Positions 1 to 64,000 of a stretch of DNA of 64,000 bases are shown piece after piece; positions within the stretch are counted from its first letter, which is position 1; every line of letters begins with the position of its first letter. Source of the stretch: Radicibacter daui (GTDB taxonomy: Bacteria; Pseudomonadota; Alphaproteobacteria; Radicibacterales; Radicibacteraceae); contig CP131057.1 of the NCBI GenBank assembly GCA_030657355.1, positions 269,501 to 333,500 of the forward strand, in the 5' to 3' direction. The notes under the pieces are model-generated. The model was not told where the DNA came from. It did not search any database and worked only from the letters and a program-made list of their open reading frames with translations. Both the position numbers and the translations under genes were made by a program.

Positions 1-179
1 TTTTGCCGGGCAATGCGGTGCTGCCGGGCCACCGGGTGCTGGCGGCGGGCGCCTTTGCCCCGCAGCGGGGCACCGAGCTGGCACTTATTTCCCGGCCCGA
101 GCGGCAGGACGCGCCGGTCCGGGCTTTGGCCGACTTTCTGGTCGGTCATATCGGCGGGATGTACGGCGCCCCGGTCTGA
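1..179 (+). CDS. LysR-family regulator, C-terminal fragment
   Basis: The gene enters from outside the window; reading in the frame that ends at TGA 177-179 gives 58 residues. The fragment holds the pattern typical of the end of a LysR substrate-binding domain: a strand with ALISRPERQ, then a helix with LADFLVGHI. It would be the tail of a DNA-binding transcriptional regulator that senses a small molecule. The HTH and most of the effector domain lie outside, so target and ligand cannot be judged. It converges on the sodium-channel gene with only about 20 bp between the stops. Confidence 0.6.
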   Translation, partial: LPGNAVLPGHRVLAAGAFAPQRGTELALISRPERQDAPVRALADFLVGHIGGMYGAPV

Positions 180-200
180 GCACCGTTGCCATCAATCCCT

Positions 201-1031
201 TCAGCCGGTCCGGGCTTCCGGCTGGGGGGCGAGTTCCCGCCGCATCTCGGCCATCTCGTTGTTCATGCGGGCAAGTTCGCCACTCAGCGTCTTCAGCTCC
301 GCCAGCATGGCAAGGCGCTCGTTCTCGGCGTTTTTCTCCTGCTCGGCATTGCCTTCGGTCTGCATGGCGCTGACGACGGTGCCGACAAAAAGGTTCAGCA
401 CGGCAAAGGTGGTGACCATGATGAAGGGAACGAAGAAGACCCAGGCGCTGGGATGCACCTCCATGACCGGGCGCACGATACCCATCGACCAGCTCTCCAG
501 CGTCATGATCTGGAAGAGGCTGTACATGGAGGCGCCGATGGTGCCGAACCAGTCGGGGAAATCCGCGCCATAGAGTTTCGTGGTCAGCACGGCACCGACA
601 TAGAAGATGAGCAGGATAAGCGAGGCGATGGAGGCCATGCCCGGCAGGGCGCGGAAGAGCCCGCCGACGACCACGCGCATGGTGGGTACGACGGAGAGCA
701 GGCGCAAAAGCCGGATGACACGCAGGGCTCGCAGCACGCTGAGCGGGCCGGCGGAGGGCACCAGCGCGATGCCGACGACGATGAAGTCGAACACATTCCA
801 GGCGTCGGTGAAAAACCGCAGGCGCCGATAGAGAATTTTGGCGAGCAACTCGCCGATGAAGATGACGAGCGCGATGTGGTCGAGGATCGTCAGCAGTTCG
901 CCGAAATTTTCCGACAGATAGCGGCTGGTCTCCAGCCCCAGCACCGCGGCGTTAAGCACGATGACCCAGATGATAAATTTCTGGACGCCACGGCTTTCAA
1001 CGAAAGTCCCCAGCTTTTCGATAACCGACAT
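201..1031 (-). CDS. Bacterial voltage-gated sodium channel (BacNav/NaChBac family)
   Basis: The 276-residue protein has one six-helix ion-channel domain, the usual length of the NaChBac family, which forms homotetramers in the inner membrane. S4 carries regularly spaced arginines R101, R104, R107 and R110 (RALRVIRLLRLL). The pore has the selectivity filter TLESWSM at 177-183, whose Glu and Ser match sodium-selective BacNav channels. Residues about 225-265 form a charged coiled coil, as in the tetramerising tail of the family. The ATG at 1031 is preceded by GGGGGAG nine bases upstream; a TTG 18 bases further up is less likely. The gene is monocistronic. Its role may be in motility, pH or sodium homeostasis, which is inference. 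Confidence 0.9.
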   Translation of the reverse strand: MSVIEKLGTFVESRGVQKFIIWVIVLNAAVLGLETSRYLSENFGELLTILDHIALVIFIGELLAKILYRRLRFFTDAWNVFDFIVVGIALVPSAGPLSVLRALRVIRLLRLLSVVPTMRVVVGGLFRALPGMASIASLILLIFYVGAVLTTKLYGADFPDWFGTIGASMYSLFQIMTLESWSMGIVRPVMEVHPSAWVFFVPFIMVTTFAVLNLFVGTVVSAMQTEGNAEQEKNAENERLAMLAELKTLSGELARMNNEMAEMRRELAPQPEARTG

Positions 1032-1064
1032 CGTCCCAGGCTCCCCCAAACCTCGTTCCCGCTA

Positions 1065-1143
1065 CAGTGCAATTGGCACTGCGACAATCTTCCGCAGTAT
1101 TGCCCATACGCGAGCAGGCGCAAGAGGGGTGCAATTAATTGCA
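1065..1143. promoter_or_regulatory. Two palindromes upstream of the sodium-channel gene
   Basis: CAGTGC-N5-GCACTG lies at 1065-1081, and a perfect 14-bp palindrome TGCAATTAATTGCA at 1130-1143. Both sit in the channel-gene leader and share GTGCAATT. They could be operator copies for an unknown regulator. The rest of the 305-bp gap 1032-1336 shows no gene. Confidence 0.35.
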
Positions 1144-1280
1144 TCGGCTGATGATTTTGATCGCCCGACCCTTGAAGCTTCAGATGAAGTTTCGCCCGGC
1201 ACGATTGTTCGCAAAGCGGATCGACCGGGTGGCGGGGCGGCGATAATGGTTTTTATTTCGTAACGAAATCCGTGTGGGCA

Positions 1281-1310
1281 AAAAGCCCGGGCTCGGGAGC
1301 CCGGGCTTTT
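1281..1310. terminator. Bidirectional rho-independent terminator
   Basis: A perfect 14-bp inverted repeat, AAAAGCCCGGGCTC and its complement, has a 2-base centre and carries the A-run/T-run at its ends. It lies 26 bp past the galD stop and would end the minus-strand gal operon. Confidence 0.85.
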
Positions 1311-1336
1311 AACAGAGGATTGCACCCTGGCCGGCC

Positions 1337-2422
1337 TCAGCTGCCGACTGGAAAGACACGGCCTTCAAACAGCTTGCGGGCGGTGCGGATCATGCCGGCG
1401 GCCTTCACGCTGCCATCCGGTGCCAGATCCATGAAGACTTCGGTTGCTCCACTCGGATGCTCGATGCTGAAGCGTCCGTCCTTGGGCAACACGGCAATCT
1501 CACTGGCCGGCCCCTGCTTTTGCAGGCAGGCGGAAGCCACGCTGACGGCGGCGAAGACGCCGATGGACGCATGGCAACGGTGAGGGATGAAGCTGCGCGT
1601 GGAGATGGCGCCGCCGGCTTTGGCCGGGGAGACCAGCGTCATCTTCGGCACCGATTTTTCCGTGACGTCGCCGAGATTCATCAGCGGCCCGCAGGCAAGG
1701 CGCACCTTCTCCAGCTTTGCCTTGAGCCCGGTATTGCCATCCAGCTCCTCGCGGCTTTCCTCGCCGGTGATGCCGAAATCGCTGGCACGCAGGATGACGC
1801 AGGGCATGCCGTGGTCGATGAGGGTCACCTCATACCCTTCCACCGTGTCGACGGCATTACCGGTGGGCAGCAGGGCGCCGCACATCGAGCCCTCGACATT
1901 CTGGAACATAAGCGGCACGGCGGCGTGGCTGCCCGGCACCCCGTCAATGGCGGTGGTGCCGTTATAATTCACGCGTCCGCCCGGCGTGGAAATGCGGGCA
2001 ACCGCGATCTCCCCGCTATTGACCATGCGGATGCGCACCGGCGTTTCATCCCCGGCCACCGGCACCAGCCCGCGCTCGATGGCAAAGGGGCCGACACCGG
2101 CAAGGATGTTGCCACAGCCCTGCGCGTCGCTGACCAGCGGCTGGTCAACGAAGACCTGCAGGAAGAGATAGTCGATATCCGCTTCTTCACTCGCCGACAG
2201 CGAGATAACGGCGACCTTGGAGGTCAGCGGATCCGCGCCGCCGATCCCGTCGATCTGGCGCGGATCGGGGGAGCCCATCACCCGCAACAGCAGGGCGTTG
2301 CGCTCGGCCGGATCAGCGGGAAGGTCGGAAGCGAGGAAATAGGCACCCTTGGAGGTGCCGCCCCGCATCCACAGGCACGGTATGCCGTCCTCCGCCGAAC
2401 CTGAAACCCGCGCCTCAGACAT
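1337..2422 (-). CDS. galD: 4-oxalomesaconate tautomerase (PrpF family)
   Basis: The 361-residue protein belongs to the PrpF/DapF-fold isomerases. It begins with the family's conserved [11 protein letters not shown] and carries [12 protein letters not shown] and the active-site-like GCGN turn. GalD converts the keto and enol forms of 4-oxalomesaconate so that GalB can hydrate the product. It is last in a minus-strand run galB - dioxygenase - galC - galD, and its ATG at 2422 overlaps the galC stop by eight bases, implying translational coupling. A TTG start 21 bases upstream is possible but unneeded. PrpF (aconitate isomerase) is the main alternative; the galB and galC neighbours favour GalD. 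A strong terminator follows. Confidence 0.85.
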
Positions 2423-3086
2423 ATTTGAGGCCCTTGGCGGCAAGGCGTTCGCGCATGTTGTAAAGGTCGAGCCCCAGCACGCCGGAAGCGAGCTTCAGGC
2501 GCTTTTCCTCTTCCAGCGCGGTGCGCTTTTCGGCAGCGGCAAGCACGTCGGCCGCTTTGGCGACCGGGATGACGCACACGCCATCATCATCGGCCACCAC
2601 CACGTCACCGGCATTGACGGCAGCGCCGGCGCACACGATGGGTATATTCACCGAGCCCAGCGTTTCCTTGACGGTGCCCTGGGCGTGGACGGCGGTGGAC
2701 CAGACGGGAAAGCCCATCTCGCGCAGCACTTTGACGTCGCGGACGCCGGCATTGATGATAAGGCCGGCGCAGCCGCGCGCCTGCGCGGAGGTGGCGAGCA
2801 GATCACCGAAATAGCCGTCCGAGCAGGGGGAGGTGGGGGAGACCACCAGCACGTCACCGGGCTTTATCTGCTCGATGGCGACATGCAGCATCCAGTTGTC
2901 GCCAGGGGCGACGGAGATGGTGACGGCGGAGCCGGCAATGCCGGTGCCGGCCTGGATGGGGCGCATGGCGGGGCCCATCAGGCCGCTGCGGCCCTGAGCC
3001 TCATGCACCGTGGCGACACCTGCGGCGGCAAGGCCGGCAAGGACGGAAGCTTCGGCGCGGGGAATATTCTGGACGACGACGTTCAT
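2415..3086 (-). CDS. galC: 4-carboxy-4-hydroxy-2-oxoadipate aldolase
   Basis: The 223-residue protein is a class II pyruvate aldolase of the HMG/CHA (LigK, RraA-fold) family. It splits 4-carboxy-4-hydroxy-2-oxoadipate to pyruvate and oxaloacetate, the last step of gallate and protocatechuate 4,5-cleavage. Recognisable blocks are [10 protein letters not shown], the metal/substrate loop around [11 protein letters not shown], and [11 protein letters not shown] followed by the [12 protein letters not shown] strand. The ATG at 3086 follows AGGAG by eight bases; reading further upstream in this frame gives low-complexity sequence and is rejected. It sits 40 bp after the dioxygenase-like gene and overlaps galD. 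Confidence 0.9.
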
Positions 3087-3126
3087 CACGCGTGCTCCTG
3101 ATAGGGTCTGTAACGTGCGAGCTGGC

Positions 3127-4107
3127 CTAGTGCTGGCCGGGGTTCTTGACCGGCGGCGTGCCATGGGTGTGGAAGCTCTCGATGGTCTTGAGGCCCCAGG
3201 CCTGGCCGCGCTTGCGCTCGGTCTCGGTCCACACCACCGGCTCCCAGTCGGGCGCCAGGATGAGACGGGCGCCGGAATTGGCCAGCTCCACACGGTTGCC
3301 GGCGGGCTCCCACACATAGAGGAAGAAGGTGCCCTGGATGGCGTGCTTGTGCGGCCCGGTTTCGATATGCACGCCGTTTTCAAGGAAGATGTCGGCGGCG
3401 CGCAGAATGTCCTCACGCGTGTCGGTGGCGTAGGTGACATGGTGCAGGCGCGCATGGCCGCCGCCATGTTCCTCGGTGCAGGCGAGGTCGTAGGTCTTGT
3501 TGTTGATGGTGAACCAGCAGCCGCCCGTGCGGCCGTTATCGAGCTGGATCATCTCCGTAACGCGGCTGCCAAGGCAGGTTTCCATGAAGCGGCGGAACTC
3601 GCAGACATCGGCGGCCAGCAGGTTCAGGTGATCGAGCCGGCGCGGGCTGGCGCCGCGGCCGTGATAACGCTGCGCGATGTTCTTGAGCTTTGCACGCTCG
3701 TGGGCCGGTGCCTCGTAACGCACGGTTTCCCAGTAAATCTCGAAAACATGGCCGAACGGGTCCTCGAAGCGGAAGGCGCGGCCATGGCCCATATCGCCCT
3801 CGACCCAGCCGATGACCTTGTAGCCGGACGCCTCGATGGCCTTCATCCGCCGCTCCAGCGCCTCGGGCGAAGCGCAGCGATAGGCGATGTGGCCGACGCC
3901 GGTGGTTGAATGCCGGGTGAGCTTCAGGCTGTGGAATTCATAATCGTCAAAGGCGCGCAGGTAAGCCGAGTTTTCATCCTGGCCCGAAAGCGTCAGCCCG
4001 TAGACATTGGTGAAGAAGTCGAGGCTTTCCTCGAACTTGTCCGTGTACATCTCGACATGGGCCAGATGCGCGATGTCGAAGGACGGATTGGTCGGCACGT
4101 TGGTCAC
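3127..4107 (-). CDS. VOC-fold extradiol dioxygenase-like protein (catechol 2,3-dioxygenase type)
   Basis: The 326-residue protein has two tandem VOC domains, the size and layout of type I extradiol dioxygenases. The C-terminal domain retains a plausible 2-His-1-Glu iron site: His in LDHLNLL, His in LHHVTYATD and Glu in GNRVEL. A family pattern ([16 protein letters not shown]) is also clear in the N-terminal domain. I start it at GTG 4107, six bases after GGAGG; no good ATG is near. It lies between galB and galC, so ring cleavage feeding that pathway is the natural guess. Known gallate and protocatechuate 4,5-dioxygenases are instead type II LigAB-like proteins, so the substrate is uncertain. 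Confidence 0.8.
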
Positions 4108-4181
4108 TTGTTTCCTCCAGGAGGGTGCCGGCACATTTCGGGGGCCGGTCAAGATGCCCTTTGGCGGGGCAGTCGCCTGCG

Positions 4182-4239
4182 GGCTCCCCCTCCGGGGAGC
4201 CTCAAGGTCCGGCGGAAACCCTCCTTCCCGCCGGACCTT
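4182..4239 (-). other. Two stem-loops between galB and the dioxygenase gene
   Basis: One hairpin pairs GGCTCCCC (4182-4189) with GGGGAGCC (4194-4201) around a 4-base loop. The next pairs AAGGTCCGGCGG (4204-4215) with its perfect complement (4228-4239). Neither has a U-run, so they look like attenuators or RNA-stability elements in the gal transcript rather than full terminators. Confidence 0.5.
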
Positions 4240-4281
4240 CAGATTTTCAGTGCCCGGTAAGGCTGCCCCGGAGGGGTGGCC

Positions 4282-5016
4282 TCAAAGCTCGTCGACCGTG
4301 CGCGGGAAGATGGACTGGAAACCTTCCGCATATTTGGACGCCCGGCCGCCGGACTGGCCGCCGGAATTGCGCTGGAAGTGGTTGGCCCGGTTCTGCGCCA
4401 CGCGGGTGTAGAACTCCCAGAGATGCTCCTGGCCTTCCATGCACTCGATGGCGGCGCGCTTCTTGTCCCAGACCGGCGTGATGTCGAGGAAGGTATCCGG
4501 CTTCCAGCCCATCTGTTCTGTCTGGTGCGGCTCGAAAAGATAGAGCTGCGGGGCGCCGAGAACCTTCTCGCCCGGATTGTGGCCCCAGGCCTGCGCGATC
4601 ATGCGGCATTCCAGCGCCACCTGGGTGGCATACATGTGGTCTGTATTATAGGGATCGTACTGCGAGTGGCTGAGCATGAAGGCCGGCTGGACCTTGCGGA
4701 TGATATCCACGAGGCGGTACTTGGCTTCATCCTCAAGGCGCAGCGGATAGTCGCCCAGATCCATGCAGATAAGGTCGCTGACGCCAAGCGCCGCGGCGGC
4801 CTTTTCGGACTCTGCCCGGCGGGCGGCCTTGACCTTGTCCAGCGTCATGCCCGGCTGCTTCCACAGCTTGGCGGATTCCCCGCGCTCGCCGAAGGAAAGG
4901 CACACGACGGTCACGTCATATCCGCGCTCGGCATGGAGCGCGATGGCGCCGCCGCAGCGCCAGACGAAATCGGCCGCATGGGCGCTGATGACCAGCGCCG
5001 TCTTTTTTTCACTCAT
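4282..5016 (-). CDS. galB: 4-oxalomesaconate hydratase (LmbE/PIG-L fold)
   Basis: The 244-residue protein is a metal-dependent LmbE-like enzyme. At the place of the usual zinc motif AHPDDE it has SAHAADFVWRCGG, the variant typical of GalB. It also has the LSHSQYDPYNTDH block with histidines expected near the metal. GalB adds water to the enol form of 4-oxalomesaconate to give 4-carboxy-4-hydroxy-2-oxoadipate for GalC. It is first in the minus-strand gal run and is divergent from the DUF1932 gene. A purine-rich stretch lies just before the ATG at 5016. The C-terminal 30 residues (NSGGQSGGRASKYAEGF) look unstructured. Confidence 0.88.
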   Translation of the reverse strand: MSEKKTALVISAHAADFVWRCGGAIALHAERGYDVTVVCLSFGERGESAKLWKQPGMTLDKVKAARRAESEKAAAALGVSDLICMDLGDYPLRLEDEAKYRLVDIIRKVQPAFMLSHSQYDPYNTDHMYATQVALECRMIAQAWGHNPGEKVLGAPQLYLFEPHQTEQMGWKPDTFLDITPVWDKKRAAIECMEGQEHLWEFYTRVAQNRANHFQRNSGGQSGGRASKYAEGFQSIFPRTVDEL

Positions 5017-5086
5017 GAAATATTCCTCCCGAAAGGTGTCCCCATGTCGCTCCCGGGCAGCGGCAAGGACAATTCGAAAGGACGGT

Positions 5087-5123
5087 CCACGCTATAAGTT
5101 CAGGCTATAGCAACTAGGCGTGG
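5087..5123. promoter_or_regulatory. Operator-like repeat in the galB / DUF1932 divergent promoter
   Basis: CCACGC (5087-5092) and GCGTGG (5118-5123) flank AAGTT-cag-GCTATAGC-AACTA (5096-5116). The same AAGTT...GCTATAGC...AACT arrangement recurs at 7399-7428. The flanking LysR gene makes this a candidate LysR site. CTATAG/TATAAG could also serve as -10 elements. Confidence 0.5.
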
Positions 5124-5223
5124 CTTTATGATTCTGGCAGCTTCTTCCGTCAGATGAAAAAGGAAACCGCAGCGGGCCGGGTGCCTGGGCCGGGAGCCTT
5201 TAAAAGACGAAAGGGTGGAGACG

Positions 5224-6153
5224 ATGACCGGGAAAGAACAGAGCGCCGCCTTGGCAGCCATGCAGCGGATTGCCCTGATTGGATTTGGCGAGGCGGGGCA
5301 GTCCTTTGCCAGCGGCTGGCGCGCCGATGGCCTTGCCGGCGTCATCACTGCCTGGGATCTGAAGCTGGAACAGCCCGCGGCTGCACCGGCCCTGCGCGAG
5401 GCGATGGAAAAGCTTGCCATCTCCCCGGCAACTTCCGCTGAAAAGGCGCTTGCCGGCGCCGGGATGGTGTTCTGTCTGGTGACGGCGGACCGGGCAGCCG
5501 ATGCCGCGCGCAGCTATGCGCCGCTGCTGGCGCCCGGCGCGCTGTGGCTCGACGGCAATTCCTGCGCGCCCACCACCAAGCATGAGGCCGCGCGCGCCGT
5601 GGAAGCGGCAGGCGGGCGCTATGTGGATGTTGCCATCATGGCGCCGGTTTATCCGCGCCAGCACCGCACGCCCATTTTGCTGGCTGGCGCCCCGGCGGAG
5701 GATGCGGCAGCGGCGATGGAAGGGCTTGGCATGCAGGTGACGGTGGCCGGCCCGAAGGTGGGCGATGCCTCCACCATCAAGATGTTGCGCTCGGTGATGA
5801 TCAAGGGGCTGGAGGCGCTGGTGGCGGAATGTTTCCTCGCCGCCCGCACCGCCGGAGTGGAGGAGGCGATCCTTGCCTCGTTGATGGCAAGCGATCCAGG
5901 CATCGATTGGCCCAAACGCTCCTCCTACAATCTGGAGCGCATGATGGTGCATGGCCGCCGCCGCGCGGCCGAGATGCGGGAAGTGGCGACAACCGTCTCG
6001 GCGCTTGGCCTCTCGCCCCGCCTCAGCAGTGCCATTGCCGACTGGCAGGCGCAAATCGGCGAGCTTGGTCTTGCCGGCGGCGAGGACAGCCTTGCCGACC
6101 GCAGCGACCGCATTCTGGCCGCACTCGGCAGTCAGCGCGCGCTGGCGCACTGA
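5224..6153 (+). CDS. NAD(P)-dependent dehydrogenase, 6PGDH-like with DUF1932 domain
   Basis: The 309-residue protein has an N-terminal Rossmann fold with the nucleotide motif ALIGFGEAGQSFASGW. It then has the VAIMAPVYPRQHRTPILLAG region and an all-helical C-terminal half of the DUF1932 type (SYNLERMMVHGRRRAAEMREV). Relatives are beta-hydroxyacid or 6-phosphogluconate dehydrogenase-like oxidoreductases of mostly unknown substrate. The ATG at 5224 follows AAGGGTGGAG; an in-frame GTG at 5215 is also possible. Its place divergent from galB and 34 bp before the LysR gene suggests it oxidises an intermediate of the same aromatic pathway, for instance a semialdehyde; this is inference. Confidence 0.75.
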   Translation: MTGKEQSAALAAMQRIALIGFGEAGQSFASGWRADGLAGVITAWDLKLEQPAAAPALREAMEKLAISPATSAEKALAGAGMVFCLVTADRAADAARSYAPLLAPGALWLDGNSCAPTTKHEAARAVEAAGGRYVDVAIMAPVYPRQHRTPILLAGAPAEDAAAAMEGLGMQVTVAGPKVGDASTIKMLRSVMIKGLEALVAECFLAARTAGVEEAILASLMASDPGIDWPKRSSYNLERMMVHGRRRAAEMREVATTVSALGLSPRLSSAIADWQAQIGELGLAGGEDSLADRSDRILAALGSQRALAH

Positions 6154-6187
6154 CGGGCGGCGGCAGGGAGAAGGGCGCCCGGACAGG

Positions 6188-7345
6188 ATGGAACTCAATC
6201 TGCGCCATCTGCGCGTATTTCTGGCCGTGGTCGATCATGCCTCGATCACCCGGGCGGCGGAGCTGTGTTTTCTCTCCCAGCCCGCGGTCACCCAGGCCAT
6301 TGCCAAGATCGAGCGCAAGCTGGGTTTTGCGCTCTTTCACCGCTCGCCGCAGGGGTTGTTCGTCAATGCCACCGGCCAGATCCTGGCGGGCCGCGTAAGA
6401 CGCGCCTTCCATCTGCTTGACGGCGCGATGCAGGACCTTGCCCCGCGCCTGCGCCTGACGGCGACGACCGCGCAGCTGCGCGGCCTGATTGCGGTGCGTG
6501 ATACCGAGAATTTTACCCTTGCCGCGCGGGAGCTGGGGATCGCCCAGCCCACCGTGCACCGCGCGGTGGGCGAGCTTGAGAAGGAAGCCGGGCGCCGGCT
6601 TTTGGACCGCACGGCCTATGGCATGATCGCCAACCGTTATGGCGAGGCGCTGGCCGATGCCGCGCGCCTTGCCTTTGCCGAACTGGCGCAGGCGGATATG
6701 GAGCTGGCGGAAGCCGGCGGGCGCGAGGGGGGGCGCATCACCATCGGCGCCATGCCGCTGTCCCGCTCCTATCTGCTGCCCTCCGCCATCGCCGCCTTCC
6801 GCAAGACGCGCCCGCATCTTGCCATCCGGGTGCTGGACGGGCCTTATGCCGATCTGCTGACCGGTCTCCGGCGCGGCGATATCGATTTCCTCATCGGCGC
6901 GCTGCGGGATCCGCCGCCCATCGGCGATGTGGTGCAGCAGGCACTGTTCAGCGACAGCCTGGTGATCATCGCCCGGCCGGACCACCCCATCCTCAACAAA
7001 CGCCCGATCCGCCTGGAGGATCTGGCCGCCTGCCCGTGGGTGGTGGGGCCACGCGGCATTCCCGCGCGCAATTTCTTCGACCGGCTGTTCGAGCCGCTGG
7101 GGGAGGCCGGGCCGAAGAGCATCGTGGAATCCGGATCGCTTATGCTGATGCGCCAGGTGCTGCTGGCAAGCGACCATCTGGGTTTCATTTCCCGCCTGCA
7201 GGCGGAAGCGGAAAAGCGGCATGGCCTGGTGGTCGAAGTGCCCTTTGCCATGGCCGATACCTCCCGCCCCATTGGCATTACCGCCCGGCGCAGCTGGATG
7301 CCTACCGCGGCCCAGAAGGCTTTTCTCGACCTGCTTGGCGCCTGA
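6188..7345 (+). CDS. LysR-family regulator with two tandem HTH domains
   Basis: The 385-residue protein is about 80 residues longer than a normal LysR regulator because the winged HTH is present twice. The first covers about residues 6-64 (ITRAAELCFLSQPAVTQAI), the second about 97-156 (FTLAARELGIAQPTVHRAV), with similar spacing. A usual LysR substrate-binding domain follows from about 183 (ITIGAMPLSRSYLLPSAI). The ATG at 6188 matches the start of the first HTH. It lies between the dehydrogenase gene and a TRAP transporter and faces away from the gal operon, so it is the likely local regulator. The effector is probably an aromatic acid or ring-cleavage intermediate, which is inference. Confidence 0.88.
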   Translation: MELNLRHLRVFLAVVDHASITRAAELCFLSQPAVTQAIAKIERKLGFALFHRSPQGLFVNATGQILAGRVRRAFHLLDGAMQDLAPRLRLTATTAQLRGLIAVRDTENFTLAARELGIAQPTVHRAVGELEKEAGRRLLDRTAYGMIANRYGEALADAARLAFAELAQADMELAEAGGREGGRITIGAMPLSRSYLLPSAIAAFRKTRPHLAIRVLDGPYADLLTGLRRGDIDFLIGALRDPPPIGDVVQQALFSDSLVIIARPDHPILNKRPIRLEDLAACPWVVGPRGIPARNFFDRLFEPLGEAGPKSIVESGSLMLMRQVLLASDHLGFISRLQAEAEKRHGLVVEVPFAMADTSRPIGITARRSWMPTAAQKAFLDLLGA

Positions 7346-7397
7346 GAAGAAGTCGCAGGTTTCCGCGTTTTTGCCTGAGGATCCATGCCCCCGGAAT

Positions 7398-7429
7398 TAA
7401 GTTTGCCGGGGCGCTATAGCGCAAACTTA
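7398..7429. promoter_or_regulatory. Nested palindromes upstream of the first TRAP operon
   Basis: TAAGTTTGC (7398-7406) and GCAAACTTA (7421-7429) form a perfect 9-bp inverted repeat. Inside it is the perfect 12-bp palindrome GCGCTATAGCGC (7411-7422). It shares GCTATAGC plus flanking AAGTT/AACT with 5096-5116. It lies about 200 bp before the TRAP gene, so the transcript would have a long leader; the rest of gap 7346-7631 shows nothing else. Confidence 0.55.
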
Positions 7430-7631
7430 TGCGAAGCACCCTGCTTCGAAATGGTTGGCGCTCCGGTTTCCCGGCAAGAGTTGAGCACAACAGACGAACC
7501 CGCATGGCAGGTGTGCATTCCGCGCACCCCAGACGGCAACCGGCCGGGCAAGACCCGGTGCCCGCGCCCCGCAGTCGTGAAAAACAAGGGGTCGGTGCCA
7601 CCCGGCCTAACAATAACCCTGGGAGGAAATG

Positions 7632-8651
7632 ATGAAGATCTCCGGACTGGTCCGGCGGACCTCTTTTGCTATCGGTGTCAGCCTTGTCGCGCTTACGGCC
7701 GCCAGCACCTTTGCGACAGTTGCCGGCGCGAAGGAACTGACCCTCGCCAACTTCATGCCGCCGACCAACCCTTATGAAAAGGGTGCGTTCCAGCCTTTTG
7801 CCGAGAAGGTGAAGGAAGCGACCGGCGGTGACATCACCGTGCATGTGTTCAGCGGCGGCGAGCTTGGGCCGGGTCCGGTCGAGCAGTATTCCCGCGCCGT
7901 GGATGGCGTTGCCGACCTTGCCGTTGGCCTGCAGGGCTACACTGCCGCCAATTTTCCGCTCACGCTGCTGACCGAGTTGCCGGGCGTCCTGGATGAGGCG
8001 ACCGGCACCGACACGGTGTGGAAAAACATCGACCTCTTGAAGAGCGAATATCAGCGCGTGCAGCTGGTCAGCCTGTGGACCAACTCCACCAATATTCTCT
8101 ACACCCGCAACAAGGCGGTACGCACGCTGGCCGACGTCAAGGGCATGAAGATCCGCGTGCCGTCGCGCAATGCCGGCCTCATCGTCGAGGCCTGGGGCGG
8201 CACGCCGGTTTCGATGGCCGTGTCTGAAATCTACAACTCGATGCAGACCGGCGTGATCGACGGCGCGCTCATTGATGGCACCGGCACCAAAGCCTTCAAA
8301 CTGGGTGAAGTGGCGAACTACCTGACGGTGGGTATGGAGACCACGATCTCCCCCTTCTTCATCGTCATGAACAAGGACAGCTTCGAGGGTCTCTCGGCAG
8401 ACCAGCAGGCGGCCGTTCTTAAGGTGGGCCGCGAGGTCTCGACCATGGCAAACCAGACCCAGCTCAAGGCCGCCAGCGACGGCGTTGACGCCTTCGGCAC
8501 CATGGCCGGCAAGGAGCTGATCAAGCTGACGCCGGAAGAGGCCAAACCGTTCGACGAGGCTGCCGCCAAGGCCCGCGACAAGGTTGTGGCCGAGGCCAAG
8601 GCTGCCGGTGTTCCGGCCGACAAGGTAATCTCCGCGATGATGGCGAAGTAA
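7632..8651 (+). CDS. TRAP transporter substrate-binding protein (DctP family)
   Basis: The 339-residue periplasmic protein has a signal peptide (hydrophobic about 10-30, cleavage near VAGAKE). The DctP fold includes the LADVKGMKIRVPS loop, whose arginine normally binds the substrate carboxylate, and a SGGELGPGPVEQ pattern. It captures a carboxylate for the membrane partners encoded directly downstream. Two ATGs follow GGAGG; the second (7632) has five-base spacing and is preferred over 7629. Location next to the aromatic pathway suggests an aromatic acid or a dicarboxylic product as substrate, which cannot be read from the sequence. Confidence 0.9.
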   Translation: MKISGLVRRTSFAIGVSLVALTAASTFATVAGAKELTLANFMPPTNPYEKGAFQPFAEKVKEATGGDITVHVFSGGELGPGPVEQYSRAVDGVADLAVGLQGYTAANFPLTLLTELPGVLDEATGTDTVWKNIDLLKSEYQRVQLVSLWTNSTNILYTRNKAVRTLADVKGMKIRVPSRNAGLIVEAWGGTPVSMAVSEIYNSMQTGVIDGALIDGTGTKAFKLGEVANYLTVGMETTISPFFIVMNKDSFEGLSADQQAAVLKVGREVSTMANQTQLKAASDGVDAFGTMAGKELIKLTPEEAKPFDEAAAKARDKVVAEAKAAGVPADKVISAMMAK

Positions 8652-8657
8652 CCAGGA

Positions 8658-9167
8658 ATGTCGCGTTCTTCCGGTCTCAAGGCTCTGTCGGCATTCGCCG
8701 ACAGAGCCTCCTTCTGGCTCGGTGCCCTGTCGGGCATCAGCATCATGGCGATGGTCCTCGTCATCGCCTACAGCGTCGTGCTGCGCTACGTCCTCTCCTC
8801 GCCGGTGCTCGGCACCAACGAGATCGTGCAGCTGCTGGCGGTTGCCGTGGTGATGATGGGCCTGCCCTACACCACTTCGACCGATGCCCATGTGCGCGTG
8901 GATGTGCTGGACAATGCCATCGGCCGTTTCGGCCGGTTTTTCGGTGACATCCTCTCCCGGGCACTCGCGGCCGGCGTGCTGATCGTGCTGGTGCTGCGGG
9001 CGTTCGCCAAGGCGGGCGATGCCTGGCGTTATGGCGATGCCACCAACATGCTGGGCCTGCCGATCTGGCCCTTCTACGGCCTCATCGCTTTCGGCATGGC
9101 CTGCTGCGCGGCCCTGTTCATCCTGCAATTGCTGCTCGTTCTGGCGAGCTGGAGAAGCCCCAAATGA
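8658..9167 (+). CDS. TRAP transporter small permease (DctQ family)
   Basis: The 169-residue protein has four predicted transmembrane helices (about 15-40, 52-72, 95-115, 135-160) and the DctQ hallmark RYVLSSPVLGTNEIVQLL with the charged E following helix 1. It forms the QM membrane complex with the large permease that starts four bases before its stop (ATGA overlap). It lies six bases after the binding-protein gene. Confidence 0.9.
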   Translation: MSRSSGLKALSAFADRASFWLGALSGISIMAMVLVIAYSVVLRYVLSSPVLGTNEIVQLLAVAVVMMGLPYTTSTDAHVRVDVLDNAIGRFGRFFGDILSRALAAGVLIVLVLRAFAKAGDAWRYGDATNMLGLPIWPFYGLIAFGMACCAALFILQLLLVLASWRSPK

Positions 9168-10480
9168 CCGGCACCGAGATCGGGCTTGTCGCCATTGCCG
9201 CGCTGTTCGTCCTGATGGTACTGCGCACGCCGGTGGCCTTTGCCATGCTGCTGGTCGGCTTTTTCGGCACCTGTGCGCTCAATGGCGTGCACCGTGCCGG
9301 CGCGCTGCTGTTGACGGAGAGTTACTCGTCCGTCTCCACCTATTCGCTCATCGTCATTCCGATGTTCATCCTGCTCGGCAATGTCGCCTCGGCCGCCGGC
9401 TTCAGCCGCAGCCTTTATGATGCGGCCTTTGCCTGGGTCGGGCGCATGCGCGGCGGACTTGCTGCGGCTTCCGTCATCGGCTGCGCTGCCTTTTCCGCTG
9501 TCTCGGGTTCTTCCGTCGCCACCGCCGTCACCATCGGCAAGGTGGCGCTGCCGGAGATGCGGCGCCTTGGTTATGGTGACGGGCTTTCGACCGGCGCGAT
9601 TGCTGCCGGCGGCACGCTCGGCTTCCTGATCCCGCCCTCAACCGGCTTCGTCATCTATGCGATCCTGACCGAGGAATCCATCGGGCGCCTGTTCATGGCC
9701 GGCATCCTGCCGGGCCTTTTGATGATGGCGCTTTTCATCCTCACCATCGGCATCGTCACCACGCTCAATCCGTCCATCGGCCCGCGCGGCGAGGCCATGC
9801 CGTTCTCCCGCCGCCTCAAGCTGCTTGGGGAGGCGCTGCCGCTTATCATCGTCATCTTCGTTTCCATCGGCGGCATCTATGTCGGTGCCTTCACGCCGGA
9901 GGAGGCGTCCGGCATCGGGGCGGCGACCGTTATCCTCATTGCCCTCTTCAAGCGGGCGCTCAGCTTCGAAGCTTTCCGCAAGGCGCTGATGGATACGGTC
10001 AAGACCTCGGCGATGCTCTACATGATCGTGATCGGCGCCAATGTGCTGAACCCGTTCCTGGCGCTGACGCACATCCCGGCGCTGCTGGGCGATGCGATGA
10101 ATACGCTGGGGCTTGGCGCCTATGGCACGCTGATCCTCATCCTCATCGCCTATGTGATACTGGGCATGTTCCTCGACGGGCTTTCCATGCTCGTTATCAC
10201 GCTGCCCATCGTGTTCCCGGTCATCAAGGCACTGGGGTTCGACCCGATCTGGTTCGGCGTCGTGGCGGTGATCATGATCGAGATGGGCATGATCACCCCG
10301 CCGGTCGGCCTCAATGTCTTCGTGGTCAAGGGCGTCGCCGAGACGGTGCCGATGAGCACCATTTTCGCCGGGGTGATGCCCTTCCTCTTGGCAATGATCG
10401 TGGGCCTTGCCCTCATCATTACCTTCCCGCAGATCGCGCTCATCATCCCCAACACCATGTTCGGGCAAGCCGCGTTCTGA
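9164..10480 (+). CDS. TRAP transporter large permease (DctM family)
   Basis: The 438-residue integral membrane protein has the repeated helical architecture of DctM. It contains the FSAVSGSSVATAVTIG block and the GTLGFLIPPSTGFVIYA motif, and the C-terminal copy GMITPPVGLNVFVV. These loops form the sodium/substrate sites of the elevator domain. It imports the substrate in a sodium-driven step together with the DctP and DctQ proteins encoded just upstream. The start overlaps the dctQ stop, and a rho-independent terminator follows 28 bp after the stop. Confidence 0.92.
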   Translation: MTGTEIGLVAIAALFVLMVLRTPVAFAMLLVGFFGTCALNGVHRAGALLLTESYSSVSTYSLIVIPMFILLGNVASAAGFSRSLYDAAFAWVGRMRGGLAAASVIGCAAFSAVSGSSVATAVTIGKVALPEMRRLGYGDGLSTGAIAAGGTLGFLIPPSTGFVIYAILTEESIGRLFMAGILPGLLMMALFILTIGIVTTLNPSIGPRGEAMPFSRRLKLLGEALPLIIVIFVSIGGIYVGAFTPEEASGIGAATVILIALFKRALSFEAFRKALMDTVKTSAMLYMIVIGANVLNPFLALTHIPALLGDAMNTLGLGAYGTLILILIAYVILGMFLDGLSMLVITLPIVFPVIKALGFDPIWFGVVAVIMIEMGMITPPVGLNVFVVKGVAETVPMSTIFAGVMPFLLAMIVGLALIITFPQIALIIPNTMFGQAAF

Positions 10481-10507
10481 TCCAGACACCAGCCGTAGAC
10501 CTCCCTG

Positions 10508-10549
10508 GGCCTGTCACCGTTGCGCATCCTGGTGACAGGCCGTTTTTTT
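10508..10549 (+). terminator. Terminator after TRAP operon 1
   Basis: GGCCTGTCACC (10508-10518) pairs perfectly with GGTGACAGGCC (10531-10541), followed by seven Ts. It closes the plus-strand TRAP operon just before the convergent reductase gene. Confidence 0.9.
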
Positions 10550-10566
10550 GAGGGAGGCGAGGCCGG

Positions 10567-11490
10567 TCAGTCGATCTCGATAATCACCTTGCCGCGCGCC
10601 CGGCCGGAGGCCTGACGCTCAAGGGCGGCGGCGAAGTCGGCGAGGGCGAAGCGACTGTCAGTAAGGGCGGTCAGCTTCTGCTCCTCGAAAAGCTGCACCA
10701 GTCTTGCCAGCCGGGCGCCGTCATTCTGGTGAAAGACAAAAGCCGTCTCGACGCCGGCGGCCTTTGCCACCGCTTCATCGGCCGGATGGGCGATGGCGAC
10801 CAGCAGGCCGCCGGGGCGCAGCACGCCGAGCGATTTCTGCTGCGTTTCGCCGCCCACCGTATCCAGCACGGTGTTGAAGCCGGACAGGCGGGTAAAATCC
10901 TCCTGCCGGTAATCGATCACCTGATGCGCGCCTAGCTTGCGGGCGATCTCCACCCCGTCGCCTGAAGCTGTAGCGGTAACGTCGGCGCCTGCCAGCCGTG
11001 CCAGCTGGATGGCCCAGCTGCCGATGCCGCCGGCTCCGGCATGGATGAGCAGCTTTTGCCCGGCCTTGACCTTGCCGACCTCATGCAGGGCCTGCCAGGC
11101 GGTGGGCAGAGCTGTCGGCAGGCCGGCGGCCTCGGTGAGATCAAGGCTGGCCGGTGCCGGCGCGATGAAACTTGCGGGCAAGGTCACGAGGCCTGCCATG
11201 GCGCCGCCCGCCACCGGATCGGCGCGGCCGATCACCTTGTCTCCGACCGTCCAGCCCGTCACCTCCAGCCCGATGGCCGCGATGGTGCCGGAAAAATCGC
11301 TGCCGATAGTGTAGGGGAAGGAGAGGGGAAACCACTCCTTGAGCCAGCCGCGCCAGAGCTTGATATCGAGCGGGTTGAGCGCGGCGGCGTGAACTCGCAC
11401 CTGTACCTCGCCCGCCTGCGGGGCCGGCACCGTGATGTCATTCAGCCGGGCGGGGGTTTCATAATCCGCCAGTTGCAGGGCCATGGTCAT
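10567..11490 (-). CDS. NADP-dependent quinone oxidoreductase (MDR family)
   Basis: The 307-residue protein is a zinc-free medium-chain dehydrogenase/reductase. It has a GroES-like N-terminal half (AALNPLDIKLWRGW, GSDFSGTIAAIG) and a Rossmann half with HAGAGGIGSWAIQLA. No catalytic zinc cysteines or structural zinc lobe are visible, which fits quinone oxidoreductase or enoyl reductase types. The start at 11490 overlaps the stop of the SnoaL-like gene (ATGA), so the two are co-translated. The pair is divergent from a LysR gene that probably controls it. Likely role is reduction of quinones or activated alkenes; the physiological substrate is unknown. Confidence 0.85.
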   Translation of the reverse strand: MTMALQLADYETPARLNDITVPAPQAGEVQVRVHAAALNPLDIKLWRGWLKEWFPLSFPYTIGSDFSGTIAAIGLEVTGWTVGDKVIGRADPVAGGAMAGLVTLPASFIAPAPASLDLTEAAGLPTALPTAWQALHEVGKVKAGQKLLIHAGAGGIGSWAIQLARLAGADVTATASGDGVEIARKLGAHQVIDYRQEDFTRLSGFNTVLDTVGGETQQKSLGVLRPGGLLVAIAHPADEAVAKAAGVETAFVFHQNDGARLARLVQLFEEQKLTALTDSRFALADFAAALERQASGRARGKVIIEID

Positions 11491-11948
11491 GCTGCAAGCC
11501 CCCCGACCGGGTTGATGCCCATCTGGAAGAACCAGCCGAACCAGTCTTCAAGATGCCAGGTGTGGGTGATGCGCCCGCCTTCCACCCGGTGGAACTCGTG
11601 AATGGGCATGCTGAAGCGGCGGCCTGTGGCCGGCACGCCAAACCAGTCGCCCAGATGGGTGCCGGTAATCTCGCCGCGTACGGCGACATTGCCGCCAGCG
11701 GCAATCAGGGTGTGGATGGTGATCGCCATATCCGGAAAGGCGGCCTTGAAGGCGCCGATCAGCGGCTTGATACCGTCGCGGCCCTGCTGCTGGCCGGGGG
11801 CGAGGGGAATGTCCTGCCAGTCGGGCGTGGCAACCACGTCCATCAGCTCGGGCCGGTTTTCGCTGAAAGCGCGATAGAGCGTAAGAACGATCTGCCTATC
11901 GGCGTCATCAATGCCGGCAATAACGGCGGAGGGGGAAAGGGCGCTCAT
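11487..11948 (-). CDS. SnoaL-like ester cyclase family protein
   Basis: The 153-residue protein has the NTF2/SnoaL-like fold signature: an N-terminal helix (IVLTLYRAFSENRPELMD), a GRDGIKPLIGAFKAAFPDM block, and the beta-sheet segment FSMPIHEFHRVEGGRITHTWHLEDW. This family includes polyketide cyclases and many small proteins of unknown role. AAGGAGG lies six bases before the ATG at 11948. It is the first gene of a two-gene operon with the quinone reductase, divergent from a LysR regulator. Such trios are common and often respond to electrophiles; that role is inference. Confidence 0.85.
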   Translation of the reverse strand: MSALSPSAVIAGIDDADRQIVLTLYRAFSENRPELMDVVATPDWQDIPLAPGQQQGRDGIKPLIGAFKAAFPDMAITIHTLIAAGGNVAVRGEITGTHLGDWFGVPATGRRFSMPIHEFHRVEGGRITHTWHLEDWFGWFFQMGINPVGGLAA

Positions 11949-11993
11949 GGCGGACCTCCTTCGGGATCAGGGGCGCCGCTCCGGTTTTTTGCC

Positions 11994-12025
11994 GAGCGGC
12001 TGTTCCTGAAAACTAGGAGCCGCTC
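11994..12025. promoter_or_regulatory. Inverted repeat in the SnoaL / LysR divergent promoter
   Basis: GAGCGGCT (11994-12001) and AGCCGCTC (12018-12025) are perfect 8-bp arms with 16 bases between. It is centrally placed in the 107-bp gap between divergent starts, as expected of a LysR autoregulatory site. Confidence 0.55.
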
Positions 12026-12055
12026 CGACATAATTGAAATCGATAGGAAGTATGT

Positions 12056-12985
12056 GTGAACATCAATGCTATGGATTTGCATGGCATCGATCTCAACCTG
12101 CTGGTCGCCTTTGACGCGCTGATGGCCGAGTGCAGCGTGACGCGGGCCGGCGCCCGTATTGGCCGCACCCAGCCGGCGATGAGCGCGGCGCTGGCGCGGC
12201 TGCGCGCACTTTTGAAGGATGAACTTCTGGTGCGCGGACCCGACGGGTTGCAGCCCACGCCGCGGGCGCTTGATCTCGCCGGACCGCTCGGTCAGGCGCT
12301 TGCCGATATCCAGCGCACGCTGGACTTCACCCAGAGCTTCGATCCGGCGACGAGCCCCGCCACCTTCACGCTGGGGCTGCCGGATCATCCGGCCCTGAAG
12401 CTGCTGCCCCGGCTGGTGGAGGCAATAAGGCAGGAAGCGCCGCTGGCGGGCTTGCGCATCCGCAGCTTCACCGGGCGGGATGAGGCCTTGCAGCTGCTGG
12501 ATGCGGGGGAGGTGGATGCGACCATCGGCGTGCCGATAACCGGCGTGACCGGTGGGCGCATCCTGTCGCTGCCACTGTTTGAGGAAAGGTTCGTTTGCAT
12601 CCTGCGCAAGGGGCACCCGGCAGCAACCGGCGGCGCGCTGCCGCTGGAGGCTTATGCCGGACTGCCGCATCTGCTGGTGTCGCCGGAAAATGAACGGTAC
12701 GGGCTGGTGGATGCCGCGCTTGCGCGGCTCGGCCTCAAGCGGACGCTGGCGCTGACCGTGCAGCAAATGCATGTGGCGCCGCACATCGTGGCATCAAGCG
12801 ATCTGGTGGCGACGTTGATGGAAGGGGTGGTGACCGCCTCTGGCCTTGCGGACCGGCTCATCATCCTGCCGCCACCGCTGGAGCTGCCGAAAATCCCTTT
12901 CCAGCTCGTCTGGCATCGCCGCAATGATGCCCATCCCGGGCAGCGCTGGCTGCGCAGCCGGATTGCGGCATTGGTGAAGAGTTAG
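12056..12985 (+). CDS. LysR-family transcriptional regulator
   Basis: The 309-residue protein has an N-terminal winged HTH (VTRAGARIGRTQPAMSAALARLRALL) and a LysR effector domain starting near residue 90 (FTLGLPDHPALKLLPRLV). The motif LHGIDLNLLVAFDALM resembles the NodD/SyrM-like branch. GTG 12056 has AGGAAG five bases upstream; ATG 12071, five codons in, is the alternative. It is divergent from the SnoaL-quinone reductase pair with a strong inverted repeat between, so it most likely regulates that pair and itself. Confidence 0.88.
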   Translation: MNINAMDLHGIDLNLLVAFDALMAECSVTRAGARIGRTQPAMSAALARLRALLKDELLVRGPDGLQPTPRALDLAGPLGQALADIQRTLDFTQSFDPATSPATFTLGLPDHPALKLLPRLVEAIRQEAPLAGLRIRSFTGRDEALQLLDAGEVDATIGVPITGVTGGRILSLPLFEERFVCILRKGHPAATGGALPLEAYAGLPHLLVSPENERYGLVDAALARLGLKRTLALTVQQMHVAPHIVASSDLVATLMEGVVTASGLADRLIILPPPLELPKIPFQLVWHRRNDAHPGQRWLRSRIAALVKS

Positions 12986-13003
12986 GGCAGGCGGCAGCGG
13001 GCT

Positions 13004-13948
13004 TTATGCCCCGTAGGCGATCGACCCGGGAACCGGGGTCAGAACCGTGCCGGTCTCCAGGAAGGACCGGATATTGTCGAGGACGAGTTTGACGGACATC
13101 GCCTGGGTTTCTATCGCCACGCCGGCAATATGCGGAGACAGCACAACATCGGGATGTTCGCGCAGGGCGGCAGGAATGTCGGGTTCGTCCTCAAAAACAT
13201 CCAGCGCCGCGCCGGCGATCTTTCCCGTGCTCAGCGCCTCTATCAGCGCTGCGGTATCGACGATACTGCCGCGACCGGCATTGACAAGATATCCCTTTGG
13301 CCCCAGCGCTTCGAGCACAGCGCCGTTCACGGCGTGGCGGGTCTCCGGACCGCCGGGCGCCACGCAGATCAGGTCATCGACCTCGGCCGCCAGGTCCAGA
13401 AGTGTGGGCACGAACCGGTAGGGGAGCTCCGGTTTCAGGCTGCGGCTGCAATAGCTGACGGTGATGTCGAACCCTTCCGCGCGGCGGGCAATGGCGCGCC
13501 CGATCATCCCCATGCCGAAAATGCCGAGCTTGCGACCGCTGACGACCGGCCGGGGCGGCAACGTGTCACGCCAGCCACCGGCACGGGCATAGGCGTCATT
13601 CTGCGGTATCCGGCGGATCGCCGCGATCAGCAAGCCCATGGCGTGATCCGCCACGACCGGCGCATTGGTGCCGGCACCATAGGTCACCGGCAGTTTGCGG
13701 TCGTTGGCGGCGGCAAGATCGACGCCTTCATAACCGGTGCCGGCGCAGCAGATCAGGCGCAGGTTCGGCAGGGCATCCATATCGGCGGCGGTTGCGCCCT
13801 TTACGCCGGTAGTGACCAGCGCGGTGATGCGGGCCCTGATTTCTGCGGGAAGGTTCGGCACCCCGCCGGAGGCGTCATGGCAGGTAACGGCGCTTGCGAA
13901 AGCGGCATCGTAATCTTTCGACACCCCGGTAAAGGCTATCTCGAACAT
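13004..13948 (-). CDS. D-2-hydroxyacid dehydrogenase
   Basis: The 314-residue protein has the NAD(P) motif LGIFGMGMIGRAIA and the catalytic set of the family: Arg in NAGRGSIVD, Glu in DVFEDEPDIP and His in LSPHIAG. It would interconvert a 2-keto acid and the D-2-hydroxyacid, as in glyoxylate/hydroxypyruvate reductases. I start at ATG 13948 (MFEIAFTGVSK) because this gives the usual family length. A longer in-frame start at 14026 adds 26 residues with no ribosome site. It stands alone between the LysR gene (convergent) and the MFS gene terminator. Confidence 0.85.
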   Translation of the reverse strand: MFEIAFTGVSKDYDAAFASAVTCHDASGGVPNLPAEIRARITALVTTGVKGATAADMDALPNLRLICCAGTGYEGVDLAAANDRKLPVTYGAGTNAPVVADHAMGLLIAAIRRIPQNDAYARAGGWRDTLPPRPVVSGRKLGIFGMGMIGRAIARRAEGFDITVSYCSRSLKPELPYRFVPTLLDLAAEVDDLICVAPGGPETRHAVNGAVLEALGPKGYLVNAGRGSIVDTAALIEALSTGKIAGAALDVFEDEPDIPAALREHPDVVLSPHIAGVAIETQAMSVKLVLDNIRSFLETGTVLTPVPGSIAYGA

Positions 13949-14056
13949 CTGGACAGGTCTCTGTTCTGGTTCCGGCGCTAACCAGTCGTCAGGCTGCCAG
14001 CCTTTCACGGATATCGGCAAGACCATCCACGGTGTGAAGGACGCGGGGCTGACATG

Positions 14057-14088
14057 ACAAAACGCCCTGCCGGTGAGGGCAGGGCGTT
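14057..14088 (-). terminator. Terminator after the MFS gene
   Basis: AACGCCCTGCC (14061-14071) pairs with GGCAGGGCGTT (14078-14088) around a 6-base loop. On the minus strand it ends in TTTTG. It follows the MFS stop at 14111. Confidence 0.75.
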
Positions 14089-14110
14089 CTGGTGGCCGGG
14101 GCCAGAGAGT

Positions 14111-15319
14111 TCAGGCGGCCTCTGCCGGATGGCTGCGTACGCCGGTGACGATGACGAGGGCGGCGAGCAGTAGCACCACGCCGCTGGCGCTGAAGACGCT
14201 GACCACATCGGCGGCGTTGAAGATGGCGCCGCCGGCCGCAGCACCGAGAGCGATGGCAAGCTGGATGGCCGCCACCAGGAGGCCGCCGGCACTTTCCGCC
14301 TCATCCGGCACGGTACGGGTAAGCCAGGTGGACCAGGCAACCGGCACGGCGCCGAAGGCAGCGCCCCAGAGCGCGACCATGGCAGCGTCCGTTACTGGCG
14401 AGTTGCCGAGGGCGGCTAGGCCAAGGCCGATGGCACCCATCACCAGCGGCATGAAGCTCAGGGTCAGGCGCAGGCTGCGCCCGGCCATGATGCCGCCAAG
14501 GAAGGTGCCGAGGAAATTGGCAAGGCCGAAACCGAGCAGGATGCCGGAGACCCCTTCGATGCCCACGCCCGCCACCGTTTCCAGGAACGGCCGGATATAG
14601 GTGAAGAGGGCGAAGTGGCCAGTAAAGACCAGCATGGCGCAGATCATGCCAAGGCCGATGCGCGGCCGGCCGAGCACTTCCACGAGGGTACGCAGGCGGG
14701 TATGGCCGCTGGGGGCCATGCGCGGCAGCGTCAGCAGCTGGCTGATGAAGGAAAGCACACCCAGCAGCGTTGCCAGCAGGAAGATGTTGCGCCAGCCCAG
14801 CATGCCGCCAAGATAGCTGCCGAGCGGGGCGGCAAAGATGGTGGCGGCCGAAACCCCGCTGAAGATGATGGAAAGCGCCCGCGGCACCATCGCCTCCGGC
14901 ACCAGCCGCATGGCGGTGGCGGCTGACATGGTCCAGAACCCGCCGATGGCGATACCCAGCAGCACCCGGCCGACAAGCAGCAGGGCAAGGCCAGGCGCAA
15001 AGGCGACCATCAGGTTGGAAGCGATCAGCAGCAGGGAAAAGCCGAGCAGCAGATAGCGCCGGTCGAGCTTGCGGGTGAGGGTGGCGATGACAAGGCTCGT
15101 CACCAGGGCAACGACGGCCGTTGTTGTCACCGCCTGCCCGGCAAGCCCTTCATTGATGCCCAGGCTGGCGGCCATCGGCGTCAGCAGGCTCGCCGGCAGA
15201 AACTCGGCCGTTACCAGCGCAAAAACGCCGAGCGTGACCGAGGCGACGGCGCTCCAGGCCGGGGCGTGCGGCGCGGCGGGGCCGGTCAGCACGCGGTCGA
15301 TGCATTCGCATTCGCTCAT
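14111..15319 (-). CDS. MFS transporter (AraJ/drug-efflux type, 12 TM)
   Basis: The 402-residue membrane protein has twelve hydrophobic segments. The MFS signature lies between helices 2 and 3 (ATLTRKLDRRYLLLG), and helix 1 reads LGVFALVTAEFLPASLLTPMA, typical of the AraJ/YdhP group of sugar or drug exporters. The ATG at 15319 lies ten bases after AAAGGA; a TTG six bases earlier is an alternative. It is divergent from an AraC-type regulator with palindromes between them, a common exporter-regulator layout. The substrate is not predictable. Confidence 0.88.
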   Translation of the reverse strand: MSECECIDRVLTGPAAPHAPAWSAVASVTLGVFALVTAEFLPASLLTPMAASLGINEGLAGQAVTTTAVVALVTSLVIATLTRKLDRRYLLLGFSLLLIASNLMVAFAPGLALLLVGRVLLGIAIGGFWTMSAATAMRLVPEAMVPRALSIIFSGVSAATIFAAPLGSYLGGMLGWRNIFLLATLLGVLSFISQLLTLPRMAPSGHTRLRTLVEVLGRPRIGLGMICAMLVFTGHFALFTYIRPFLETVAGVGIEGVSGILLGFGLANFLGTFLGGIMAGRSLRLTLSFMPLVMGAIGLGLAALGNSPVTDAAMVALWGAAFGAVPVAWSTWLTRTVPDEAESAGGLLVAAIQLAIALGAAAGGAIFNAADVVSVFSASGVVLLLAALVIVTGVRSHPAEAA

Positions 15320-15378
15320 TCGCAAAAAATCCTTTCAGGCAAAAGCAAATGTCGGATGTCCTGAAGGTAGGGTGGATT

Positions 15379-15430
15379 TTTCGGACGTTCCATGCCACAA
15401 ACTCCGAAATGATTGATCATTCGTCCGAAA
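15379..15430. promoter_or_regulatory. Operator region between MFS and AraC genes
   Basis: TTTCGGACG (15379-15387) and CGTCCGAAA (15422-15430) are perfect 9-bp arms 34 bases apart. AATGAT-TG-ATCATT (15408-15421) abuts the right arm. This is probably where the AraC-type protein binds both promoters. Confidence 0.5.
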
Positions 15431-15446
15431 CCATAAAAGGTTGGCC

Positions 15447-16394
15447 ATGATGGTGACGGGAGCCGATCTGCTCAGCGACCTGCTGCACGGTATGCGCCTT
15501 ACCGGCCTGCAATATCGCCGTGTCGAGATTGCGCCGCCCTTCGGCCTTACCTTCGGGGTGTCGGATGCCCGCGCGCAGTTTCATTTCGTGGCGCGGGGAG
15601 AAGCTTTCCTGCGGCTGGACGGGGAAGGGGAGGCATCGCTGCTGCCGGTGGGCACGGCCGTGTTCCTGCCCCGGGGCGGTCGGCATGAGGTGCTGTCGGC
15701 GCCCGACGCACCGAGCCGCGATATCCATGATTTCGAAAGTGTCGATATCTGCCCCAGCGTCTGTGCCGTTCAGGCCTGCACGGCGGAGGAATGCGCCGGC
15801 GGCAAGACGGTTCTCTTCAGCGGCTGCATGGAGTTTGACCTGGGCGGCATGCATCCGCTGGTGGCGCTGATGCCGCAGGCGATGCGGGTCGACACCATTC
15901 TGGAGCGCAACCCCGAAATTCTGCCGATGCTGGAGGCCATGGAGCGCGAGGTGCGCCTGCGCCGGGCGGGTTATGCCGGCATCCTTTCCCGCCTGGCCGA
16001 AGTGGTCTCCGCGGCCATCGTGCGCGGCTGGGTGGAGTGCGGCTGCGGCGATGCCACCGGCTGGGTGGAGGCATTGCGCGACCCGCGCCTTGGCCGCGTG
16101 ATCGCCGCACTGCATCACGACCCGGCCCGCAACTGGACGGTTGCGGAGCTGGCGGCCGAGATGGGCAGTTCCCGCTCGGTTTTTGCCGAACGTTTCCTCT
16201 CCGTTACCGGCGTAACGCCGCTACGTTACCTCACCGAACTGCGCATGCGCCTTGCCAGCCAGTGGATCGGGCGCGAGCGCATGCCCATCGATATCGCCGC
16301 CGCCCGGCTGGGTTATGGCTCGCAAGCCGCCTTCAGCCGGGCCTTCAAGCGGGTGGTGGGCTATCCGCCGGGAGCCTCCCGGCTCGCCGGATAG
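15447..16394 (+). CDS. AraC-family regulator with N-terminal cupin domain
   Basis: The 315-residue protein has an N-terminal cupin-like sensor domain (about 20-170, with the FHFVARGEAFLRLDG and PVGTAVFLPRGGRHEVL strands). A C-terminal double-HTH AraC DNA-binding domain follows (about 210-310, NWTVAELAAEMGSSRSVFAERF and ERMPIDIAAARLGYGSQAAFSRAFKR). ATG 15447 lies six bases after AAAAGG. Cysteines cluster around residues 97-125 (ICPSVCAVQACTAEEC), a feature known in redox- or electrophile-sensing members. It is divergent from the MFS gene and is its likely regulator. Confidence 0.9.
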   Translation: MMVTGADLLSDLLHGMRLTGLQYRRVEIAPPFGLTFGVSDARAQFHFVARGEAFLRLDGEGEASLLPVGTAVFLPRGGRHEVLSAPDAPSRDIHDFESVDICPSVCAVQACTAEECAGGKTVLFSGCMEFDLGGMHPLVALMPQAMRVDTILERNPEILPMLEAMEREVRLRRAGYAGILSRLAEVVSAAIVRGWVECGCGDATGWVEALRDPRLGRVIAALHHDPARNWTVAELAAEMGSSRSVFAERFLSVTGVTPLRYLTELRMRLASQWIGRERMPIDIAAARLGYGSQAAFSRAFKRVVGYPPGASRLAG

Positions 16395-16481
16395 ATCCCG
16401 GGGCAGCGGCTTTTGCTTGCCAAGCGGGCCGCAAGACCGAAGAGTGCATGCCCGTGAAACAGGATTTTCATAGGGTGTCCG

Positions 16482-17324
16482 ATGGCTCTCAAGGAACGCT
16501 CCTTCCTCACGCGGGTGCGTCAGATATTGCCGGAACTGCACCCCGCAGAGCGTCGGCTTGGTGAGTTTGTCTGCGATTTCCCGGGAGAGCTGGCGAGTTA
16601 TTCCGCGCAGGAGCTGGCGGCGCTGGCGCATGTCTCCAAAGCGACAGTTTCCCGTTTTGTGCAGCGGCTGGGGTACGCCAATTATGAAGAAGCGCGGCGC
16701 CATGCACGGGTGGAGAAGCAAACCGGCTCACGCCTGTTCCTGACCACGGCAACCGATGCTGCCGGCGAGCAGTCGATCGCCGCCCATGTGGCACAGGGCA
16801 TCGCCAATCTGGAGGCGAGTTTTCTTGCCATCACCGAAGGCCAGGTGAGCGCGGCGGCCGAAGCGATCCTCAAAGCCCGTAAGGTGTGGGTTATCGGCTT
16901 TCGTGCCAGCCAGCCCTTTGCAGCCTATCTGCAATGGCAGATGACTCAGGTCCTCGAAGAAATCGTGGCCATTCCCGGACCGGGCCAGACGCTCGGGGAA
17001 CATCTCGTCAGTTTGCGTCCGGAAGACGTGGTCATTGTGCTGGGCCTGCGCCGACGGGTAGCGCGCAGCGATCTGCTGCTGGAGCAGATCGAAAAATCCG
17101 GCGCGAAGCTGCTTTATATAACCGATGAGGGCGTGGCCTACCGCCCGGGCGCGGCCTGGCATTTTCGCTGCCAGACGCTGGCCCCGGGGCCGCTCTTTAA
17201 CCATACAGCCGTCATGGCGCTCTGCCATCTGCTGACCACGCGCCTGATCGAGAAGGCCGATATACAGGGCCGTCGCCGTCTGCGGGATATCGAGGCGCTC
17301 AATGACAGCCTTGAGGAGCTGTGA
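16482..17324 (+). CDS. RpiR/MurR-family regulator with SIS domain
   Basis: The 280-residue protein has the N-terminal RpiR HTH (about 1-77, LAALAHVSKATVSRFVQRLGYANYEE) and a SIS sugar-isomerase fold (about 110-250, KVWVIGFRASQPFAAYLQ). RpiR proteins control sugar and carboxylate catabolism and bind phosphorylated sugars or acids. The gene lies 315 bp upstream of the second TRAP operon on the same strand. A 16-bp palindrome with GAAA/TTTC ends in that gap is a plausible target. The gap holds no other gene. Confidence 0.9.
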   Translation: MALKERSFLTRVRQILPELHPAERRLGEFVCDFPGELASYSAQELAALAHVSKATVSRFVQRLGYANYEEARRHARVEKQTGSRLFLTTATDAAGEQSIAAHVAQGIANLEASFLAITEGQVSAAAEAILKARKVWVIGFRASQPFAAYLQWQMTQVLEEIVAIPGPGQTLGEHLVSLRPEDVVIVLGLRRRVARSDLLLEQIEKSGAKLLYITDEGVAYRPGAAWHFRCQTLAPGPLFNHTAVMALCHLLTTRLIEKADIQGRRRLRDIEALNDSLEEL

Positions 17325-17434
17325 GCGCCTTTTGGGCATCTGCACGAAATCAGCGGCTATTTATTAGCCATAAGAAATTTGAGTTCCACGGGGTCTCGGA
17401 CTACGATCCTGGATCAGCGCATTGTAATACAACG

Positions 17435-17450
17435 TGAAATTATAGTTTCA
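17435..17450. promoter_or_regulatory. RpiR-type operator candidate upstream of TRAP operon 2
   Basis: TGAAATTATAGTTTCA has 5-bp perfect arms and AT-rich centre, the usual shape of RpiR-family sites. A similar GAAA-N6-TTTC palindrome lies at 21339-21352 before the third TRAP operon. Confidence 0.5.
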
Positions 17451-17639
17451 TATTCAATGGCATGAAAAATGCGTTTCCAGATGGTGCGTCAAAGCGCAAG
17501 ATGCAGGGGAAGCGTGGCAAGGAGCGCAAGGCCGGCTTGAAGCCGTCTTGTCCAGCCTGCGCCCCTCATGCGGCGCTGACAGCGTGACTTCGAACTTCTT
17601 GCCGGGAGCAGGGACGCCCGGCCTTGAAAGGAAAATCAC

Positions 17640-18686
17640 ATGCTCAACCGCCTTCTGGCTGCCGCCGCCACTCTTGCCCTCGCCCTTCCGGCACTTGCCC
17701 TGCCGGCCTCGGCCGAAACCATCACCTTGCGGGTGTTGGGCCAGCCTTCCGGTTCCGGCCTTATCGCCCAGCAAAAGGAGCAGCCATTCTTCGAGAAGCT
17801 GGCCGAAAAAACCGGCCTCGACATCAAGGTTGAGTATCTGCCGGTCGATGTGGCCGGCATTCCGGATACGGATGGGCTGCGGGTGCTGAAATCCGGCCTT
17901 TTCGACATCGTCTCGATCCGTGGGCCGCAGGTGAGCCGCGACGAACCCTCGATCCTCGGGCTCGATCTCGTCGGCCTCAATACCAGCTTCGAGGCCGGCA
18001 AGAAGCATATGGCCGCCTTTGAAGGGTATGTGGACGGGCGGCTGCAAAAGCAGTTCGGGGCCAAGCTGCTGGGGGTGTGGCCGGCAGGTCCGCAGGTGGT
18101 GTTCTGCAAACCGGATGTCAGCAGCCTTGCCGACCTCAAGGGGTTGAAGGTGCGGGTGGGCGACCAGAGCGCGGCGAGTTTTGTTGCCAAGCTGGGCGCC
18201 ACCGGCATTTCGCTGCCGTTCGGCGAGGTGCAGCAGTCGCTGGCGCGCGGCGTGGTGGACTGTGCCATTACCGGCCCGGCTTCAGCCAATTCCGGCGGCT
18301 GGCCGGAAGTGACGACCACCGTACTGCCGGTTGCCCTGCAACTGGCCGTCAATGGTTATGCCGTCAATCTCAAGAGCTGGGCGAAATTCCCCCCCGACCA
18401 GCAGCAGAAACTGGCAGATGCCATCGGCGGCCTGACCGCGGATATCTGGGGCTTTTCGCAGGCGCTTTATGAGGATGCCATGCGCTGCAACACCGGCAAG
18501 ACGCCTTGCGAGCGCGGCAAGCCCTATCAGCTGAAGGAGGTGGCCGTGCCTGCCGGAGACCTTGACCTGGTTGCGGCGGCGGTCGGCGAGGTGTCGCTAC
18601 CGATCTGGGCCAAACAGTGCAATGCCGTGGCGCCGGACTGCGAGGCCGCCTGGCGCAAATCCATCGGCGCGCAGCTGGGCATGTAA
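17640..18686 (+). CDS. TRAP transporter substrate-binding protein (DctP family)
   Basis: The 348-residue exported protein starts with a clear signal peptide (cleavage near LPASAE) and has the DctP fold with SSLADLKGLKVRVGDQ, where the arginine is the expected carboxylate ligand. The sequence LGQPSGSGLIAQQKEQPFFEKL differs from the DctP of the first system, so the ligand should differ. Four cysteines near the C-terminus (CNTGKTPCERG, QCNAVAPDC) may form two disulfides. AAAGGA precedes the ATG by seven bases. The next genes encode its membrane partners and a racemase-family protein. Confidence 0.9.
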   Translation: MLNRLLAAAATLALALPALALPASAETITLRVLGQPSGSGLIAQQKEQPFFEKLAEKTGLDIKVEYLPVDVAGIPDTDGLRVLKSGLFDIVSIRGPQVSRDEPSILGLDLVGLNTSFEAGKKHMAAFEGYVDGRLQKQFGAKLLGVWPAGPQVVFCKPDVSSLADLKGLKVRVGDQSAASFVAKLGATGISLPFGEVQQSLARGVVDCAITGPASANSGGWPEVTTTVLPVALQLAVNGYAVNLKSWAKFPPDQQQKLADAIGGLTADIWGFSQALYEDAMRCNTGKTPCERGKPYQLKEVAVPAGDLDLVAAAVGEVSLPIWAKQCNAVAPDCEAAWRKSIGAQLGM

Positions 18687-18711
18687 GGCCGCAAGGTCAG
18701 GGAGAGGAGCC

Positions 18712-19281
18712 ATGCAGACTTATGCCCGTTTCCTGGGAGTGGTCTTCGGCGTGATGATGATTGCCCTCTCGGCGCTCATCACACTGGAAACCCTGCTGCG
18801 GAAGCTCTTTTCCTTCACCCTGGGCGGGGTGGACGAGCTGGGCGGGTATGCTATCGCGATTGCGGCGCCATTGGCCTTTACGGTGGCCCTCGTCGAGCGC
18901 TCGCATATCCGCATCAATCAACTTGCAAACCTGCTGAGGCCGCCAGTGCAGGCGGTGCTGAACGCCCTGTCGGCTTTCTCGATGCTGCTGCTCGCCGGAT
19001 ATTTTCTCTATTTCACCCTTGATACCGTCATCGAGACCGAGGCCTACAACTCCATTGCGCAGACGCCCTGGGCAACGCCGCTTATCTATCCGCAGTTGCT
19101 GTGGCTTGCAGCAATGCTCACCTTTCCGGCCGGCGCCCTCATCCTGGCGGCAAAGGCGGCGAGCCTGCTGCTGCGCCGGGACTGGCGCGGATTGCTGGCC
19201 GGTTTTGGCCCCGTTTCCGCCCAGGCCGAGCTTGAGGCGGAGCTCGACGATCTCAAGAAGCGCGAGGAATTTTCCCGATGA
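18712..19281 (+). CDS. TRAP transporter small permease (DctQ family)
   Basis: The 189-residue protein has four predicted membrane helices and the DctQ pattern LLRKLFSFTLGGVDELGGYAI. The C-terminus adds a charged cytoplasmic tail with ELEAELDDLKKREE that may be helical. ATG 18712 follows GGAGAGGAG; upstream in-frame reading only overlaps the binding-protein gene. It overlaps the large permease start by four bases. Confidence 0.9.
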   Translation: MQTYARFLGVVFGVMMIALSALITLETLLRKLFSFTLGGVDELGGYAIAIAAPLAFTVALVERSHIRINQLANLLRPPVQAVLNALSAFSMLLLAGYFLYFTLDTVIETEAYNSIAQTPWATPLIYPQLLWLAAMLTFPAGALILAAKAASLLLRRDWRGLLAGFGPVSAQAELEAELDDLKKREEFSR

Positions 19282-20582
19282 GCATCGCCCTCGTTGCCAT
19301 CGGCTTTGCCGCCATGCTGGTGATCATGTTTCTCAGCCTGCCGGTGGCGGTTGCTATCATCGCGGTCGGGGCCCTTGGCGGTTATCTCATGTATGGCGCC
19401 CCACTCGTCGACATGATGGGCGGCGTTATCTGGTCGAGCCTTAACAGCCCATCCATGCTGGCGATCCCGCTTTTCATGCTGCTGGGTGAATTGCTGCTGC
19501 GCGGCGGCATTGCCGACCGGATGTATGACGCCATGGCTGTCTGGCTGGCGCGGCTGCCGGGCGGCCTTCTGCATACCAACATCGCCACCTGCGCCCTGTT
19601 TTCCGCCACGTCCGGCTCTTCCGTCGCTACGGCGGCCACGGTTGGCACCATCGCCCTGCCGGCGCTGGAGCAATATAACTACCGCATGCGGCCGGCGCTG
19701 GGGTCGCTGGCGGCGGGCGGAACGCTTGGCATCCTTATTCCGCCGAGCGTCAATCTGCTCGTCTACGGGTCGCTCGCCAACACCTCGGTGGGAGAGCTTT
19801 TTGCCGGCGGCGTGGTGCCGGGGCTGCTGATGGCAGCGCTTTTCTCCGTCTACATCTTCTTTGCCCATGCCAGGGCCGGGGCCGAAGCGACGGCGCTTGT
19901 GACCATGCCCTGGCGGGAAAAGCTCAGCCTTGCCCGCCATCTGGTGCCGCCTCTGATCATCTTTGGCGTGGTGATGGGTGCCATCTATGGCGGCCTTGCC
20001 ACCCCGACGGAATCCGCTGCCATCGGCGTCATGATCGCGCTCGCCTTCGTCGGCCTCAATGGCCGGCTGAGCTGGGAGCTGCTGGCCAATTGTTCGCTGC
20101 AGGCCGCACGCACCAGCGGCATGGTGATGATCGTGCTCGTCTCCTCGCTGCTGCTCAACGTGACCATCTCGATGACCGGGGCGGCGCAGGCGATCACGCA
20201 CTGGATCGCCTCCTTCGGCCTCAGCCAGCTGGCGCTGCTCCTCGTGCTGCTGGTGTTCTATGTCGTGCTCGGCACGTTCATGGACGCGATGTCGATGCTG
20301 GTGCTGACGGTGCCCATCGTCATTCCGGTCGTCGTTGCCGCCGGCATCGACCCGGTCTGGTTCGGCATTTTCATCGTCATCATGTGCGAGATTGCTCTGA
20401 TTACGCCGCCGGTGGGGATGAACCTCTTTGTCGTGCAGGGTATCCGGCGCGACCGCGGGCCCTATTCGGATGTGACGCGCGGGGCATTGCCCTACGTGGT
20501 TCTGATGGCGGGTTTTACCGTTCTGCTGATGGTCTTTCCGCAGATCGTCACCTGGCTGCCGCAAACTCTGGCGGGGCGGTGA
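19278..20582 (+). CDS. TRAP transporter large permease (DctM family)
   Basis: The 434-residue protein has the DctM repeat pattern: FSATSGSSVATAATVGTIALP and GTLGILIPPSVNLLVYG in the first half, and ALITPPVGMNLFVVQG in the second. It forms the transport channel of the second TRAP system. Its stop overlaps the ATG of the racemase-like gene by one base, so that enzyme is translated with the transporter. Confidence 0.92.
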   Translation: MSIALVAIGFAAMLVIMFLSLPVAVAIIAVGALGGYLMYGAPLVDMMGGVIWSSLNSPSMLAIPLFMLLGELLLRGGIADRMYDAMAVWLARLPGGLLHTNIATCALFSATSGSSVATAATVGTIALPALEQYNYRMRPALGSLAAGGTLGILIPPSVNLLVYGSLANTSVGELFAGGVVPGLLMAALFSVYIFFAHARAGAEATALVTMPWREKLSLARHLVPPLIIFGVVMGAIYGGLATPTESAAIGVMIALAFVGLNGRLSWELLANCSLQAARTSGMVMIVLVSSLLLNVTISMTGAAQAITHWIASFGLSQLALLLVLLVFYVVLGTFMDAMSMLVLTVPIVIPVVVAAGIDPVWFGIFIVIMCEIALITPPVGMNLFVVQGIRRDRGPYSDVTRGALPYVVLMAGFTVLLMVFPQIVTWLPQTLAGR

Positions 20583-21286
20583 TGAACCTTCCCATGACGG
20601 CGCAGGAAGCGCCCGCTCGGCTGCTGCGGTTGCTGGTCATTAATCCCAATACCAACCCGGCGGTCACCCGCCATGTCCAGCGGGTGGCGGAAGAGCTGGT
20701 CGGCCCTGACACGAGAGTGACGGTGGTGAATCCGCAAGAAGGACCGTTCTCAATCGAGACGGCGGCGGACAAGGCGGCGGCACTGCCACGGGCGCTCGAT
20801 CTGATACGGCGGCATCGGGCGGTAGGCTATCACGCGCTTGCTTTTGCCTGTTTTGAGGATCTCGGCCTTGCAGAGGCGCGGGCCGTGGCCGGCATGCCGG
20901 TGGTGGGCGCCTGCGAGGCCGGCATCGCCGCAGCCAGAACGGTGGCGTCGCGCTTCAGCATCGTGACCACGGTCGCGGCGGCGGTGCCGACCATCAAAAA
21001 CATGGTGCATGGGCTGGGAGCTGGCTCTTTCTGCGGGGTGGTTGCCGCCGGCATTGGCGTCGCTGCGGCCGCCGGCGCGGCGGCCCTCGCTGATGCGCGG
21101 ATCGCCGCGGCCATTCGTTTGGCGATCGAGGAGCAAGGCGCCCAGGCCATCATCCTCGGTTCCGGCGGCCTTACGGGACGGGCCGCGGGTTTGCAGCGCC
21201 AGTTTGGCCTGCCGGTGATCGATGGCGTGGCCGCCGCGATCAAGATGGCCGAAGCCGTGGCGGCGCTGGGTTTGTTGCCCGACTGA
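20582..21286 (+). CDS. Asp/Glu/hydantoin racemase superfamily protein with one catalytic Cys missing
   Basis: The 234-residue protein has the racemase fold: LLVINPNTNPAVTRHV at the start, FACFEDLGL with Cys90, and VVGACEAGI. In ordinary hydantoin or Asp racemases a second cysteine sits in the motif LGCAGM; here the equivalent is ILGSGGLTG, with Ser194. With one cysteine left it may act as a single-base racemase variant, a decarboxylase or a lyase on the transported acid. The ATG overlaps the dctM stop by one base; longer readings only shadow the permease. The nearby RpiR gene may control it. Confidence 0.8.
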   Translation: MNLPMTAQEAPARLLRLLVINPNTNPAVTRHVQRVAEELVGPDTRVTVVNPQEGPFSIETAADKAAALPRALDLIRRHRAVGYHALAFACFEDLGLAEARAVAGMPVVGACEAGIAAARTVASRFSIVTTVAAAVPTIKNMVHGLGAGSFCGVVAAGIGVAAAAGAAALADARIAAAIRLAIEEQGAQAIILGSGGLTGRAAGLQRQFGLPVIDGVAAAIKMAEAVAALGLLPD

Positions 21287-21338
21287 CGGCCCGGTCTTCC
21301 CCCTCGCATACCCGCCTACCCACTTCCCGGTAGATTCC

Positions 21339-21352
21339 GAAAACTAGTTTTC
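21339..21352. promoter_or_regulatory. Perfect palindrome upstream of TRAP operon 3
   Basis: GAAAACTAGTTTTC is a perfect 14-bp palindrome 127 bp before the third TRAP operon. It resembles 17435-17450 (GAAA-N6-TTTC). Confidence 0.5.
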
Positions 21353-21478
21353 AAGCCAACTTGTGCGTGCGGACGTGTCTCCATATGGTCTGCCGATAAC
21401 GGACCAGCCGCTTTGCTGCGCCTTTACCGGCGCGCACCTTCGTTTCACCGGCGGCCAGGTTCGAAAGGGGAGGAGACG

Positions 21479-22027
21479 ATGCCGTTTTTGTTGGCGCTGT
21501 CGCGGGCGATCGACGCGATCAGTACATTTGTGGGCAAGGCTGTTTCCTGGCTCATTTTTGCTTCCATCCTGATCAGCGCCGGCAACGCCATCAGCCGCAA
21601 GCTCTTTGCGCTCAGCTCCAATGCCTGGCTTGAGCTGCAATGGTATCTCTTCTCCGCCGCTTTCCTGCTGGCCGCCGCCTGGACGCTTAAACGCTCCGAG
21701 CATGTGAAGGTCGATCTGCTTTATGGCCGCCTGCCGCGCAAGGGGCAGCTCTGGGTCGAGATTTTCGGCACGCTGTTCTTCCTCTTCCCGTTCTGCGGCA
21801 TCACCGCCTGGCTAGCCTGGCCGGTCGTGATCAACAAATTCCTCTCCGGCGAGGTTTCCAGCAATACCGGCGGCCTCATCATGTGGCCGGCCTGGGTGCT
21901 GATCCCGCTGGGGTTCGGGCTGCTCGGGGTGCAGGGCCTCTCCGAACTCATCAAGCGCATTGCCATTCTCAGGGGCGATATCCCTGATCCCGCGCATGAG
22001 CACGACGCAGAAGCGGCTCATCACTAA
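21479..22027 (+). CDS. TRAP transporter small permease, mannitol/chloroaromatic-type (TakQ-like)
   Basis: The 182-residue protein has four membrane helices and the subfamily motif FALSSNAWLELQWYLFSAAFLLAAAWTLK followed by SEHVKVDLLYGRL. This marks the branch that includes the alpha-keto-acid TRAP system TakPQM. The tail is rich in His and acidic residues (HEHDAEAAHH). The ATG at 21479 follows AGGGGAGGAG. It is first in a Q-M-P operon, whereas the two other TRAP operons here are P-Q-M. Confidence 0.88.
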   Translation: MPFLLALSRAIDAISTFVGKAVSWLIFASILISAGNAISRKLFALSSNAWLELQWYLFSAAFLLAAAWTLKRSEHVKVDLLYGRLPRKGQLWVEIFGTLFFLFPFCGITAWLAWPVVINKFLSGEVSSNTGGLIMWPAWVLIPLGFGLLGVQGLSELIKRIAILRGDIPDPAHEHDAEAAHH

Positions 22028-22047
22028 GGAACGGGGAGCGACATAAA

Positions 22048-23682
22048 GTGATCATCGAGTTCCTTTCGGCCAATCTTGCGCCGATCATGTTCGCCGGGCT
22101 GATCGTCATCCTGCTGCTCGGTTATCCGGTAGCGTTTGCGCTCTCCTTCATCGGCTTCATCTTCGGTTTCATCGGCATTGAGCTCGGTGTTCTGCCGATC
22201 AACCTCTTCGGCGCCGTGCCGGACCGCATCTTCGGCCAGATGTCCAACGAGACGCTCCTGGCGATCCCGTTCTTCACCTTCATGGGCCTCATCCTGGAAA
22301 AAAGCGGGATGGCGGAAGAGCTTTTGGAGACAATCGGGCAGCTCTTCGGGTCGATCCGCGGCGGCATCGCCTATGCCGTGATCTTCGTGGGCGCGCTGCT
22401 TGCCGCGACCACCGGCGTCGTGGCGGCCTCGGTCATCTCGATGGGGCTCATCTCGCTGCCGATCATGATGCGCTACGGTTACGACCGGAAGATCGCCGCC
22501 GGCGTCATCGCGGCCTCGGGAACGCTGGCCCAGATTATCCCGCCCAGCCTCGTGCTCATCGTCCTGGCCGACCAGCTCGGCCGCTCGGTCGGCGACATGT
22601 ATGAGGGGGCGCTTTACCCAGGCCTCGTGCTGGTGGGCGCCTACACGCTCTACATCATCGTCAACTCCATCATCAGCCCCAAGAAGGTGCCGGCCCTGCC
22701 GCCGGAAGCACGCACGCTCAAGGGCTGGCAGCTTGCTCGCAAGGTGGTGACCTCGCTGGTGCCGCCGCTGGTGCTGGTGTTCCTCGTGCTGGGCACGATC
22801 TTCATCGGCCTTGCCACCCCGACAGAGGGCGGGGCCATGGGTGCGGTCGGCGCGCTGATCCTGGCCGCCATCAATGGCCGCCTGAAGTTCGACCTCATCC
22901 GGCAGGCGACCTACGCCACCACCCGCCTTTCGGCCTTCGTGCTCTTCATTCTGCTGGGTGCACGCGTCTTCTCGCTCACCTTCTATGGCGTCAATGGCCA
23001 TATCTGGGTCGAGCATCTGCTGGGTTCGGTGCCGGGCGGCGAGGTGGGCTTCCTGATCGTCGCGAACCTGCTGGTCTTCTTCCTGGCCTTCTTCCTCGAT
23101 TATTTTGAGCTGGCCTTCATCATCATTCCGCTGCTGGCGCCGGTTGCCGACGCGCTTGGCATCGACCTCATCTGGTTCGGTGTCATGCTGGCAATCAACA
23201 TGCAGACCTCGTTCATGCATCCGCCCTTCGGTTTCTCGCTGTTCTTCCTGCGCTCGGTCGCCCCGACCAGAGCCTACAAGGACCGCGTGACGGGGGCGAC
23301 GATCCAGCCGATCACTTCCGGCCAGATCTACATGGGTGCCATCCCGTTCCTGTTCATCCAGCTGGCGATGATCATCGTCGTGATCGCCTTCCCCGGTCTG
23401 GTGACGCACTACAAGGACAACCGGCCGGTGGTCGATCCGTCCAAGGTGCAGATCAACATCCCGATGCCGGGCATCGATGGCGCCAACCCGTTCGGTGCCC
23501 CCGGCTTCGGGGCTCCGGCACCGGGCGACACTCCGGCCGCGCCGAGCTTTGGTGCTCCCGCCGGTGGCGACGCCCTGCCGGCGCCCAGCTTCGGCGCGCC
23601 GGCTCCTGCCCCCGAGGCAGAGCCCGTCAATCCGCTTCCGCCCCCTGCCTTCGGCCAGCCGGCCGGCGGTCAGGGTAACTAG
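22048..23682 (+). CDS. TRAP transporter large permease (TakM-like) with Pro/Ala/Gly-rich tail
   Basis: The 544-residue protein is about 100 residues longer than a usual DctM. The membrane part (about 1-455) has AATTGVVAASVISMGLISLP, GTLAQIIPPSLVLIVLA and the second-half loop TSFMHPPFGFSLFFLRS of the TakM branch. The last about 75 residues are low-complexity, with repeated FGAP units (PFGAPGFGAPAPGD, PSFGAPAGGD, PSFGAPAPAP), and lie outside the known fold. GTG 22048 is the start, about nine bases after GGGGAG. The large cytoplasmic or periplasmic loop near residues 210-235 is normal for this branch. Confidence 0.9.
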   Translation: MIIEFLSANLAPIMFAGLIVILLLGYPVAFALSFIGFIFGFIGIELGVLPINLFGAVPDRIFGQMSNETLLAIPFFTFMGLILEKSGMAEELLETIGQLFGSIRGGIAYAVIFVGALLAATTGVVAASVISMGLISLPIMMRYGYDRKIAAGVIAASGTLAQIIPPSLVLIVLADQLGRSVGDMYEGALYPGLVLVGAYTLYIIVNSIISPKKVPALPPEARTLKGWQLARKVVTSLVPPLVLVFLVLGTIFIGLATPTEGGAMGAVGALILAAINGRLKFDLIRQATYATTRLSAFVLFILLGARVFSLTFYGVNGHIWVEHLLGSVPGGEVGFLIVANLLVFFLAFFLDYFELAFIIIPLLAPVADALGIDLIWFGVMLAINMQTSFMHPPFGFSLFFLRSVAPTRAYKDRVTGATIQPITSGQIYMGAIPFLFIQLAMIIVVIAFPGLVTHYKDNRPVVDPSKVQINIPMPGIDGANPFGAPGFGAPAPGDTPAAPSFGAPAGGDALPAPSFGAPAPAPEAEPVNPLPPPAFGQPAGGQGN

Positions 23683-23753
23683 CGGCCCCGGGGCCAACTG
23701 AGTTTCCGGCCCCTTCCAACCAGGCAACGATAAGACCCAACAGGAGGAGAATG

Positions 23754-24875
23754 ATGGAAAATTCGATCGGACGCCGGCGTTTCCTCAGCGGCGGCGCCGT
23801 TGCCGGCGCTGCGGCGCTGGGAGCAACCGCAGTCAGCGTAGCCAAGCAGGCCCAGGCCGACGAGCTGCCGGAAATCAAGTGGCACCTCACCTCCGGTTTC
23901 CCGAACAACCTCGACACCATCTACGGCGGCGCCGTGGTGATGGCCGATGCGCTGCGCGCGATGACCGGTGGCAAGTTCGACATCCAGGTCTTCCAGGCCG
24001 GTGAGCTGGTTCCGGGCGGCCAGGCGCTGGACGCGGTCAAGGACGGTACCGTCGAGATCGCGCATACCTGCGGTTATTACTTCGTCGGCAAAGACCCGGC
24101 CTTCGCGCTCGGTTCGGCCATTCCGTTCGGCCTCAACTCCCGTCTGCAGAACGCCTGGCTCTACCATGGCGGCGGAAACGAGGCTTATGACGATTTCCTC
24201 TCCGCCTACAACCTGACAGGCCGTCCGGGTGGCAACACCGGCGTGCAGATGGGTGGCTGGTTCCGCAAGGAAATCAAGAGCCTCGCCGACCTCAAGGGCG
24301 TGAAGATGCGCATCGCCGGCGTTGCCGGTGAAGTCATGTCCCGCCTCGGCGCCGTGTCCGTCGTCCTGCCGGGCGGCGAAATCTACCCGGCCCTCGAGCG
24401 TGGCACCATCGACGCCGCCGAGTGGGTTGGTCCTTACGATGACGAGAAGCTCGGCTTCTACCAGATCGCGCCGTACTACTACTACCCGGCGTACTGGGAA
24501 GGTGGCCTCACCATCCACTTCTACATCAACAAGGACAAGTACGCGGCCCTGCCGGACGCCTACAAGGCGGCGCTTGATACCGCCTGTAAAGCGGCCAACA
24601 TCAACATGCAGGCCCTCTACGACGTCAAGAACAAGGACGCGATCCGCTCGCTCGTCGGCAAGGGCGCCCAGCTGCGTCCGCTGCCGCGCGACGTGATGGA
24701 TGCCGCGTACAAGACGGCGTTCGAGCTCTATGACGAGTACAGCACCAAGTCCCCGGCTTGGGGCAAGATGTATCCGGGCTGGAAGAAGTTCCGCCAGGAA
24801 GCCATGGAGTGGTTCCGTGTCGCGGAATACACCTATGACAGCTACAACTACGCAGCCCAGGCGGCCGGCAAGTAA
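23754..24875 (+). CDS. TRAP substrate-binding protein, TakP-like, Tat-exported
   Basis: The 373-residue protein has a twin-arginine signal (GRRRFLSGG, then an Ala-rich hydrophobic stretch to about residue 36), so it is exported folded. The mature part matches the TakP branch: HLTSGFPNNLDTIYGG at the start, FRKEIKSLADLKGVKMRIAG, and EWVGPYDDEKLGF. Known TakP binds pyruvate and other 2-oxoacids with sodium. Of two ATGs after AGGAGG I use 23754 (six-base spacing). A strong terminator follows. The convergent sCache kinase/LuxR pair may sense the same acids. Confidence 0.9.
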   Translation: MENSIGRRRFLSGGAVAGAAALGATAVSVAKQAQADELPEIKWHLTSGFPNNLDTIYGGAVVMADALRAMTGGKFDIQVFQAGELVPGGQALDAVKDGTVEIAHTCGYYFVGKDPAFALGSAIPFGLNSRLQNAWLYHGGGNEAYDDFLSAYNLTGRPGGNTGVQMGGWFRKEIKSLADLKGVKMRIAGVAGEVMSRLGAVSVVLPGGEIYPALERGTIDAAEWVGPYDDEKLGFYQIAPYYYYPAYWEGGLTIHFYINKDKYAALPDAYKAALDTACKAANINMQALYDVKNKDAIRSLVGKGAQLRPLPRDVMDAAYKTAFELYDEYSTKSPAWGKMYPGWKKFRQEAMEWFRVAEYTYDSYNYAAQAAGK

Positions 24876-24901
24876 CCTGCCGCTGTCAGGTCTTTAAAAA
24901 G

Positions 24902-24937
24902 AACCGCCCCGGAAGCAATTCCGGGGCGGTTTTGTTT
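24902..24937 (+). terminator. Terminator after TRAP operon 3
   Basis: AACCGCCCCGGAA (24902-24914) and TTCCGGGGCGGTT (24919-24931) pair perfectly around a GCAA loop, followed by a T-rich run. The A-run before it may also help stop the convergent minus-strand genes. Confidence 0.9.
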
Positions 24938-24950
24938 TGGACGGGGTGAC

Positions 24951-25625
24951 TTAAAGCGAGCGGTCGACGAGGCCGTTTTCGATGGCGTAGCGGGTAAGGC
25001 CCGCCGTGGTGCCGATGCCCAGCTTTTTCTTGATGTTCTTGCGATGGGTCTCGACGGTGTGTTCGCTGATGCCGAGTTCGGCGGCGGCATCGCGGTTGCT
25101 TTTGCCGGTGGCGATCAGCAGCAGCACGGCCTGCTCACGCGTCGTCAGCACGATGGCCTCGCGCTCGTCGCGGTTACGCTCCAGCAGGGCATCGTAAACA
25201 CCGGCGGAGAAGTAGGTGCCACCGGCGGCAACCGCCTCGATAGCCTTGACGATCTCGTCGGTGGAGACGTCCTTCAGGATATAGCCGCAGGCCCCGTGCA
25301 TGACAGAGGTGGAGATATATTCCCGGCTGTCATGCATCGAGAGCATCAGCACACGGGCCGAGGGCAACTGCTCGCGGAAAAGCTCCAGCGCATCGATGCC
25401 GTTTACCTGCGGCATGTTGATATCCATCAGCACCACGGCCGGCCGGGTGGCGAGCGCCACCTCAAGGCCGGTGGTGGCGAGCGGCGCAGCGCCAACCACC
25501 TCCAGATGGTCATAGGTCTCCAGGATGGCGCGCAGCCCGTCCAGAACCAGCGGGTGATTGTCGATGAGCAGCACCTTGATCGGGTGCTGCGGGGCGAGGG
25601 CGGTTTTTTGCGTCTGGGCCGTCAT
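24951..25625 (-). CDS. LuxR/NarL-type response regulator
   Basis: The 224-residue protein has a receiver domain with the phospho-acceptor Asp in VVLMDINMPQ and Lys in YILKDVS. A C-terminal LuxR HTH follows (TREQAVLLLIATGKSNRDAAAELGISEHTVETHRKNIKKKLG). It is encoded after its sensor kinase with a four-base stop-start overlap (25622-25625). The pair points toward the TakPQM-like operon on the other strand and is its best candidate regulator. Confidence 0.92.
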   Translation of the reverse strand: MTAQTQKTALAPQHPIKVLLIDNHPLVLDGLRAILETYDHLEVVGAAPLATTGLEVALATRPAVVLMDINMPQVNGIDALELFREQLPSARVLMLSMHDSREYISTSVMHGACGYILKDVSTDEIVKAIEAVAAGGTYFSAGVYDALLERNRDEREAIVLTTREQAVLLLIATGKSNRDAAAELGISEHTVETHRKNIKKKLGIGTTAGLTRYAIENGLVDRSL

Positions 25626-26998
25626 GCGGCTTCTCCTGCTGCCGGCCGTGCCATCAGCGTTCCGACGGGCAGCTGCGCCGTCAGTGTGGTGCCCTTGGCC
25701 GAACTTTCCACCAGCAACTGGCCGCCGAAATGGGCCATGCGCTCCTGCATGTTGCGCAAGCCAAGGCCGGCGCGGCGTTTGTCGGTGGCGGCAAAGCCGC
25801 GGCCATTGTCGCTGATCTGCATCTGGATACGCCCGCGCTGGCTGGAGAAACGCACGGTCACCGCCGTGGCCCCGGCATGGCGCTCGATATTGGTAAGGGC
25901 TTCCTGCGCCACGCGGTACAGCGCGATGCGCGCCTCCGGCACCAGCATGTGCTTGAAGGCTACGCTGTCGAGCGTGGCGGGGATGTTGTTGCGTTCGGAG
26001 AAATTCTCCACCAGCGCCTTGAGCGCGGTGGTAAGGCCGAGGTCATCGATCACGCCGGGGCGCAGATCGTGCGAGATGCGGCGTACTTCCTTGATGGCGT
26101 CGTTGAGGGCGCCGGCGCCCTTTTCTATGGCGGCAAGTGCCTCGGGACTTTCCGCCGTCACGCGCCTTCGGGCCAGATCGAGCGCGTAGCGCACACCGAC
26201 GAGGTTCTGCGAGATGCCGTCATGCAGCTCGCGCGCGATGCGCAGGCGCTCTTCTTCCTGGGTATCGATGACGCGCTGCGTCAGTTCCTTGAGCTTGGTA
26301 TCGGCAAGGCGCTGCTGGCGTACATTGATGAACATGCAGGTAAAGAAGACCAGCAGCACCGAGGGGATGGCGATGATGGTGACGGTAAAGAAGGTGCGGG
26401 TGATGGTGGCGCGCAGATCGGCATCGGCCGCACGGGTCTTGGCAAACACGTCATCCAGATAGACGCCGGTGCCCAGCATCCAGTGCCATTTGTCGAGCCC
26501 CACAGCGTAGGAAAGCTTGTCGGCAACTTCGCCGGTCGAGGGTTTTTCCCATTTGTAGCGGAAGATGCCGCCGCCTTCCCTGGCCCGTTCGATCAACTGG
26601 GCGATGACATGCTTGCCATCCGGGTCGACGAGATCGATCCAGTTCTTGCCCGGGCGGAAAGGCTGGCGAGGGTGCACGACACCAAGGCCGTTATAGTCGT
26701 AGACGAAGAAATAACCGTCCTCGCCATATTCGATATTGCCGAGGATCTGCTTCACCTTCTCCTTCGCCGCCTCGTCATCCGGCCCGGCCGCATCATAGAT
26801 ATCCTGGATGGAGGAGAGGGCGAGCTTGGTCAGTTTTTCCAGCTCCGCCTGCTTGGCCTCCAGCATGTGGTGCTCGAAGGTCTCGATGCTGGCGCGCGCA
26901 AGATTGGTCGATTGCCAGGTGATGAAGGCGGTGATGGCGAGAATGGCAACGACCAGCGGGACGATTGCCAGCGCCAGGATCTGGAGCCGCAAATGCAT
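25622..26998 (-). CDS. Histidine kinase with periplasmic sCache sensor (HisKA_3 type)
   Basis: The 458-residue protein has TM1 (about 8-28) and a periplasmic sCache_2-like domain (about 35-185) with GNIEYGEDGYFFVYDYNGLGVVHPRQ and LSYAVGLDKWHWMLGTGVYLDDV. TM2 follows (about 205-225), then a HisKA_3 dimerisation helix with the phospho-His in ARELHDGISQNL. The ATPase domain has the N box NIERHAGA and G1 box DNGRGFAA. Single-Cache kinases of this group often sense small carboxylates such as acetate, propionate or pyruvate. It is the first gene of the operon with the LuxR-type regulator. Confidence 0.9.
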   Translation of the reverse strand: MHLRLQILALAIVPLVVAILAITAFITWQSTNLARASIETFEHHMLEAKQAELEKLTKLALSSIQDIYDAAGPDDEAAKEKVKQILGNIEYGEDGYFFVYDYNGLGVVHPRQPFRPGKNWIDLVDPDGKHVIAQLIERAREGGGIFRYKWEKPSTGEVADKLSYAVGLDKWHWMLGTGVYLDDVFAKTRAADADLRATITRTFFTVTIIAIPSVLLVFFTCMFINVRQQRLADTKLKELTQRVIDTQEEERLRIARELHDGISQNLVGVRYALDLARRRVTAESPEALAAIEKGAGALNDAIKEVRRISHDLRPGVIDDLGLTTALKALVENFSERNNIPATLDSVAFKHMLVPEARIALYRVAQEALTNIERHAGATAVTVRFSSQRGRIQMQISDNGRGFAATDKRRAGLGLRNMQERMAHFGGQLLVESSAKGTTLTAQLPVGTLMARPAAGEAA

Positions 26999-27047
26999 GG
27001 GGCTGCTGCCTTAAGGATGCGGGGGAGTTCGAGTGATGATTAGCGGC

Positions 27048-27788
27048 TTATAGCGCGTTTTGACCGGCGAGGGCAGACGGTTGCGGTGGCGCAGCCGTGA
27101 CGTCTGCAATTACCCGCCGCAGGACGTTCAGGAGAATTGCCGGTTGTTCGAGTGGCACATAGTGCCCGCAGCGGGGCACCGGCAAAAACGTGCCCTTCTG
27201 TGCGCTATTGGCCAATTGCGCGCTGTGGCGTGGGCCCGGCGCCGTATCATCCTCGCCCGATATCACCACAATCGGAGCAGCAAGCCTGCGGACGATATCT
27301 GACCGGTCGAGGCGACTGTGAAAGGCAAGGATGCCGTTGCAGAGCGCCTGTCGACCCTGGCGCAACGCAACCGCGCTTGCTGCGGCGATAACAGGGGCGG
27401 CGGTTTCTTGTGAAAAAAGCGGCGCCCAGTAGCGCCGCCAGGCGGGCACGACATCGCCTTGTGCCAGAAGCGCAAGAGCGCTGTCTCGCAGATTCGGGTC
27501 GTGGCGATGGGCCGCTTTGGTGCCGATAAGCACGAGAGCAGCAACCCGCTCCGGCGCCAGGGAGGCTACCTCAATGGCACAGGAACCGCCAACCGAACAG
27601 CCGACGACAATCAGCTTTTGCTGTTTGACCGGTTCGAGAGCCGCCTTGGCCCACTCTTCCAGCGAGGCGCCATAACCATAAAGCGTCGGTGCGTAGGTGG
27701 CGCCGGGAAGTATGCCGCCAAACGCATCCCACATGCTGCCATCAAGCGGCAAGGCGTGCAGAAAGAGGATGGCGAGATCGTCATTCAT
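27048..27788 (-). CDS. Alpha/beta-hydrolase
   Basis: The 246-residue protein has the alpha/beta-hydrolase core: LFLHALPLDGSMWDAFGG (oxyanion strand), nucleophile Ser in VVGCSVGGSCA, acid Asp in GEDDTAPGP and His in RCGHYVPLEQP. This triad is complete. Relatives include 3-oxoadipate enol-lactonase-like and other small-ester hydrolases. I start at ATG 27788, which overlaps the stop of the AbrB-like gene (ATGAATGA); ATG 27794 is the alternative. Being translated together with an AbrB-type DNA-binding protein instead of a toxin is unusual. Substrate unknown. Confidence 0.85.
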   Translation of the reverse strand: MNDDLAILFLHALPLDGSMWDAFGGILPGATYAPTLYGYGASLEEWAKAALEPVKQQKLIVVGCSVGGSCAIEVASLAPERVAALVLIGTKAAHRHDPNLRDSALALLAQGDVVPAWRRYWAPLFSQETAAPVIAAASAVALRQGRQALCNGILAFHSRLDRSDIVRRLAAPIVVISGEDDTAPGPRHSAQLANSAQKGTFLPVPRCGHYVPLEQPAILLNVLRRVIADVTAAPPQPSALAGQNAL

Positions 27789-27999
27789 GCCCATTACGAT
27801 CGCGGAAACCTTCAGTTCGAGCGTGGCGCGCCATTCCATGCAGGCTGTCCCGATCAGGGACCGGGATAAGCAGCAGCCCTTCACCCTTGGGCAGAAATAC
27901 AAATTCCTGTCCTGCCTGCCAGTGCCGGGCGCGGCAAATAGCTTCAGGAACAACAACTTCGAAATTATTCGAGAGGGTAGTCTTATTGCGATTTTCCAT
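27781..27999 (-). CDS. AbrB/MazE-type swapped-hairpin DNA-binding protein
   Basis: The 72-residue protein begins NKTTLSNNFEVVVPEAICRARHWQAGQEFVFLP, the SpoVT-AbrB barrel typical of antitoxins such as VapB and MazE, followed by a short basic tail. Antitoxins usually precede a PIN or MazF toxin; here the next gene, overlapping by eight bases, is an alpha/beta-hydrolase. It may be a transcription repressor of this pair, or an antitoxin relic. I start at ATG 27999 because upstream reading lacks similarity. The 170-bp gap to the divergent ThDP gene holds its promoter. Confidence 0.8.
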   Translation of the reverse strand: MENRNKTTLSNNFEVVVPEAICRARHWQAGQEFVFLPKGEGLLLIPVPDRDSLHGMARHARTEGFRDRNGHE

Positions 28000-28169
28000 G
28001 GCAGCCCCTGCCGATATCAGAGCCGCAACACTATAGCATGGCAACCACGGTGCCGGATGCCCAGGCACCTGCCTGCCAGCGGTATTTTATCCTGCCGTGA
28101 CCACCGGCCCTGTGCCATTTTCCCTGCCGAACCTGATTTGACGTTGCAGAGAGCTGAACGGAAAAGCCG

Positions 28170-29738
28170 ATGACTGAAACCCTCTCCATCCCGATGAACG
28201 GCGCCGAAAGCATGGTGCGGACCCTGCTGGCGAGCGGGGTCGAGGTGTGTTTTGGCAATCCGGGCACCTCGGAGATGCATTTTGTCAGCGCGCTCGACCG
28301 GGTGGAGGGCATGCGCGCGGTGCTCGGGCTGTTCGAAGGGGTGGTGACGGGCGCGGCGGATGGCTATGCGCGCATGGCCGGCAAGCCAGCGGCAACATTG
28401 CTGCATCTGGGCCCGGGCCTCGCCAATGGCGTTGCCAATCTGCACAACGCCCGCAAGGCGGGCACGCCCATGGTCAATATCATCGGTGATCATGCCACGG
28501 CGCATCAGCGCTATGACGCGCCGCTGACCTCCGATGTGGAGGCGATTGCCCGGCCGGTATCGCACTGGGTGGCGCGGGTGCGCGGTGCGGCGAATGCTGC
28601 GGCCGATGTGGCGCGAGCGGTGCAGGCCGCCCGGCAGGCGCCGGGCCAGATCGCGAGCCTTATTTTGCCGGCGGACAGTGCCTGGGATACGGCGGACGGG
28701 GTGGCGCCGGCCTTGCCGGTGGAAGGGCCGGCGGCGGTCGGCGAGGGGGCCATCGGCCGCAGCGTTGCCGCCCTGCGTACCGGCGGCAAGGTTGCCTTTC
28801 TGCTGCGCGGAGCGGCGCTGCAGGGGCGAGGGCTGGCGGCGGCGGCCCGGATTGCGGCGGCCACCGGCGCCCGGCTTGTATGCGATACCTTTGCCCCGCG
28901 TGTGGAGCGTGGCGCGGGCCGTGTGGTGGTGGAGCGGCTGCCTTACCGGCCAGAGCCGGCCATCGCCTTCCTGCAAGGCACCGAAACGCTGATCCTTGTG
29001 GGTGCGCAGGCGCCGATTGCCTTCTTTGCCTATCCGGGCCAGCCGAGCGAACTGACCCCGCCGGGTTGCCGCCCGCTGGTGCTGGCCCATCCGCATGAAG
29101 ATGGTGTAGCGGCACTGGAAGCGCTGGCGGACGCTGTTGCCTCCGGCCCTGTCGCAGCACCGGGCCCCCGGCTTTATCCGGCGCTGGAGCGTAATGCCGC
29201 CTTCGGCGCCGAAGCCGTGCTGCGGACGGTGGCGCATCTGCTACCCGAAGGGGCGATTGTGAGTGACGAAACCATCAGCGCCGGTTTTCCGCATTACGCG
29301 CTTTTTGATGGTGCCCGGCCGCATGACTGGCTGCAGCTGGCCGGCGGGGCTATCGGCGACGGCATGCCGGTGGCTACCGGCGCCGCCATCGCCTGCCCGG
29401 GCCGCAAGGTGGTGAACCTGCAGGCCGATGGCAGCGCCATGTACACGCTGCAGTCGCTGTGGACGCAGGCCCGGGAAAAGCTGGATGTCACCACCGTGAT
29501 CTTTGCCAACCGGGCCTATCAGGTGCTGGTGGAGGAACTGAAGGGCGTGGGCGCGGGCACGGCGGGCAGCAAGGCCTTCTCCATGCTCGACCTCAACAAT
29601 CCCGCACTCGACTGGGTGCAGCTTGCCGGAGGCATGGGGGTGGAGGCCGTACGTGTCAGTGACAGCGCCGGCTTTGCCGATGCCTTTGCCGCGGCGATGA
29701 AGCGGCCGGGACCCTTCCTGATCGAAGCGCTGATCTGA
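28170..29738 (+). CDS. Acetolactate-synthase-like ThDP-dependent enzyme
   Basis: The 522-residue protein has three ThDP-enzyme domains. The Pyr domain has the catalytic glutamate Glu56 (GLFEGVVTGAADGYARM). A middle domain covers about 190-335. The PP domain has the ThDP/metal motif, here QADGSAMYT followed about 30 residues later by FANRAYQVL. The usual GDG is ADG in this protein. Members include acetolactate synthase, benzoylformate decarboxylase and related carboligases; the 522-residue length and HYALFDGARPHDW suggest the benzoylformate-decarboxylase-like branch. No ilvN-type small subunit follows. Reaction is not assigned. It is divergent from the AbrB-hydrolase pair. Confidence 0.82.
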   Translation: MTETLSIPMNGAESMVRTLLASGVEVCFGNPGTSEMHFVSALDRVEGMRAVLGLFEGVVTGAADGYARMAGKPAATLLHLGPGLANGVANLHNARKAGTPMVNIIGDHATAHQRYDAPLTSDVEAIARPVSHWVARVRGAANAAADVARAVQAARQAPGQIASLILPADSAWDTADGVAPALPVEGPAAVGEGAIGRSVAALRTGGKVAFLLRGAALQGRGLAAAARIAAATGARLVCDTFAPRVERGAGRVVVERLPYRPEPAIAFLQGTETLILVGAQAPIAFFAYPGQPSELTPPGCRPLVLAHPHEDGVAALEALADAVASGPVAAPGPRLYPALERNAAFGAEAVLRTVAHLLPEGAIVSDETISAGFPHYALFDGARPHDWLQLAGGAIGDGMPVATGAAIACPGRKVVNLQADGSAMYTLQSLWTQAREKLDVTTVIFANRAYQVLVEELKGVGAGTAGSKAFSMLDLNNPALDWVQLAGGMGVEAVRVSDSAGFADAFAAAMKRPGPFLIEALI

Positions 29739-29863
29739 TCTGTCGCCAACACCGATTGTTCGCATCCCGCACTTGTTGCGGCATTTCGAACAAGGTTGCA
29801 GGCTGCGGCAACACGAAGCGCCCGATCTTGAAAACAGGGCCATAGGCTACAGGGACGGAAAAG

Positions 29864-30985
29864 ATGGTGATGAGACAACCGATCACGCGCGCCGACCATG
29901 TCGGCTCGCTGCTGCGGCCGGCATCGATCAAGAAGGCCCGAGAGAAGTTTTACGGCGAAAAATCGATTTCCGCCGCCGAGCTAAAGGCGGTTGAAGATGA
30001 GGCCATCCGCGAGGAAGTGCGCATCCAGGAATCGCTCGGCCTCAAGGTCGTGACCGATGGCGAGGCGCGCCGCTCCTTCTGGCATTATGACTTCATGGGC
30101 GGGCTCACCGGCTTTGAGCTGGAAGAGCGCGCCCCTTCCGAAGGCGTTCAGTTCCACGGCGTCAATCTGCGGCCGATCTTCCCGACCATCACCGGCAAGC
30201 TCGATTTCCCCGACGATCACCCGATGCTGGAGCATTTCAAATATCTGGCCTCGGTGACCAGGGTCACGCCCAAGATCTCCATCCCCGGCCCCAGCTGCTG
30301 CCATTTCCGTACCGCCAAGGCCGATATTCATCCGGCCGAGTATGCCGATCTCGACGTGCTGTTTGCCGATCTGGCGAAGACCTATGCCAAGGCTGTGAAG
30401 AAGTTCTACGAGGCGGGCTGCCGCTATCTGCAGATGGATGACATCTTCTTTGCCTATCTGTGCGACCCGAAGATCCGCGAGCAGAAGAAGGCGGAAGGGC
30501 TGGACCCGGACTGGCTCATCGACCATTACGCCAAGATGATGCATGACGCGATCAAGGACCGGCCGGAGGATATGCTGATCGGCATGCATATGTGCCGCGG
30601 CAATTTCAAATCCACCTGGGTTGCCGAAGGTGCCTATGACCCCGCCGCCAATGCCGTTTTCAACAAGACCGGCATCGACGTGTTCTTCATGGAATATGAC
30701 AGCGAACGGGCTGGCGGGCTTGAGCCGCTGAAGCTCCTGCAAAAGGGCAAGCAGCGTGTCTACCCCGGCTTCATCACCACCAAGGTGGCCGAGCTTGAGA
30801 GTCTCGACGACCTCAAGCGCAAGTTCGATGCGGCATCGAAATTCGTCGATCTCGATCAGCTGGGCATCGCGCCGCAATGCGGCTTCGCCTCTACCGAAGA
30901 AGGCAATTCCATCACCGAGGATGACCAGAAGCGCAAGCTGGAGCTGGTGGTGAAAACGGCCGAAGCCATCTGGGGCACGGCCTGA
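29864..30985 (+). CDS. MetE C-terminal-like zinc methyltransferase
   Basis: The 373-residue protein matches the catalytic (C-terminal) half of cobalamin-independent methionine synthase, without the N-terminal half. Zinc ligands are visible: His242 and Cys244 in MHMCRGN, Glu277 in FMEYDSERAG and Cys339 in PQCGFAS. The first strand has ADHVGSLLRP. Such short proteins are a broad family that includes epoxyalkane:CoM transferases and other thiol alkyltransferases, so methionine synthesis is not assured. The gene lies 125 bp after the ThDP enzyme with its own leader, and a terminator follows. Confidence 0.85.
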   Translation: MVMRQPITRADHVGSLLRPASIKKAREKFYGEKSISAAELKAVEDEAIREEVRIQESLGLKVVTDGEARRSFWHYDFMGGLTGFELEERAPSEGVQFHGVNLRPIFPTITGKLDFPDDHPMLEHFKYLASVTRVTPKISIPGPSCCHFRTAKADIHPAEYADLDVLFADLAKTYAKAVKKFYEAGCRYLQMDDIFFAYLCDPKIREQKKAEGLDPDWLIDHYAKMMHDAIKDRPEDMLIGMHMCRGNFKSTWVAEGAYDPAANAVFNKTGIDVFFMEYDSERAGGLEPLKLLQKGKQRVYPGFITTKVAELESLDDLKRKFDAASKFVDLDQLGIAPQCGFASTEEGNSITEDDQKRKLELVVKTAEAIWGTA

Positions 30986-31015
30986 CAAAGGCCTGATGCC
31001 GACCGGTGGTATCGG

Positions 31016-31055
31016 AGCCCGGCCTCGTCTTGAGGGGGAGGAGGCCGGGCTTTTT
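31016..31055 (+). terminator. Terminator after the MetE-like gene
   Basis: AGCCCGGCCTC (31016-31026) pairs perfectly with GAGGCCGGGCT (31041-31051), followed by T-rich bases. It lies between convergent genes. Confidence 0.9.
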
Positions 31056-31083
31056 ATTGATTATAATCAAGCGGCGGCGTGTG

Positions 31084-31602
31084 TTAGCTGGCACGGGCCT
31101 TCAGAGCGGCGCCGGCGAGACCGACAATCCATTCCTGATGCGCATTCAGCATCGGGTTCGGCAGGGTGGCGGCAAGGTCACGCGCCGGTTGTCCGTTCTG
31201 TGTCTCCTGGGTCAGCAGGCGGACACGGCCATGCGGCAAGTCCTCAAACAGCCAGGCGTGATGGACGTCGAGGCGTCCCTCCGCATCACCCTCGACCCAG
31301 CCGTGCCAGGCAATCCGGGCGGGCTTTCCTTCACTCGGCGCTTCAAACTCCGTCACTTCCGCTTCGACAGGAAAGCCGAAGGTCGTGAAACGGAAACGGG
31401 CACCGGCGAAAAGCGTGGGGCCGGGACCATTATGGAAGCGAATGTCCGATGCGTTGCTGTAATAGGCAGGCCAGAGACCGGTATCGACGAGGCAGCCCCA
31501 TACCTCGGCGGCCGAGATTCCGGCGATGGTGATTTCGTTGGAAACATAATTATCGGTGAAGCCGGGAAGGTAGCCTTCGGGCCAGACGATTCTGCTCATC
31601 AT
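31084..31602 (-). CDS. SRPBCC-fold (START-like) protein
   Basis: The 172-residue protein has a SRPBCC/polyketide-cyclase-like layout. A strand (YVSNEITIAGISAAEVWGCL) leads into a helix, then a beta-sheet segment ARFRFTTFGFPVEAEVTEFE, and a C-terminal long helix (LNAHQEWIVGLAGAAL). These proteins bind hydrophobic ligands, but the ligand here is unknown. AGGAG lies five bases before the ATG at 31602. It is divergent from a LysR gene 114 bp away that is its probable regulator. Confidence 0.8.
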   Translation of the reverse strand: MMSRIVWPEGYLPGFTDNYVSNEITIAGISAAEVWGCLVDTGLWPAYYSNASDIRFHNGPGPTLFAGARFRFTTFGFPVEAEVTEFEAPSEGKPARIAWHGWVEGDAEGRLDVHHAWLFEDLPHGRVRLLTQETQNGQPARDLAATLPNPMLNAHQEWIVGLAGAALKARAS

Positions 31603-31704
31603 TCAAGCTCCTGAATTGGATTGGTCGGCAGGGAAGCTGTCCTGGCGACGAATGCTTGACAGATGAAACCGGCCAAGAAATAAATCCAATCGCTATTCAT
31701 AATT

Positions 31705-31729
31705 TCTGACATCATTGTGTCTGATATCA
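31705..31729. promoter_or_regulatory. Direct repeat at the LysR start
   Basis: TCTGACATCA (31705-31714) and TCTGATATCA (31720-31729) are 10-mers 15 bp apart, overlapping the proposed GTG. They may be a LysR site or may only reflect the start region. Confidence 0.3.
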
Positions 31730-32619
31730 GGGCAATCGATCTCAATCTGCTCAGGGCGCTGGACGTCTTGCTTGATGAGCGCAATGTCACACGCGCAGCG
31801 CGTCGGCTGGGTCTGACCCAGCCGGCTGTCAGCGGCATGCTCACGCGCCTGCGGGACAGTTTCGCTGACCCGCTGTTTGTCCGTAGCCAGCGCGGCATTA
31901 TTCCCACGCCACGAGCCTTGGCGCTTGCCATGCCATTGAAGCAGATACTGGCGGAGGTGGAGGGGCTTTTACAGCCGGTCTCTTTTGATCCGGCCGTTGC
32001 TGCTTTTACCCTGACGCTAGCGGCGACAGACTATGCGATGAAGGCCGCTGTATTGCCGCTACTGGCGGTGTTGCGACAGCAGGCCCCGGGAGTAATCGTT
32101 GCCGTCAGACCGGTTGAGGATGACCGGCTCCCCGCCCAGATGGAAAAAGGCGATGTCGATCTAGCCCTGCTCACGCCCGACACGACGCCCGAAGGGCTGC
32201 GCAGCCGGCGACTTTTTGATGAAGGGTATGTTTGCGTCATGCGGGCGGGCCATCCGGACGCGGCAGCAACCGGGCTATCGCTGGACCAGTTCTGTGCGCT
32301 TGATCACGCCATCATGTCCCATAGCGGCAGTGTATTTCAGGGGGTGACAGATACGGCGTTAGCGGCGCTGGGACGAACGCGGCGGGTTGTTGCATCCCTT
32401 CCGAGTTTTCTTGTGTTGCTCGACTTGCTTCGCAGTGGCGACCTCATTGCCATCGTGCCGCGTCGTCTGGTGGCAGGTGTCGAAGGGCTCGTTTATTTCG
32501 AACCCCCGCTGGCGATCCCGGGCTTTACCAAGGTAGTGGCATGGCATGAGAGAACCCATCACGATCCTGCGCACCGATGGGTCCGCTCCCTGCTTGCGCA
32601 ACTATGTGCCGCCGGCTGA
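31717..32619 (+). CDS. LysR-family transcriptional regulator
   Basis: The 300-residue protein has the N-terminal LysR HTH (VTRAARRLGLTQPAVSGMLTRLRDSF, preceded by AIDLNLLRALDVLLDE) and an effector domain from about residue 92. It falls in the same AIDLNLL branch as the regulator at 12056. The best start is GTG 31717, with no strong ribosome site in front, so translation may begin further in. It is divergent from the SRPBCC gene. The following 296-bp gap carries the promoter of the ABC operon. Confidence 0.85.
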   Translation: MSDIRAIDLNLLRALDVLLDERNVTRAARRLGLTQPAVSGMLTRLRDSFADPLFVRSQRGIIPTPRALALAMPLKQILAEVEGLLQPVSFDPAVAAFTLTLAATDYAMKAAVLPLLAVLRQQAPGVIVAVRPVEDDRLPAQMEKGDVDLALLTPDTTPEGLRSRRLFDEGYVCVMRAGHPDAAATGLSLDQFCALDHAIMSHSGSVFQGVTDTALAALGRTRRVVASLPSFLVLLDLLRSGDLIAIVPRRLVAGVEGLVYFEPPLAIPGFTKVVAWHERTHHDPAHRWVRSLLAQLCAAG

Positions 32620-32790
32620 TTTTTACTTTCGTTACCGCAAAAATGGCCGCACACTTTCCGATAACGGCATGGCGCCACAGAGCGCTGGCTGAGGGAGGAA
32701 AGGCAAACTGATATCGGCAAAAGCCGGACAGTCCGCCAAAACGAAAGCGAAAGTTCAGTGATTGCAAAGGCTTGGGCTTGTATGCCCGGG

Positions 32791-32891
32791 CTGTCACAGG
32801 AACTTCCGCGGCCTGTCACAAAAGTTTTAACGACCGGCTCTATCTTCCTTTCAGCGGCGCAATTTTACGACTCGATGCACAGCTGTGCATC
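32791..32891. promoter_or_regulatory. Direct repeat and 18-bp palindrome upstream of the ABC/LacI operon
   Basis: CTGTCACA occurs at 32791-32798 and 32813-32820, two helical turns apart. GATGCACAGCTGTGCATC (32874-32891) is a perfect 18-bp palindrome 24 bp before the first ATG. The operon's own LacI gene makes this its best operator candidate. Confidence 0.6.
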
Positions 32892-32915
32892 CGTGCGCTT
32901 GAGGGATGGAAAGAG

Positions 32916-34091
32916 ATGGGCGAGGCGTTTTTAAAGCTGGAGCAGCTGACCGTCGGATACGGTGCCAACACCGTTCTGCACAGCATTGACCTTGCCATCC
33001 GGAAGGGTGAGTTCGTGGCACTGCTGGGCTCGTCAGGCTGCGGCAAGACCACGCTGCTGCGCGCCATCGCCGGCTTTGTGCCCCCGAGCGGCGGCCGGGT
33101 GGCCGTCTCGGGCCGGGAGGTAACGCAGCTGCCGCCGGACAAGCGCGGCATGGCGCTCGTCTTCCAGTCCTATGCCCTGTGGCCGCATATGACGGTGGCG
33201 CAGAATATCGGCTACGGCCTCAAGCTGAAGCGCCGGCCAAAGAGCGAGATCGCCGCCCGGGTGGCGGAGATGGAAAATCTGCTCGGCCTGCAGGGGCTTG
33301 GTGCGCGCAAGCCCGGCCAGCTGTCCGGCGGGCAGCGCCAGCGTGTGGCGCTGGGGCGGGCGCTGGCCATCGACCCCGAAATCCTGCTGCTCGATGAGCC
33401 GCTCTCCAATCTCGATGCCCGCATCCGCCTGACGGTGCGGCATGAAATCCGCGCGCTGCAGCGGCGCCTCGGCATCACCGCCATCCATGTGACCCATGAC
33501 CGGGAAGAGGCGATGGTGATGGCCGACCGGATCGTGATCCTCAAAGACGGGCACATCGCCCAGCAGGGCACGCCGGAGGAAATCTATAACCGCCCGGCCA
33601 GCTCCTTTGTCGCGGCCTTTCTGGGCGCGGAAAACCGCCTGTTGCTGCAAGCCGAACGGCTTCCCGGCGGCAGCGGAGGCGGCATCGGCGAGGCGGTGCG
33701 CATTGCCGCCTCGCCGGTTTCTGCCGAAGCCCTTCTGCCGCTCGCCGGGCGCGATCTTCAGTCCGGCCCCGTCGAGGCTCGTTTCCGCGCCGAGGCCGCC
33801 GAGTTGCTGCCGGCACAAGCGGGCACGGCGCCGGTGGACGGCGCCCTTACCCTTTCCGGCCATGTAACGGCCGTCAGTTATCCGGGCGGGCAGTGGCGCC
33901 ACGGTGTGAAGGTGGGGGAGGCCGACATCCAGGTCGATGCTCCCGCTGCCTTTGCCGTGGGCGACGCTGTCACCGTCCGCATCAAATCCGGTGATCTCTT
34001 TCTCTACCCGACAGAGGGGGGCGCGTCCCGCCTGGCGGCCATGCCGCCGGAGGGCGTGGGGAAGCGGTCAGCGGAGGTAGTGGAAGCCTGA
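32916..34091 (+). CDS. ABC importer ATP-binding protein (Fe3+/spermidine/sugar-phosphate type)
   Basis: The 391-residue protein has Walker A GSSGCGKT, Q-loop, signature LSGGQRQRV, Walker B ILLLDEP and the H-loop in AIHVTHDREEA, then a C-terminal TOBE-like domain from about residue 240. It matches the group of ATPases serving type F binding proteins (iron, polyamines, sulfate, sugar phosphates). ATG 32916 starts the conserved EAFLKLEQLTVGYG. It is the first of six co-directional genes (32916-38899) with small gaps or overlaps. Confidence 0.9.
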   Translation: MGEAFLKLEQLTVGYGANTVLHSIDLAIRKGEFVALLGSSGCGKTTLLRAIAGFVPPSGGRVAVSGREVTQLPPDKRGMALVFQSYALWPHMTVAQNIGYGLKLKRRPKSEIAARVAEMENLLGLQGLGARKPGQLSGGQRQRVALGRALAIDPEILLLDEPLSNLDARIRLTVRHEIRALQRRLGITAIHVTHDREEAMVMADRIVILKDGHIAQQGTPEEIYNRPASSFVAAFLGAENRLLLQAERLPGGSGGGIGEAVRIAASPVSAEALLPLAGRDLQSGPVEARFRAEAAELLPAQAGTAPVDGALTLSGHVTAVSYPGGQWRHGVKVGEADIQVDAPAAFAVGDAVTVRIKSGDLFLYPTEGGASRLAAMPPEGVGKRSAEVVEA

Positions 34092-34124
34092 CCCTAATTC
34101 CTGAAGCCAACTGGAGACGCACTG

Positions 34125-35261
34125 ATGAAGACCCTCATCCAGGCAACGCTGGCCTTCGGCCTCGTCGCTTCCCCGGCCGCGGCGGCGGAACTTACCGTCA
34201 TGACCGCCGGCGACCAGAATATGGTCGACTATGTGAACCAGTATCTGGGCCCGCTTTTTGAAAAGCAGAACCCGGGCGTAACCGTGCGTGCCGTGGGCAC
34301 CGGCCCGGGCGATGCCGGCTCGCAGAAGATCCTCGAGCGTTTCGAGGCACAGTCCAAGGCCGGTACCGCCACCTGGGATACCGACGTGGCCGTCGTGCAT
34401 GAAAAGTTCGTCGGCCCGATGGTCAAGGGCGGTTATCTCGACAAGTATCGCGGCGACATCGCCACCGGCACGCTGGTGACCCGTGACAATGCCAGGATGG
34501 CGCTTGGCTCGAACGTCGATGGCTATGTCATGCCGATGTTCAACAGCCAGACGGCGATTGCCTATAATCCGGCCCTGGTGCCGAACCCGCCGAAGAGCTA
34601 CGCCGAGATCGCCGAGTGGGCCAAGGCCCATCCCAAGCAATTCGGCTATAACGGCATCAAGGGCGGCGCTTCGGGCGTCAGCTTCGTCATGGGCTGGGTT
34701 TATGCCTTCGGCGATGGCGATGCGAAGAAACTGATGAACGGCCCGTTCGATGAAGCCGAGACCAAGAAGTGGGACAAGGCCTTTGCCAGCCTGCGTGACT
34801 TCACCAAGGACGCCACGCTGACCCCGGGCAATGCCGGCACGCTCGACCTGCTGAGCCGCGGCGAAATCGCCATGGGCCCCGTCTGGGTCGACATGTTCTA
34901 CTCCTGGCAGGCCAGTGGCCAGTTGCCGCCGGACCTCAAGCTGGTACTGCCGGCCCCGGGCATGCCCGGCCAGCCGATGCATTACGTGATCCCGGAAAAG
35001 ACCGCCAACAAGGAACTGGCCGAGAAGTTCGTGGCGCTCGCCACCAGCCCGGAAGTGCAGGCTGAAGGCATCGTCAAGCGCTTCAACTGGTATCCGGGCA
35101 TCGATGCCCAGCATGTCCAGGCCTCGCTGGATGCGGCCACCTGGAACAAGCTGTTCAAGGACATCACTCCGGAAGATCTGGCCAAGTACGGCAAGCCCTT
35201 CCCGATTGCTCCCTACAACAGCGCTATCCTTGAGGCTTACGAGCGTCAGGCGATGAACTAA
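34125..35261 (+). CDS. ABC importer substrate-binding protein (type F)
   Basis: The 378-residue protein has a signal peptide (cleavage near AAAAE) and the motif LTVMTAGDQNMVDYVNQYL, seen in binding proteins formerly annotated as ferric but shown in AfuA-type systems to bind sugar phosphates. No tyrosine pair for iron binding is obvious. The LacI and inositol-monophosphatase genes in the operon favour a phosphorylated sugar or polyol over iron. This is inference. Confidence 0.85.
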   Translation: MKTLIQATLAFGLVASPAAAAELTVMTAGDQNMVDYVNQYLGPLFEKQNPGVTVRAVGTGPGDAGSQKILERFEAQSKAGTATWDTDVAVVHEKFVGPMVKGGYLDKYRGDIATGTLVTRDNARMALGSNVDGYVMPMFNSQTAIAYNPALVPNPPKSYAEIAEWAKAHPKQFGYNGIKGGASGVSFVMGWVYAFGDGDAKKLMNGPFDEAETKKWDKAFASLRDFTKDATLTPGNAGTLDLLSRGEIAMGPVWVDMFYSWQASGQLPPDLKLVLPAPGMPGQPMHYVIPEKTANKELAEKFVALATSPEVQAEGIVKRFNWYPGIDAQHVQASLDAATWNKLFKDITPEDLAKYGKPFPIAPYNSAILEAYERQAMN

Positions 35262-35350
35262 GGCCGGTTTCCGGCTCAAGGACTGGCCGCCGGCACCCTT
35301 CGGGAGTGCCGGCGGCCCCCGCTTTCCCGATCTGGAGGGCTCGTCAGCCC

Positions 35351-36172
35351 ATGCCGCAAAGATTGCTCGCCCTCTTGTTTGTGCTGCCGGCACTGGCCGT
35401 CATCGTGCTGTTGTTCATGGTGCCGCTGGGGGCCTCCCTGATTGGCGCGTTCGAAAGCGGCGAGGGGTACGGGATCGCCAACTTCATCAAGGTGTTCGAG
35501 CTTTATCGCTGGGATGTGCTGTTCACCGTTATGGTGGTGCTGCTCTCCACGCTGCTGATCGGTTTCTTTTCCACCGCCATTGCCGGTTATCTGACGCTCG
35601 GCGAAAACCCGCGCGCCGTTGCCGTGCTGCGCTGGCTTTATCGCTGGCCGATGTTCGTGCCCTTCATCGTGGTGGGGCAGGTGCTGCGCACTTTCCTCGC
35701 CAAGAACGGGCTCATGAACAACATCTTCATCGAACTGGGCCTGATGACGCCGATATCGGCAACCAGCTTTCTGGACTGGCGGGGCATCGTCATCGCCTTC
35801 GTGTGGAAGCAGGTGCCGTTCGTTGCCCTGCTGGTGGCCGGTGCGATGGCCTCCATCGACCGTGGCACCATCGAGGCGGCACGTAACCTTGGCGCCTCGC
35901 GCCTGCGTATTCTCGTCGAGATCGTGGTGCCGCAGATCGCCACCACGCTGATGGTCGGCCTTGTTCTGTCCTTCGTCACCATGATGTCGGTGCTGTCGGT
36001 GCCGCTGATGATCAATGCGCAGTCCCCGACCATGCTGACGGCTGACATCGCTTTCCGTATCAACTCTTATGGCGATTATGGCGTGGCCAATGCGCTTGGC
36101 TTCGTTTCGCTGCTGATCACCGCCGGCGCCGCCTGGATATATCTGCGCCACAGCGTCAAGGAGCGGGCATGA
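35351..36172 (+). CDS. ABC importer permease 1
   Basis: The 273-residue membrane protein has six predicted helices and the EAA loop (IEAARNLGASRLRILVEIVVP) that docks on the ATPase. It is a BinPDT_transp permease. ATG 35351 begins a hydrophobic MPQRLLALLFVLPAL. Its stop overlaps the ATG of the second permease gene by four bases. Confidence 0.88.
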   Translation: MPQRLLALLFVLPALAVIVLLFMVPLGASLIGAFESGEGYGIANFIKVFELYRWDVLFTVMVVLLSTLLIGFFSTAIAGYLTLGENPRAVAVLRWLYRWPMFVPFIVVGQVLRTFLAKNGLMNNIFIELGLMTPISATSFLDWRGIVIAFVWKQVPFVALLVAGAMASIDRGTIEAARNLGASRLRILVEIVVPQIATTLMVGLVLSFVTMMSVLSVPLMINAQSPTMLTADIAFRINSYGDYGVANALGFVSLLITAGAAWIYLRHSVKERA

Positions 36173-37017
36173 GCATCCTGAATTCAGTATCGCCTGCCCG
36201 CAGCGGCCGTTTCGGCATCGATCTCTGGTGGGTGCCGCGCGGCATCCTGCTCGGCGCGCTTGCCTTCGCCATCTTCGGCCCGCTTGCCAATCTCCTGATC
36301 TGGACGGTAACGGAGAAGTGGTATTTTCCCCATGCCCTGCCGCTGGAATATGGTTTCAGCAACTGGGCGAAGGTTTTTGCACCGCGCGGCAATGCGCTGG
36401 AATCGCTCATCAATTCCGTGATTGTTGCTACGGTCACCGTGATTGTGGCGCTGGCGCTGGCGATCCCCTCCGGCTATGCGCTGGCGCGCCTCAAACTGCC
36501 GCTGCGCAGCCTCATCCTGCTGGCTTTCCTGGTGCCGCAAGCCTTTCCGGAGCTGCCGGTTTTCGTCAATGTGGCACGCATGTTCTATGAGCTGCGATTG
36601 AACGGCACGATCCCCGGTGTGGTGCTGGTGCATGTCACGCACGGGCTCGTTTATGCTGTCTGGATTGCCACGGCGGCCTTTGCCGCCATCGACCGCGATC
36701 TGGAACAGGCGGCGCGGTCCATCGGTGCTTCGGCGCCGCGCGCTTTCATGGATGTAACGCTGCCGCTGGCGGCGCCCGGATTGATGGCGAGTGCCATCTT
36801 CGTTTTTCTGGAATCGCTGGACGAGTTCACCGGCAGCTATTTCGTCGGGGCGCCCGACGTCAATCTGATGCCGCTGCTGCTCTACTCGGCAGGGGCCGGC
36901 GGCAATTACCAGATCGCATCCATCACCGCACTGTTGCTGCTCATTCCGTCCATCGCCTTCATGGCCATCGTCGAACGTTTCCTCAGGGCCGATGTACTGG
37001 CCCGTGTCGGACATTAG
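36169..37017 (+). CDS. ABC importer permease 2
   Basis: The 282-residue protein has six predicted helices and the EAA loop (EQAARSIGASAPRAFMDVTLP). It forms a heterodimeric channel with the first permease. The start overlaps the previous stop (ATGA). It is followed 15 bp later by the LacI gene. Confidence 0.88.
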   Translation: MSILNSVSPARSGRFGIDLWWVPRGILLGALAFAIFGPLANLLIWTVTEKWYFPHALPLEYGFSNWAKVFAPRGNALESLINSVIVATVTVIVALALAIPSGYALARLKLPLRSLILLAFLVPQAFPELPVFVNVARMFYELRLNGTIPGVVLVHVTHGLVYAVWIATAAFAAIDRDLEQAARSIGASAPRAFMDVTLPLAAPGLMASAIFVFLESLDEFTGSYFVGAPDVNLMPLLLYSAGAGGNYQIASITALLLLIPSIAFMAIVERFLRADVLARVGH

Positions 37018-37032
37018 GGGAGTAGGGCAGGT

Positions 37033-38091
37033 ATGGCCCAGGACCGCAAAAAGGACCGCAGCCAGCCTGTCGGTTTTGTCAGCGCGCAGGACGTGGCGCT
37101 GAAGGCCGGCGTCTCGCGCTCGGCGGTTTCCCGCGCCTTTACCCCCGGCGCCAGCATCGCCCCCGCCACGCGGGAGAAGGTGATGGAGGCGGCACTGGCG
37201 CTTGGCTATCAGGTCAATGACCTTGCCCGCGGCCTGCTTTCCAACCGCAGCCGGCTGGTGGGGCTGGTCGTCACCAAACCCGAAATCGGCTTCCGGGCCG
37301 AGCTGGTGGCGGCGGTGACCAAGGCGCTGATTGCGCGCGGCAGCGTGCCGATGCTCATCAATACCGGTCAGACCGAGCAGGAACTGGCGGATGCCCAGCG
37401 CATGCTGCTGGGGTACCGGGCCGAGGCGACGATGATCCTTTCCGGCTCGCCGCCCTCCGATTTTGTCGATCTTGCCCGCCGAAACGGCCAGCCGCTGGTG
37501 GTGCTGGGCCGGCAGGAGCCGGGCGCCGACCATGTGCGCATCGACAATACCCTTGCGGCCCGGCAGGCAGCCCGGCTGCTGGTTGGTCGCGGGCTCAAAA
37601 ATCTGGCCGTTATCGGCTCGGCAGCAGGCACGCCCAGCATGGTGGAACGGGAGCGGGTGTTTTGCGAAGAAGCCGCCCGGCTGGGGGCGGTCACCGGCAT
37701 CGCACGCGGAGAGGATGCCACCTATGAAGGCGGGATCGAGGCTGGCCGGGAATTGCTGGGGGCGGGCGGTGCCGTGCAGGGCATCTTCTGCGCCAACGAC
37801 TTGCTGGCCTTCGGCGTGATGGATTATGCCCGGCATGAGCGGGGCCTTTCCGTGCCGGGTGATATCTCGGTCGTCGGTTTTGACGATGTGGCACAGGCGG
37901 ATTGGTCTTCCTACCGCCTGACCACCTTTCGGCAGGATCCGGTCGCCATGGCCGACCGGGCAGTAGACGTACTGGAGCGGCGCCTTGTTGACCCGACCCT
38001 GCCGCCGATGCAGGAGACGATCGAGCCGGTGCTGATAGAGCGGGCGAGCGTGATGGCCGCTGCAAAGACGGGAGCTGGCAACCTTGCCTGA
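37033..38091 (+). CDS. LacI-family transcriptional regulator
   Basis: The 352-residue protein has an N-terminal LacI HTH (SAQDVALKAGVSRSAVSRAFTPGASIAPATREKV) with the hinge helix, and a periplasmic-binding-like core (RLVGLVVTKPEIGF, ending in GDISVVGFDD). It would bind the sugar carried by the importer. The likely operator is the 18-bp palindrome at 32874-32891. The stop at 38089-38091 is overlapped by the TTG start of the IMPase gene. Confidence 0.9.
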   Translation: MAQDRKKDRSQPVGFVSAQDVALKAGVSRSAVSRAFTPGASIAPATREKVMEAALALGYQVNDLARGLLSNRSRLVGLVVTKPEIGFRAELVAAVTKALIARGSVPMLINTGQTEQELADAQRMLLGYRAEATMILSGSPPSDFVDLARRNGQPLVVLGRQEPGADHVRIDNTLAARQAARLLVGRGLKNLAVIGSAAGTPSMVERERVFCEEAARLGAVTGIARGEDATYEGGIEAGRELLGAGGAVQGIFCANDLLAFGVMDYARHERGLSVPGDISVVGFDDVAQADWSSYRLTTFRQDPVAMADRAVDVLERRLVDPTLPPMQETIEPVLIERASVMAAAKTGAGNLA

Positions 38092-38899
38092 CAGCACGAC
38101 GCCGGGCCTTGCCGCCCGGCTTGCGGTGGCGGAACCGCTGATCCGGGAAGCCGGAGCCCTGGCGCAGTCCTGGTTCGCCGATCTGACGGCGCTCGGCACG
38201 ACCGAAAAAGACAACGGGCAGGATGTGGTGAGCCTCGCCGACAAGGCGGTTGAGGCCCTGATCCGCACGCAGCTGGAAGCGGCTTTCCCCGAAGATGGTT
38301 TCCTTGGCGAGGAAAGCGGTTTTGAGCCGGGGACGTCTGGCTATCGCTGGGTCGTCGACCCCATTGATGGTACCAGCTGTTTTGTCTCCGGCCGGGCGGA
38401 CTGGTGTGTTTCCATCGCACTTATGGCCGGAGAAGAGACCGAGTTCGGCCTGATCTTCGCGCCGCAGGCGAACGAGCTGTTTGAGGCCGTGCGGGACGGC
38501 GGAGCTTTGCTCAACGGCCAGGAAATCAGCGTCAATCACCATGCAAGCGTGCAGAATACGCTGATGGGCGTGGGCGCCAATTTCCGCGTACCGGTGGCAG
38601 AGGCCTGGCGCTTCGTGGCCGAACTTCTGGAGGCGGGCGGCATGTTCATCCGTTCCGGCTCCGGCGCGCTGATGCTGGCCGAAGTCGCCTGCGGGCGCCT
38701 TGCCGGCTATTACGAACCGCACATCAATGCCTGGGATTGTCTTGCCGGGCTCTGCCTCGTGCGCGAAGCCGGGGGCTGGACCGCACCGTTCGGCACCGGT
38801 CCCGGCGGGCTCAGGGCCGGCGGCCCGGTGATCGCCGCTGCACCGCAGGTGCGGGAAGACCTTATGGCGCTGATCGGGAAGGCAGCCGGGCCGGCGTAA
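38084..38899 (+). CDS. Inositol-monophosphatase-family phosphatase
   Basis: The 271-residue protein has the metal-binding set of IMPases: GEESGFE, DPIDGTSCF and the C-terminal WDCLAGLCLVREAGG. It starts at TTG 38084, nine bases after GGAG and overlapping the LacI stop by eight bases. It would remove phosphate from a sugar or polyol phosphate; in this operon possibly from the imported substrate. A histidinol-phosphatase of the HisN type is an alternative. Its stop is 6 bp from the convergent kinase gene. Confidence 0.85.
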   Translation: MPDSTTPGLAARLAVAEPLIREAGALAQSWFADLTALGTTEKDNGQDVVSLADKAVEALIRTQLEAAFPEDGFLGEESGFEPGTSGYRWVVDPIDGTSCFVSGRADWCVSIALMAGEETEFGLIFAPQANELFEAVRDGGALLNGQEISVNHHASVQNTLMGVGANFRVPVAEAWRFVAELLEAGGMFIRSGSGALMLAEVACGRLAGYYEPHINAWDCLAGLCLVREAGGWTAPFGTGPGGLRAGGPVIAAAPQVREDLMALIGKAAGPA

Positions 38900-38905
38900 G
38901 GGCGC

Positions 38906-40240
38906 TCAGCCCTGTCGGGCCTGCAAGATCGGCAAACGCAGCGTCACGCAGGTGCCTTTTCCGGGCCGGGTCCAGCTGATTTCGGCGGCGATGGCCTGGG
39001 CCCGGCGCATCTGGCTGACCAGCCCCTTGCCACCGCCCACTTCCAGCGCACGCTCGGCATCGAAGCCGCGCCCGTTATCGGTGACCGAGACATAGACATT
39101 GCCGGCATCGGCCCGGGTTTCCACCAGCACCTCGGTGGCACCGGCATGTTTGATAATGTTGGCAATCGCCTCCTGCAGGATACGCAGAATGTGCAGCGAG
39201 GTGCGCGGGTCGAGCCACTCCAGCGTGGGAACAGGGCGCACCTGCCAGCTGAGCACAATACCGGAGCTTTCAAGCCGGGTGCCGAGGCGAAAACGCAGCG
39301 TCGCCAGCAGCAGGAGCAGGTCGGCATCGACCGGCTCCAGAGAGTCGATGGCCAGCTTCAGGTCATCGATGCAGCTTTTCAGCACATCCGCGATATCAAG
39401 CTCGGCAAGGCGGCCGTGTTCCACCACACGCAGGGCGCCGAGCAGGGATGAGCCAAGGCCATCATGCATATCCTGCACAAGGCGCTGGCGCTCTTCGGCC
39501 AGGGTCTGGCGCCGCTCGATTTCGCGCAGGCGCGCGTGGCTGTCGGCCAGTTCGAAACGCACATCGATAGCAGCCCGCGCCGCATGGGAGCTGTTGATCG
39601 CCTGCCCGGCCATGGCGATGTAGTAAAGCACGGCGGCAACAGCCAGCACGCTATAGGCGGGGTCGCCCAGCAGCCAGAGCTTGAGCGCGAAGGAGGCGAA
39701 CTGCGGCAGGGTGAAAGCGAGAAATTGCGGCAGCACCGGGGACTGGGTGGCGACGGCGGCGGCCACCATGCCGCAATAGGCAGCGATGACCAGCACGAAG
39801 CCGGTCTGTCCGACAAGGCCGAGGGTCAGCCAGGGTAAAAGCCCCCAGAGCAGCCCGTCGACCGCGTTGAGAAGGCCGAGCGCTACGGCGGTGCCCCGCG
39901 CTTCGCCTGGCACCAGCCCCCGCGCCAGCTTGCGGCGGACATAGAACTGGAGATTGAGGTTGGAGACGATAACGCCGGCGCACCAGAAGCGCAGTGCCAG
40001 CGCATTCTGATCGGTGCTGAGCGGCCAGAGAAACAGCAGCGCGATGACCATCGAGGGCCAGGTGCTGCGGAAATTGCCCATGATGAGGCGCAGCTGCTCG
40101 ACGAGGATGCGGCTTTCGGCGAGGCGGAAAAAGCTGGTTATCATGCAGGCGGTCTTGCGTCCTGAACCGGGTTTCATTCCCGGGCCCGGGAACGACCGCA
40201 CCCCGCCTTCAGGAAACATCCGCGCCCCGGGCAGAGTCAT
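38906..40240 (-). CDS. Membrane histidine kinase (HisKA_3 type)
   Basis: The 444-residue protein has several N-terminal membrane helices with no obvious extracytoplasmic domain, then the phospho-His in VQDMHDGLGSSLL and an ATPase domain with NIIKHAGA and DNGRGFDAE. I keep ATG 40240 because it overlaps the regulator stop (ATGA). That adds a low-complexity 32-residue leader; ATG 40144 would begin right before the membrane region and is the alternative. It partners the LuxR-type regulator at 40237. Ligand unknown. Confidence 0.85.
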   Translation of the reverse strand: MTLPGARMFPEGGVRSFPGPGMKPGSGRKTACMITSFFRLAESRILVEQLRLIMGNFRSTWPSMVIALLFLWPLSTDQNALALRFWCAGVIVSNLNLQFYVRRKLARGLVPGEARGTAVALGLLNAVDGLLWGLLPWLTLGLVGQTGFVLVIAAYCGMVAAAVATQSPVLPQFLAFTLPQFASFALKLWLLGDPAYSVLAVAAVLYYIAMAGQAINSSHAARAAIDVRFELADSHARLREIERRQTLAEERQRLVQDMHDGLGSSLLGALRVVEHGRLAELDIADVLKSCIDDLKLAIDSLEPVDADLLLLLATLRFRLGTRLESSGIVLSWQVRPVPTLEWLDPRTSLHILRILQEAIANIIKHAGATEVLVETRADAGNVYVSVTDNGRGFDAERALEVGGGKGLVSQMRRAQAIAAEISWTRPGKGTCVTLRLPILQARQG

Positions 40241-40926
40241 CTGGCCAGCAGGCCCCGGGCGTTCGCTTCGTAGATGGCCTCCGCCTTCGAGTTTACTTCG
40301 AGCTTGGCGTAGATGCGGCGCACGAAAGTCGAGACGGTGTGGTGCGAGACCGACATCAGGGCAGCAATCTCGACCGTTGTAAATCCTTTGGTGATGTACT
40401 CCAGCACCTCGCGTTCGCGCAGCGACAGGCTGTTGCGGGAGGTCGGTGCGCTTGCAGCGGGTGCTTCTTCCTCCGGCTGGTAACCGTCGCGGAAACGCAG
40501 CAGGATCTTGCGGGCAATAAGCGGGCTGATCGGGCTGCCACCGGCATGCAAGGTGCGGATTTCATTGAGCATGCTGGGCGGTGCGCTGTCTTTCAGCAGA
40601 TAGCCCGCTGCGCCCGCCATCAGTGACTGCATGACATGCAGCTCGTCCCCGAAGGTGGTGCTGACCATGATGTTGCAGGTGGGCCATCTTTCATGCGCGG
40701 CGGCGATGATGTCGATGCCCGAGCCGTCCGGCAGGCCGAGATCGACGATAAGGACGTCAACCGGCGGGGCATCCATCAGCATCATGCCTTCGGTGCGGGA
40801 GCCGGCAATGGCCAGCAGCGCCATGTCCGGCGCTGCCTCAAGCGCGCCCACCATCGCCCGCTGGAAGCTCAGATCATCATCCACGAGATAGATCGTGATC
40901 TGGTTGGGGTTTCTGGGGTGACGCAT
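40237..40926 (-). CDS. LuxR/NarL-type response regulator
   Basis: The 229-residue protein has a receiver domain (acceptor Asp in VLIVDLGLPDG, Lys in YLLKDSA) and a LuxR HTH (SLREREVLEYITKGFTTVEIAALMSVSHHTVSTFVRRIYAKLEV). Starting at ATG 40926 begins directly before QITIYLVDDD; a longer reading adds 33 residues of unlikely sequence. The next gene in the operon encodes the kinase. An inverted repeat lies upstream at 40992-41011. Confidence 0.9.
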   Translation of the reverse strand: MRHPRNPNQITIYLVDDDLSFQRAMVGALEAAPDMALLAIAGSRTEGMMLMDAPPVDVLIVDLGLPDGSGIDIIAAAHERWPTCNIMVSTTFGDELHVMQSLMAGAAGYLLKDSAPPSMLNEIRTLHAGGSPISPLIARKILLRFRDGYQPEEEAPAASAPTSRNSLSLREREVLEYITKGFTTVEIAALMSVSHHTVSTFVRRIYAKLEVNSKAEAIYEANARGLLAR

Positions 40927-40991
40927 CGGGGGCCTGCGATCTGCCTGATCTCTCTTCTGCCCGCATCTTCCCACATCGGGCCGGGCCCGTA

Positions 40992-41011
40992 TGTCCCCTG
41001 TTTTGGGGACA
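40992..41011. promoter_or_regulatory. GGGGACA inverted repeat upstream of the response-regulator gene
   Basis: TGTCCCC (40992-40998) and GGGGACA (41005-41011) form 7-bp arms with 6 bases between; a further AGGGGAC follows at 41011-41017. It lies about 70 bp before the response-regulator start and may be an autoregulatory site. Confidence 0.5.
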
Positions 41012-41023
41012 GGGGACGGATAC

Positions 41024-41061
41024 AAAAAGAAAAGGCGCCTGCCGGTGGTTCGGCAGGCGCC
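41024..41061 (-). terminator. Terminator after the NEW3/ABC operon
   Basis: GGCGCCTGCCG (41034-41044) pairs with CGGCAGGCGCC (41051-41061). On the minus strand it is followed by TTTTCTTTTTG. It follows the ABC-2 permease stop at 41087. Confidence 0.85.
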
Positions 41062-41086
41062 CCGAGTTTCGACAGGAGACTTCCTT

Positions 41087-42040
41087 CTAGGCCCGGATTT
41101 CCTGCCGCTGGAACGACAGGTAGGCGATGGTGTAGACGACCAGCATGCCGGCGATCAGGCTGGCAAGCTGCGGCCAGATCAGGATGGCGCTCTGGCCGAA
41201 GGGCAGGGGCGCGCCCATGACAGCCCCTTGAAGCTGGCTATAGAAGATGATGCCGAGCGCCCGGGTCGCCGGGTTCAGCAACGCCAGCGTTACCTCGCCG
41301 AACAGCGTGCTGGGCGAAAGACGCGCCAGCGCATGGGCAATTTCCGCCTGATGCACCGCCGTTGACGGGTCAAACGGATCGATCGGCACAAATGCACCGG
41401 CCGCCAGCGGTGCCAGCATGCCCCAGAACAGGGTCAGCACCAGCCACAGGGTCAGGGCGGCAAGGGCCGAGGTGGCTGGCGCCCGGAACAGGGTGGAAAA
41501 CAGCATGGAAGCGGCCAGCCACACGCCGGAATAGACCAGCGAGGTGAGCAGGAAGGCAAAGCTGCGCAGCACCTCCTCACCCGATGGCGGCAGGCCCAGC
41601 AGCAGGATGCCCATGCCCGAGATCATCAGCCACAGCGTCACGAGGCAGATGGCGATGACCATGAGCGCGCCGAGGAACTTGCCGGCCAGCAGCGCGTCCC
41701 GGTAGATCGGCTGGGAGAGAATGCGGCTCATGGTGCGGCGGCTATATTCGCCATTCACCGCATCGAAGCCGAGCGCGATGCCGATCAGCGGCAGTAGGAA
41801 GCCGAGAAAGGCCATGAAGGACGGCAGCGGATCGCGGGCCGTGGTAAAGAGGCGCAGGAACAGGAACGGGTCCTGTCCCACCGTTTCCTTGATCTGGCCG
41901 ATGGCGCCGTAAATCGACCCGATGGCGGTGAGGATGACGAGCAGCATGACCAGATGCATGCGCGGGCTCGCCATGTGATCGGCCGCTTCCTTGAAGGCGA
42001 CGACCGAGAGGCCCTTGAAGGGCGAACCTTCACGCCGCAT
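41087..42040 (-). CDS. ABC-2 type permease
   Basis: The 317-residue membrane protein has a large N-terminal extracytoplasmic segment between TM1 and TM2 and then five membrane helices. [20 protein letters not shown] is the ABC-2 family's conserved coupling segment. Its ATG at 42040 overlaps the ATPase stop by eleven bases. It forms a half-exporter with the ATPase, probably acting on membrane or cell-envelope substrates. Co-encoding with an NEW3-domain exported protein is shared by an uncharacterised group; function is unknown. Confidence 0.85.
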
Positions 42041-42968
42041 GGTCCACCTGCTCGAAATAACGCACATAAACCTCGTCGAGGCTGGAGCGGTCCATGGACA
42101 GGCGCTTGAGCTCGCCGCCCGCCGCAACAATCGCGGCGGCAAGGGCTCCGCGCACATCGCTGCGGGCATCGACCCGCACCGCCCCGTTGCTGAGGCGGCT
42201 GGCCTGCGACACGCCCTCCACTGTGCGGGCAACCGCCGGTACGTCGCAGCCCTCGGCCTCCAGCTCGATGACGTAGGAGCCGCCCAGCACCTTGCCGGCC
42301 AGCTCGCTGACCTTGCCGACCAGCCCGACCTTGCCCTGGTGGAAGAGCGCAACGCGCGAGCACACGCTCTGCACCATGGAAAGCAGGTGGGAGGAGAGCA
42401 CGATGGTCATGCCCTCCCGTGCCAGCGTGCCGATCAGCTCCAGCAGTTCCTGTGTCGATTGCGGGTCGAGGCCGGAGGTGGGCTCGTCAAGAATGGCAAG
42501 CTCGCAGCCCTTGACCAGCAGATCGGCGATGCCGAGGCGCTGGCGCATGCCGCGGGAGAAGGTGCTGACGCGCTTTTGGGCGACATGCGGCAGGCGCACC
42601 CGCTCCAGCGCGGCAGCGATACGGCGGGTGGCGTCCTGCTGCTCAAGGCCGGCAAGGCGCGCGGTGTAGGCAAGGTTCTCCCACGCGCTCATATGGTCAT
42701 AAAAGCCGACGGCATCCGGCAGATAACCGACCCGCGATTTTACCACCAGCGGCTCACGCAGCGGATCCCGCCCCAGCACCTTCACGCTGCCTTCCGTAGG
42801 TTCGGTAAGGCCGAGCAGCAGCAGGATGGTTGTCGTCTTGCCGGCCCCGTTGGGGCCGAGCAGGCCGAAGACTTCTCCCTTCATCACCGTCAGATCAAGC
42901 GCGTCAACCGCTATCGCCGGGCCGTAGCGCTTGGAGAGGCCTCTGGCCTCGATGACGGGCGTGCTCAC
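42030..42968 (-). CDS. ABC-2 exporter ATP-binding protein
   Basis: The 312-residue protein has Walker [10 protein letters not shown], signature [10 protein letters not shown], Walker [13 protein letters not shown] and the switch H in [11 protein letters not shown]-terminal domain (about 230-312) has no clear family. Start is GTG 42968, overlapping the NEW3 gene stop (GTGA). Signature FSRGM replaces LSGGQ, as seen in ABC-2 exporters. It energises the adjacent permease. Confidence 0.9.
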
Positions 42969-44146
42969 CGCCGACCGTACCGGGTGACAGCAAAGGCCAG
43001 TACGATGACGGCCGCCGCGATGATCAGAAGGCCGACAATGCCCCACACGGTGGAGGTGGTGACTGTCACACGCAGGTCAGCATGGTCGGAGACGCCGTCA
43101 CCGGCGGAATTGACGTTGACCATATAGTCGCCGGCAATCGCCTTGTCGGACGGGGTGACGTGCAGCGCGATCTTCTGGTCTGCGCCCGGGCCCAGTTCGT
43201 CGAGCGACTTGGGGTCGGCTTCAACCTTCCAGCCGGACGGGGTGTTTGCCGAAATCTTCAGGTTCTTGGCCGGAGCCGTGCCGGTGTTGCTGACGGTAAA
43301 GCTGAAGGTCGCTTCCTTGCCGGCCTCGGCCTGACCCGAAAGGCGGCCATCCTCGGCAGTGAGCGACATGGTGGGCTGGCCGGTGACATCAAGGCCAAGC
43401 TGCGTACTGCCTTGTGTTTTGGCGTCGGCGGCACTGACGGTCACGGCATATTTGCCGGCAGCCAGATCGGCCGGCGGCTTGATGGCAACCTTGACTGTCT
43501 TGGTCTCGCCCGCCTTGAAGGGCAGGGACGAGATTTCTTGGCTGCCATACTGCTCGGTAAAGGTCGTGCCGAAGCCGGGCGGGGCGTCCGCCACGAGGTT
43601 GAGCGTTGCCTCCTCCGGGCTGTCATTATGGATGGAGACGTCATACTCGAACTTGGAGCGCGGGGTGCCGCGCAGCGAGGGCAGTTTGGGGTCGAGGGTA
43701 ATCTCGTCGGGGCTGGCAGCGCCCAGCGTCACGGTGATGGGCAGCTTCAGCGTCTCGCCATCATCGGCCTTGCCGATGACGGTAAAATCATAATTGCCCG
43801 GCTTTACACCCTCGGGCGGGGTCAGCTTGAGATCAAGAAGGCGCTTGTCATCCGGCCCCACCATCGCGGCGGCAATCTGCTTACTGCCGCCGTCGATCTG
43901 CCATTTCCAGGCATCGGGCAGTCCTTCAAGCGAAAAGCCGACCCGCACAGGCGGCAGGTTGGAGTTGGCAAGCGTCAGGGACAGTGTGGCGGTATCGCCC
44001 ATATGCTCCGTCACGGCCGGATAGTCGGTCGTGAGCCAGAGGCCGGTGGGCTTGGCGGTCGGCTGGTCGGCAAGGGCGGCACCGGCCATCAGGGCCATGC
44101 TGCCGGCAAGGACGACGGCCGGAAAAAGGCGGCCAGATAGGGTCAT
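42965..44146 (-). CDS. Exported NEW3-domain protein with C-terminal membrane anchor
   Basis: The 393-residue protein has an N-terminal signal peptide ([16 protein letters not shown]). The middle has repeated immunoglobulin-like NPCBM/NEW3 domains, with phrases [36 protein letters not shown] and [14 protein letters not shown]. Near the C-terminus is a membrane helix ([21 protein letters not shown]) and a basic tail. ATG 44146 follows ACGGGAG. It is presumably a periplasmic substrate-binding or scaffold partner of the ABC-2 exporter; this is inference. Confidence 0.88.
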
Positions 44147-44187
44147 CACGTCACTCCCGTATTCTTTGGTCGAGTTGTGAGCGAAGC

Positions 44188-44221
44188 CACCGCAAGGGCG
44201 TGAGGAGGAGCCCTTGCGGTG
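44188..44221 (-). other. Leader hairpin of the NEW3/ABC operon
   Basis: CACCGCAAGGGC (44188-44199) and GCCCTTGCGGTG (44210-44221) are perfect 12-bp arms around a 10-base loop. On the minus strand the loop reads TCCTCCTCAC, a stretch resembling the anti-Shine-Dalgarno core. It sits 42 bases upstream of the ATG. Confidence 0.5.
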
Positions 44222-44520
44222 ACCGTCGGACGTCCCCTGCAAACGTCTGTAATGGGTTGTGAGTCAGGAATGTGTCCAGAAACTGGCCAAGTAAAATTAG
44301 AAAAATATGCCCACCATAAAGCGACTTTTATCGGATGATCTGCTTTGAAAACTGTTGTTTGAATGCGAAAAACGCGGATGGCGTGGTTGTTGGCCGGTCT
44401 GAATAAGTTTGAAATTGAAATTTTTATTTTACGTTCTGGCGCAGTTCTGAAAATTTCCTGCCCGGAGCAGAATAGCCAATATTTTCACTGCACATGCCGA
44501 TGTATGAGCGAGAAAAATCC
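44222..44520. other. AT-rich spacer without a gene
   Basis: About 300 bp that are distinctly AT-richer than the rest of the window (e.g. around 44400-44450). I see no open frame with a ribosome site and no repeat. It must hold the promoter of the NEW3/ABC operon. Confidence 0.6.
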
Positions 44521-44563
44521 CCAATAAAAAAACACCCCGCCACGGTGCTTCCGTGGCGGGGTG
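44521..44563 (-). terminator. Terminator after the glycine-betaine operon
   Basis: CACCCCGCCACGG (44533-44545) and CCGTGGCGGGGTG (44551-44563) pair perfectly around a 5-base loop. The minus strand ends in seven Ts. It follows the ATPase stop at 44603. Confidence 0.92.
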
Positions 44564-44602
44564 CTGCCGAATGTCGCGCCTGCGGCGCGCGGACGCAGGC
44601 GA

Positions 44603-45703
44603 CTAGTTGCCAACGCCCGGCGTATAGCGGGCAAGCGCCTTGATGACCTGCTTGGCCGTCACCCGGCCAATCTGGTTTCCGGCCTCGTCCGTAACGCCAA
44701 CCCATTGATGTTCCGCAAAAAGCGGCAGCACATCCTCGCAGCGCGCATCCTGCGAGACGCAGAGTTCGCAAGGTTCGGTCGCGCCACGCTCCATGATGGA
44801 ACGCACATGGATGGCGCGGGCCTTGTTAACGTCCCGCACGAACTCCTCGATGTGCTCGTTGGCGGGGCGCAGCACGATATCCTCGGGCTTGCCCTGCTGA
44901 ACGACGGCACCGTCCTTCAGCACCGCGATGCGGTCGCCGATTTTCAGCGCCTCATCGAAATCATGGGTGATGAAGAGGATGGTCTTGTGCAGGCTCTTCT
45001 GCAGGTTGATGAGCTCATCCTGCATGCCGGAACGGATCAGCGGATCAAGAGCCGAGAAAGCCTCGTCCATCAGGATGATATCGGTATCGAGCGCAAGCGC
45101 CCGGGCGAGGCCGACACGCTGCTGCTGGCCGCCGGAGAGCTGCTGCGGGCGGGAGTTCTCGTAACCGGCAAGGCCGACGGTCTCGATCCACTTTGCCGCC
45201 GCTTCCTGCCGTTCCTTCTTGCCCACGCCGCTGACTTCGAGACCGTAGGCCACATTGTCCAGCACGGAGCGGTGCGGCAGCAGGCCGAACTTCTGGAACA
45301 CCATCGCCACCTTGGTGCGGCGGAAGGTGCGCAGATCGTCGAGCGACATCTTGAGGACGTCCTTGCCGCCGACGATGATCTCGCCGGAGGTAGGCTCGAT
45401 CAGACGGTTGACGTGGCGGATGAGCGTGGACTTGCCGGAGCCGGAAAGGCCCATGACCACGTAGATCTGGTTGTGGCCAATTTCCAGCGACACATTGTCG
45501 AGGCCGACAACGTTGCCGGTTTCGGCCTGAACTTCAGTTTTGGATTTGCCTTCCTGCAGCATGTTCAGGGCGCGCTGCGGATTCTCACCAAAAATCTTGG
45601 TGACGCCGCGCATGCTGATGGCGGTTTCGCTTTCGGCCTGAGCCGCTGTAGTGGGCGCCGCCGGGCGGTTTTTTTCCGTCGTCATGTCGGTGGTCATGCT
45701 CAT
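44603..45703 (-). CDS. proV: Glycine betaine/proline ABC importer ATP-binding protein
   Basis: The 366-residue protein has the OpuAA/ProV pattern: N-terminal RALNMLQEGKSKTEV, Walker A GLSGSGKST, signature LSGGQQQRV and Walker B IILMDEAFSALDPL. The C-terminus has CBS-like remains (HQWVGVTDEAGNQIGRVTA) used for osmosensing in relatives, here in a shortened form. It overlaps the permease stop by four bases. It drives uptake of a quaternary amine such as glycine betaine or choline. Confidence 0.9.
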   Translation of the reverse strand: MSMTTDMTTEKNRPAAPTTAAQAESETAISMRGVTKIFGENPQRALNMLQEGKSKTEVQAETGNVVGLDNVSLEIGHNQIYVVMGLSGSGKSTLIRHVNRLIEPTSGEIIVGGKDVLKMSLDDLRTFRRTKVAMVFQKFGLLPHRSVLDNVAYGLEVSGVGKKERQEAAAKWIETVGLAGYENSRPQQLSGGQQQRVGLARALALDTDIILMDEAFSALDPLIRSGMQDELINLQKSLHKTILFITHDFDEALKIGDRIAVLKDGAVVQQGKPEDIVLRPANEHIEEFVRDVNKARAIHVRSIMERGATEPCELCVSQDARCEDVLPLFAEHQWVGVTDEAGNQIGRVTAKQVIKALARYTPGVGN

Positions 45704-46572
45704 GGGCGGGCCTCCACCAGTCCGATGCGCGCCTGAAGCTGGCGGCCGAACGCCTGGGTTATGCGGTCAAAGATGATGGCGAGAACGACGATGCCGAGGC
45801 CAGCGAACAGGCCGCGGCTGACTTCGAGCCGGCCGATGCCCTGCAGCACCTGGTATCCCAGCCCGCCGGCGCCGATCATCGAGGCGATGACCACCATGGC
45901 AAGCGCCATCATCGTCGTCTGGTTGATGCCCGCGAGGATGGTGGGCAGGGCGAGCGGGATCTGTACGCCCATCAGGCGCTGGCCCGGTGTGGTGCCGAAG
46001 GCACGCGATGCCTCCATCACGGCCGGATCGACCGAGCGCAGGCCAAGATCGCTGAGGCGCACGAGGGGCGGCGCCGCATAGACGATGGTGGCGATAAGCG
46101 CCGGGATTTTGCCGGGCCCGAAGATCATCACCGTCGGGATCAGATAGACGAAGCTTGGCAGTGTCTGCATCAGGTCGAGGATCGGCGTCAGCACGTGGCG
46201 TACGCGCACGGAGCGCGACATGGCAACACCGACGGGGATGGAAATGATGATGGCCGTCAGCGTGGCGGCAATCATCAGCGCCATCGTCGCCATGGCATCG
46301 CGCCACAGGTCCATCACGCCGAGGAAGAGCAGGGAGATCGCGACGACGGCCGGCAGCGGCCAGCGGCGGGTCGCCCGCCAGGCAATGGCGGTGAGTACCA
46401 GCACGATGACCCACCAGGGGGTGGCCACGAGCAGCTTTTCGATGAGGTTGAGGAGGACCAGCAGCGGGTGGGCCGCTGCCTCGAACTGGGTGCCCCAATT
46501 GGCAACGACCCAGTTGAGCCCTTCGTCAATCGCGCGCCGCAGCGGGCGGGTGTCGATAATATCCGGAAACAT
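45700..46572 (-). CDS. proW: Glycine betaine/proline ABC importer permease
   Basis: The 290-residue membrane protein has the ProW layout: an amphipathic N-terminus (DIIDTRPLRRAIDEGLNWVV), six to seven helices and the EAA loop (VMEASRAFGTTPGQRLMGVQIPLALPTI). Two hairpins separate it from the upstream binding-protein gene. Confidence 0.92.
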   Translation of the reverse strand: MFPDIIDTRPLRRAIDEGLNWVVANWGTQFEAAAHPLLVLLNLIEKLLVATPWWVIVLVLTAIAWRATRRWPLPAVVAISLLFLGVMDLWRDAMATMALMIAATLTAIIISIPVGVAMSRSVRVRHVLTPILDLMQTLPSFVYLIPTVMIFGPGKIPALIATIVYAAPPLVRLSDLGLRSVDPAVMEASRAFGTTPGQRLMGVQIPLALPTILAGINQTTMMALAMVVIASMIGAGGLGYQVLQGIGRLEVSRGLFAGLGIVVLAIIFDRITQAFGRQLQARIGLVEARP

Positions 46573-46598
46573 CAGGGATCACTTTCTATCAACGGCCA

Positions 46599-46663
46599 AA
46601 AGCGGCCGGGCACCTCGCCCGGCCGCTTTCTCGTCAGGCTTTCCCGAAGCGGTCGGGAAAGCC
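46599..46663 (-). other. Two intercistronic hairpins between proX- and proW-like genes
   Basis: AAAGCGGCCGGGC (46599-46611) pairs with its complement at 46617-46629. GGCTTTCCCG (46637-46646) pairs with CGGGAAAGCC (46654-46663). Such hairpins after a binding-protein gene can partly stop transcription or protect the 3' end, so more binding protein is made than permease. Confidence 0.7.
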
Positions 46664-46671
46664 GCTGGTCG

Positions 46672-47688
46672 TCAGAGCGCAGCCTTTACCTTGGCCGCGG
46701 CCTCGGGTGTCACCCACTTGCTCCACACATCTTCCTCGGTCTTGAGGAAGTTGATGGCGGTTGCTTCGGCATCAGCCTTGTTTTCATCGCCATAGACGAG
46801 GATGGCGCTGATCTGGTTGTTGGTGAGGCCGACCTTGGAGAAATAGTCGGCGATCTTCGGGGCATCCTTCTTCACCCATGCGGCGGCACCGACGATGGCG
46901 GGCGAGGACGGATAGTCCGTCTTGCCCGGCGGGTTGGCGCAATCCGGGTTGGTGTTGCAGGCATAGACTTCCTTGTCGGCCGGCGGCATGTCGAGCTTTA
47001 CAGCATCATACTTGCCGAGGATGGCCGTCGGGCCCCAGTAGTAGAACAGGATCGGCTGCTTGCGCAGGAAGGCGCGGGCGATGGAGGCGTCAAGCGCGCC
47101 GCCGGAGCCCGGGGAGAACAGGTTCCACTTGCCATCCATGTCATAGGCCTTGAAGAGGGCCGAGGTGGAAAGCTCGCAGGCCCAGCCCGGCGGGCAGGAA
47201 TAAAGCCGGCCCTTGCTGGGATCCTCCGGATCCGGGAACAGTTCGGGGTGCTTCACCACATCCGCGGCGCTCTTGAGGTCGGGATGCGCGTCGGCAATGT
47301 ATTTGGGGATGAACCAGCCTTCCACGGTGCCATCGGTAATGGCATCGGCAAGCTTCACCACCTTGCCTTCCTCGATGCCCTTGGCCCAGGGCTTCTCGAT
47401 GGCGCTTGTCCACAGCTCGGGCGCGACGGCCGGCTGGCCGCGGCTCAGCATGGAGGAAGACGTCGGGACGGTATCGCCCGTCACCAGCTTGACGTCACAG
47501 CCATAACCCTTGCCGAGGATGAAGGCGTGGATATGCGCGAGAGCGGCCGCGGAGGGCCAGGTCATCTCGGCAATATCGATTGTGCGGTCGGTTCCGCAGC
47601 TTTTCGCGTCAGCATGGGCGGGCAGGCTGGCCGCTGCACTTAGGGCAAGCGTCATCGCAGCCAGAATCCCTTTCCAGCTTGAACTCAT
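46672..47688 (-). CDS. proX: Glycine betaine/choline ABC substrate-binding protein
   Basis: The 338-residue protein has a signal peptide (MTLALSAAASLPAHADA) and the OpuAC/ProX fold. There is a GQPAVAPELWTSAIE segment, and an aromatic cluster (WAKGIEEGKVV, YYWGP) may form the quaternary-amine cage. Five cysteines (KSCGTD, GYGCDV, YSCPPGWAC, ACNTNPDCA) suggest disulfides. GGAG lies eight bases before ATG 47688. The symbol follows the family; choline or betaine as ligand is not settled. Confidence 0.88.
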   Translation of the reverse strand: MSSSWKGILAAMTLALSAAASLPAHADAKSCGTDRTIDIAEMTWPSAAALAHIHAFILGKGYGCDVKLVTGDTVPTSSSMLSRGQPAVAPELWTSAIEKPWAKGIEEGKVVKLADAITDGTVEGWFIPKYIADAHPDLKSAADVVKHPELFPDPEDPSKGRLYSCPPGWACELSTSALFKAYDMDGKWNLFSPGSGGALDASIARAFLRKQPILFYYWGPTAILGKYDAVKLDMPPADKEVYACNTNPDCANPPGKTDYPSSPAIVGAAAWVKKDAPKIADYFSKVGLTNNQISAILVYGDENKADAEATAINFLKTEEDVWSKWVTPEAAAKVKAAL

Positions 47689-47950
47689 TGGATAATCTCC
47701 AGATGTCTATCAGTATCGGAGCGCAGGGTATGGATGATAATCCGGATGGTCAAACCATAATGGGCAATTCAAAATAACAAAACTTTGAATATTATGAGAT
47801 TTATGAACTCATGTTTTTGAAAAAGTTATTATCGGTGTTTCTATTTTGATTGTGTTACCGTCAAAACTGGATCCAAGAATTTTATCGTATGAGTTTTTTA
47901 GTATTAAGTATACGGGTGCCGATCGGGTGCCTGGATAGAGTATTTGGCCA
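47689..47950. other. AT-rich region upstream of the betaine operon
   Basis: A stretch of about 260 bp with runs of A and T (47780-47920) and no plausible gene. It presumably carries the promoter of the betaine operon. No operator could be recognised. Confidence 0.5.
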
Positions 47951-47952
47951 TT

Positions 47953-48009
47953 AAAAAGCCCGCCGTTTGCCACAAACAGCCGCGGTCGCCCCTGCCGGAG
48001 TCCGGGCTT
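47953..48009 (-). terminator. Likely terminator after the pentapeptide gene
   Basis: AAGCCCG (47956-47962) and CGGGCTT (48003-48009) are arms of a long stem enclosing the small hairpin GTTTG-cca-CAAAC. On the minus strand the structure ends in TTTTTAA. It follows the stop at 48052. Confidence 0.5.
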
Positions 48010-48051
48010 CTGGCAAGGGAACGGGCGGCGGATGCAGAAGGAGCCGGCGGC

Positions 48052-49344
48052 TCAATCCTTGTCGTCGAAGACAGTCCGCACCAGGCTGGCGCCGTCAAAG
48101 CTCGCTCCCATGATGCGGGCGCCGCTGAAATGGGCATCGTCGAGCTGGGCGTGATTGAAGCGGGCGCCGCGCAGGTCGGCCGCTTCGGCATCGAGGCCGG
48201 TGCCTTGCAGGCTGGTGAAATTACCATCCTGCAGACTGGCGTTAATGGCGATGGCCCAGCTGAAATTGGTGGTGACGATCTTGCCTGTCACCAGTTGCAT
48301 CGGGGTGGCGTCGACGGCCTTCAGCGAGGCGCCGCCCAGGCTGGCACGGCTGAAATTGGCGCCCTTGATCACGGCATGGTCAATGATGGCACAGCGCAGA
48401 TCGGCGTGGATGAGCTGCGTCATGATGAGTTCGCAGCCGGCGAGGTTCGCACCAAGCAGGACCGAACCGGAAAGGCGTGCGGCCGCCAGCGAGGCGCCGC
48501 CGAAATCATGGCCGCGCAGGTCGAAACCGGAAAGGTCGAGCTGCTCGCCCTGACTGCCCCGGCTGCCGAGCCAGGCCGAATGAGCGGCAAGGGCGGCATC
48601 GAGACCGCCCGGCATTTCGTCAACAGCCCGGCCTCGCGGCCCGTCAGTAACGGCAGTGCGCAGGTTGACGCCGTCCATGGTGGCCGCCGTCAGCACTACG
48701 CCCAGCATGACAGTTCCTGAAACGCGGGCGCCGGTCAGCACGCTGCCGCTGAGATCGGCATTGGTCATGATGGCGCCGGAGAGGTCGCAGCCAGTCAATT
48801 GGGCCTTTGTCAGCCGGGCGCCGACGAGCAGGGCGCCGTTCAGGATCGCGCCTTCCGCTTCCAGCCGCTCAGCGCTCACACGGGAGAGATTGGCATGGGT
48901 AAGGTCAGCCGCGCCGATGCTGCTGGCGCGGTGACGCGAGATGCCACCGGGCAGGAAACCGGCGGAGCGGCGCATGTCGGCATCGCTGAGATCGGCACCG
49001 ACCAGCCTGGCGCGCACGAAACTGGCACCGCGCAGATCGGTGCGTGCGAGCACAGCATAGGAAAGGTTGGCCCGCTCGAAATCGCACAATACGAACCGGG
49101 CGCCGGTGCAGTCGCTGCGCGACAGGCGGGTGTCGCGGAAGCGGCAGCCCACAAATTCGGCGCCGCGCAGATCGCGCCCGGCAAGGCTGAGGCCGGAAAT
49201 ATCCGCATCGCTCAGCATGATGCGCTGCCCGCCGGTACGGTTCACAAAGCGCTCATGCGAAACACAGAGCGCATCGAGCTCGGTCTGGCTGAGGCGTTTG
49301 CGGGGGGCAAACGTATCGGACGTCTTGGCCGGGCGGGCAGGCAT
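48052..49344 (-). CDS. Pentapeptide-repeat protein
   Basis: The 430-residue protein is built largely of pentapeptide repeats A(D/N)LXX in several runs, e.g. LSDADISGLSLAGRDLRGAEF and LIHADLRCAIIDHAVIKGANF. They are separated by a non-repeat segment about 210-245 (AVTDGPRGRAVDEMPG). These form right-handed quadrilateral beta-helices. The N-terminal 40 residues (RKRLSQTELDALCVSHERFV) lack repeats. Relatives include the gyrase-protecting Qnr/MfpA proteins, but these are smaller and the role here is unknown. It has no signal peptide, so a cytoplasmic place is expected. Confidence 0.9.
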   Translation of the reverse strand: MPARPAKTSDTFAPRKRLSQTELDALCVSHERFVNRTGGQRIMLSDADISGLSLAGRDLRGAEFVGCRFRDTRLSRSDCTGARFVLCDFERANLSYAVLARTDLRGASFVRARLVGADLSDADMRRSAGFLPGGISRHRASSIGAADLTHANLSRVSAERLEAEGAILNGALLVGARLTKAQLTGCDLSGAIMTNADLSGSVLTGARVSGTVMLGVVLTAATMDGVNLRTAVTDGPRGRAVDEMPGGLDAALAAHSAWLGSRGSQGEQLDLSGFDLRGHDFGGASLAAARLSGSVLLGANLAGCELIMTQLIHADLRCAIIDHAVIKGANFSRASLGGASLKAVDATPMQLVTGKIVTTNFSWAIAINASLQDGNFTSLQGTGLDAEAADLRGARFNHAQLDDAHFSGARIMGASFDGASLVRTVFDDKD

Positions 49345-49478
49345 ATCGGGCAGTGATTTCTCTTAAAAACCGGCAGCCGCCGGGACGAACTCAGAGATTT
49401 GACCGCGATGTTAGCGCCTGCGAAGCGGCGTTACCAAGCGTTTCCGGTTAAACGGACAAAGTGCGGTGAAACCGGCGC

Positions 49479-49509
49479 GGCCGGAGCTTTTTCGAAAGAA
49501 ACTCCGGCC
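49479..49509 (-). other. Hairpin downstream of the chemoreceptor gene
   Basis: GGCCGGAG (49479-49486) pairs with CTCCGGCC (49502-49509) across 15 bases that can themselves partly pair. No T-run follows on the minus strand, so it is only a possible terminator. Confidence 0.4.
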
Positions 49510-49528
49510 GGCTTGAAACCGCATAGCT

Positions 49529-50908
49529 TCAGGTGCCGCTGCGTACGCGCTCGATAAAGCCCTGGGCCCTGCTGCGCAGGGTGGCGGCATCGTCGGAGAG
49601 GGCGCGGGCGGCGCCCAGAACCTCGCCGGCACTGTGACCGGTACGGGCCACGGCCTCGTTCACACCGGCAATGTTTTCCGACACGTTGCGCGTGCCACCC
49701 GCAGCTTCTTCCACGCTGCGGGCGATGTCGCGGGTGGCGGCATTCTGCTGCTCGACGGCGCGGGAGATTTCTTCGGCCGATTCATGCATACGCGCGAAGA
49801 GATTGTTGATGAGTTCCATGGCCGAGACGGCTTCGGCTGTGGTGGCCTGCACGCGGCTCACCACATCGCTGATTTCCTGCGTGGCATGGCCGGTCTGGGT
49901 GGCGAGGTTTTTGACCTCCTGCGCCACCACGGCAAAGCCCTTGCCGGCCTCGCCGGCGCGCGCAGCCTCAATAGTGGCGTTAAGCGCTAGAAGGTTGGTC
50001 TGCTCGGCAATCTCGCGGATGAGGCCGACCGTGTTGCCAATCTGCGCGGCGGATTCCGCAAGGCCGTTGAGCGTGGTGTTGGTGGAGCGCACCGTATCCA
50101 CGCCCTCACGCTCCACATCGTTGCGGGTGTTGAGCTGGCGGTTGATCTCGGTAATCGCGGCAGCCAGTTCCTCGGCGGCAGCGGCCACCTGGCTCACATT
50201 GGCCGAGGCGGTCTCGGCGGCGCTGGACACTGTGGCAGAACGCTGGCCGGTTTCATTGGCGACGGCGGAAAGCGACTGGGCGTGGCTGGTGAGCGTGCCG
50301 GAGCGGCCATCCAGCTCCTGTACCACGGCCATGAACTCGCGCTCAAACTCGGCGGCCATGCCGCCCAGCGTGCGGCGACGCTCTTCGGCCTGACGGGTTT
50401 CGTTTTCCCGCTGGGCCTGCTCGAGCCGGCGCTTTTCCAGCGTGTTTTCCTTAAGCACACCGACCGCGCGCGCCATGGCGCCCACTTCGTCGCCCTTGTC
50501 CAGGAACGGGATGGAGATATCGACGGCGCCGCGCGCCAGTTCGGACATCTGGCCGGTGAGCTCAACCATCGGGCCGACCACCTTGCGGTTGGTGAACCAG
50601 AAGAAGAACAGGCCGACGACCAGCAGCGTGGCGATGGTGGCGATGCTGCCGCCGGTCACCATAAGCTCCATACCCTTGACCGAGGTGCTAAGCTTGTCAG
50701 CGCCCGGGACCGTGCCGGAGGCCACCAGCGCGTCCCAGTCGCTATTGAAACTTGCGAGCGCCTTCAGCACGAAGACGGAGACCGTTGCGCCGCCGAGAGC
50801 GATCAGCAGCAGGATGGCGGCAACTGCCGAGCCCAGCTTGCGGATGGACAGGCCCGACGGGCGGGCCGGTGCGGAGGGGCTGCGGGCGGAAGCGGGCGAG
50901 GCAGTCAT
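49529..50908 (-). CDS. Methyl-accepting chemotaxis protein
   Basis: The 459-residue protein has two membrane helices (about 25-48 and 95-120) with only about 45 residues between, then HAMP (about 120-175) and a long signalling helix pair. The hairpin tip has the conserved [37 protein letters not shown]. The tiny periplasmic part implies it senses through the membrane or by partners, e.g. energy state. ATG 50908 follows GGGAAAG; longer readings lack support. No C-terminal CheR-binding pentapeptide is seen. Confidence 0.92.
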
Positions 50909-51008
50909 CAAATGTCTTTCCCGGTAAGGCGACGCCTGGACATCGTTAGTTGGCACGCAAGGGGCGGAAAGCCCGACGCGCCAGACTAGGCGCGGTTGCA
51001 CTTTACGC

Positions 51009-51024
51009 CATGATTTAGATCATG
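51009..51024. promoter_or_regulatory. FNR/CRP-like palindrome upstream of the chemoreceptor gene
   Basis: CATGAT-TTAG-ATCATG is perfect in both 6-bp arms and resembles the 5-4-5 shape of FNR-type sites (TTGAT-N4-ATCAA) though with an A-to-T change at the outer base. It lies 100 bp before the chemoreceptor ATG. Confidence 0.4.
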
Positions 51025-51058
51025 CCAGCGCTCAATCCGCTTGTGCGTCTCTGCCCGA

Positions 51059-51349
51059 TTATTCTGCGATTACCGTAATGTGTCGCAGCATCGCCGCGTG
51101 GAATTGCCGGATATAACGGCTGGCCGGCGAAGCCGGGTCACCCAGCACCATGGTGGGCGGCCGGGCGTTCTCCGCCGGCAGGTCGCAGCGGTAAAGGAAG
51201 CTGGCTTCGCCGGGCAGGGCCAGCTGGCCAAGCTTGAGCCCGCCATAAAGGGCCGCCGAGCGTTCGCAGGGAGGAGCCGGTTCCGGCAAGGGCAGCTCGC
51301 TCAGCGAGCAGGAAAGCCCGACACAGACCACAAGGCTGATCAGTCCCAT
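51059..51349 (-). CDS. Small exported hypothetical protein, possible lipoprotein
   Basis: The 96-residue protein starts with a hydrophobic stretch (LISLVVCVGLSCSLS) that could be a signal with a lipobox cysteine at 9 or 14. A cysteine pair remains further in (PCERS, YRCDLPA). I do not recognise the family. AAGGAGG lies six bases before the ATG, which makes the gene likely real. It stands alone between the chemoreceptor and the Mor-like gene. Confidence 0.7.
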   Translation of the reverse strand: MGLISLVVCVGLSCSLSELPLPEPAPPCERSAALYGGLKLGQLALPGEASFLYRCDLPAENARPPTMVLGDPASPASRYIRQFHAAMLRHITVIAE

Positions 51350-51523
51350 ATGCTGCCTCCTTCCCGATCGTCCGGGCAGCTCAGCGATGTTAAAATTATA
51401 GGACTTTTATCTTTTCCGAGCAATGGTTTCAGAAAATATGACCTGTTATGTTCGCGAACGAACTGGATATCGCAGATGCGAGAGAATATATAGGAAATAA
51501 AGCACATAAAGGGAAAGGCCGCC

Positions 51524-51880
51524 ATGACGATCACACGCCAGCATGAAATTCGCGACCTCATCGGGGCGGAAACCTATGAAGCGCTTTGTAGAGCGCTGGC
51601 GGGAACAAGCCTCTATATTCCCAAGCGTCTCCGGGCCGGCAGCACGCTGGCCGCACTTGTCGGCCCGAAGCTGGCAGAGCGCCTTTCGGCGGCGTGTGGC
51701 GGCCAGACGCTTGAGCTGCCAACCGCGCGAGCCCGGCATAACCGCGATCTGGTGATGCGGCTGGCCGGGGAGGGTTGGACAACGGGAGATATCGCCCGGG
51801 CGAGCGGCCTCAGCCTCCGCCGGGTGCGGCAGATCAGGGCGGCATTTGTGGCCGACGGGGAAGGAAATTTTACCCACTAA
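51524..51880 (+). CDS. Mor-type phage transcription activator homologue
   Basis: The 118-residue protein matches the Mor/gpC activator family of Mu-like phages. An N-terminal dimerisation half carries the SLYIPKRLRAGS turn and LAERLSAACGGQTLELP. The C-terminal HTH is TTGDIARASGLSLRRVRQIRAAF. Mu Mor is 129 residues, so this is nearly full length. Mor proteins turn on phage middle or late genes. No structural phage gene is near except the small holin-like gene 94 bp downstream, so it is either a relic or a recruited regulator. Confidence 0.75.
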   Translation: MTITRQHEIRDLIGAETYEALCRALAGTSLYIPKRLRAGSTLAALVGPKLAERLSAACGGQTLELPTARARHNRDLVMRLAGEGWTTGDIARASGLSLRRVRQIRAAFVADGEGNFTH

Positions 51881-51973
51881 ATCTGCCGGGGTTGCGGCGT
51901 CAGGCTCTCGAGGTTGCCGCGCTGCGGCAGGACCTCCCTGCGGGGAATTGCCCTTCACGTAAAGGAGACGGAG

Positions 51974-52186
51974 ATGACGGACAGCAAACCCTGGTGGCAA
52001 TCCCGCACCTTGCTGGGTGCCTTCATCACGCTGGCCTCGGCGGCGGCGAGTGCCAGCGGGCTTCAGGTGGATAGTGCCCTGCAAGGCGATGTGATGAACA
52101 CGGTGACGGCAGCTGGCAGTGTGGTCGGCGCTGCGATCTCGATCTGGGGTCGCCTGAAGGCCGACAGCAAGCTCTCGGCGAGCTGA
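51974..52186 (+). CDS. Holin-like small membrane protein (phage type)
   Basis: The 70-residue protein begins with DSKPWWQSRTLLGAFITLA, a pattern found in phage holin-region proteins. Two hydrophobic segments (about 12-30 and 40-60, GSVVGAAISIWGRL) follow, with a basic end. GGAGACGGAG lies just before ATG 51974. Pairing with the Mor-like gene suggests a phage-derived lysis or regulatory module; whether it still kills cells is unknown. A strong bidirectional terminator follows. Confidence 0.7.
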   Translation: MTDSKPWWQSRTLLGAFITLASAAASASGLQVDSALQGDVMNTVTAAGSVVGAAISIWGRLKADSKLSAS

Positions 52187-52206
52187 ATTCTGTACCGCCC
52201 ATAAAC

Positions 52207-52247
52207 AAAAACGCCTTCCCTCCGGATATCAGAGGGAAGGCGTTTTT
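52207..52247. terminator. Bidirectional terminator
   Basis: AAAAACGCCTTCCCTC (52207-52222) pairs perfectly with its complement at 52232-52247. It separates the holin-like gene from the convergent UDP-glucose dehydrogenase gene. Confidence 0.93.
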
Positions 52248-52267
52248 GGATATTCCGGCGGTTTCGC

Positions 52268-53590
52268 CTAACCGGCGGCACGCACCGTGCGGCGGCCGAG
52301 GCTGTAATAGTCGAAGCCGGCTTCGGCCATCTCGTCCAGCGCATAGACGTTACGCAGATCGACCATCACCGGACGTTTGAGCAGGCGCTTGACCTCGGCA
52401 AGGTCGAGCGCGCGGAACTCGTTCCACTCGGTGAGGATGGCGACGACATCAGCCCCGTCGAGCGTGGCGTAGGTGCCATCCATCCAGTCGATGTTGGTCA
52501 AGAGCTTGCCGGCCTCATGCATGCCGGCCGGATCATAGGCGCGCACGCGGGCGCCTCGGCGCTGCAGCTCGGGAATGATGTCGAGGCTGGGGCTGTCGCG
52601 CATGTCGTCGGTGTTGGGCTTGAAGGTGACGCCAAGGATTGCGACCGTCTTGCCTTCCACATCGCCGCCGCAGGCATCGACAATGCGGTCGGTCATGGCG
52701 AGCTTGCGCGCGTCATTGACGGCAATGACCGTCTCGACGATGCGGGTTGGCGCGCCGCTGTCATGGGCGGTGCGGGCGAGCGCCTTGGTATCCTTGGGGA
52801 AACACGAGCCGCCATAACCCGGGCCGGGATGCAGGAACTTGGCGCCGATACGGCCATCAAGGCCGATGCCGCGCGCCACATCCTGCACGTCCGCGCCTAC
52901 CTTCTCGCACAGATCGGCGATCTCGTTGATGAAGGTGATCTTGGTGGCGAGGAAGGCGTTGCCGGCATATTTGATGACTTCCGCCGTCTCCAGCGTAGTC
53001 AGGATCAGCGGCTTTTCACGCAGGGCAAGCGGGCGATAGAGCGTCTTCAGAACCTGAGCCGCGCGGTCGCCATTGGTGCCGACGACGATGCGGTCCGGCC
53101 GCATGAAGTCCTCGATGGCGGAGCCTTCGCGCAGGAATTCCGGGTTGGAGGCAACGTCGAAATCGGCGTCCGGGCGGCGGGTGCGCACGATGCGCTCGAT
53201 CTCGCGGCCGGTGCCGACCGGCACGGTGGATTTGGTGACGATGACGCTGTAGCCGGTCAGCGAGTCAGCGATCTCGCCGGCAGCGGCATAGACATAGCTG
53301 AGATCGGCATGGCCGTCGCCGCGGCGGCTCGGCGTGCCGACGGCGATGAAGATGGCGTCGGCACCATCAACAGCCTCGGAAAGGCTGGTGGTGAAGCTGA
53401 GGCGGCCGGCAGCAACATTCTTGGCCACCAGCTGGTCGAGCCCCGGCTCATAGATCGGAATACGTCCGTCCTTGAGCGCGGCAATCTTGCTCTCGTCCTT
53501 GTCGACGCAGATGACGTTCCAGCCGAACTCCGAAAAGCAGGTGCCCGAAACCAGACCGACATAACCGGTGCCGATCATCGCGATACGCAT
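52268..53590 (-). CDS. ugd: UDP-glucose 6-dehydrogenase
   Basis: The 440-residue protein has the N-terminal NAD motif MRIAMIGTGYVGLVSG and the catalytic cysteine in GPGYGGSCFPKDTKAL. It oxidises UDP-glucose twice to UDP-glucuronate, a precursor of acidic exopolysaccharide. GGGAG precedes ATG 53590 by eight bases. It belongs by function to the polysaccharide cluster from here to the end of the window, although transcribed opposite to the Wzy group. ATGTTGTGAT occurs 20 bp upstream of its start. Confidence 0.93.
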   Translation of the reverse strand: MRIAMIGTGYVGLVSGTCFSEFGWNVICVDKDESKIAALKDGRIPIYEPGLDQLVAKNVAAGRLSFTTSLSEAVDGADAIFIAVGTPSRRGDGHADLSYVYAAAGEIADSLTGYSVIVTKSTVPVGTGREIERIVRTRRPDADFDVASNPEFLREGSAIEDFMRPDRIVVGTNGDRAAQVLKTLYRPLALREKPLILTTLETAEVIKYAGNAFLATKITFINEIADLCEKVGADVQDVARGIGLDGRIGAKFLHPGPGYGGSCFPKDTKALARTAHDSGAPTRIVETVIAVNDARKLAMTDRIVDACGGDVEGKTVAILGVTFKPNTDDMRDSPSLDIIPELQRRGARVRAYDPAGMHEAGKLLTNIDWMDGTYATLDGADVVAILTEWNEFRALDLAEVKRLLKRPVMVDLRNVYALDEMAEAGFDYYSLGRRTVRAAG

Positions 53591-53610
53591 CGCGGCGTCT
53601 CCCGTTCCCA

Positions 53611-53620
53611 ATCACAACAT
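53611..53620 (-). promoter_or_regulatory. GTTGTGAT motif upstream of the UDP-glucose dehydrogenase gene
   Basis: On the minus strand ATGTTGTGAT lies 20 bp before the start. It recurs at 62494-62503, and GTTGTGAT also occurs at 56140-56147 and 56167-56174. Confidence 0.5.
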
Positions 53621-53702
53621 ATGGTGGGCAACCCTTACGCGGGATTTGTTACAGATGGAAGAGTGGCAGTGTCGCCGGGTTCTCAATGCCGGCACCCGGT
53701 CT

Positions 53703-56000
53703 TCAGACGGTCTCTTCGAGATTGTGGTAGATCGCCTCTTCCTCGGCGAAGTGAACCCGCAGGAGCGTATCAAGACCATAAAGGATACGTTGGGCCTCTT
53801 TCGTCAGGTCCGGGCTTTCCGGGCCACATACCTGCAGGCCTCTCACCATCTGGCCGAGTTGCCGGCAAAGGCGGTGGATTTCGCGATGCATGCCGCTCAA
53901 CGGTGCCATCGCATCATCGCCGCCAAGCATGTCGGCAAGCCTGGGATAGAGCGCGGTCTCGTCTCCCTGCTCATGGACCAGCAGGCGGGTGCGTAGAAGT
54001 TCCTCAAGCTCAGCAAGCTGGTCCCGCAGGTCCGGTGCCGGGTGCGTTGAAAGCTGGTCGGCCATGGATCGTACCTGATCAGCGACCGGTGCCAGCTCCG
54101 CATGTTCCAGGCGCAGGCGCTCAACGTCGGCGGTGGTCAGGCCGGCCCGTCCGCCGCGCAGCGGCACACCCTGTATCGCCCGCAAGGCATTCAGGATGAC
54201 GACGACATCGATTGCTTCCTGCAGCATGGCTCCGAAAAGGGGCGGAAGGTAACCGAGCGCTGCCACAAGCATGGCGGCGAAGGAGAGGCCCATGCCGGCC
54301 ATGACGCTTTGGACCGCGATGCGGCGTGTGCGGCGGGCGATGGCGATCGCCTCGGCCAGCCGGTCAAGCCGGTCGACAAGCAGCACTATACCGGCAGCCT
54401 CCGATGACGCCGCGGTTCCTCTCGCGCCCATGGCGACGCCGACATCCGCAGCTGCCAGGGCGGGCGCATCGTTTACGCCGTCACCGACCATGATGACCGG
54501 TCCGGTAATGTCGGGCGCCTTGATGGCAGCGAGCTTGCCGGCCGGTGTTTGTTCAGCCAGCACAGCATCGACGCCCAGCAGGGCTCCGACACTTTCCGCA
54601 GCGGCGCGCCGGTCTCCGGTAACCATGATCAGTCGCCCAATCCCCGCCTTGCGCAGCAGTCGCAGGGCGCGGGGGGTCTCGGGCCGGATCTCGTCGGCCA
54701 GCAGCAACACCCCGGCAAGCGTGCCATTGATGGCCACATAGACGGTGGCCAGTCCGTCATGGTCCGCCCTGCCCGGCCGGAAATGGTGCTGGTCGCCGGT
54801 CGTCAGGAATTCAGAAACATGAGCAAGGCTGCCGACAGCGACGGCGTGCCCTTCGACCATGCCGCTCAACCCGCGCCCCGGCACTTCCTCGACCCGGAGC
54901 GGCGGCGATAGCTCGATGTTCCGTGCCCTGGCGGCGGCAACCACCGCGTCGGCAATAATGTGCTGGGAAGCCTGGTCCAGCGAAGCGGCAAGGCGAAGGA
55001 CCTCTGCGGCCGGGTGGGCCGGCACGGTTTCGATCGCGACAAGCCGTGCCATACCGCCGGTCAGCGTGCCGGTTTTGTCGAAGAACAGCGTTTTTGCCTC
55101 GGCCAGTTTTTCCAGTATGCCCCCGCCTTTGACGAGCACACCGCGCCGGGCGCAGCTGGAGATGCCGGAGACGATGGCGACGGGTACGGCAAGGATCAGG
55201 GGGCAGGGCGTGGCGACCACAAGCACGGCAAGTGCCCGCAGCGGGGAGCCGCTTATGAGCCAGGCTGTAGCGGCAAGGGCGAGGGACAGCGGAACGAACA
55301 GCAAGGCATAGCGGTCTGCAAGGCGCGAGGCCGGCGCCTTGGAGCGCTTTGCCGCCTCCACGAGGCGCACGATGCCGGCAAAACTACTGTCGGCGGCAGT
55401 GGCGCTGGCCACCATATCGAAGGGTTTGGCGGCATTGACGCTGCCGCTGCGAATGGCGTCTCCGGCGATATGCCGGACGGGCAGGGGCTCGCCTGTCAGC
55501 ATCGATTCATCGAGGACGACGCTCTCTCCGGCAACATGACCATCAACCGGAACAACCTCACCGGTGCGGACCAGCAGGCGGTTTCCGGGCGATACCTCCT
55601 TCAGGGCAACCTGCTCCAGATGGCCATCCCGATAGAGATTTGCGGAGTGGGGAGCCCGGGCAAGCAGTGCCGACATTTCGCGTCCGGCGCGTGCCTCGGC
55701 CCAACTCTCCAGCACCTGCCCGCCGGTGACCATCAATCCGATAACCGAGCCGGCGAGCGTTTCGCCCAGCGCCAGCGCTCCCGCCATTGAAAGCAGGGCG
55801 ATGACATCGACACCGGCCTCGGCACGCAGAAATCCACGGATGATGCTGACGGCCAGTGCGGCGAGAACCGGTGCCGTGCCGGCAAGCCAGATCATATCCG
55901 CGGCATGCGGCTGGCCGTTAAGCCAGGCTCCTGCACCGGTGACCAGCGCTACCGCACAAAAAGCAAGGAAAGCGATGTTGGCGGTCTGCCGTGTGATCAT
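53703..56000 (-). CDS. P1B-5 metal-transporting ATPase with C-terminal hemerythrin-like domain
   Basis: The 765-residue protein has a P1B ATPase core. In the membrane metal site the usual CPC is TPC (residues 264-266, ATPCPLIL). The phospho-acceptor is Asp308 in DKTGTLT, and TGEP and MVGDGVNDAPAL are present. TPC together with a C-terminal hemerythrin-like domain (about 640-765, with LEHAEL, LVHEQGDETALYP, MHREIHRL and VHFAEEEAIYHNL) is the signature of the P1B-5 group, such as Nia of Sinorhizobium meliloti, linked to nickel and iron export. No N-terminal metal-binding domain is present. A longer start at 56090 is poor; I use ATG 56000. An FNR-like box lies upstream. Confidence 0.9.
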   Translation of the reverse strand: MITRQTANIAFLAFCAVALVTGAGAWLNGQPHAADMIWLAGTAPVLAALAVSIIRGFLRAEAGVDVIALLSMAGALALGETLAGSVIGLMVTGGQVLESWAEARAGREMSALLARAPHSANLYRDGHLEQVALKEVSPGNRLLVRTGEVVPVDGHVAGESVVLDESMLTGEPLPVRHIAGDAIRSGSVNAAKPFDMVASATAADSSFAGIVRLVEAAKRSKAPASRLADRYALLFVPLSLALAATAWLISGSPLRALAVLVVATPCPLILAVPVAIVSGISSCARRGVLVKGGGILEKLAEAKTLFFDKTGTLTGGMARLVAIETVPAHPAAEVLRLAASLDQASQHIIADAVVAAARARNIELSPPLRVEEVPGRGLSGMVEGHAVAVGSLAHVSEFLTTGDQHHFRPGRADHDGLATVYVAINGTLAGVLLLADEIRPETPRALRLLRKAGIGRLIMVTGDRRAAAESVGALLGVDAVLAEQTPAGKLAAIKAPDITGPVIMVGDGVNDAPALAAADVGVAMGARGTAASSEAAGIVLLVDRLDRLAEAIAIARRTRRIAVQSVMAGMGLSFAAMLVAALGYLPPLFGAMLQEAIDVVVILNALRAIQGVPLRGGRAGLTTADVERLRLEHAELAPVADQVRSMADQLSTHPAPDLRDQLAELEELLRTRLLVHEQGDETALYPRLADMLGGDDAMAPLSGMHREIHRLCRQLGQMVRGLQVCGPESPDLTKEAQRILYGLDTLLRVHFAEEEAIYHNLEETV

Positions 56001-56083
56001 GGGCCATCCCCAGGTCCGCTCCGGCACCTGAGGCCACCGGAAACATGCAGCCCGATGATAGCTGAAACCGGAGGAGCGGCAGC

Positions 56084-56097
56084 GTGACATGGATCAA
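56084..56097 (-). promoter_or_regulatory. FNR/FixK-like box upstream of the P1B-5 ATPase gene
   Basis: GTGAC-N4-ATCAA (56084-56097) on the plus strand; the minus strand reads TTGAT-N4-GTCAC, one perfect half of TTGAT-N4-ATCAA and a 3/5 second half. It lies about 84 bp before the start, suggesting oxygen or iron control. Confidence 0.4.
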
Positions 56098-56139
56098 ACC
56101 CGCGCCCTGCCGCGGCCCATGCCTCACGGCCACACATTG

Positions 56140-56174
56140 ATCACAACCGAAAACGCCGGCTGCGTGGTTGTGAT
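56140..56174. promoter_or_regulatory. Inverted GTTGTGAT repeat upstream of the Wzy-like gene
   Basis: ATCACAACC (56140-56148) and GGTTGTGAT (56166-56174) are perfect 9-bp arms 17 bases apart, ending 6 bp before the ATG. The right arm overlaps the ribosome-binding region, so it could also act in RNA. Confidence 0.55.
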
Positions 56175-56180
56175 AGTGTC

Positions 56181-57536
56181 ATGAGCGAAGCCATCTCATT
56201 TGCCGGCAGCGGCCCTGATCGAGACCAGATACCCGTTGTCGCAACGGGCGTCAGCAATATCGATATGCCTGCTTTCGCCGCGTTTTTTGCGCTGAGTGCC
56301 GTCTTTTATCTCGGCATCTATACGCTGGAAGCGCCGGTTCGCTACGGCCTTTACCTCGTGGGCAAGGACAGCCTGATCCTGCTGCGCGACGGGTTGATGT
56401 TCGGCCCGCTTGTCGTCCTCGCTCTGGTTCAGCTGACAACAACGAGACTGCATCCGGCCTTTCTGGCGGCAGGCGTTCTGATGACCTTTCACGGCCTGGT
56501 GCTGGTCGGAACCCAGGGCAGCCTCATGGGGGCCGCCTATGGCGCCAAGATCCTCATGAATGTGCTGTTCGGCTTCTTTGCCGCCGGCCTGCTGATCGCG
56601 CCGCGTGGGTGGGTGCTGAAAGCCTTTGTGGTTTTCTGGGTGCTGATCCTGATCGGCGCGCTGCTCGACAAGTTCGTCATGACGTTCCCCTGGACGGGCA
56701 TGGCGACGGTTGTCGGCGATCTTAGCGTCGACGTGTCCAAGGACTGGCAGATCTCCGATCCGTTTGCGCGCCGTGTGGCCGGTTTTACCCGTAGCTCCAT
56801 TGCCGTCGCTGCCGTGCTGCCGTGCCTCAGCATCGTTCTGATGTGCCGCTTGAAGAATGTCTGGGCCCGTGCGGCCATCGCCCTGCCGGCCCTGGCGGGT
56901 GTGTTTCTCAGCACGCAGAAAGGCTCGCTTATCGCCTTTTTGCCCATCGCCGCCATCCTGTGCCTTCCGGCTGCCCTGCGCCTTGCCTGGCTGCGTATCT
57001 GCTTCGTGGCCTTTCTGGTGCTGGCCGCCGGCCTGCCGCTCTTCACCCACGGGCTCAGTCTCGACCATGGCAGGGGGGTGTTCAGCATGGAATCCCTCTA
57101 TCTGCGCATCGTCTACACCTGGCCCGACGCCTGGGCCTGGATCGAGCATCACCAGATGATGTGGTTTGGCGTCGGTCTGGGCGGCATCGGCGGTCCGCAG
57201 CGCCTCTATGCGCCGGACCAGTTCAATCCGACCGACAATATCGCCCTGCTGCTCTACGCCTATTTTGGCCTGTTCGCGCTTCTCTACCTCGCTTTTATCG
57301 TCCGGCTGGCGCTTCGCCCCGCGACCGGAGACCTGCCGCGGGTAGAAGCTGCACTCGCCATCCTCGCCTTCGCTTTCGGCTACGGCATCGTGCTGTCTCT
57401 GATCGAAGACCAGTCCGCCTCCCTTTTCCTCGGAGCGGCCCTGGGGACCTTGTGGCTTGAGACTGCCCCGCGCGGTTCAGTTTCCGGGCCGGCTCATGGC
57501 GTCCCCTTCGCCTACCAGAATGGAGAGTTTCGATGA
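56181..57536 (+). CDS. O-antigen ligase/Wzy-like polysaccharide polymerase
   Basis: The 451-residue protein has about 10-12 membrane helices and the O-antigen ligase/polymerase pattern with a large loop (FTHGLSLDHGRGVFSMESLYLRIVYTWPD) and WFGVGLGGIGG. It would polymerise lipid-linked repeat units in the outer leaflet of the inner membrane, with the Wzx flippase at 62598. The start is at ATG 56181; ribosome site is weak. Its stop overlaps the phosphoribosyltransferase start by four bases. Confidence 0.8.
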   Translation: MSEAISFAGSGPDRDQIPVVATGVSNIDMPAFAAFFALSAVFYLGIYTLEAPVRYGLYLVGKDSLILLRDGLMFGPLVVLALVQLTTTRLHPAFLAAGVLMTFHGLVLVGTQGSLMGAAYGAKILMNVLFGFFAAGLLIAPRGWVLKAFVVFWVLILIGALLDKFVMTFPWTGMATVVGDLSVDVSKDWQISDPFARRVAGFTRSSIAVAAVLPCLSIVLMCRLKNVWARAAIALPALAGVFLSTQKGSLIAFLPIAAILCLPAALRLAWLRICFVAFLVLAAGLPLFTHGLSLDHGRGVFSMESLYLRIVYTWPDAWAWIEHHQMMWFGVGLGGIGGPQRLYAPDQFNPTDNIALLLYAYFGLFALLYLAFIVRLALRPATGDLPRVEAALAILAFAFGYGIVLSLIEDQSASLFLGAALGTLWLETAPRGSVSGPAHGVPFAYQNGEFR

Positions 57537-58153
57537 ACCAGACCTTGCGGATACCCCGGCCGTCCGGGGTGCTCAGCCTCGACCGGGACGGCTTTGACGG
57601 GGCCTGCGCGTCACTCATGGAACGCGCCCTGGAGGAGGGTACCCCTGACGCCCTGATCGGTATTCGTACCGGCGGTCTTTATGTGGCGGAGGCGATGGCC
57701 CGCTCCCAGCAGGGCCGGATACCGGTGCTGTCGATAACCTGCCGACGGGCAACGAGCTCCTACAAGCCTGGTGCCGGAATGCTGAAGTCGCTGGTCAGCA
57801 GCTTGCCGCGCCCTGTCGTCGACAAGCTGCGCGTCTGGGAACATGCGATGCTCACCAGCCGGCCCCGACCGGCGCCGTCCGGCGAGTACCGGTTCGATGC
57901 GGAAGAGCTGGCGCAGCTTGACCGCTGTCTCTCCGAAGCCGGGCCTTCGCCGTCGCTGCTGATCGTCGATGATGCGGTCGACACCGGCGCCACGCTTTAC
58001 CGGGTTAAGGAAGCGGTGCTCGACAGGGCGCCGTCCTCGGCCCGCATCCGCTCGGCGGTGATTACCGTCACGACGTCCGATCCCATGGCCGCGCCCGATC
58101 TTGCTCTCTATCACGGCCAGCTTTGCCGTTTCCCGTGGTCGCTCGATGCATAG
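57533..58153 (+). CDS. Type I phosphoribosyltransferase-like protein in a polysaccharide operon
   Basis: The 206-residue protein has the PRPP-binding motif LLIVDDAVDTGATL, preceded by a strand-loop LIGIRTGGLYVAEAMARS typical of type I PRTases. The hood region is unlike adenine, orotate or hypoxanthine enzymes I know. The gene overlaps the polymerase stop (ATGA) and the HAD phosphatase start (ATGCATAG), so all three are translated together. A role in making a phosphoribosyl or ribofuranosyl precursor for the polysaccharide is inference. It could also be a regulator of nucleotide supply. Confidence 0.75.
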   Translation: MNQTLRIPRPSGVLSLDRDGFDGACASLMERALEEGTPDALIGIRTGGLYVAEAMARSQQGRIPVLSITCRRATSSYKPGAGMLKSLVSSLPRPVVDKLRVWEHAMLTSRPRPAPSGEYRFDAEELAQLDRCLSEAGPSPSLLIVDDAVDTGATLYRVKEAVLDRAPSSARIRSAVITVTTSDPMAAPDLALYHGQLCRFPWSLDA

Positions 58154-58829
58154 GGTATTGGTCTTCGACCTCGATGGCACGGTGCTCAGCGTCAACAGCT
58201 TTCCCTTGTGGGCGATGCATCTGCTGCGCGCACGTTTTGCACATCTCGGGCTGGTGCAGCGCCTCGGAGTGAGCCTGCGTGCCGGTGGGGTGCTTGCCGC
58301 CCGCAAGGCAAGGCTGATCGGCCACGAAGCGTTCAAATGGCGCCTGCAGCAGCTCTGGCAGCAGGCCGTAGCAGGTGATGGTGGCGTTGCCGAACGCGCT
58401 TTTGCGCAGCACCTCGTCTCCTATGTCCGGCCGGAACTGACGGGTGTGCTCAAGGCGGTCAGCGAGGGCCGGGTCGATGCCGTCCTGGCAACGGCCGCGG
58501 CTGGCGATTATGCGCAGGCGCTGGGGCAGGCTCTCGGCTTTCGCCATGTTCTGGCGACGCCCCGGGACCGGTCGGCCAGCACGCCGAGCACTGTCGGGGT
58601 GCACAAGCGCGATGCCGTGCTGGCTTTCCTTGCCGAACGTGGCTGGCAGGGCCGGCCCATCACCTTCTTTACCGACCATGAAGATGACCTGCCGCTGATC
58701 CGCATCAGCCACATGGTCTACTGGTTCGGGGAAAGTCGCCGGAGCGCTGCCCTGAACGGCTGCACCGCCGAAATCGTTCAACCTCATGACCTGCGGGAAT
58801 TTTCCCTGATGCCCGTTGCGGCGCAGTGA
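58146..58829 (+). CDS. HAD-superfamily phosphatase
   Basis: The 227-residue protein has HAD motif I in VFDLDGTVLS, motif II Thr in LATAAAGDY, motif III Lys in VHKRDAVL and motif IV in FTDHEDDLPLI. The large helical cap (about 20-115) places it among HAD-IB (SerB-like) phosphatases. The start lies eight bases inside the upstream phosphoribosyltransferase gene. It would remove a phosphate from a sugar or nucleotide-linked intermediate; in this operon perhaps the product of the PRTase. Substrate unknown. Confidence 0.8.
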   Translation: MHRVLVFDLDGTVLSVNSFPLWAMHLLRARFAHLGLVQRLGVSLRAGGVLAARKARLIGHEAFKWRLQQLWQQAVAGDGGVAERAFAQHLVSYVRPELTGVLKAVSEGRVDAVLATAAAGDYAQALGQALGFRHVLATPRDRSASTPSTVGVHKRDAVLAFLAERGWQGRPITFFTDHEDDLPLIRISHMVYWFGESRRSAALNGCTAEIVQPHDLREFSLMPVAAQ

Positions 58830-58850
58830 ACCCTTAACCTGGAGAACGCC

Positions 58851-59831
58851 ATGCCGATCAACATGTTCGATACCGCTATCGACAGCGATAATCTGGGTGA
58901 TCATTTCATCATGGATGCAGTGTGGGAGGCGGTGCGCCCACTTTTCCCGGAAGAAGAATTTATCCGCACTCCGACCCACCGCCGCGCGACCCTTGCGGAG
59001 CTGCGCGAGGGGCGCAAGGCACCGCTTTCCTTTGTGGGCGGTACCAACATTCTGAAATCGCACATGCTGGTGCGCGGTAACTGGCGGATCACGCCGCTTG
59101 ATTACTTCAACTGGCGTGACGTCGTGCTTGTCGGCGTCGGCTGGCAGCAATATGGCCGCTCCGGCCCCGATGCCGCGACGCGGCTCTTCTTCCGCCGGGT
59201 GCTGTCTAAGAAATGGCTGCACTCCGTGCGCGACATGCACACCTTCGAGCATCTGCGTCCCCATGTGCCGAACGTTCTCTACACCGCCTGTCCGACCATG
59301 TGGATGCTGGATGATGCGCATTGCCGGAGCATTCCGGTGCGCAAGGCGCAGGATGTCGTCTTCGCCGTGACCTATTACCGTCCGGCGCCGGAAGAAGATC
59401 GCAAGGTCTTTGAAATGCTGAAGCGCCACTACCGCACGGTCTATGTCTGGCCGCAGCAGGAAGAAGATTTGCCTTATCTCGACGAGATCGGGGTTTCCGG
59501 CTACGTGCCGATTGCCCCCGACGTGGCGACCTATGACCGGCTGCTGGCGAGCGAGGATGTGGATTTTGTCGGGGCAAGGCTGCATGGCGGCATCCGTGCG
59601 CTTCAGCATCGCCGCCGGGCACTCATCATCCCCGTCGACAACCGTGCGACCGAAATCAGCGTTTCGACTGCACTGCCTGTTGCTTCCCGCTCAGAGCCAG
59701 AGGTTATCGAGCGTTGGATCACGCAGCCGGGCCCGATGAACCTTACCTTGCCGGTGGAAGCGATCGAGCGCTGGAAGGGTCAGTTCCGGCACCTGGCTGC
59801 GGCGCCGTTCGCGGCGGCTGCTTCCTTCTGA
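58851..59831 (+). CDS. Polysaccharide pyruvyl transferase family protein
   Basis: The 326-residue protein has the PS_pyruv_trans signature: DNLGDHFIMDAVWEAV at the start, SFVGGTNILKS, and the C-terminal GARLHGGIRALQHRRRALIIPVDNRATE. These enzymes add ketal pyruvate to sugars using phosphoenolpyruvate, giving acidic polysaccharide. It follows the HAD gene by 21 bp on the same strand. Some family members act on other acceptors, so exact use is inferred from context. Confidence 0.85.
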   Translation: MPINMFDTAIDSDNLGDHFIMDAVWEAVRPLFPEEEFIRTPTHRRATLAELREGRKAPLSFVGGTNILKSHMLVRGNWRITPLDYFNWRDVVLVGVGWQQYGRSGPDAATRLFFRRVLSKKWLHSVRDMHTFEHLRPHVPNVLYTACPTMWMLDDAHCRSIPVRKAQDVVFAVTYYRPAPEEDRKVFEMLKRHYRTVYVWPQQEEDLPYLDEIGVSGYVPIAPDVATYDRLLASEDVDFVGARLHGGIRALQHRRRALIIPVDNRATEISVSTALPVASRSEPEVIERWITQPGPMNLTLPVEAIERWKGQFRHLAAAPFAAAASF

Positions 59832-59847
59832 CGCCGGATTTCTCCAG

Positions 59848-59883
59848 AAAAAACCCCCGCTCCATATGGAGCGGGGGTTTTTT
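59848..59883. terminator. Bidirectional terminator
   Basis: A perfect 18-bp palindrome pairs AAAAAACCCCCGCTCCAT (59848-59865) with its complement (59866-59883), which ends in six Ts. It lies between convergent genes. Confidence 0.95.
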
Positions 59884-59913
59884 TGTACCGAGGCCTGGCC
59901 GATAAGGCTGCCG

Positions 59914-62232
59914 TCAGGCGTTCACCGGTATCGCCGCACTGCCCGGATCAATCCGGTCGGGCCGGATGGCGGCCTGATAGATGCGCATGAGGTCGGCTAC
60001 ATGCCGCTCACCGCTGCGGCTGTCGGACCAGAAGGCCTGGTACGCGGCGTCGCCGGCGGCAGCAATCAGGACATCATCCTCGATCATTGCCAGGCAGCGT
60101 GCCAGATCGTCGGCGTCACCGCTTCGGAAGCGCCAACCGGTAATACCTTCCTCAATGCGCTCGGCAGCGGCGGAGATGTCGCTGACGATGGCAGGCACGC
60201 CGCAGGCCGCCGCCTCGCTGACCGTCAGCCCGAAAGCCTCGTACCAGAGGCTGGGGAAAACCAGGCAGCGGGCGCGGCTCAACTGGGCGCGAATTTCCGA
60301 CATGCCGACCCAGCCGGTGACCGTCATGCCCGGGATCTGTTCGATCTCGGCGCGCAGGGGGCCGTCGCCCACGAAGGTAACGCCAAGGCCCATACGTTCG
60401 GCCACCTGAGCCAGCAGCCTCACACCCTTTTCCTCGTCCAGCCGGCCGAGGCAGAGGATGGTGCGGTTGCTTGCCACCGGTGCCGGCGCAACACGCGGCA
60501 TGTCGATGGGGTTTGGCAGCCGATGCAGGCGGGCACGCCGCGGCAGGAACGGGGAGAGGATGGTCGCGGACCGTTCCGAAAGGGCGATATAGTGCTCGAC
60601 GGAGGCGGGGAAGCGGCCGGCCATGAGCTGGATGAGGCCGCGGGTGACCCGGAACAGCTTGTGGACATGAGCCCGCTTGTCGCAGCGGGTGGCAATGCAG
60701 CCCACTGAAAGCGGGCGCAGGGCGCAAGGTTCGGCCTTGCGGTAGTTGAAGAAAGCGCCGTTGGGGCAGGCGGCATAAAAGTCATGCAGGGTGCAGATCA
60801 CCGGCATGCCGAGCCGCCGAGCCGCGAGGACCGGGCTGGTCGTCAGGGCCTTGGTGTAGCCGTGCAGATGCACGATGACATTGTCCGCCGGCAAGGGGCG
60901 CAGGATCTCCGCCACACGCCGTGCTGCCTTGAAGTTCCACAGTCCCTGCAACGCTGCACCGGGGTGGCGGCCGACATCGAGCAGCTGATGCTGATCGAGG
61001 CAATGGACGGTGAGGGGCGCGGTGCGCAGCTCCTCGCACACCGGCCCCACGGCGCCGACAAAAATGACCTCGACGCCGGAATGCGCCAGCCGGACCGCCT
61101 CGTCGATGGCGACTTTGCTGGCGCCGCCCTGCACGTGGCAAAAATCATTGAGCATGACCACGGTAAAGGGCCGGGTGGTGGCTGGCTTTGCCGCTGGCAA
61201 CGGGCTGGCCGCATGTCGTCTCGGCCGAAGACGGCGGATGAGGTCGCGGCCGAGAGCGATGCCCGGCGCCTCCACGGTGCGTTCGACAACGAAGGCCATG
61301 GCGACCACCAGCGCGATAATCGCTCCGAGCCCGATCAGGTCCGGCCGATAGAGGCCGAGCAGCAGGGAAAGCTGGATAGTGGGCGAATGCAGCAGATAGA
61401 CGCCATAGGAGATGTCGGTCGTCATGCGCAGCCGGGGCGTCTTCAGCGCCAGCGTCACGACAAGCGCGGCCACGAGAACCGGATAGAGAACCGGCGGGCG
61501 GGAGTGCAGGAGGGCCGTGATTACGGCCAGCAGGCCGATGCTGAGCACAAGGCCGACAAGCCGGTTTTCAAACCGCAGGAAATGGCGCCAGCGATAGGCG
61601 GCAATGCCAAGCACGAAGAACTGCAACTGGCCGGGAAGCTGCTTGCCGAGGGTAAGATAGCCCATCCCGTCCATGACCTGCCGGTAGAGGATCGACAGTG
61701 CGAAGATGGCGGCCAGCACCGGCCATCCCCAGCGTTCGGTGAGGCGCCAGATCAGCGGGACGATCAGATAGAAAGCAAATTCGATCTTCAGCGTCCACAA
61801 GGCGGCGTTGAGGCTGGGGTCAACCAGTGCCGTCAGCACCCCGCTGCCGATATCGTGCTGCAGGAAGTTGGCGAAGACGGCGTTGGCCAGCAGATAGGTG
61901 CCCATCGAGCCGATATTGCCCGGGATGCCGCCGGGGGCCATCGCGCCCAGGGTAATGGTCTGGACGATGACGACGGCAATGTAGAGCGGGTAGATGCGGA
62001 ACAGGCGCTTGATGAAGAAGCGCAGCAGGTCGGGATCGCGGTCGAAACTGTTGGTGACCAGATAGCCGCTGACAACGAAGAAACATTCAACCGCCAGCGC
62101 CGCATAATTATAGGGCCAGGGCGGAGATTCTATGCCGACGAACGCCTTGAAGTGGCCGAGGACCACCAGCAGGGCAAGTCCCAGACGAAGAGGGGTGAAG
62201 TTGTTATCGGCAAAGCCTTTTTCGTGGCTCAT
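59914..62232 (-). CDS. Fusion of OafA-type acyltransferase and GT4 glycosyltransferase
   Basis: The 772-residue protein combines two enzymes in one frame. Residues about 10-340 form the acyltransferase-3 membrane domain with the catalytic His27 (VLGHFKAF), RLFRIYPLYIAV and EFAFYLIVP. Residues about 355-770 form a GT-B glycosyltransferase of family GT4, with the N-terminal QGGASKVAIDEAVRLA, a cysteine-rich insert (PCALRPLSVGCIATRC) and the EX7E motif EAFGLTVSE. The start at ATG 62232 follows GAGGAGG by five bases; a longer reading adds 55 residues of no sense. It would both transfer a sugar and O-acylate the growing repeat or lipid. Confidence 0.88.
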   Translation of the reverse strand: MSHEKGFADNNFTPLRLGLALLVVLGHFKAFVGIESPPWPYNYAALAVECFFVVSGYLVTNSFDRDPDLLRFFIKRLFRIYPLYIAVVIVQTITLGAMAPGGIPGNIGSMGTYLLANAVFANFLQHDIGSGVLTALVDPSLNAALWTLKIEFAFYLIVPLIWRLTERWGWPVLAAIFALSILYRQVMDGMGYLTLGKQLPGQLQFFVLGIAAYRWRHFLRFENRLVGLVLSIGLLAVITALLHSRPPVLYPVLVAALVVTLALKTPRLRMTTDISYGVYLLHSPTIQLSLLLGLYRPDLIGLGAIIALVVAMAFVVERTVEAPGIALGRDLIRRLRPRRHAASPLPAAKPATTRPFTVVMLNDFCHVQGGASKVAIDEAVRLAHSGVEVIFVGAVGPVCEELRTAPLTVHCLDQHQLLDVGRHPGAALQGLWNFKAARRVAEILRPLPADNVIVHLHGYTKALTTSPVLAARRLGMPVICTLHDFYAACPNGAFFNYRKAEPCALRPLSVGCIATRCDKRAHVHKLFRVTRGLIQLMAGRFPASVEHYIALSERSATILSPFLPRRARLHRLPNPIDMPRVAPAPVASNRTILCLGRLDEEKGVRLLAQVAERMGLGVTFVGDGPLRAEIEQIPGMTVTGWVGMSEIRAQLSRARCLVFPSLWYEAFGLTVSEAAACGVPAIVSDISAAAERIEEGITGWRFRSGDADDLARCLAMIEDDVLIAAAGDAAYQAFWSDSRSGERHVADLMRIYQAAIRPDRIDPGSAAIPVNA

Positions 62233-62375
62233 CAAAACCTCCTCGCACGGCTCATGCCGGGGTGGAACGGCTGGCGCACCGGCAAAGGGCGCATCATGGA
62301 AACCGGATCGGTCCGGGAGTATCCCGGCTGCCTGCCAGGCAATCGCGGCCAGTAGCCTTTGCTCAACCGACAAAA

Positions 62376-62395
62376 GCCGCAGTGGCTCCTGCGGC
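62376..62395. other. Small hairpin in the divergent region
   Basis: GCCGCAG (62376-62382) and CTGCGGC (62389-62395) pair around six bases. No other gene is visible in 62233-62597. Confidence 0.3.
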
Positions 62396-62492
62396 AAATG
62401 CCGGAAAATCGGATGTGCCCATAAGCCAGTAATCGTGCGGATGAATTAAGGGCTGATTTCTCATCGAAATCTTTAGGGCAGAGGGCGTGGAC

Positions 62493-62514
62493 CATGTTGT
62501 GATCATGCTGTGAC
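62493..62514. promoter_or_regulatory. Tandem CATG(T/C)TGTGA repeat upstream of Wzx / acyltransferase-GT
   Basis: CATGTTGTGAT (62493-62503) is followed directly by CATGCTGTGAC (62504-62514), an 11-bp period with one or two changes. It contains GTTGTGAT as seen upstream of the ugd and Wzy-like genes. It lies 84 bp before the Wzx ATG and 261 bp before the divergent fusion gene. Confidence 0.55.
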
Positions 62515-62597
62515 CCGCCGAATTTCACGGTTCGCGATGATCTCCAGGGTGTTATGGCGTCGTTACACCAACAGGAGATGACCCGACGGGGATGATG

Positions 62598-63986
62598 ATG
62601 CGGGAAGATGTGTCCGTGATTGAACCGGCCCTTGGGCGATGGCGGCGACTGGTATCGCCGCGCGAGCAGACGCGGCGGCTGAAGGGCCTTCTGGAAGCGC
62701 GGCCGTTCCTGCGCAATGTCTCCATCATGCTGAGCGGGTCAGCCGGCGGCCAGATGGTCAGTATCCTGCTGTCGCCGCTACTGACCCGGCTTTATACGCC
62801 CCAGCAATTCGGCATCCTGAGCGTCTATTCGGCGCTGCTGACCATTCTCGTCGTCATCGCCTCGCTGCGTTACGAACTGGCGCTGCCGCTGGCGCGTACG
62901 GATCGTGATGCACTCAATCTGGTGGGTGTTTGCGGTGGGGTGTTGCTGGTGACCACCGCGGCCATCGGGCTCGTCGCCTTTCTGGTGCCCACACCCGTCG
63001 TGCAGGCATTGTGGACCACGCCGCCGGAAAGCAGTGAGCTCCTGATCTATCGCGGCCTGCTCGTGCTCGGTTATTTCTGCCTTGGCGGTTATTACATCGC
63101 GCTGCAGCTGGCGACCCGCGCCAGCGCTTTTCCGGCGATCGCCAAAACACGCCTTGCCCAGGGCGTGGTAGGGCCGATCGGGCAGATCGGCCTTGCCCTG
63201 CTGGGTGCCGGTACGCCCGGCCTGCTGATCGGCAATATTCTCGGCCAGTCCGCCGGAACTTTCGGCCTTTTCGGCTGCGTCATCACCCGGCTGCGAAGCT
63301 TGCTGGAGGCGCTTTCCTGGCGCCGCATGATCGTGCTGGCGCGGCGTTATGTGCGTTTTCCGCTCATCAGCAGCTGGGCGGCGCTGATCGATGCGGCCGG
63401 CAGCAGCCAGCTGCTCTATCTGCTTGCCGCCGTCGCCTATTCACCGCATGTCGCCGGCTTTATCTTCCTTGTCGAGCGGGTGGTGTCGCGGCCGCTCAAC
63501 ATCGTCGGCACCTCCATCCTGCAGGTCTATATCGGCGAGGCAGGACGCATCGTTGCCAGCGATCCCGCCGCTCTCAAGCGGCGTTTCCGCCAGGTCGTCT
63601 CCCGCCAGTTCATGATGGCCGTTGCCTGGGTGCTGGTTGCCAACATTGCCGGCTCGCTGCTCTTCGCCACCGTGTTCGGCCAGCAGTGGGAGGAGGGCAT
63701 CTTCTACCTGCGTGCGCTCAGCATTGGTTATCTGGCCCAGGCCGTGGTGCAGCCGGTTTTCCACACCCTCCAGATCCTCGAAAAACAGGGGCTGGCGGCT
63801 GGCTGGCAGATCGGGCGGCTGGTGCTGACGGTGACGGTCTTCATGGCCGGCACCCGCCTCGGGCTGGAACCCTGGTGGGGCATCGCCGGTTATAGCGCGG
63901 CGCAGGCCCTTTGCTGCCTCGTGCTGATCCTCATCATGGTGCGGGCCATCGATGCGCGCCGCAAACAGAAGGAGATGGCGCCATGA
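62598..63986 (+). CDS. Polysaccharide flippase (Wzx / MATE-like)
   Basis: The 462-residue protein has twelve membrane helices and the polysaccharide biosynthesis-export fold, with LLSPLLTRLYTPQQFGILSVYSALLTIL near the start. It flips lipid-linked repeat units across the inner membrane for the Wzy-like polymerase. Three ATGs (62592, 62595, 62598) follow each other; 62598 has GGGGA five bases upstream and is preferred. The stop overlaps the next gene's ATG by four bases. Confidence 0.82.
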   Translation: MREDVSVIEPALGRWRRLVSPREQTRRLKGLLEARPFLRNVSIMLSGSAGGQMVSILLSPLLTRLYTPQQFGILSVYSALLTILVVIASLRYELALPLARTDRDALNLVGVCGGVLLVTTAAIGLVAFLVPTPVVQALWTTPPESSELLIYRGLLVLGYFCLGGYYIALQLATRASAFPAIAKTRLAQGVVGPIGQIGLALLGAGTPGLLIGNILGQSAGTFGLFGCVITRLRSLLEALSWRRMIVLARRYVRFPLISSWAALIDAAGSSQLLYLLAAVAYSPHVAGFIFLVERVVSRPLNIVGTSILQVYIGEAGRIVASDPAALKRRFRQVVSRQFMMAVAWVLVANIAGSLLFATVFGQQWEEGIFYLRALSIGYLAQAVVQPVFHTLQILEKQGLAAGWQIGRLVLTVTVFMAGTRLGLEPWWGIAGYSAAQALCCLVLILIMVRAIDARRKQKEMAP

Positions 63987-64000
63987 GGCCCGGTATTTTG
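63983..64000 (+). CDS. Start of the next gene (partial)
   Basis: ATG 63983 overlaps the flippase stop (ATGA), and GGAG lies nine bases before it. The first residues are MRPGIL. The gene continues beyond the window, so nothing more can be said. Confidence 0.6.

Follow-up and report, generated by a model that had tools for sequence, protein, structure and literature searches.

A conserved phosphoribosyltransferase and HAD phosphatase gene pair as a candidate ribofuranose-adding unit in an exopolysaccharide cluster of Radicibacter daui

INTRODUCTION

The combination of a PRPP-dependent phosphoribosyltransferase (PRT) and a HAD phosphatase is an established route to ribofuranose in bacterial polysaccharides, in which ribose-5-phosphate passes straight from PRPP to the glycan before the phosphate is removed (PMC11127046, PMC10299916, PMC12096443). 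In Klebsiella O-antigens, gPRT and PRP together make up dual-domain ribofuranosyltransferases (Kelly et al. 2022; PMC11127046, PMC11231755). Bcs3 of Haemophilus influenzae type b consists of CriT and CrpP, and has Cj1432 and KrkA as relatives; in CriT, D680 and E818 lie in separate loops and replace the vicinal DD pair (PMC10299916). Cj1432 carries GT4, HAD and PRT in one protein (PMC12096443), and KrkA is a further proven case of PRPP-dependent ribofuranose addition by a PRT and a HAD (PMC12887879). A related order of events occurs in angustmycin biosynthesis, where the PRT AgmE acts first and the HAD protein AgmB then dephosphorylates its phospho-sugar product (PMC8599513).

Here, we analyze a window of 64,000 nt of Radicibacter daui (GCA_030657355.1, contig CP131057.1, 269,501-333,500, forward strand), in which genes for a phosphoribosyltransferase (PRTase) and a HAD phosphatase lie between those for a polymerase and a pyruvyltransferase. 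The original prediction had called the two enzymes odd partners of a polymerase, in a set for which no described system was known, a view that the established PRT/HAD route contradicts (PMC11127046, PMC10299916, PMC12096443). Our literature search found no description of this particular gene set, and no report of ribose in Bacteroides lipooligosaccharide.

RESULTS

The four genes are the left end of a larger cluster

Four open reading frames were found at 56181-59831, all on the plus strand. Together with their surroundings, they are:

52268-53611, minus strand: UDP-glucose/GDP-mannose dehydrogenase, nearby, a possible uronic acid supplier
56181-57536, plus strand: Wzy-like polysaccharide polymerase, 451 aa, with homologues in alignment A7
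57533-58153, plus strand: class I PRTase, proposed PRPP-dependent glycan ribosyltransferase, 206 aa (PF00156, AlphaFold, Foldseek, conserved residues)
58146-58829, plus strand: HAD-IB phosphatase, proposed phosphoribosyl-glycan 5'-phosphatase, 227 aa (PF12710, predicted structure, catalytic residues)
58851-59831, plus strand: polysaccharide pyruvyltransferase, 326 aa (PF04230, 4.7e-17)
59848-59884, no strand assigned: perfect palindrome flanked by runs of A and of T, read from the sequence
59914-62397, minus strand: acyltransferase-3 and GT4 glycosyltransferase fusion, a member of the exopolysaccharide cluster with a homologue in all loci that carry the four-gene block
62592-63986, plus strand: Wzx-like flippase (PF13440), syntenic in most related loci

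The close packing that had been described is confirmed. The polymerase and PRTase genes overlap by 4 bp (ATGA, 57533-57536), the PRTase and HAD genes overlap by 8 bp (PRTase stop at 58151-58153, HAD ATG at 58146), and 21 bp separate the HAD stop (58829) from the pyruvyltransferase ATG (58851). The ATG at 58146, inside the PRTase gene, is most likely the HAD start codon. Upstream, the divergent neighboring reading frame starts at 56090, and a promoter scan found none. Downstream, where the operon and the acyltransferase-GT4 gene converge, the palindrome is probably a terminator acting in both directions; it is visible in the sequence, though absent from the output of our pattern scan.

The four co-oriented genes are real, but the boundaries first drawn around them cut through a larger unit. 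The cluster continues with the acyltransferase-GT4 fusion, Wzx, a DUF3551 protein, a pectate-lyase-like protein, a GT4 glycosyltransferase, Wzz and a priming sugar transferase, and the four genes are the left end of this Wzx/Wzy exopolysaccharide cluster. The polymerase has about nine membrane segments by hydropathy and no Pfam match of its own; in alignment A7, whose nine proteins are all its homologues, three match Wzy_C (PF04932, best 4.9e-8). Homologues of the pyruvyltransferase, 79% and 69% identical, occupy the equivalent position in loci L008 and L009.

The PRTase-HAD pair is the conserved unit

The order polymerase, PRTase, HAD, pyruvyltransferase recurs in seven other loci (L008, L015, L016, L017, L018, L019 and L020), all alphaproteobacterial, of which L008 and L019 are close relatives; Niveispirillum and Telmatospirillum are examples of culturable carriers of the block. 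Compared with the window, their polymerases are 54-68% identical and their PRTases 53-59% identical. Consequently, chance adjacency is rejected, and the expectation that the block is conserved holds. Another set of loci (L009, L010, L012, L022, L023, L026, L029 and L031) retains parts of the cluster, but in a different arrangement or with no pyruvyltransferase or polymerase adjoining the pair. When 58 PRTases were placed in a tree, those of the block carriers shared a single supported group (11 rows, 99/96) that sits inside an alphaproteobacterial group (97/91); the GT2-associated PRTases lie on the opposite side. The enzyme is sparsely distributed: a class-wide search of 385 alphaproteobacterial genomes recovered it from 6, counting the genome of the window, its prevalence is about 2% both among Alphaproteobacteria and within the order to which L056 belongs, and it is single copy in each of four genomes tested. 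No homologue was found among viral contigs, which removed a viral origin from consideration, and anti-phage defence was likewise dropped (no PADLOC match).

An alignment search of named genomes yielded 80 PRTase loci. Of 83 distinct loci, from Alphaproteobacteria, Bacteroidota and some others, 81 could be tested for a HAD neighbor (in the other two the contig ends after the PRTase), and 79 of these 81 have a HAD gene beside the PRTase gene. The two genes share a strand in 78 of the 83 loci, including L041, where a GT2 gene sits between them, and are on opposite strands in one. The Muribaculaceae loci L046 and L050 carry the PRTase without a HAD. Six additional Bacteroidales-order genomes, outside all models, have the HAD in five cases and an adjoining GT2 in three. 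Two fusions, each a single MAG sequence, join the parts physically: PRTase and HAD form one reading frame in L045, and GT2 and PRTase form one in L056 (E 6.6e-34 and 5e-8), followed by the HAD.

The neighboring genes vary with lineage. Polymerase, flippase, acyltransferase-GT4 and pyruvyltransferase are the usual surroundings in Alphaproteobacteria. Outside this class, 22 of the 41 flanking genes scanned encode GT2 and 2 encode GT4. Across all loci, the downstream partners (35 scanned) include seven pyruvyltransferases, three acyltransferases, two priming transferases and also sugar epimerases. No glycan genes are visible around the pair in the Rickettsiales-type MAG loci L011, L024 and L030. 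The conserved unit is therefore the PRTase-HAD pair, with the polymerase and pyruvyltransferase as lineage-specific partners. The 79 of 81 loci, the fusions and the glycan neighbors support the earlier proposal that the PRTase and the HAD form a pair linked to polymer synthesis.

These neighborhoods also bear on where the ribose would be attached. The pair could ribosylate a small soluble sugar or cofactor that a glycosyltransferase later uses, rather than a lipid-linked chain, and it is true that both enzymes are small and predicted to be soluble, and that in Bacteroidota their genes often lie away from polysaccharide loci. The GT2-PRTase fusion argues against such a precursor, as do Bcs3, Cj1432 and KrkA, which place ribose transfer on the growing chain, and we regard it as highly improbable.

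The PRTase resembles purine enzymes in fold and lacks their purine-binding lysine

The PRTase matches PF00156 (7.8e-11), has an intact PRPP motif (LLIVDDAVDTGAT, residues 142-154) and carries RFPWS-D at its C-terminus. Its AlphaFold model (pLDDT 91.3) has as nearest solved folds, among the Foldseek top 50, the archaeal HGXPRTs 4z1o and 1vdm (TM by target <=0.76), with XGPRT and PyrR also present, and the nearest PDB relatives of profile A3 are, among the best 60 of 110 matches, the same three families. A long helical insertion bears the invariant residues R72, P92, R100 and E103, the last a candidate base. The vicinal PRPP-binding DD motif is present in 58 of 58 PRTases, a conservation that, like that of RFPW, is partly selected because the homologue scan used the patterns [QV]LCRFPWS and VDDA[VI]D. 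The residue at position 180 and the adjacency of the HAD are free of this bias.

The lysine in purine salvage PRTases binds the purine's exocyclic oxygen. Position 180 aligns at or beside this lysine of the archaeal enzymes and of the genome's own XGPRT; the alignment moves by one residue between methods, and no lysine is listed at 180 or 181. Instead, residue 180 is threonine in 57 of 58 PRTases and serine in one. Against the NCBIfam salvage models, the PRTase scores far below cut-off (21.4 of 138 bits for XGPRT, 18.9 of 150 for HGPRT), and separate XGPRT, UPRT, PyrE (OPRT), PurF, ComF-like and Prs proteins are encoded elsewhere in the genome. On the low scores, the missing lysine and the separate salvage genes, we rejected ordinary purine salvage, an outcome that would have refuted the original prediction.

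A broader version of this idea is that the PRTase acts on a nucleobase or base analogue and the HAD as a nucleotidase, in nucleoside formation or salvage, their placement in the operon being due to chance or regulation. The closest folds and profiles of the PRTase, among the matches listed, are those of archaeal HGXPRT, XGPRT and PyrR, and AgmE and AgmB show that a PRT and a HAD phosphatase can make a nucleoside. Yet the replaced lysine, the XGPRT score, the ordinary XGPRT, UPRT and OPRT elsewhere, the conserved glycosyltransferase neighbors and the GT2 fusion all count against it, and we consider it unlikely. The purine-type fold, unlike those of characterized glycan PRTs, may nevertheless suit a nucleobase-like or small acceptor.

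The HAD protein keeps the catalytic motifs of a phosphatase

The HAD protein matches PF12710 (4.6e-15), and its motifs DLDGT, TAA, K and TDHEDD are all intact. The predicted structure (pLDDT 94.2, closest structure 3fvv) has a helical C1 cap, and 50 of 50 HADs retain the two DxDxT aspartates, the lysine and the aspartates of TD..D. By predicted structure and motifs, this is a HAD fold with a catalytic aspartate and a helical cap, as in the PRP and CrpP phosphatases. CrpP and the T. composti PRP are not among the 27 PDB matches listed for HAD profile A4 (E up to 10).

A proposed pathway for adding ribofuranose

The gene order, protein families, intact catalytic motifs, near-obligate pairing, fusions and glycan context are direct observations. 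The pairing, the fusions and the glycan context, together with the proven chemistry of other PRT/HAD pairs, make a ribosylating role the most likely. Our main reading, to which we assign a probability of about 0.74, is that the pair adds ribofuranose to a lipid-linked glycan inside the Wzx/Wzy exopolysaccharide cluster. In the full pathway, the PRTase would act in the cytoplasm, using PRPP to place a 5-phosphoribosyl group on a sugar hydroxyl of the repeat unit while this is linked to undecaprenyl diphosphate, and the HAD would then strip the 5'-phosphate to leave a ribofuranose residue, probably beta. The pyruvyltransferase would place a pyruvate ketal on the repeat unit, which Wzx would flip and Wzy polymerize. 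We infer the PRPP substrate, the glycan acceptor, the order of steps, the ribose in the product and the identity of the pyruvylated sugar.

PRPP-derived ribose in a pyruvylated polymer, as first suggested, thus stands as the best reading. The suggested route, through an activated ribose-like donor, fits less well because the soluble PRTase lacks a membrane portion and the glycan itself is the acceptor in precedents of this kind. One form of donor would be a polyprenyl-phosphate-ribose, made by the pair in the manner of a UbiA-type PPPRS with a phosphatase and used outside the cytoplasmic membrane, which resembles the activated-donor idea. Transfer from PRPP to lipid followed by dephosphorylation is known, and one PPPRS bears a HAD PRP domain. 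The known PPPRSs, however, are UbiA-family membrane proteins, while the PRTase here is soluble, 206 aa long and of class I fold, and no GT-C transferase was recognized among the annotated cluster genes. We judge this donor quite unlikely, and retain direct ribosylation of the lipid-linked glycan as the preferred reading.

DISCUSSION

On a wider scale, we lean, with confidence somewhat better than even, towards the view that the RFPWS-D PRTases with HAD and glycosyltransferase partners in Pseudomonadota and Bacteroidota are a separate lineage of PRPP-dependent O-ribosyltransferases, derived from purine PRTases independently of gPRT and CriT. They would install ribofuranose in exopolysaccharides and, in Bacteroidota of gut and marine habitats, in a glycan whose ribosylation genes are located away from polysaccharide loci. 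If so, nucleotide-salvage folds gave rise on more than one occasion to PRPP-dependent transfer of sugar to glycans, a PRTase with RFPWS-D beside a HAD is a sequence marker for polysaccharide ribofuranose in Rhodospirillales and Bacteroidota, and the pair offers small two-gene enzymes for producing ribose-containing glycans. It would also be a reason not to take the PF00156 annotation 'phosphoribosyltransferase' for purine salvage where the gene neighbors a glycosyltransferase.

Each known system shares part of this arrangement. Like gPRT/PRP, the window pair is predicted to be soluble and cytoplasmic, and is sited in a polysaccharide locus; gPRT/PRP is one dual-domain protein, whereas here there are two genes, and the PRT is a canonical class I fold near purine PRTases. 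The gPRT domain of the dual-domain proteins reportedly diverges from all earlier PRTs. Neither gPRT nor CriT is among the listed PDB matches (PRTase phmmer to E 10, 17 matches; profile A3, best 60 of 110; Foldseek top 50), a negative that holds as far as the searched set includes those chains; with neither a sequence nor a fold match there, membership of the described gPRT family was rejected.

With Bcs3, Cj1432 and KrkA, the pair shares a PRT-like fold, a HAD with a helical cap, a fused or adjacent glycosyltransferase and, as proposed here, PRPP as donor. It differs in its vicinal DD, where CriT has the D680/E818 pair, and in its Wzx/Wzy cluster, where Bcs3 serves an ABC-transporter capsule. 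Archaeal HGXPRT (Sulfolobus 4z1o, Pyrococcus 1vdm) and bacterial XGPRT are alike in fold, PRPP motif and C-terminal FPW motif, but the window enzyme has no purine-binding lysine, has the long helical insertion and lies in another genetic context. AgmE and AgmB likewise pair a PRT with subsequent HAD dephosphorylation, but form an N-glycosidic bond to adenine in a nucleoside antibiotic, with no glycan context. The chemistry is already known, and the difference lies in the PRTase, which has a vicinal DD and a canonical class I fold near that of the purine PRTases.

Fusion of the PRTase to a GT2 glycosyltransferase

A member of the PRTase family is joined to a GT2 glycosyltransferase in a single open reading frame of a Duncaniella MAG (locus L056), where the GT2 domain is N-terminal, the PRTase of the window family is C-terminal, and the end of the reading frame is overlapped by the HAD gene.

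L056:9059-10606, GT2-PRTase fusion, single ORF, Duncaniella MAG

Two further family-bearing loci lie on MAG contigs titled Clostridiales and Staphylococcus (L045 and L047); their gene neighbourhoods resemble those of Bacteroidales, and these labels may be wrong.

Gene neighbourhoods of the PRTase-HAD pair

At five Flavobacteriaceae loci (L044, L061, L068, L088 and L092), the pair occupies a constant core-genome position, flanked on one side by recR, often with a GT2 gene, and on the other by a 2-oxoacid dehydrogenase E2 gene, with no capsule locus within the neighbourhood in view. Rickettsiales-type MAGs (L011, L024 and L030) also retain the pair, here adjoining a DUF1003 gene or response regulators, and no glycan genes surround it within the neighbourhood in view.

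A second conserved gene set follows or accompanies the pair in Rhodobacterales and one Opitutae MAG (L059, L071, L086 and L041), consisting of a GT4 gene, a ~606-aa protein whose C-terminus is itself GT4, and a ~364-aa protein without a Pfam match.

Among the exopolysaccharide clusters, a gene for a pectate-lyase-like (PF12708) protein recurs in ~10 related clusters (for example, L013:9899-11854). The acyltransferase-3 and GT4 that form one fused gene in the window (59914-62397, minus strand) are encoded by two separate genes in locus L010.
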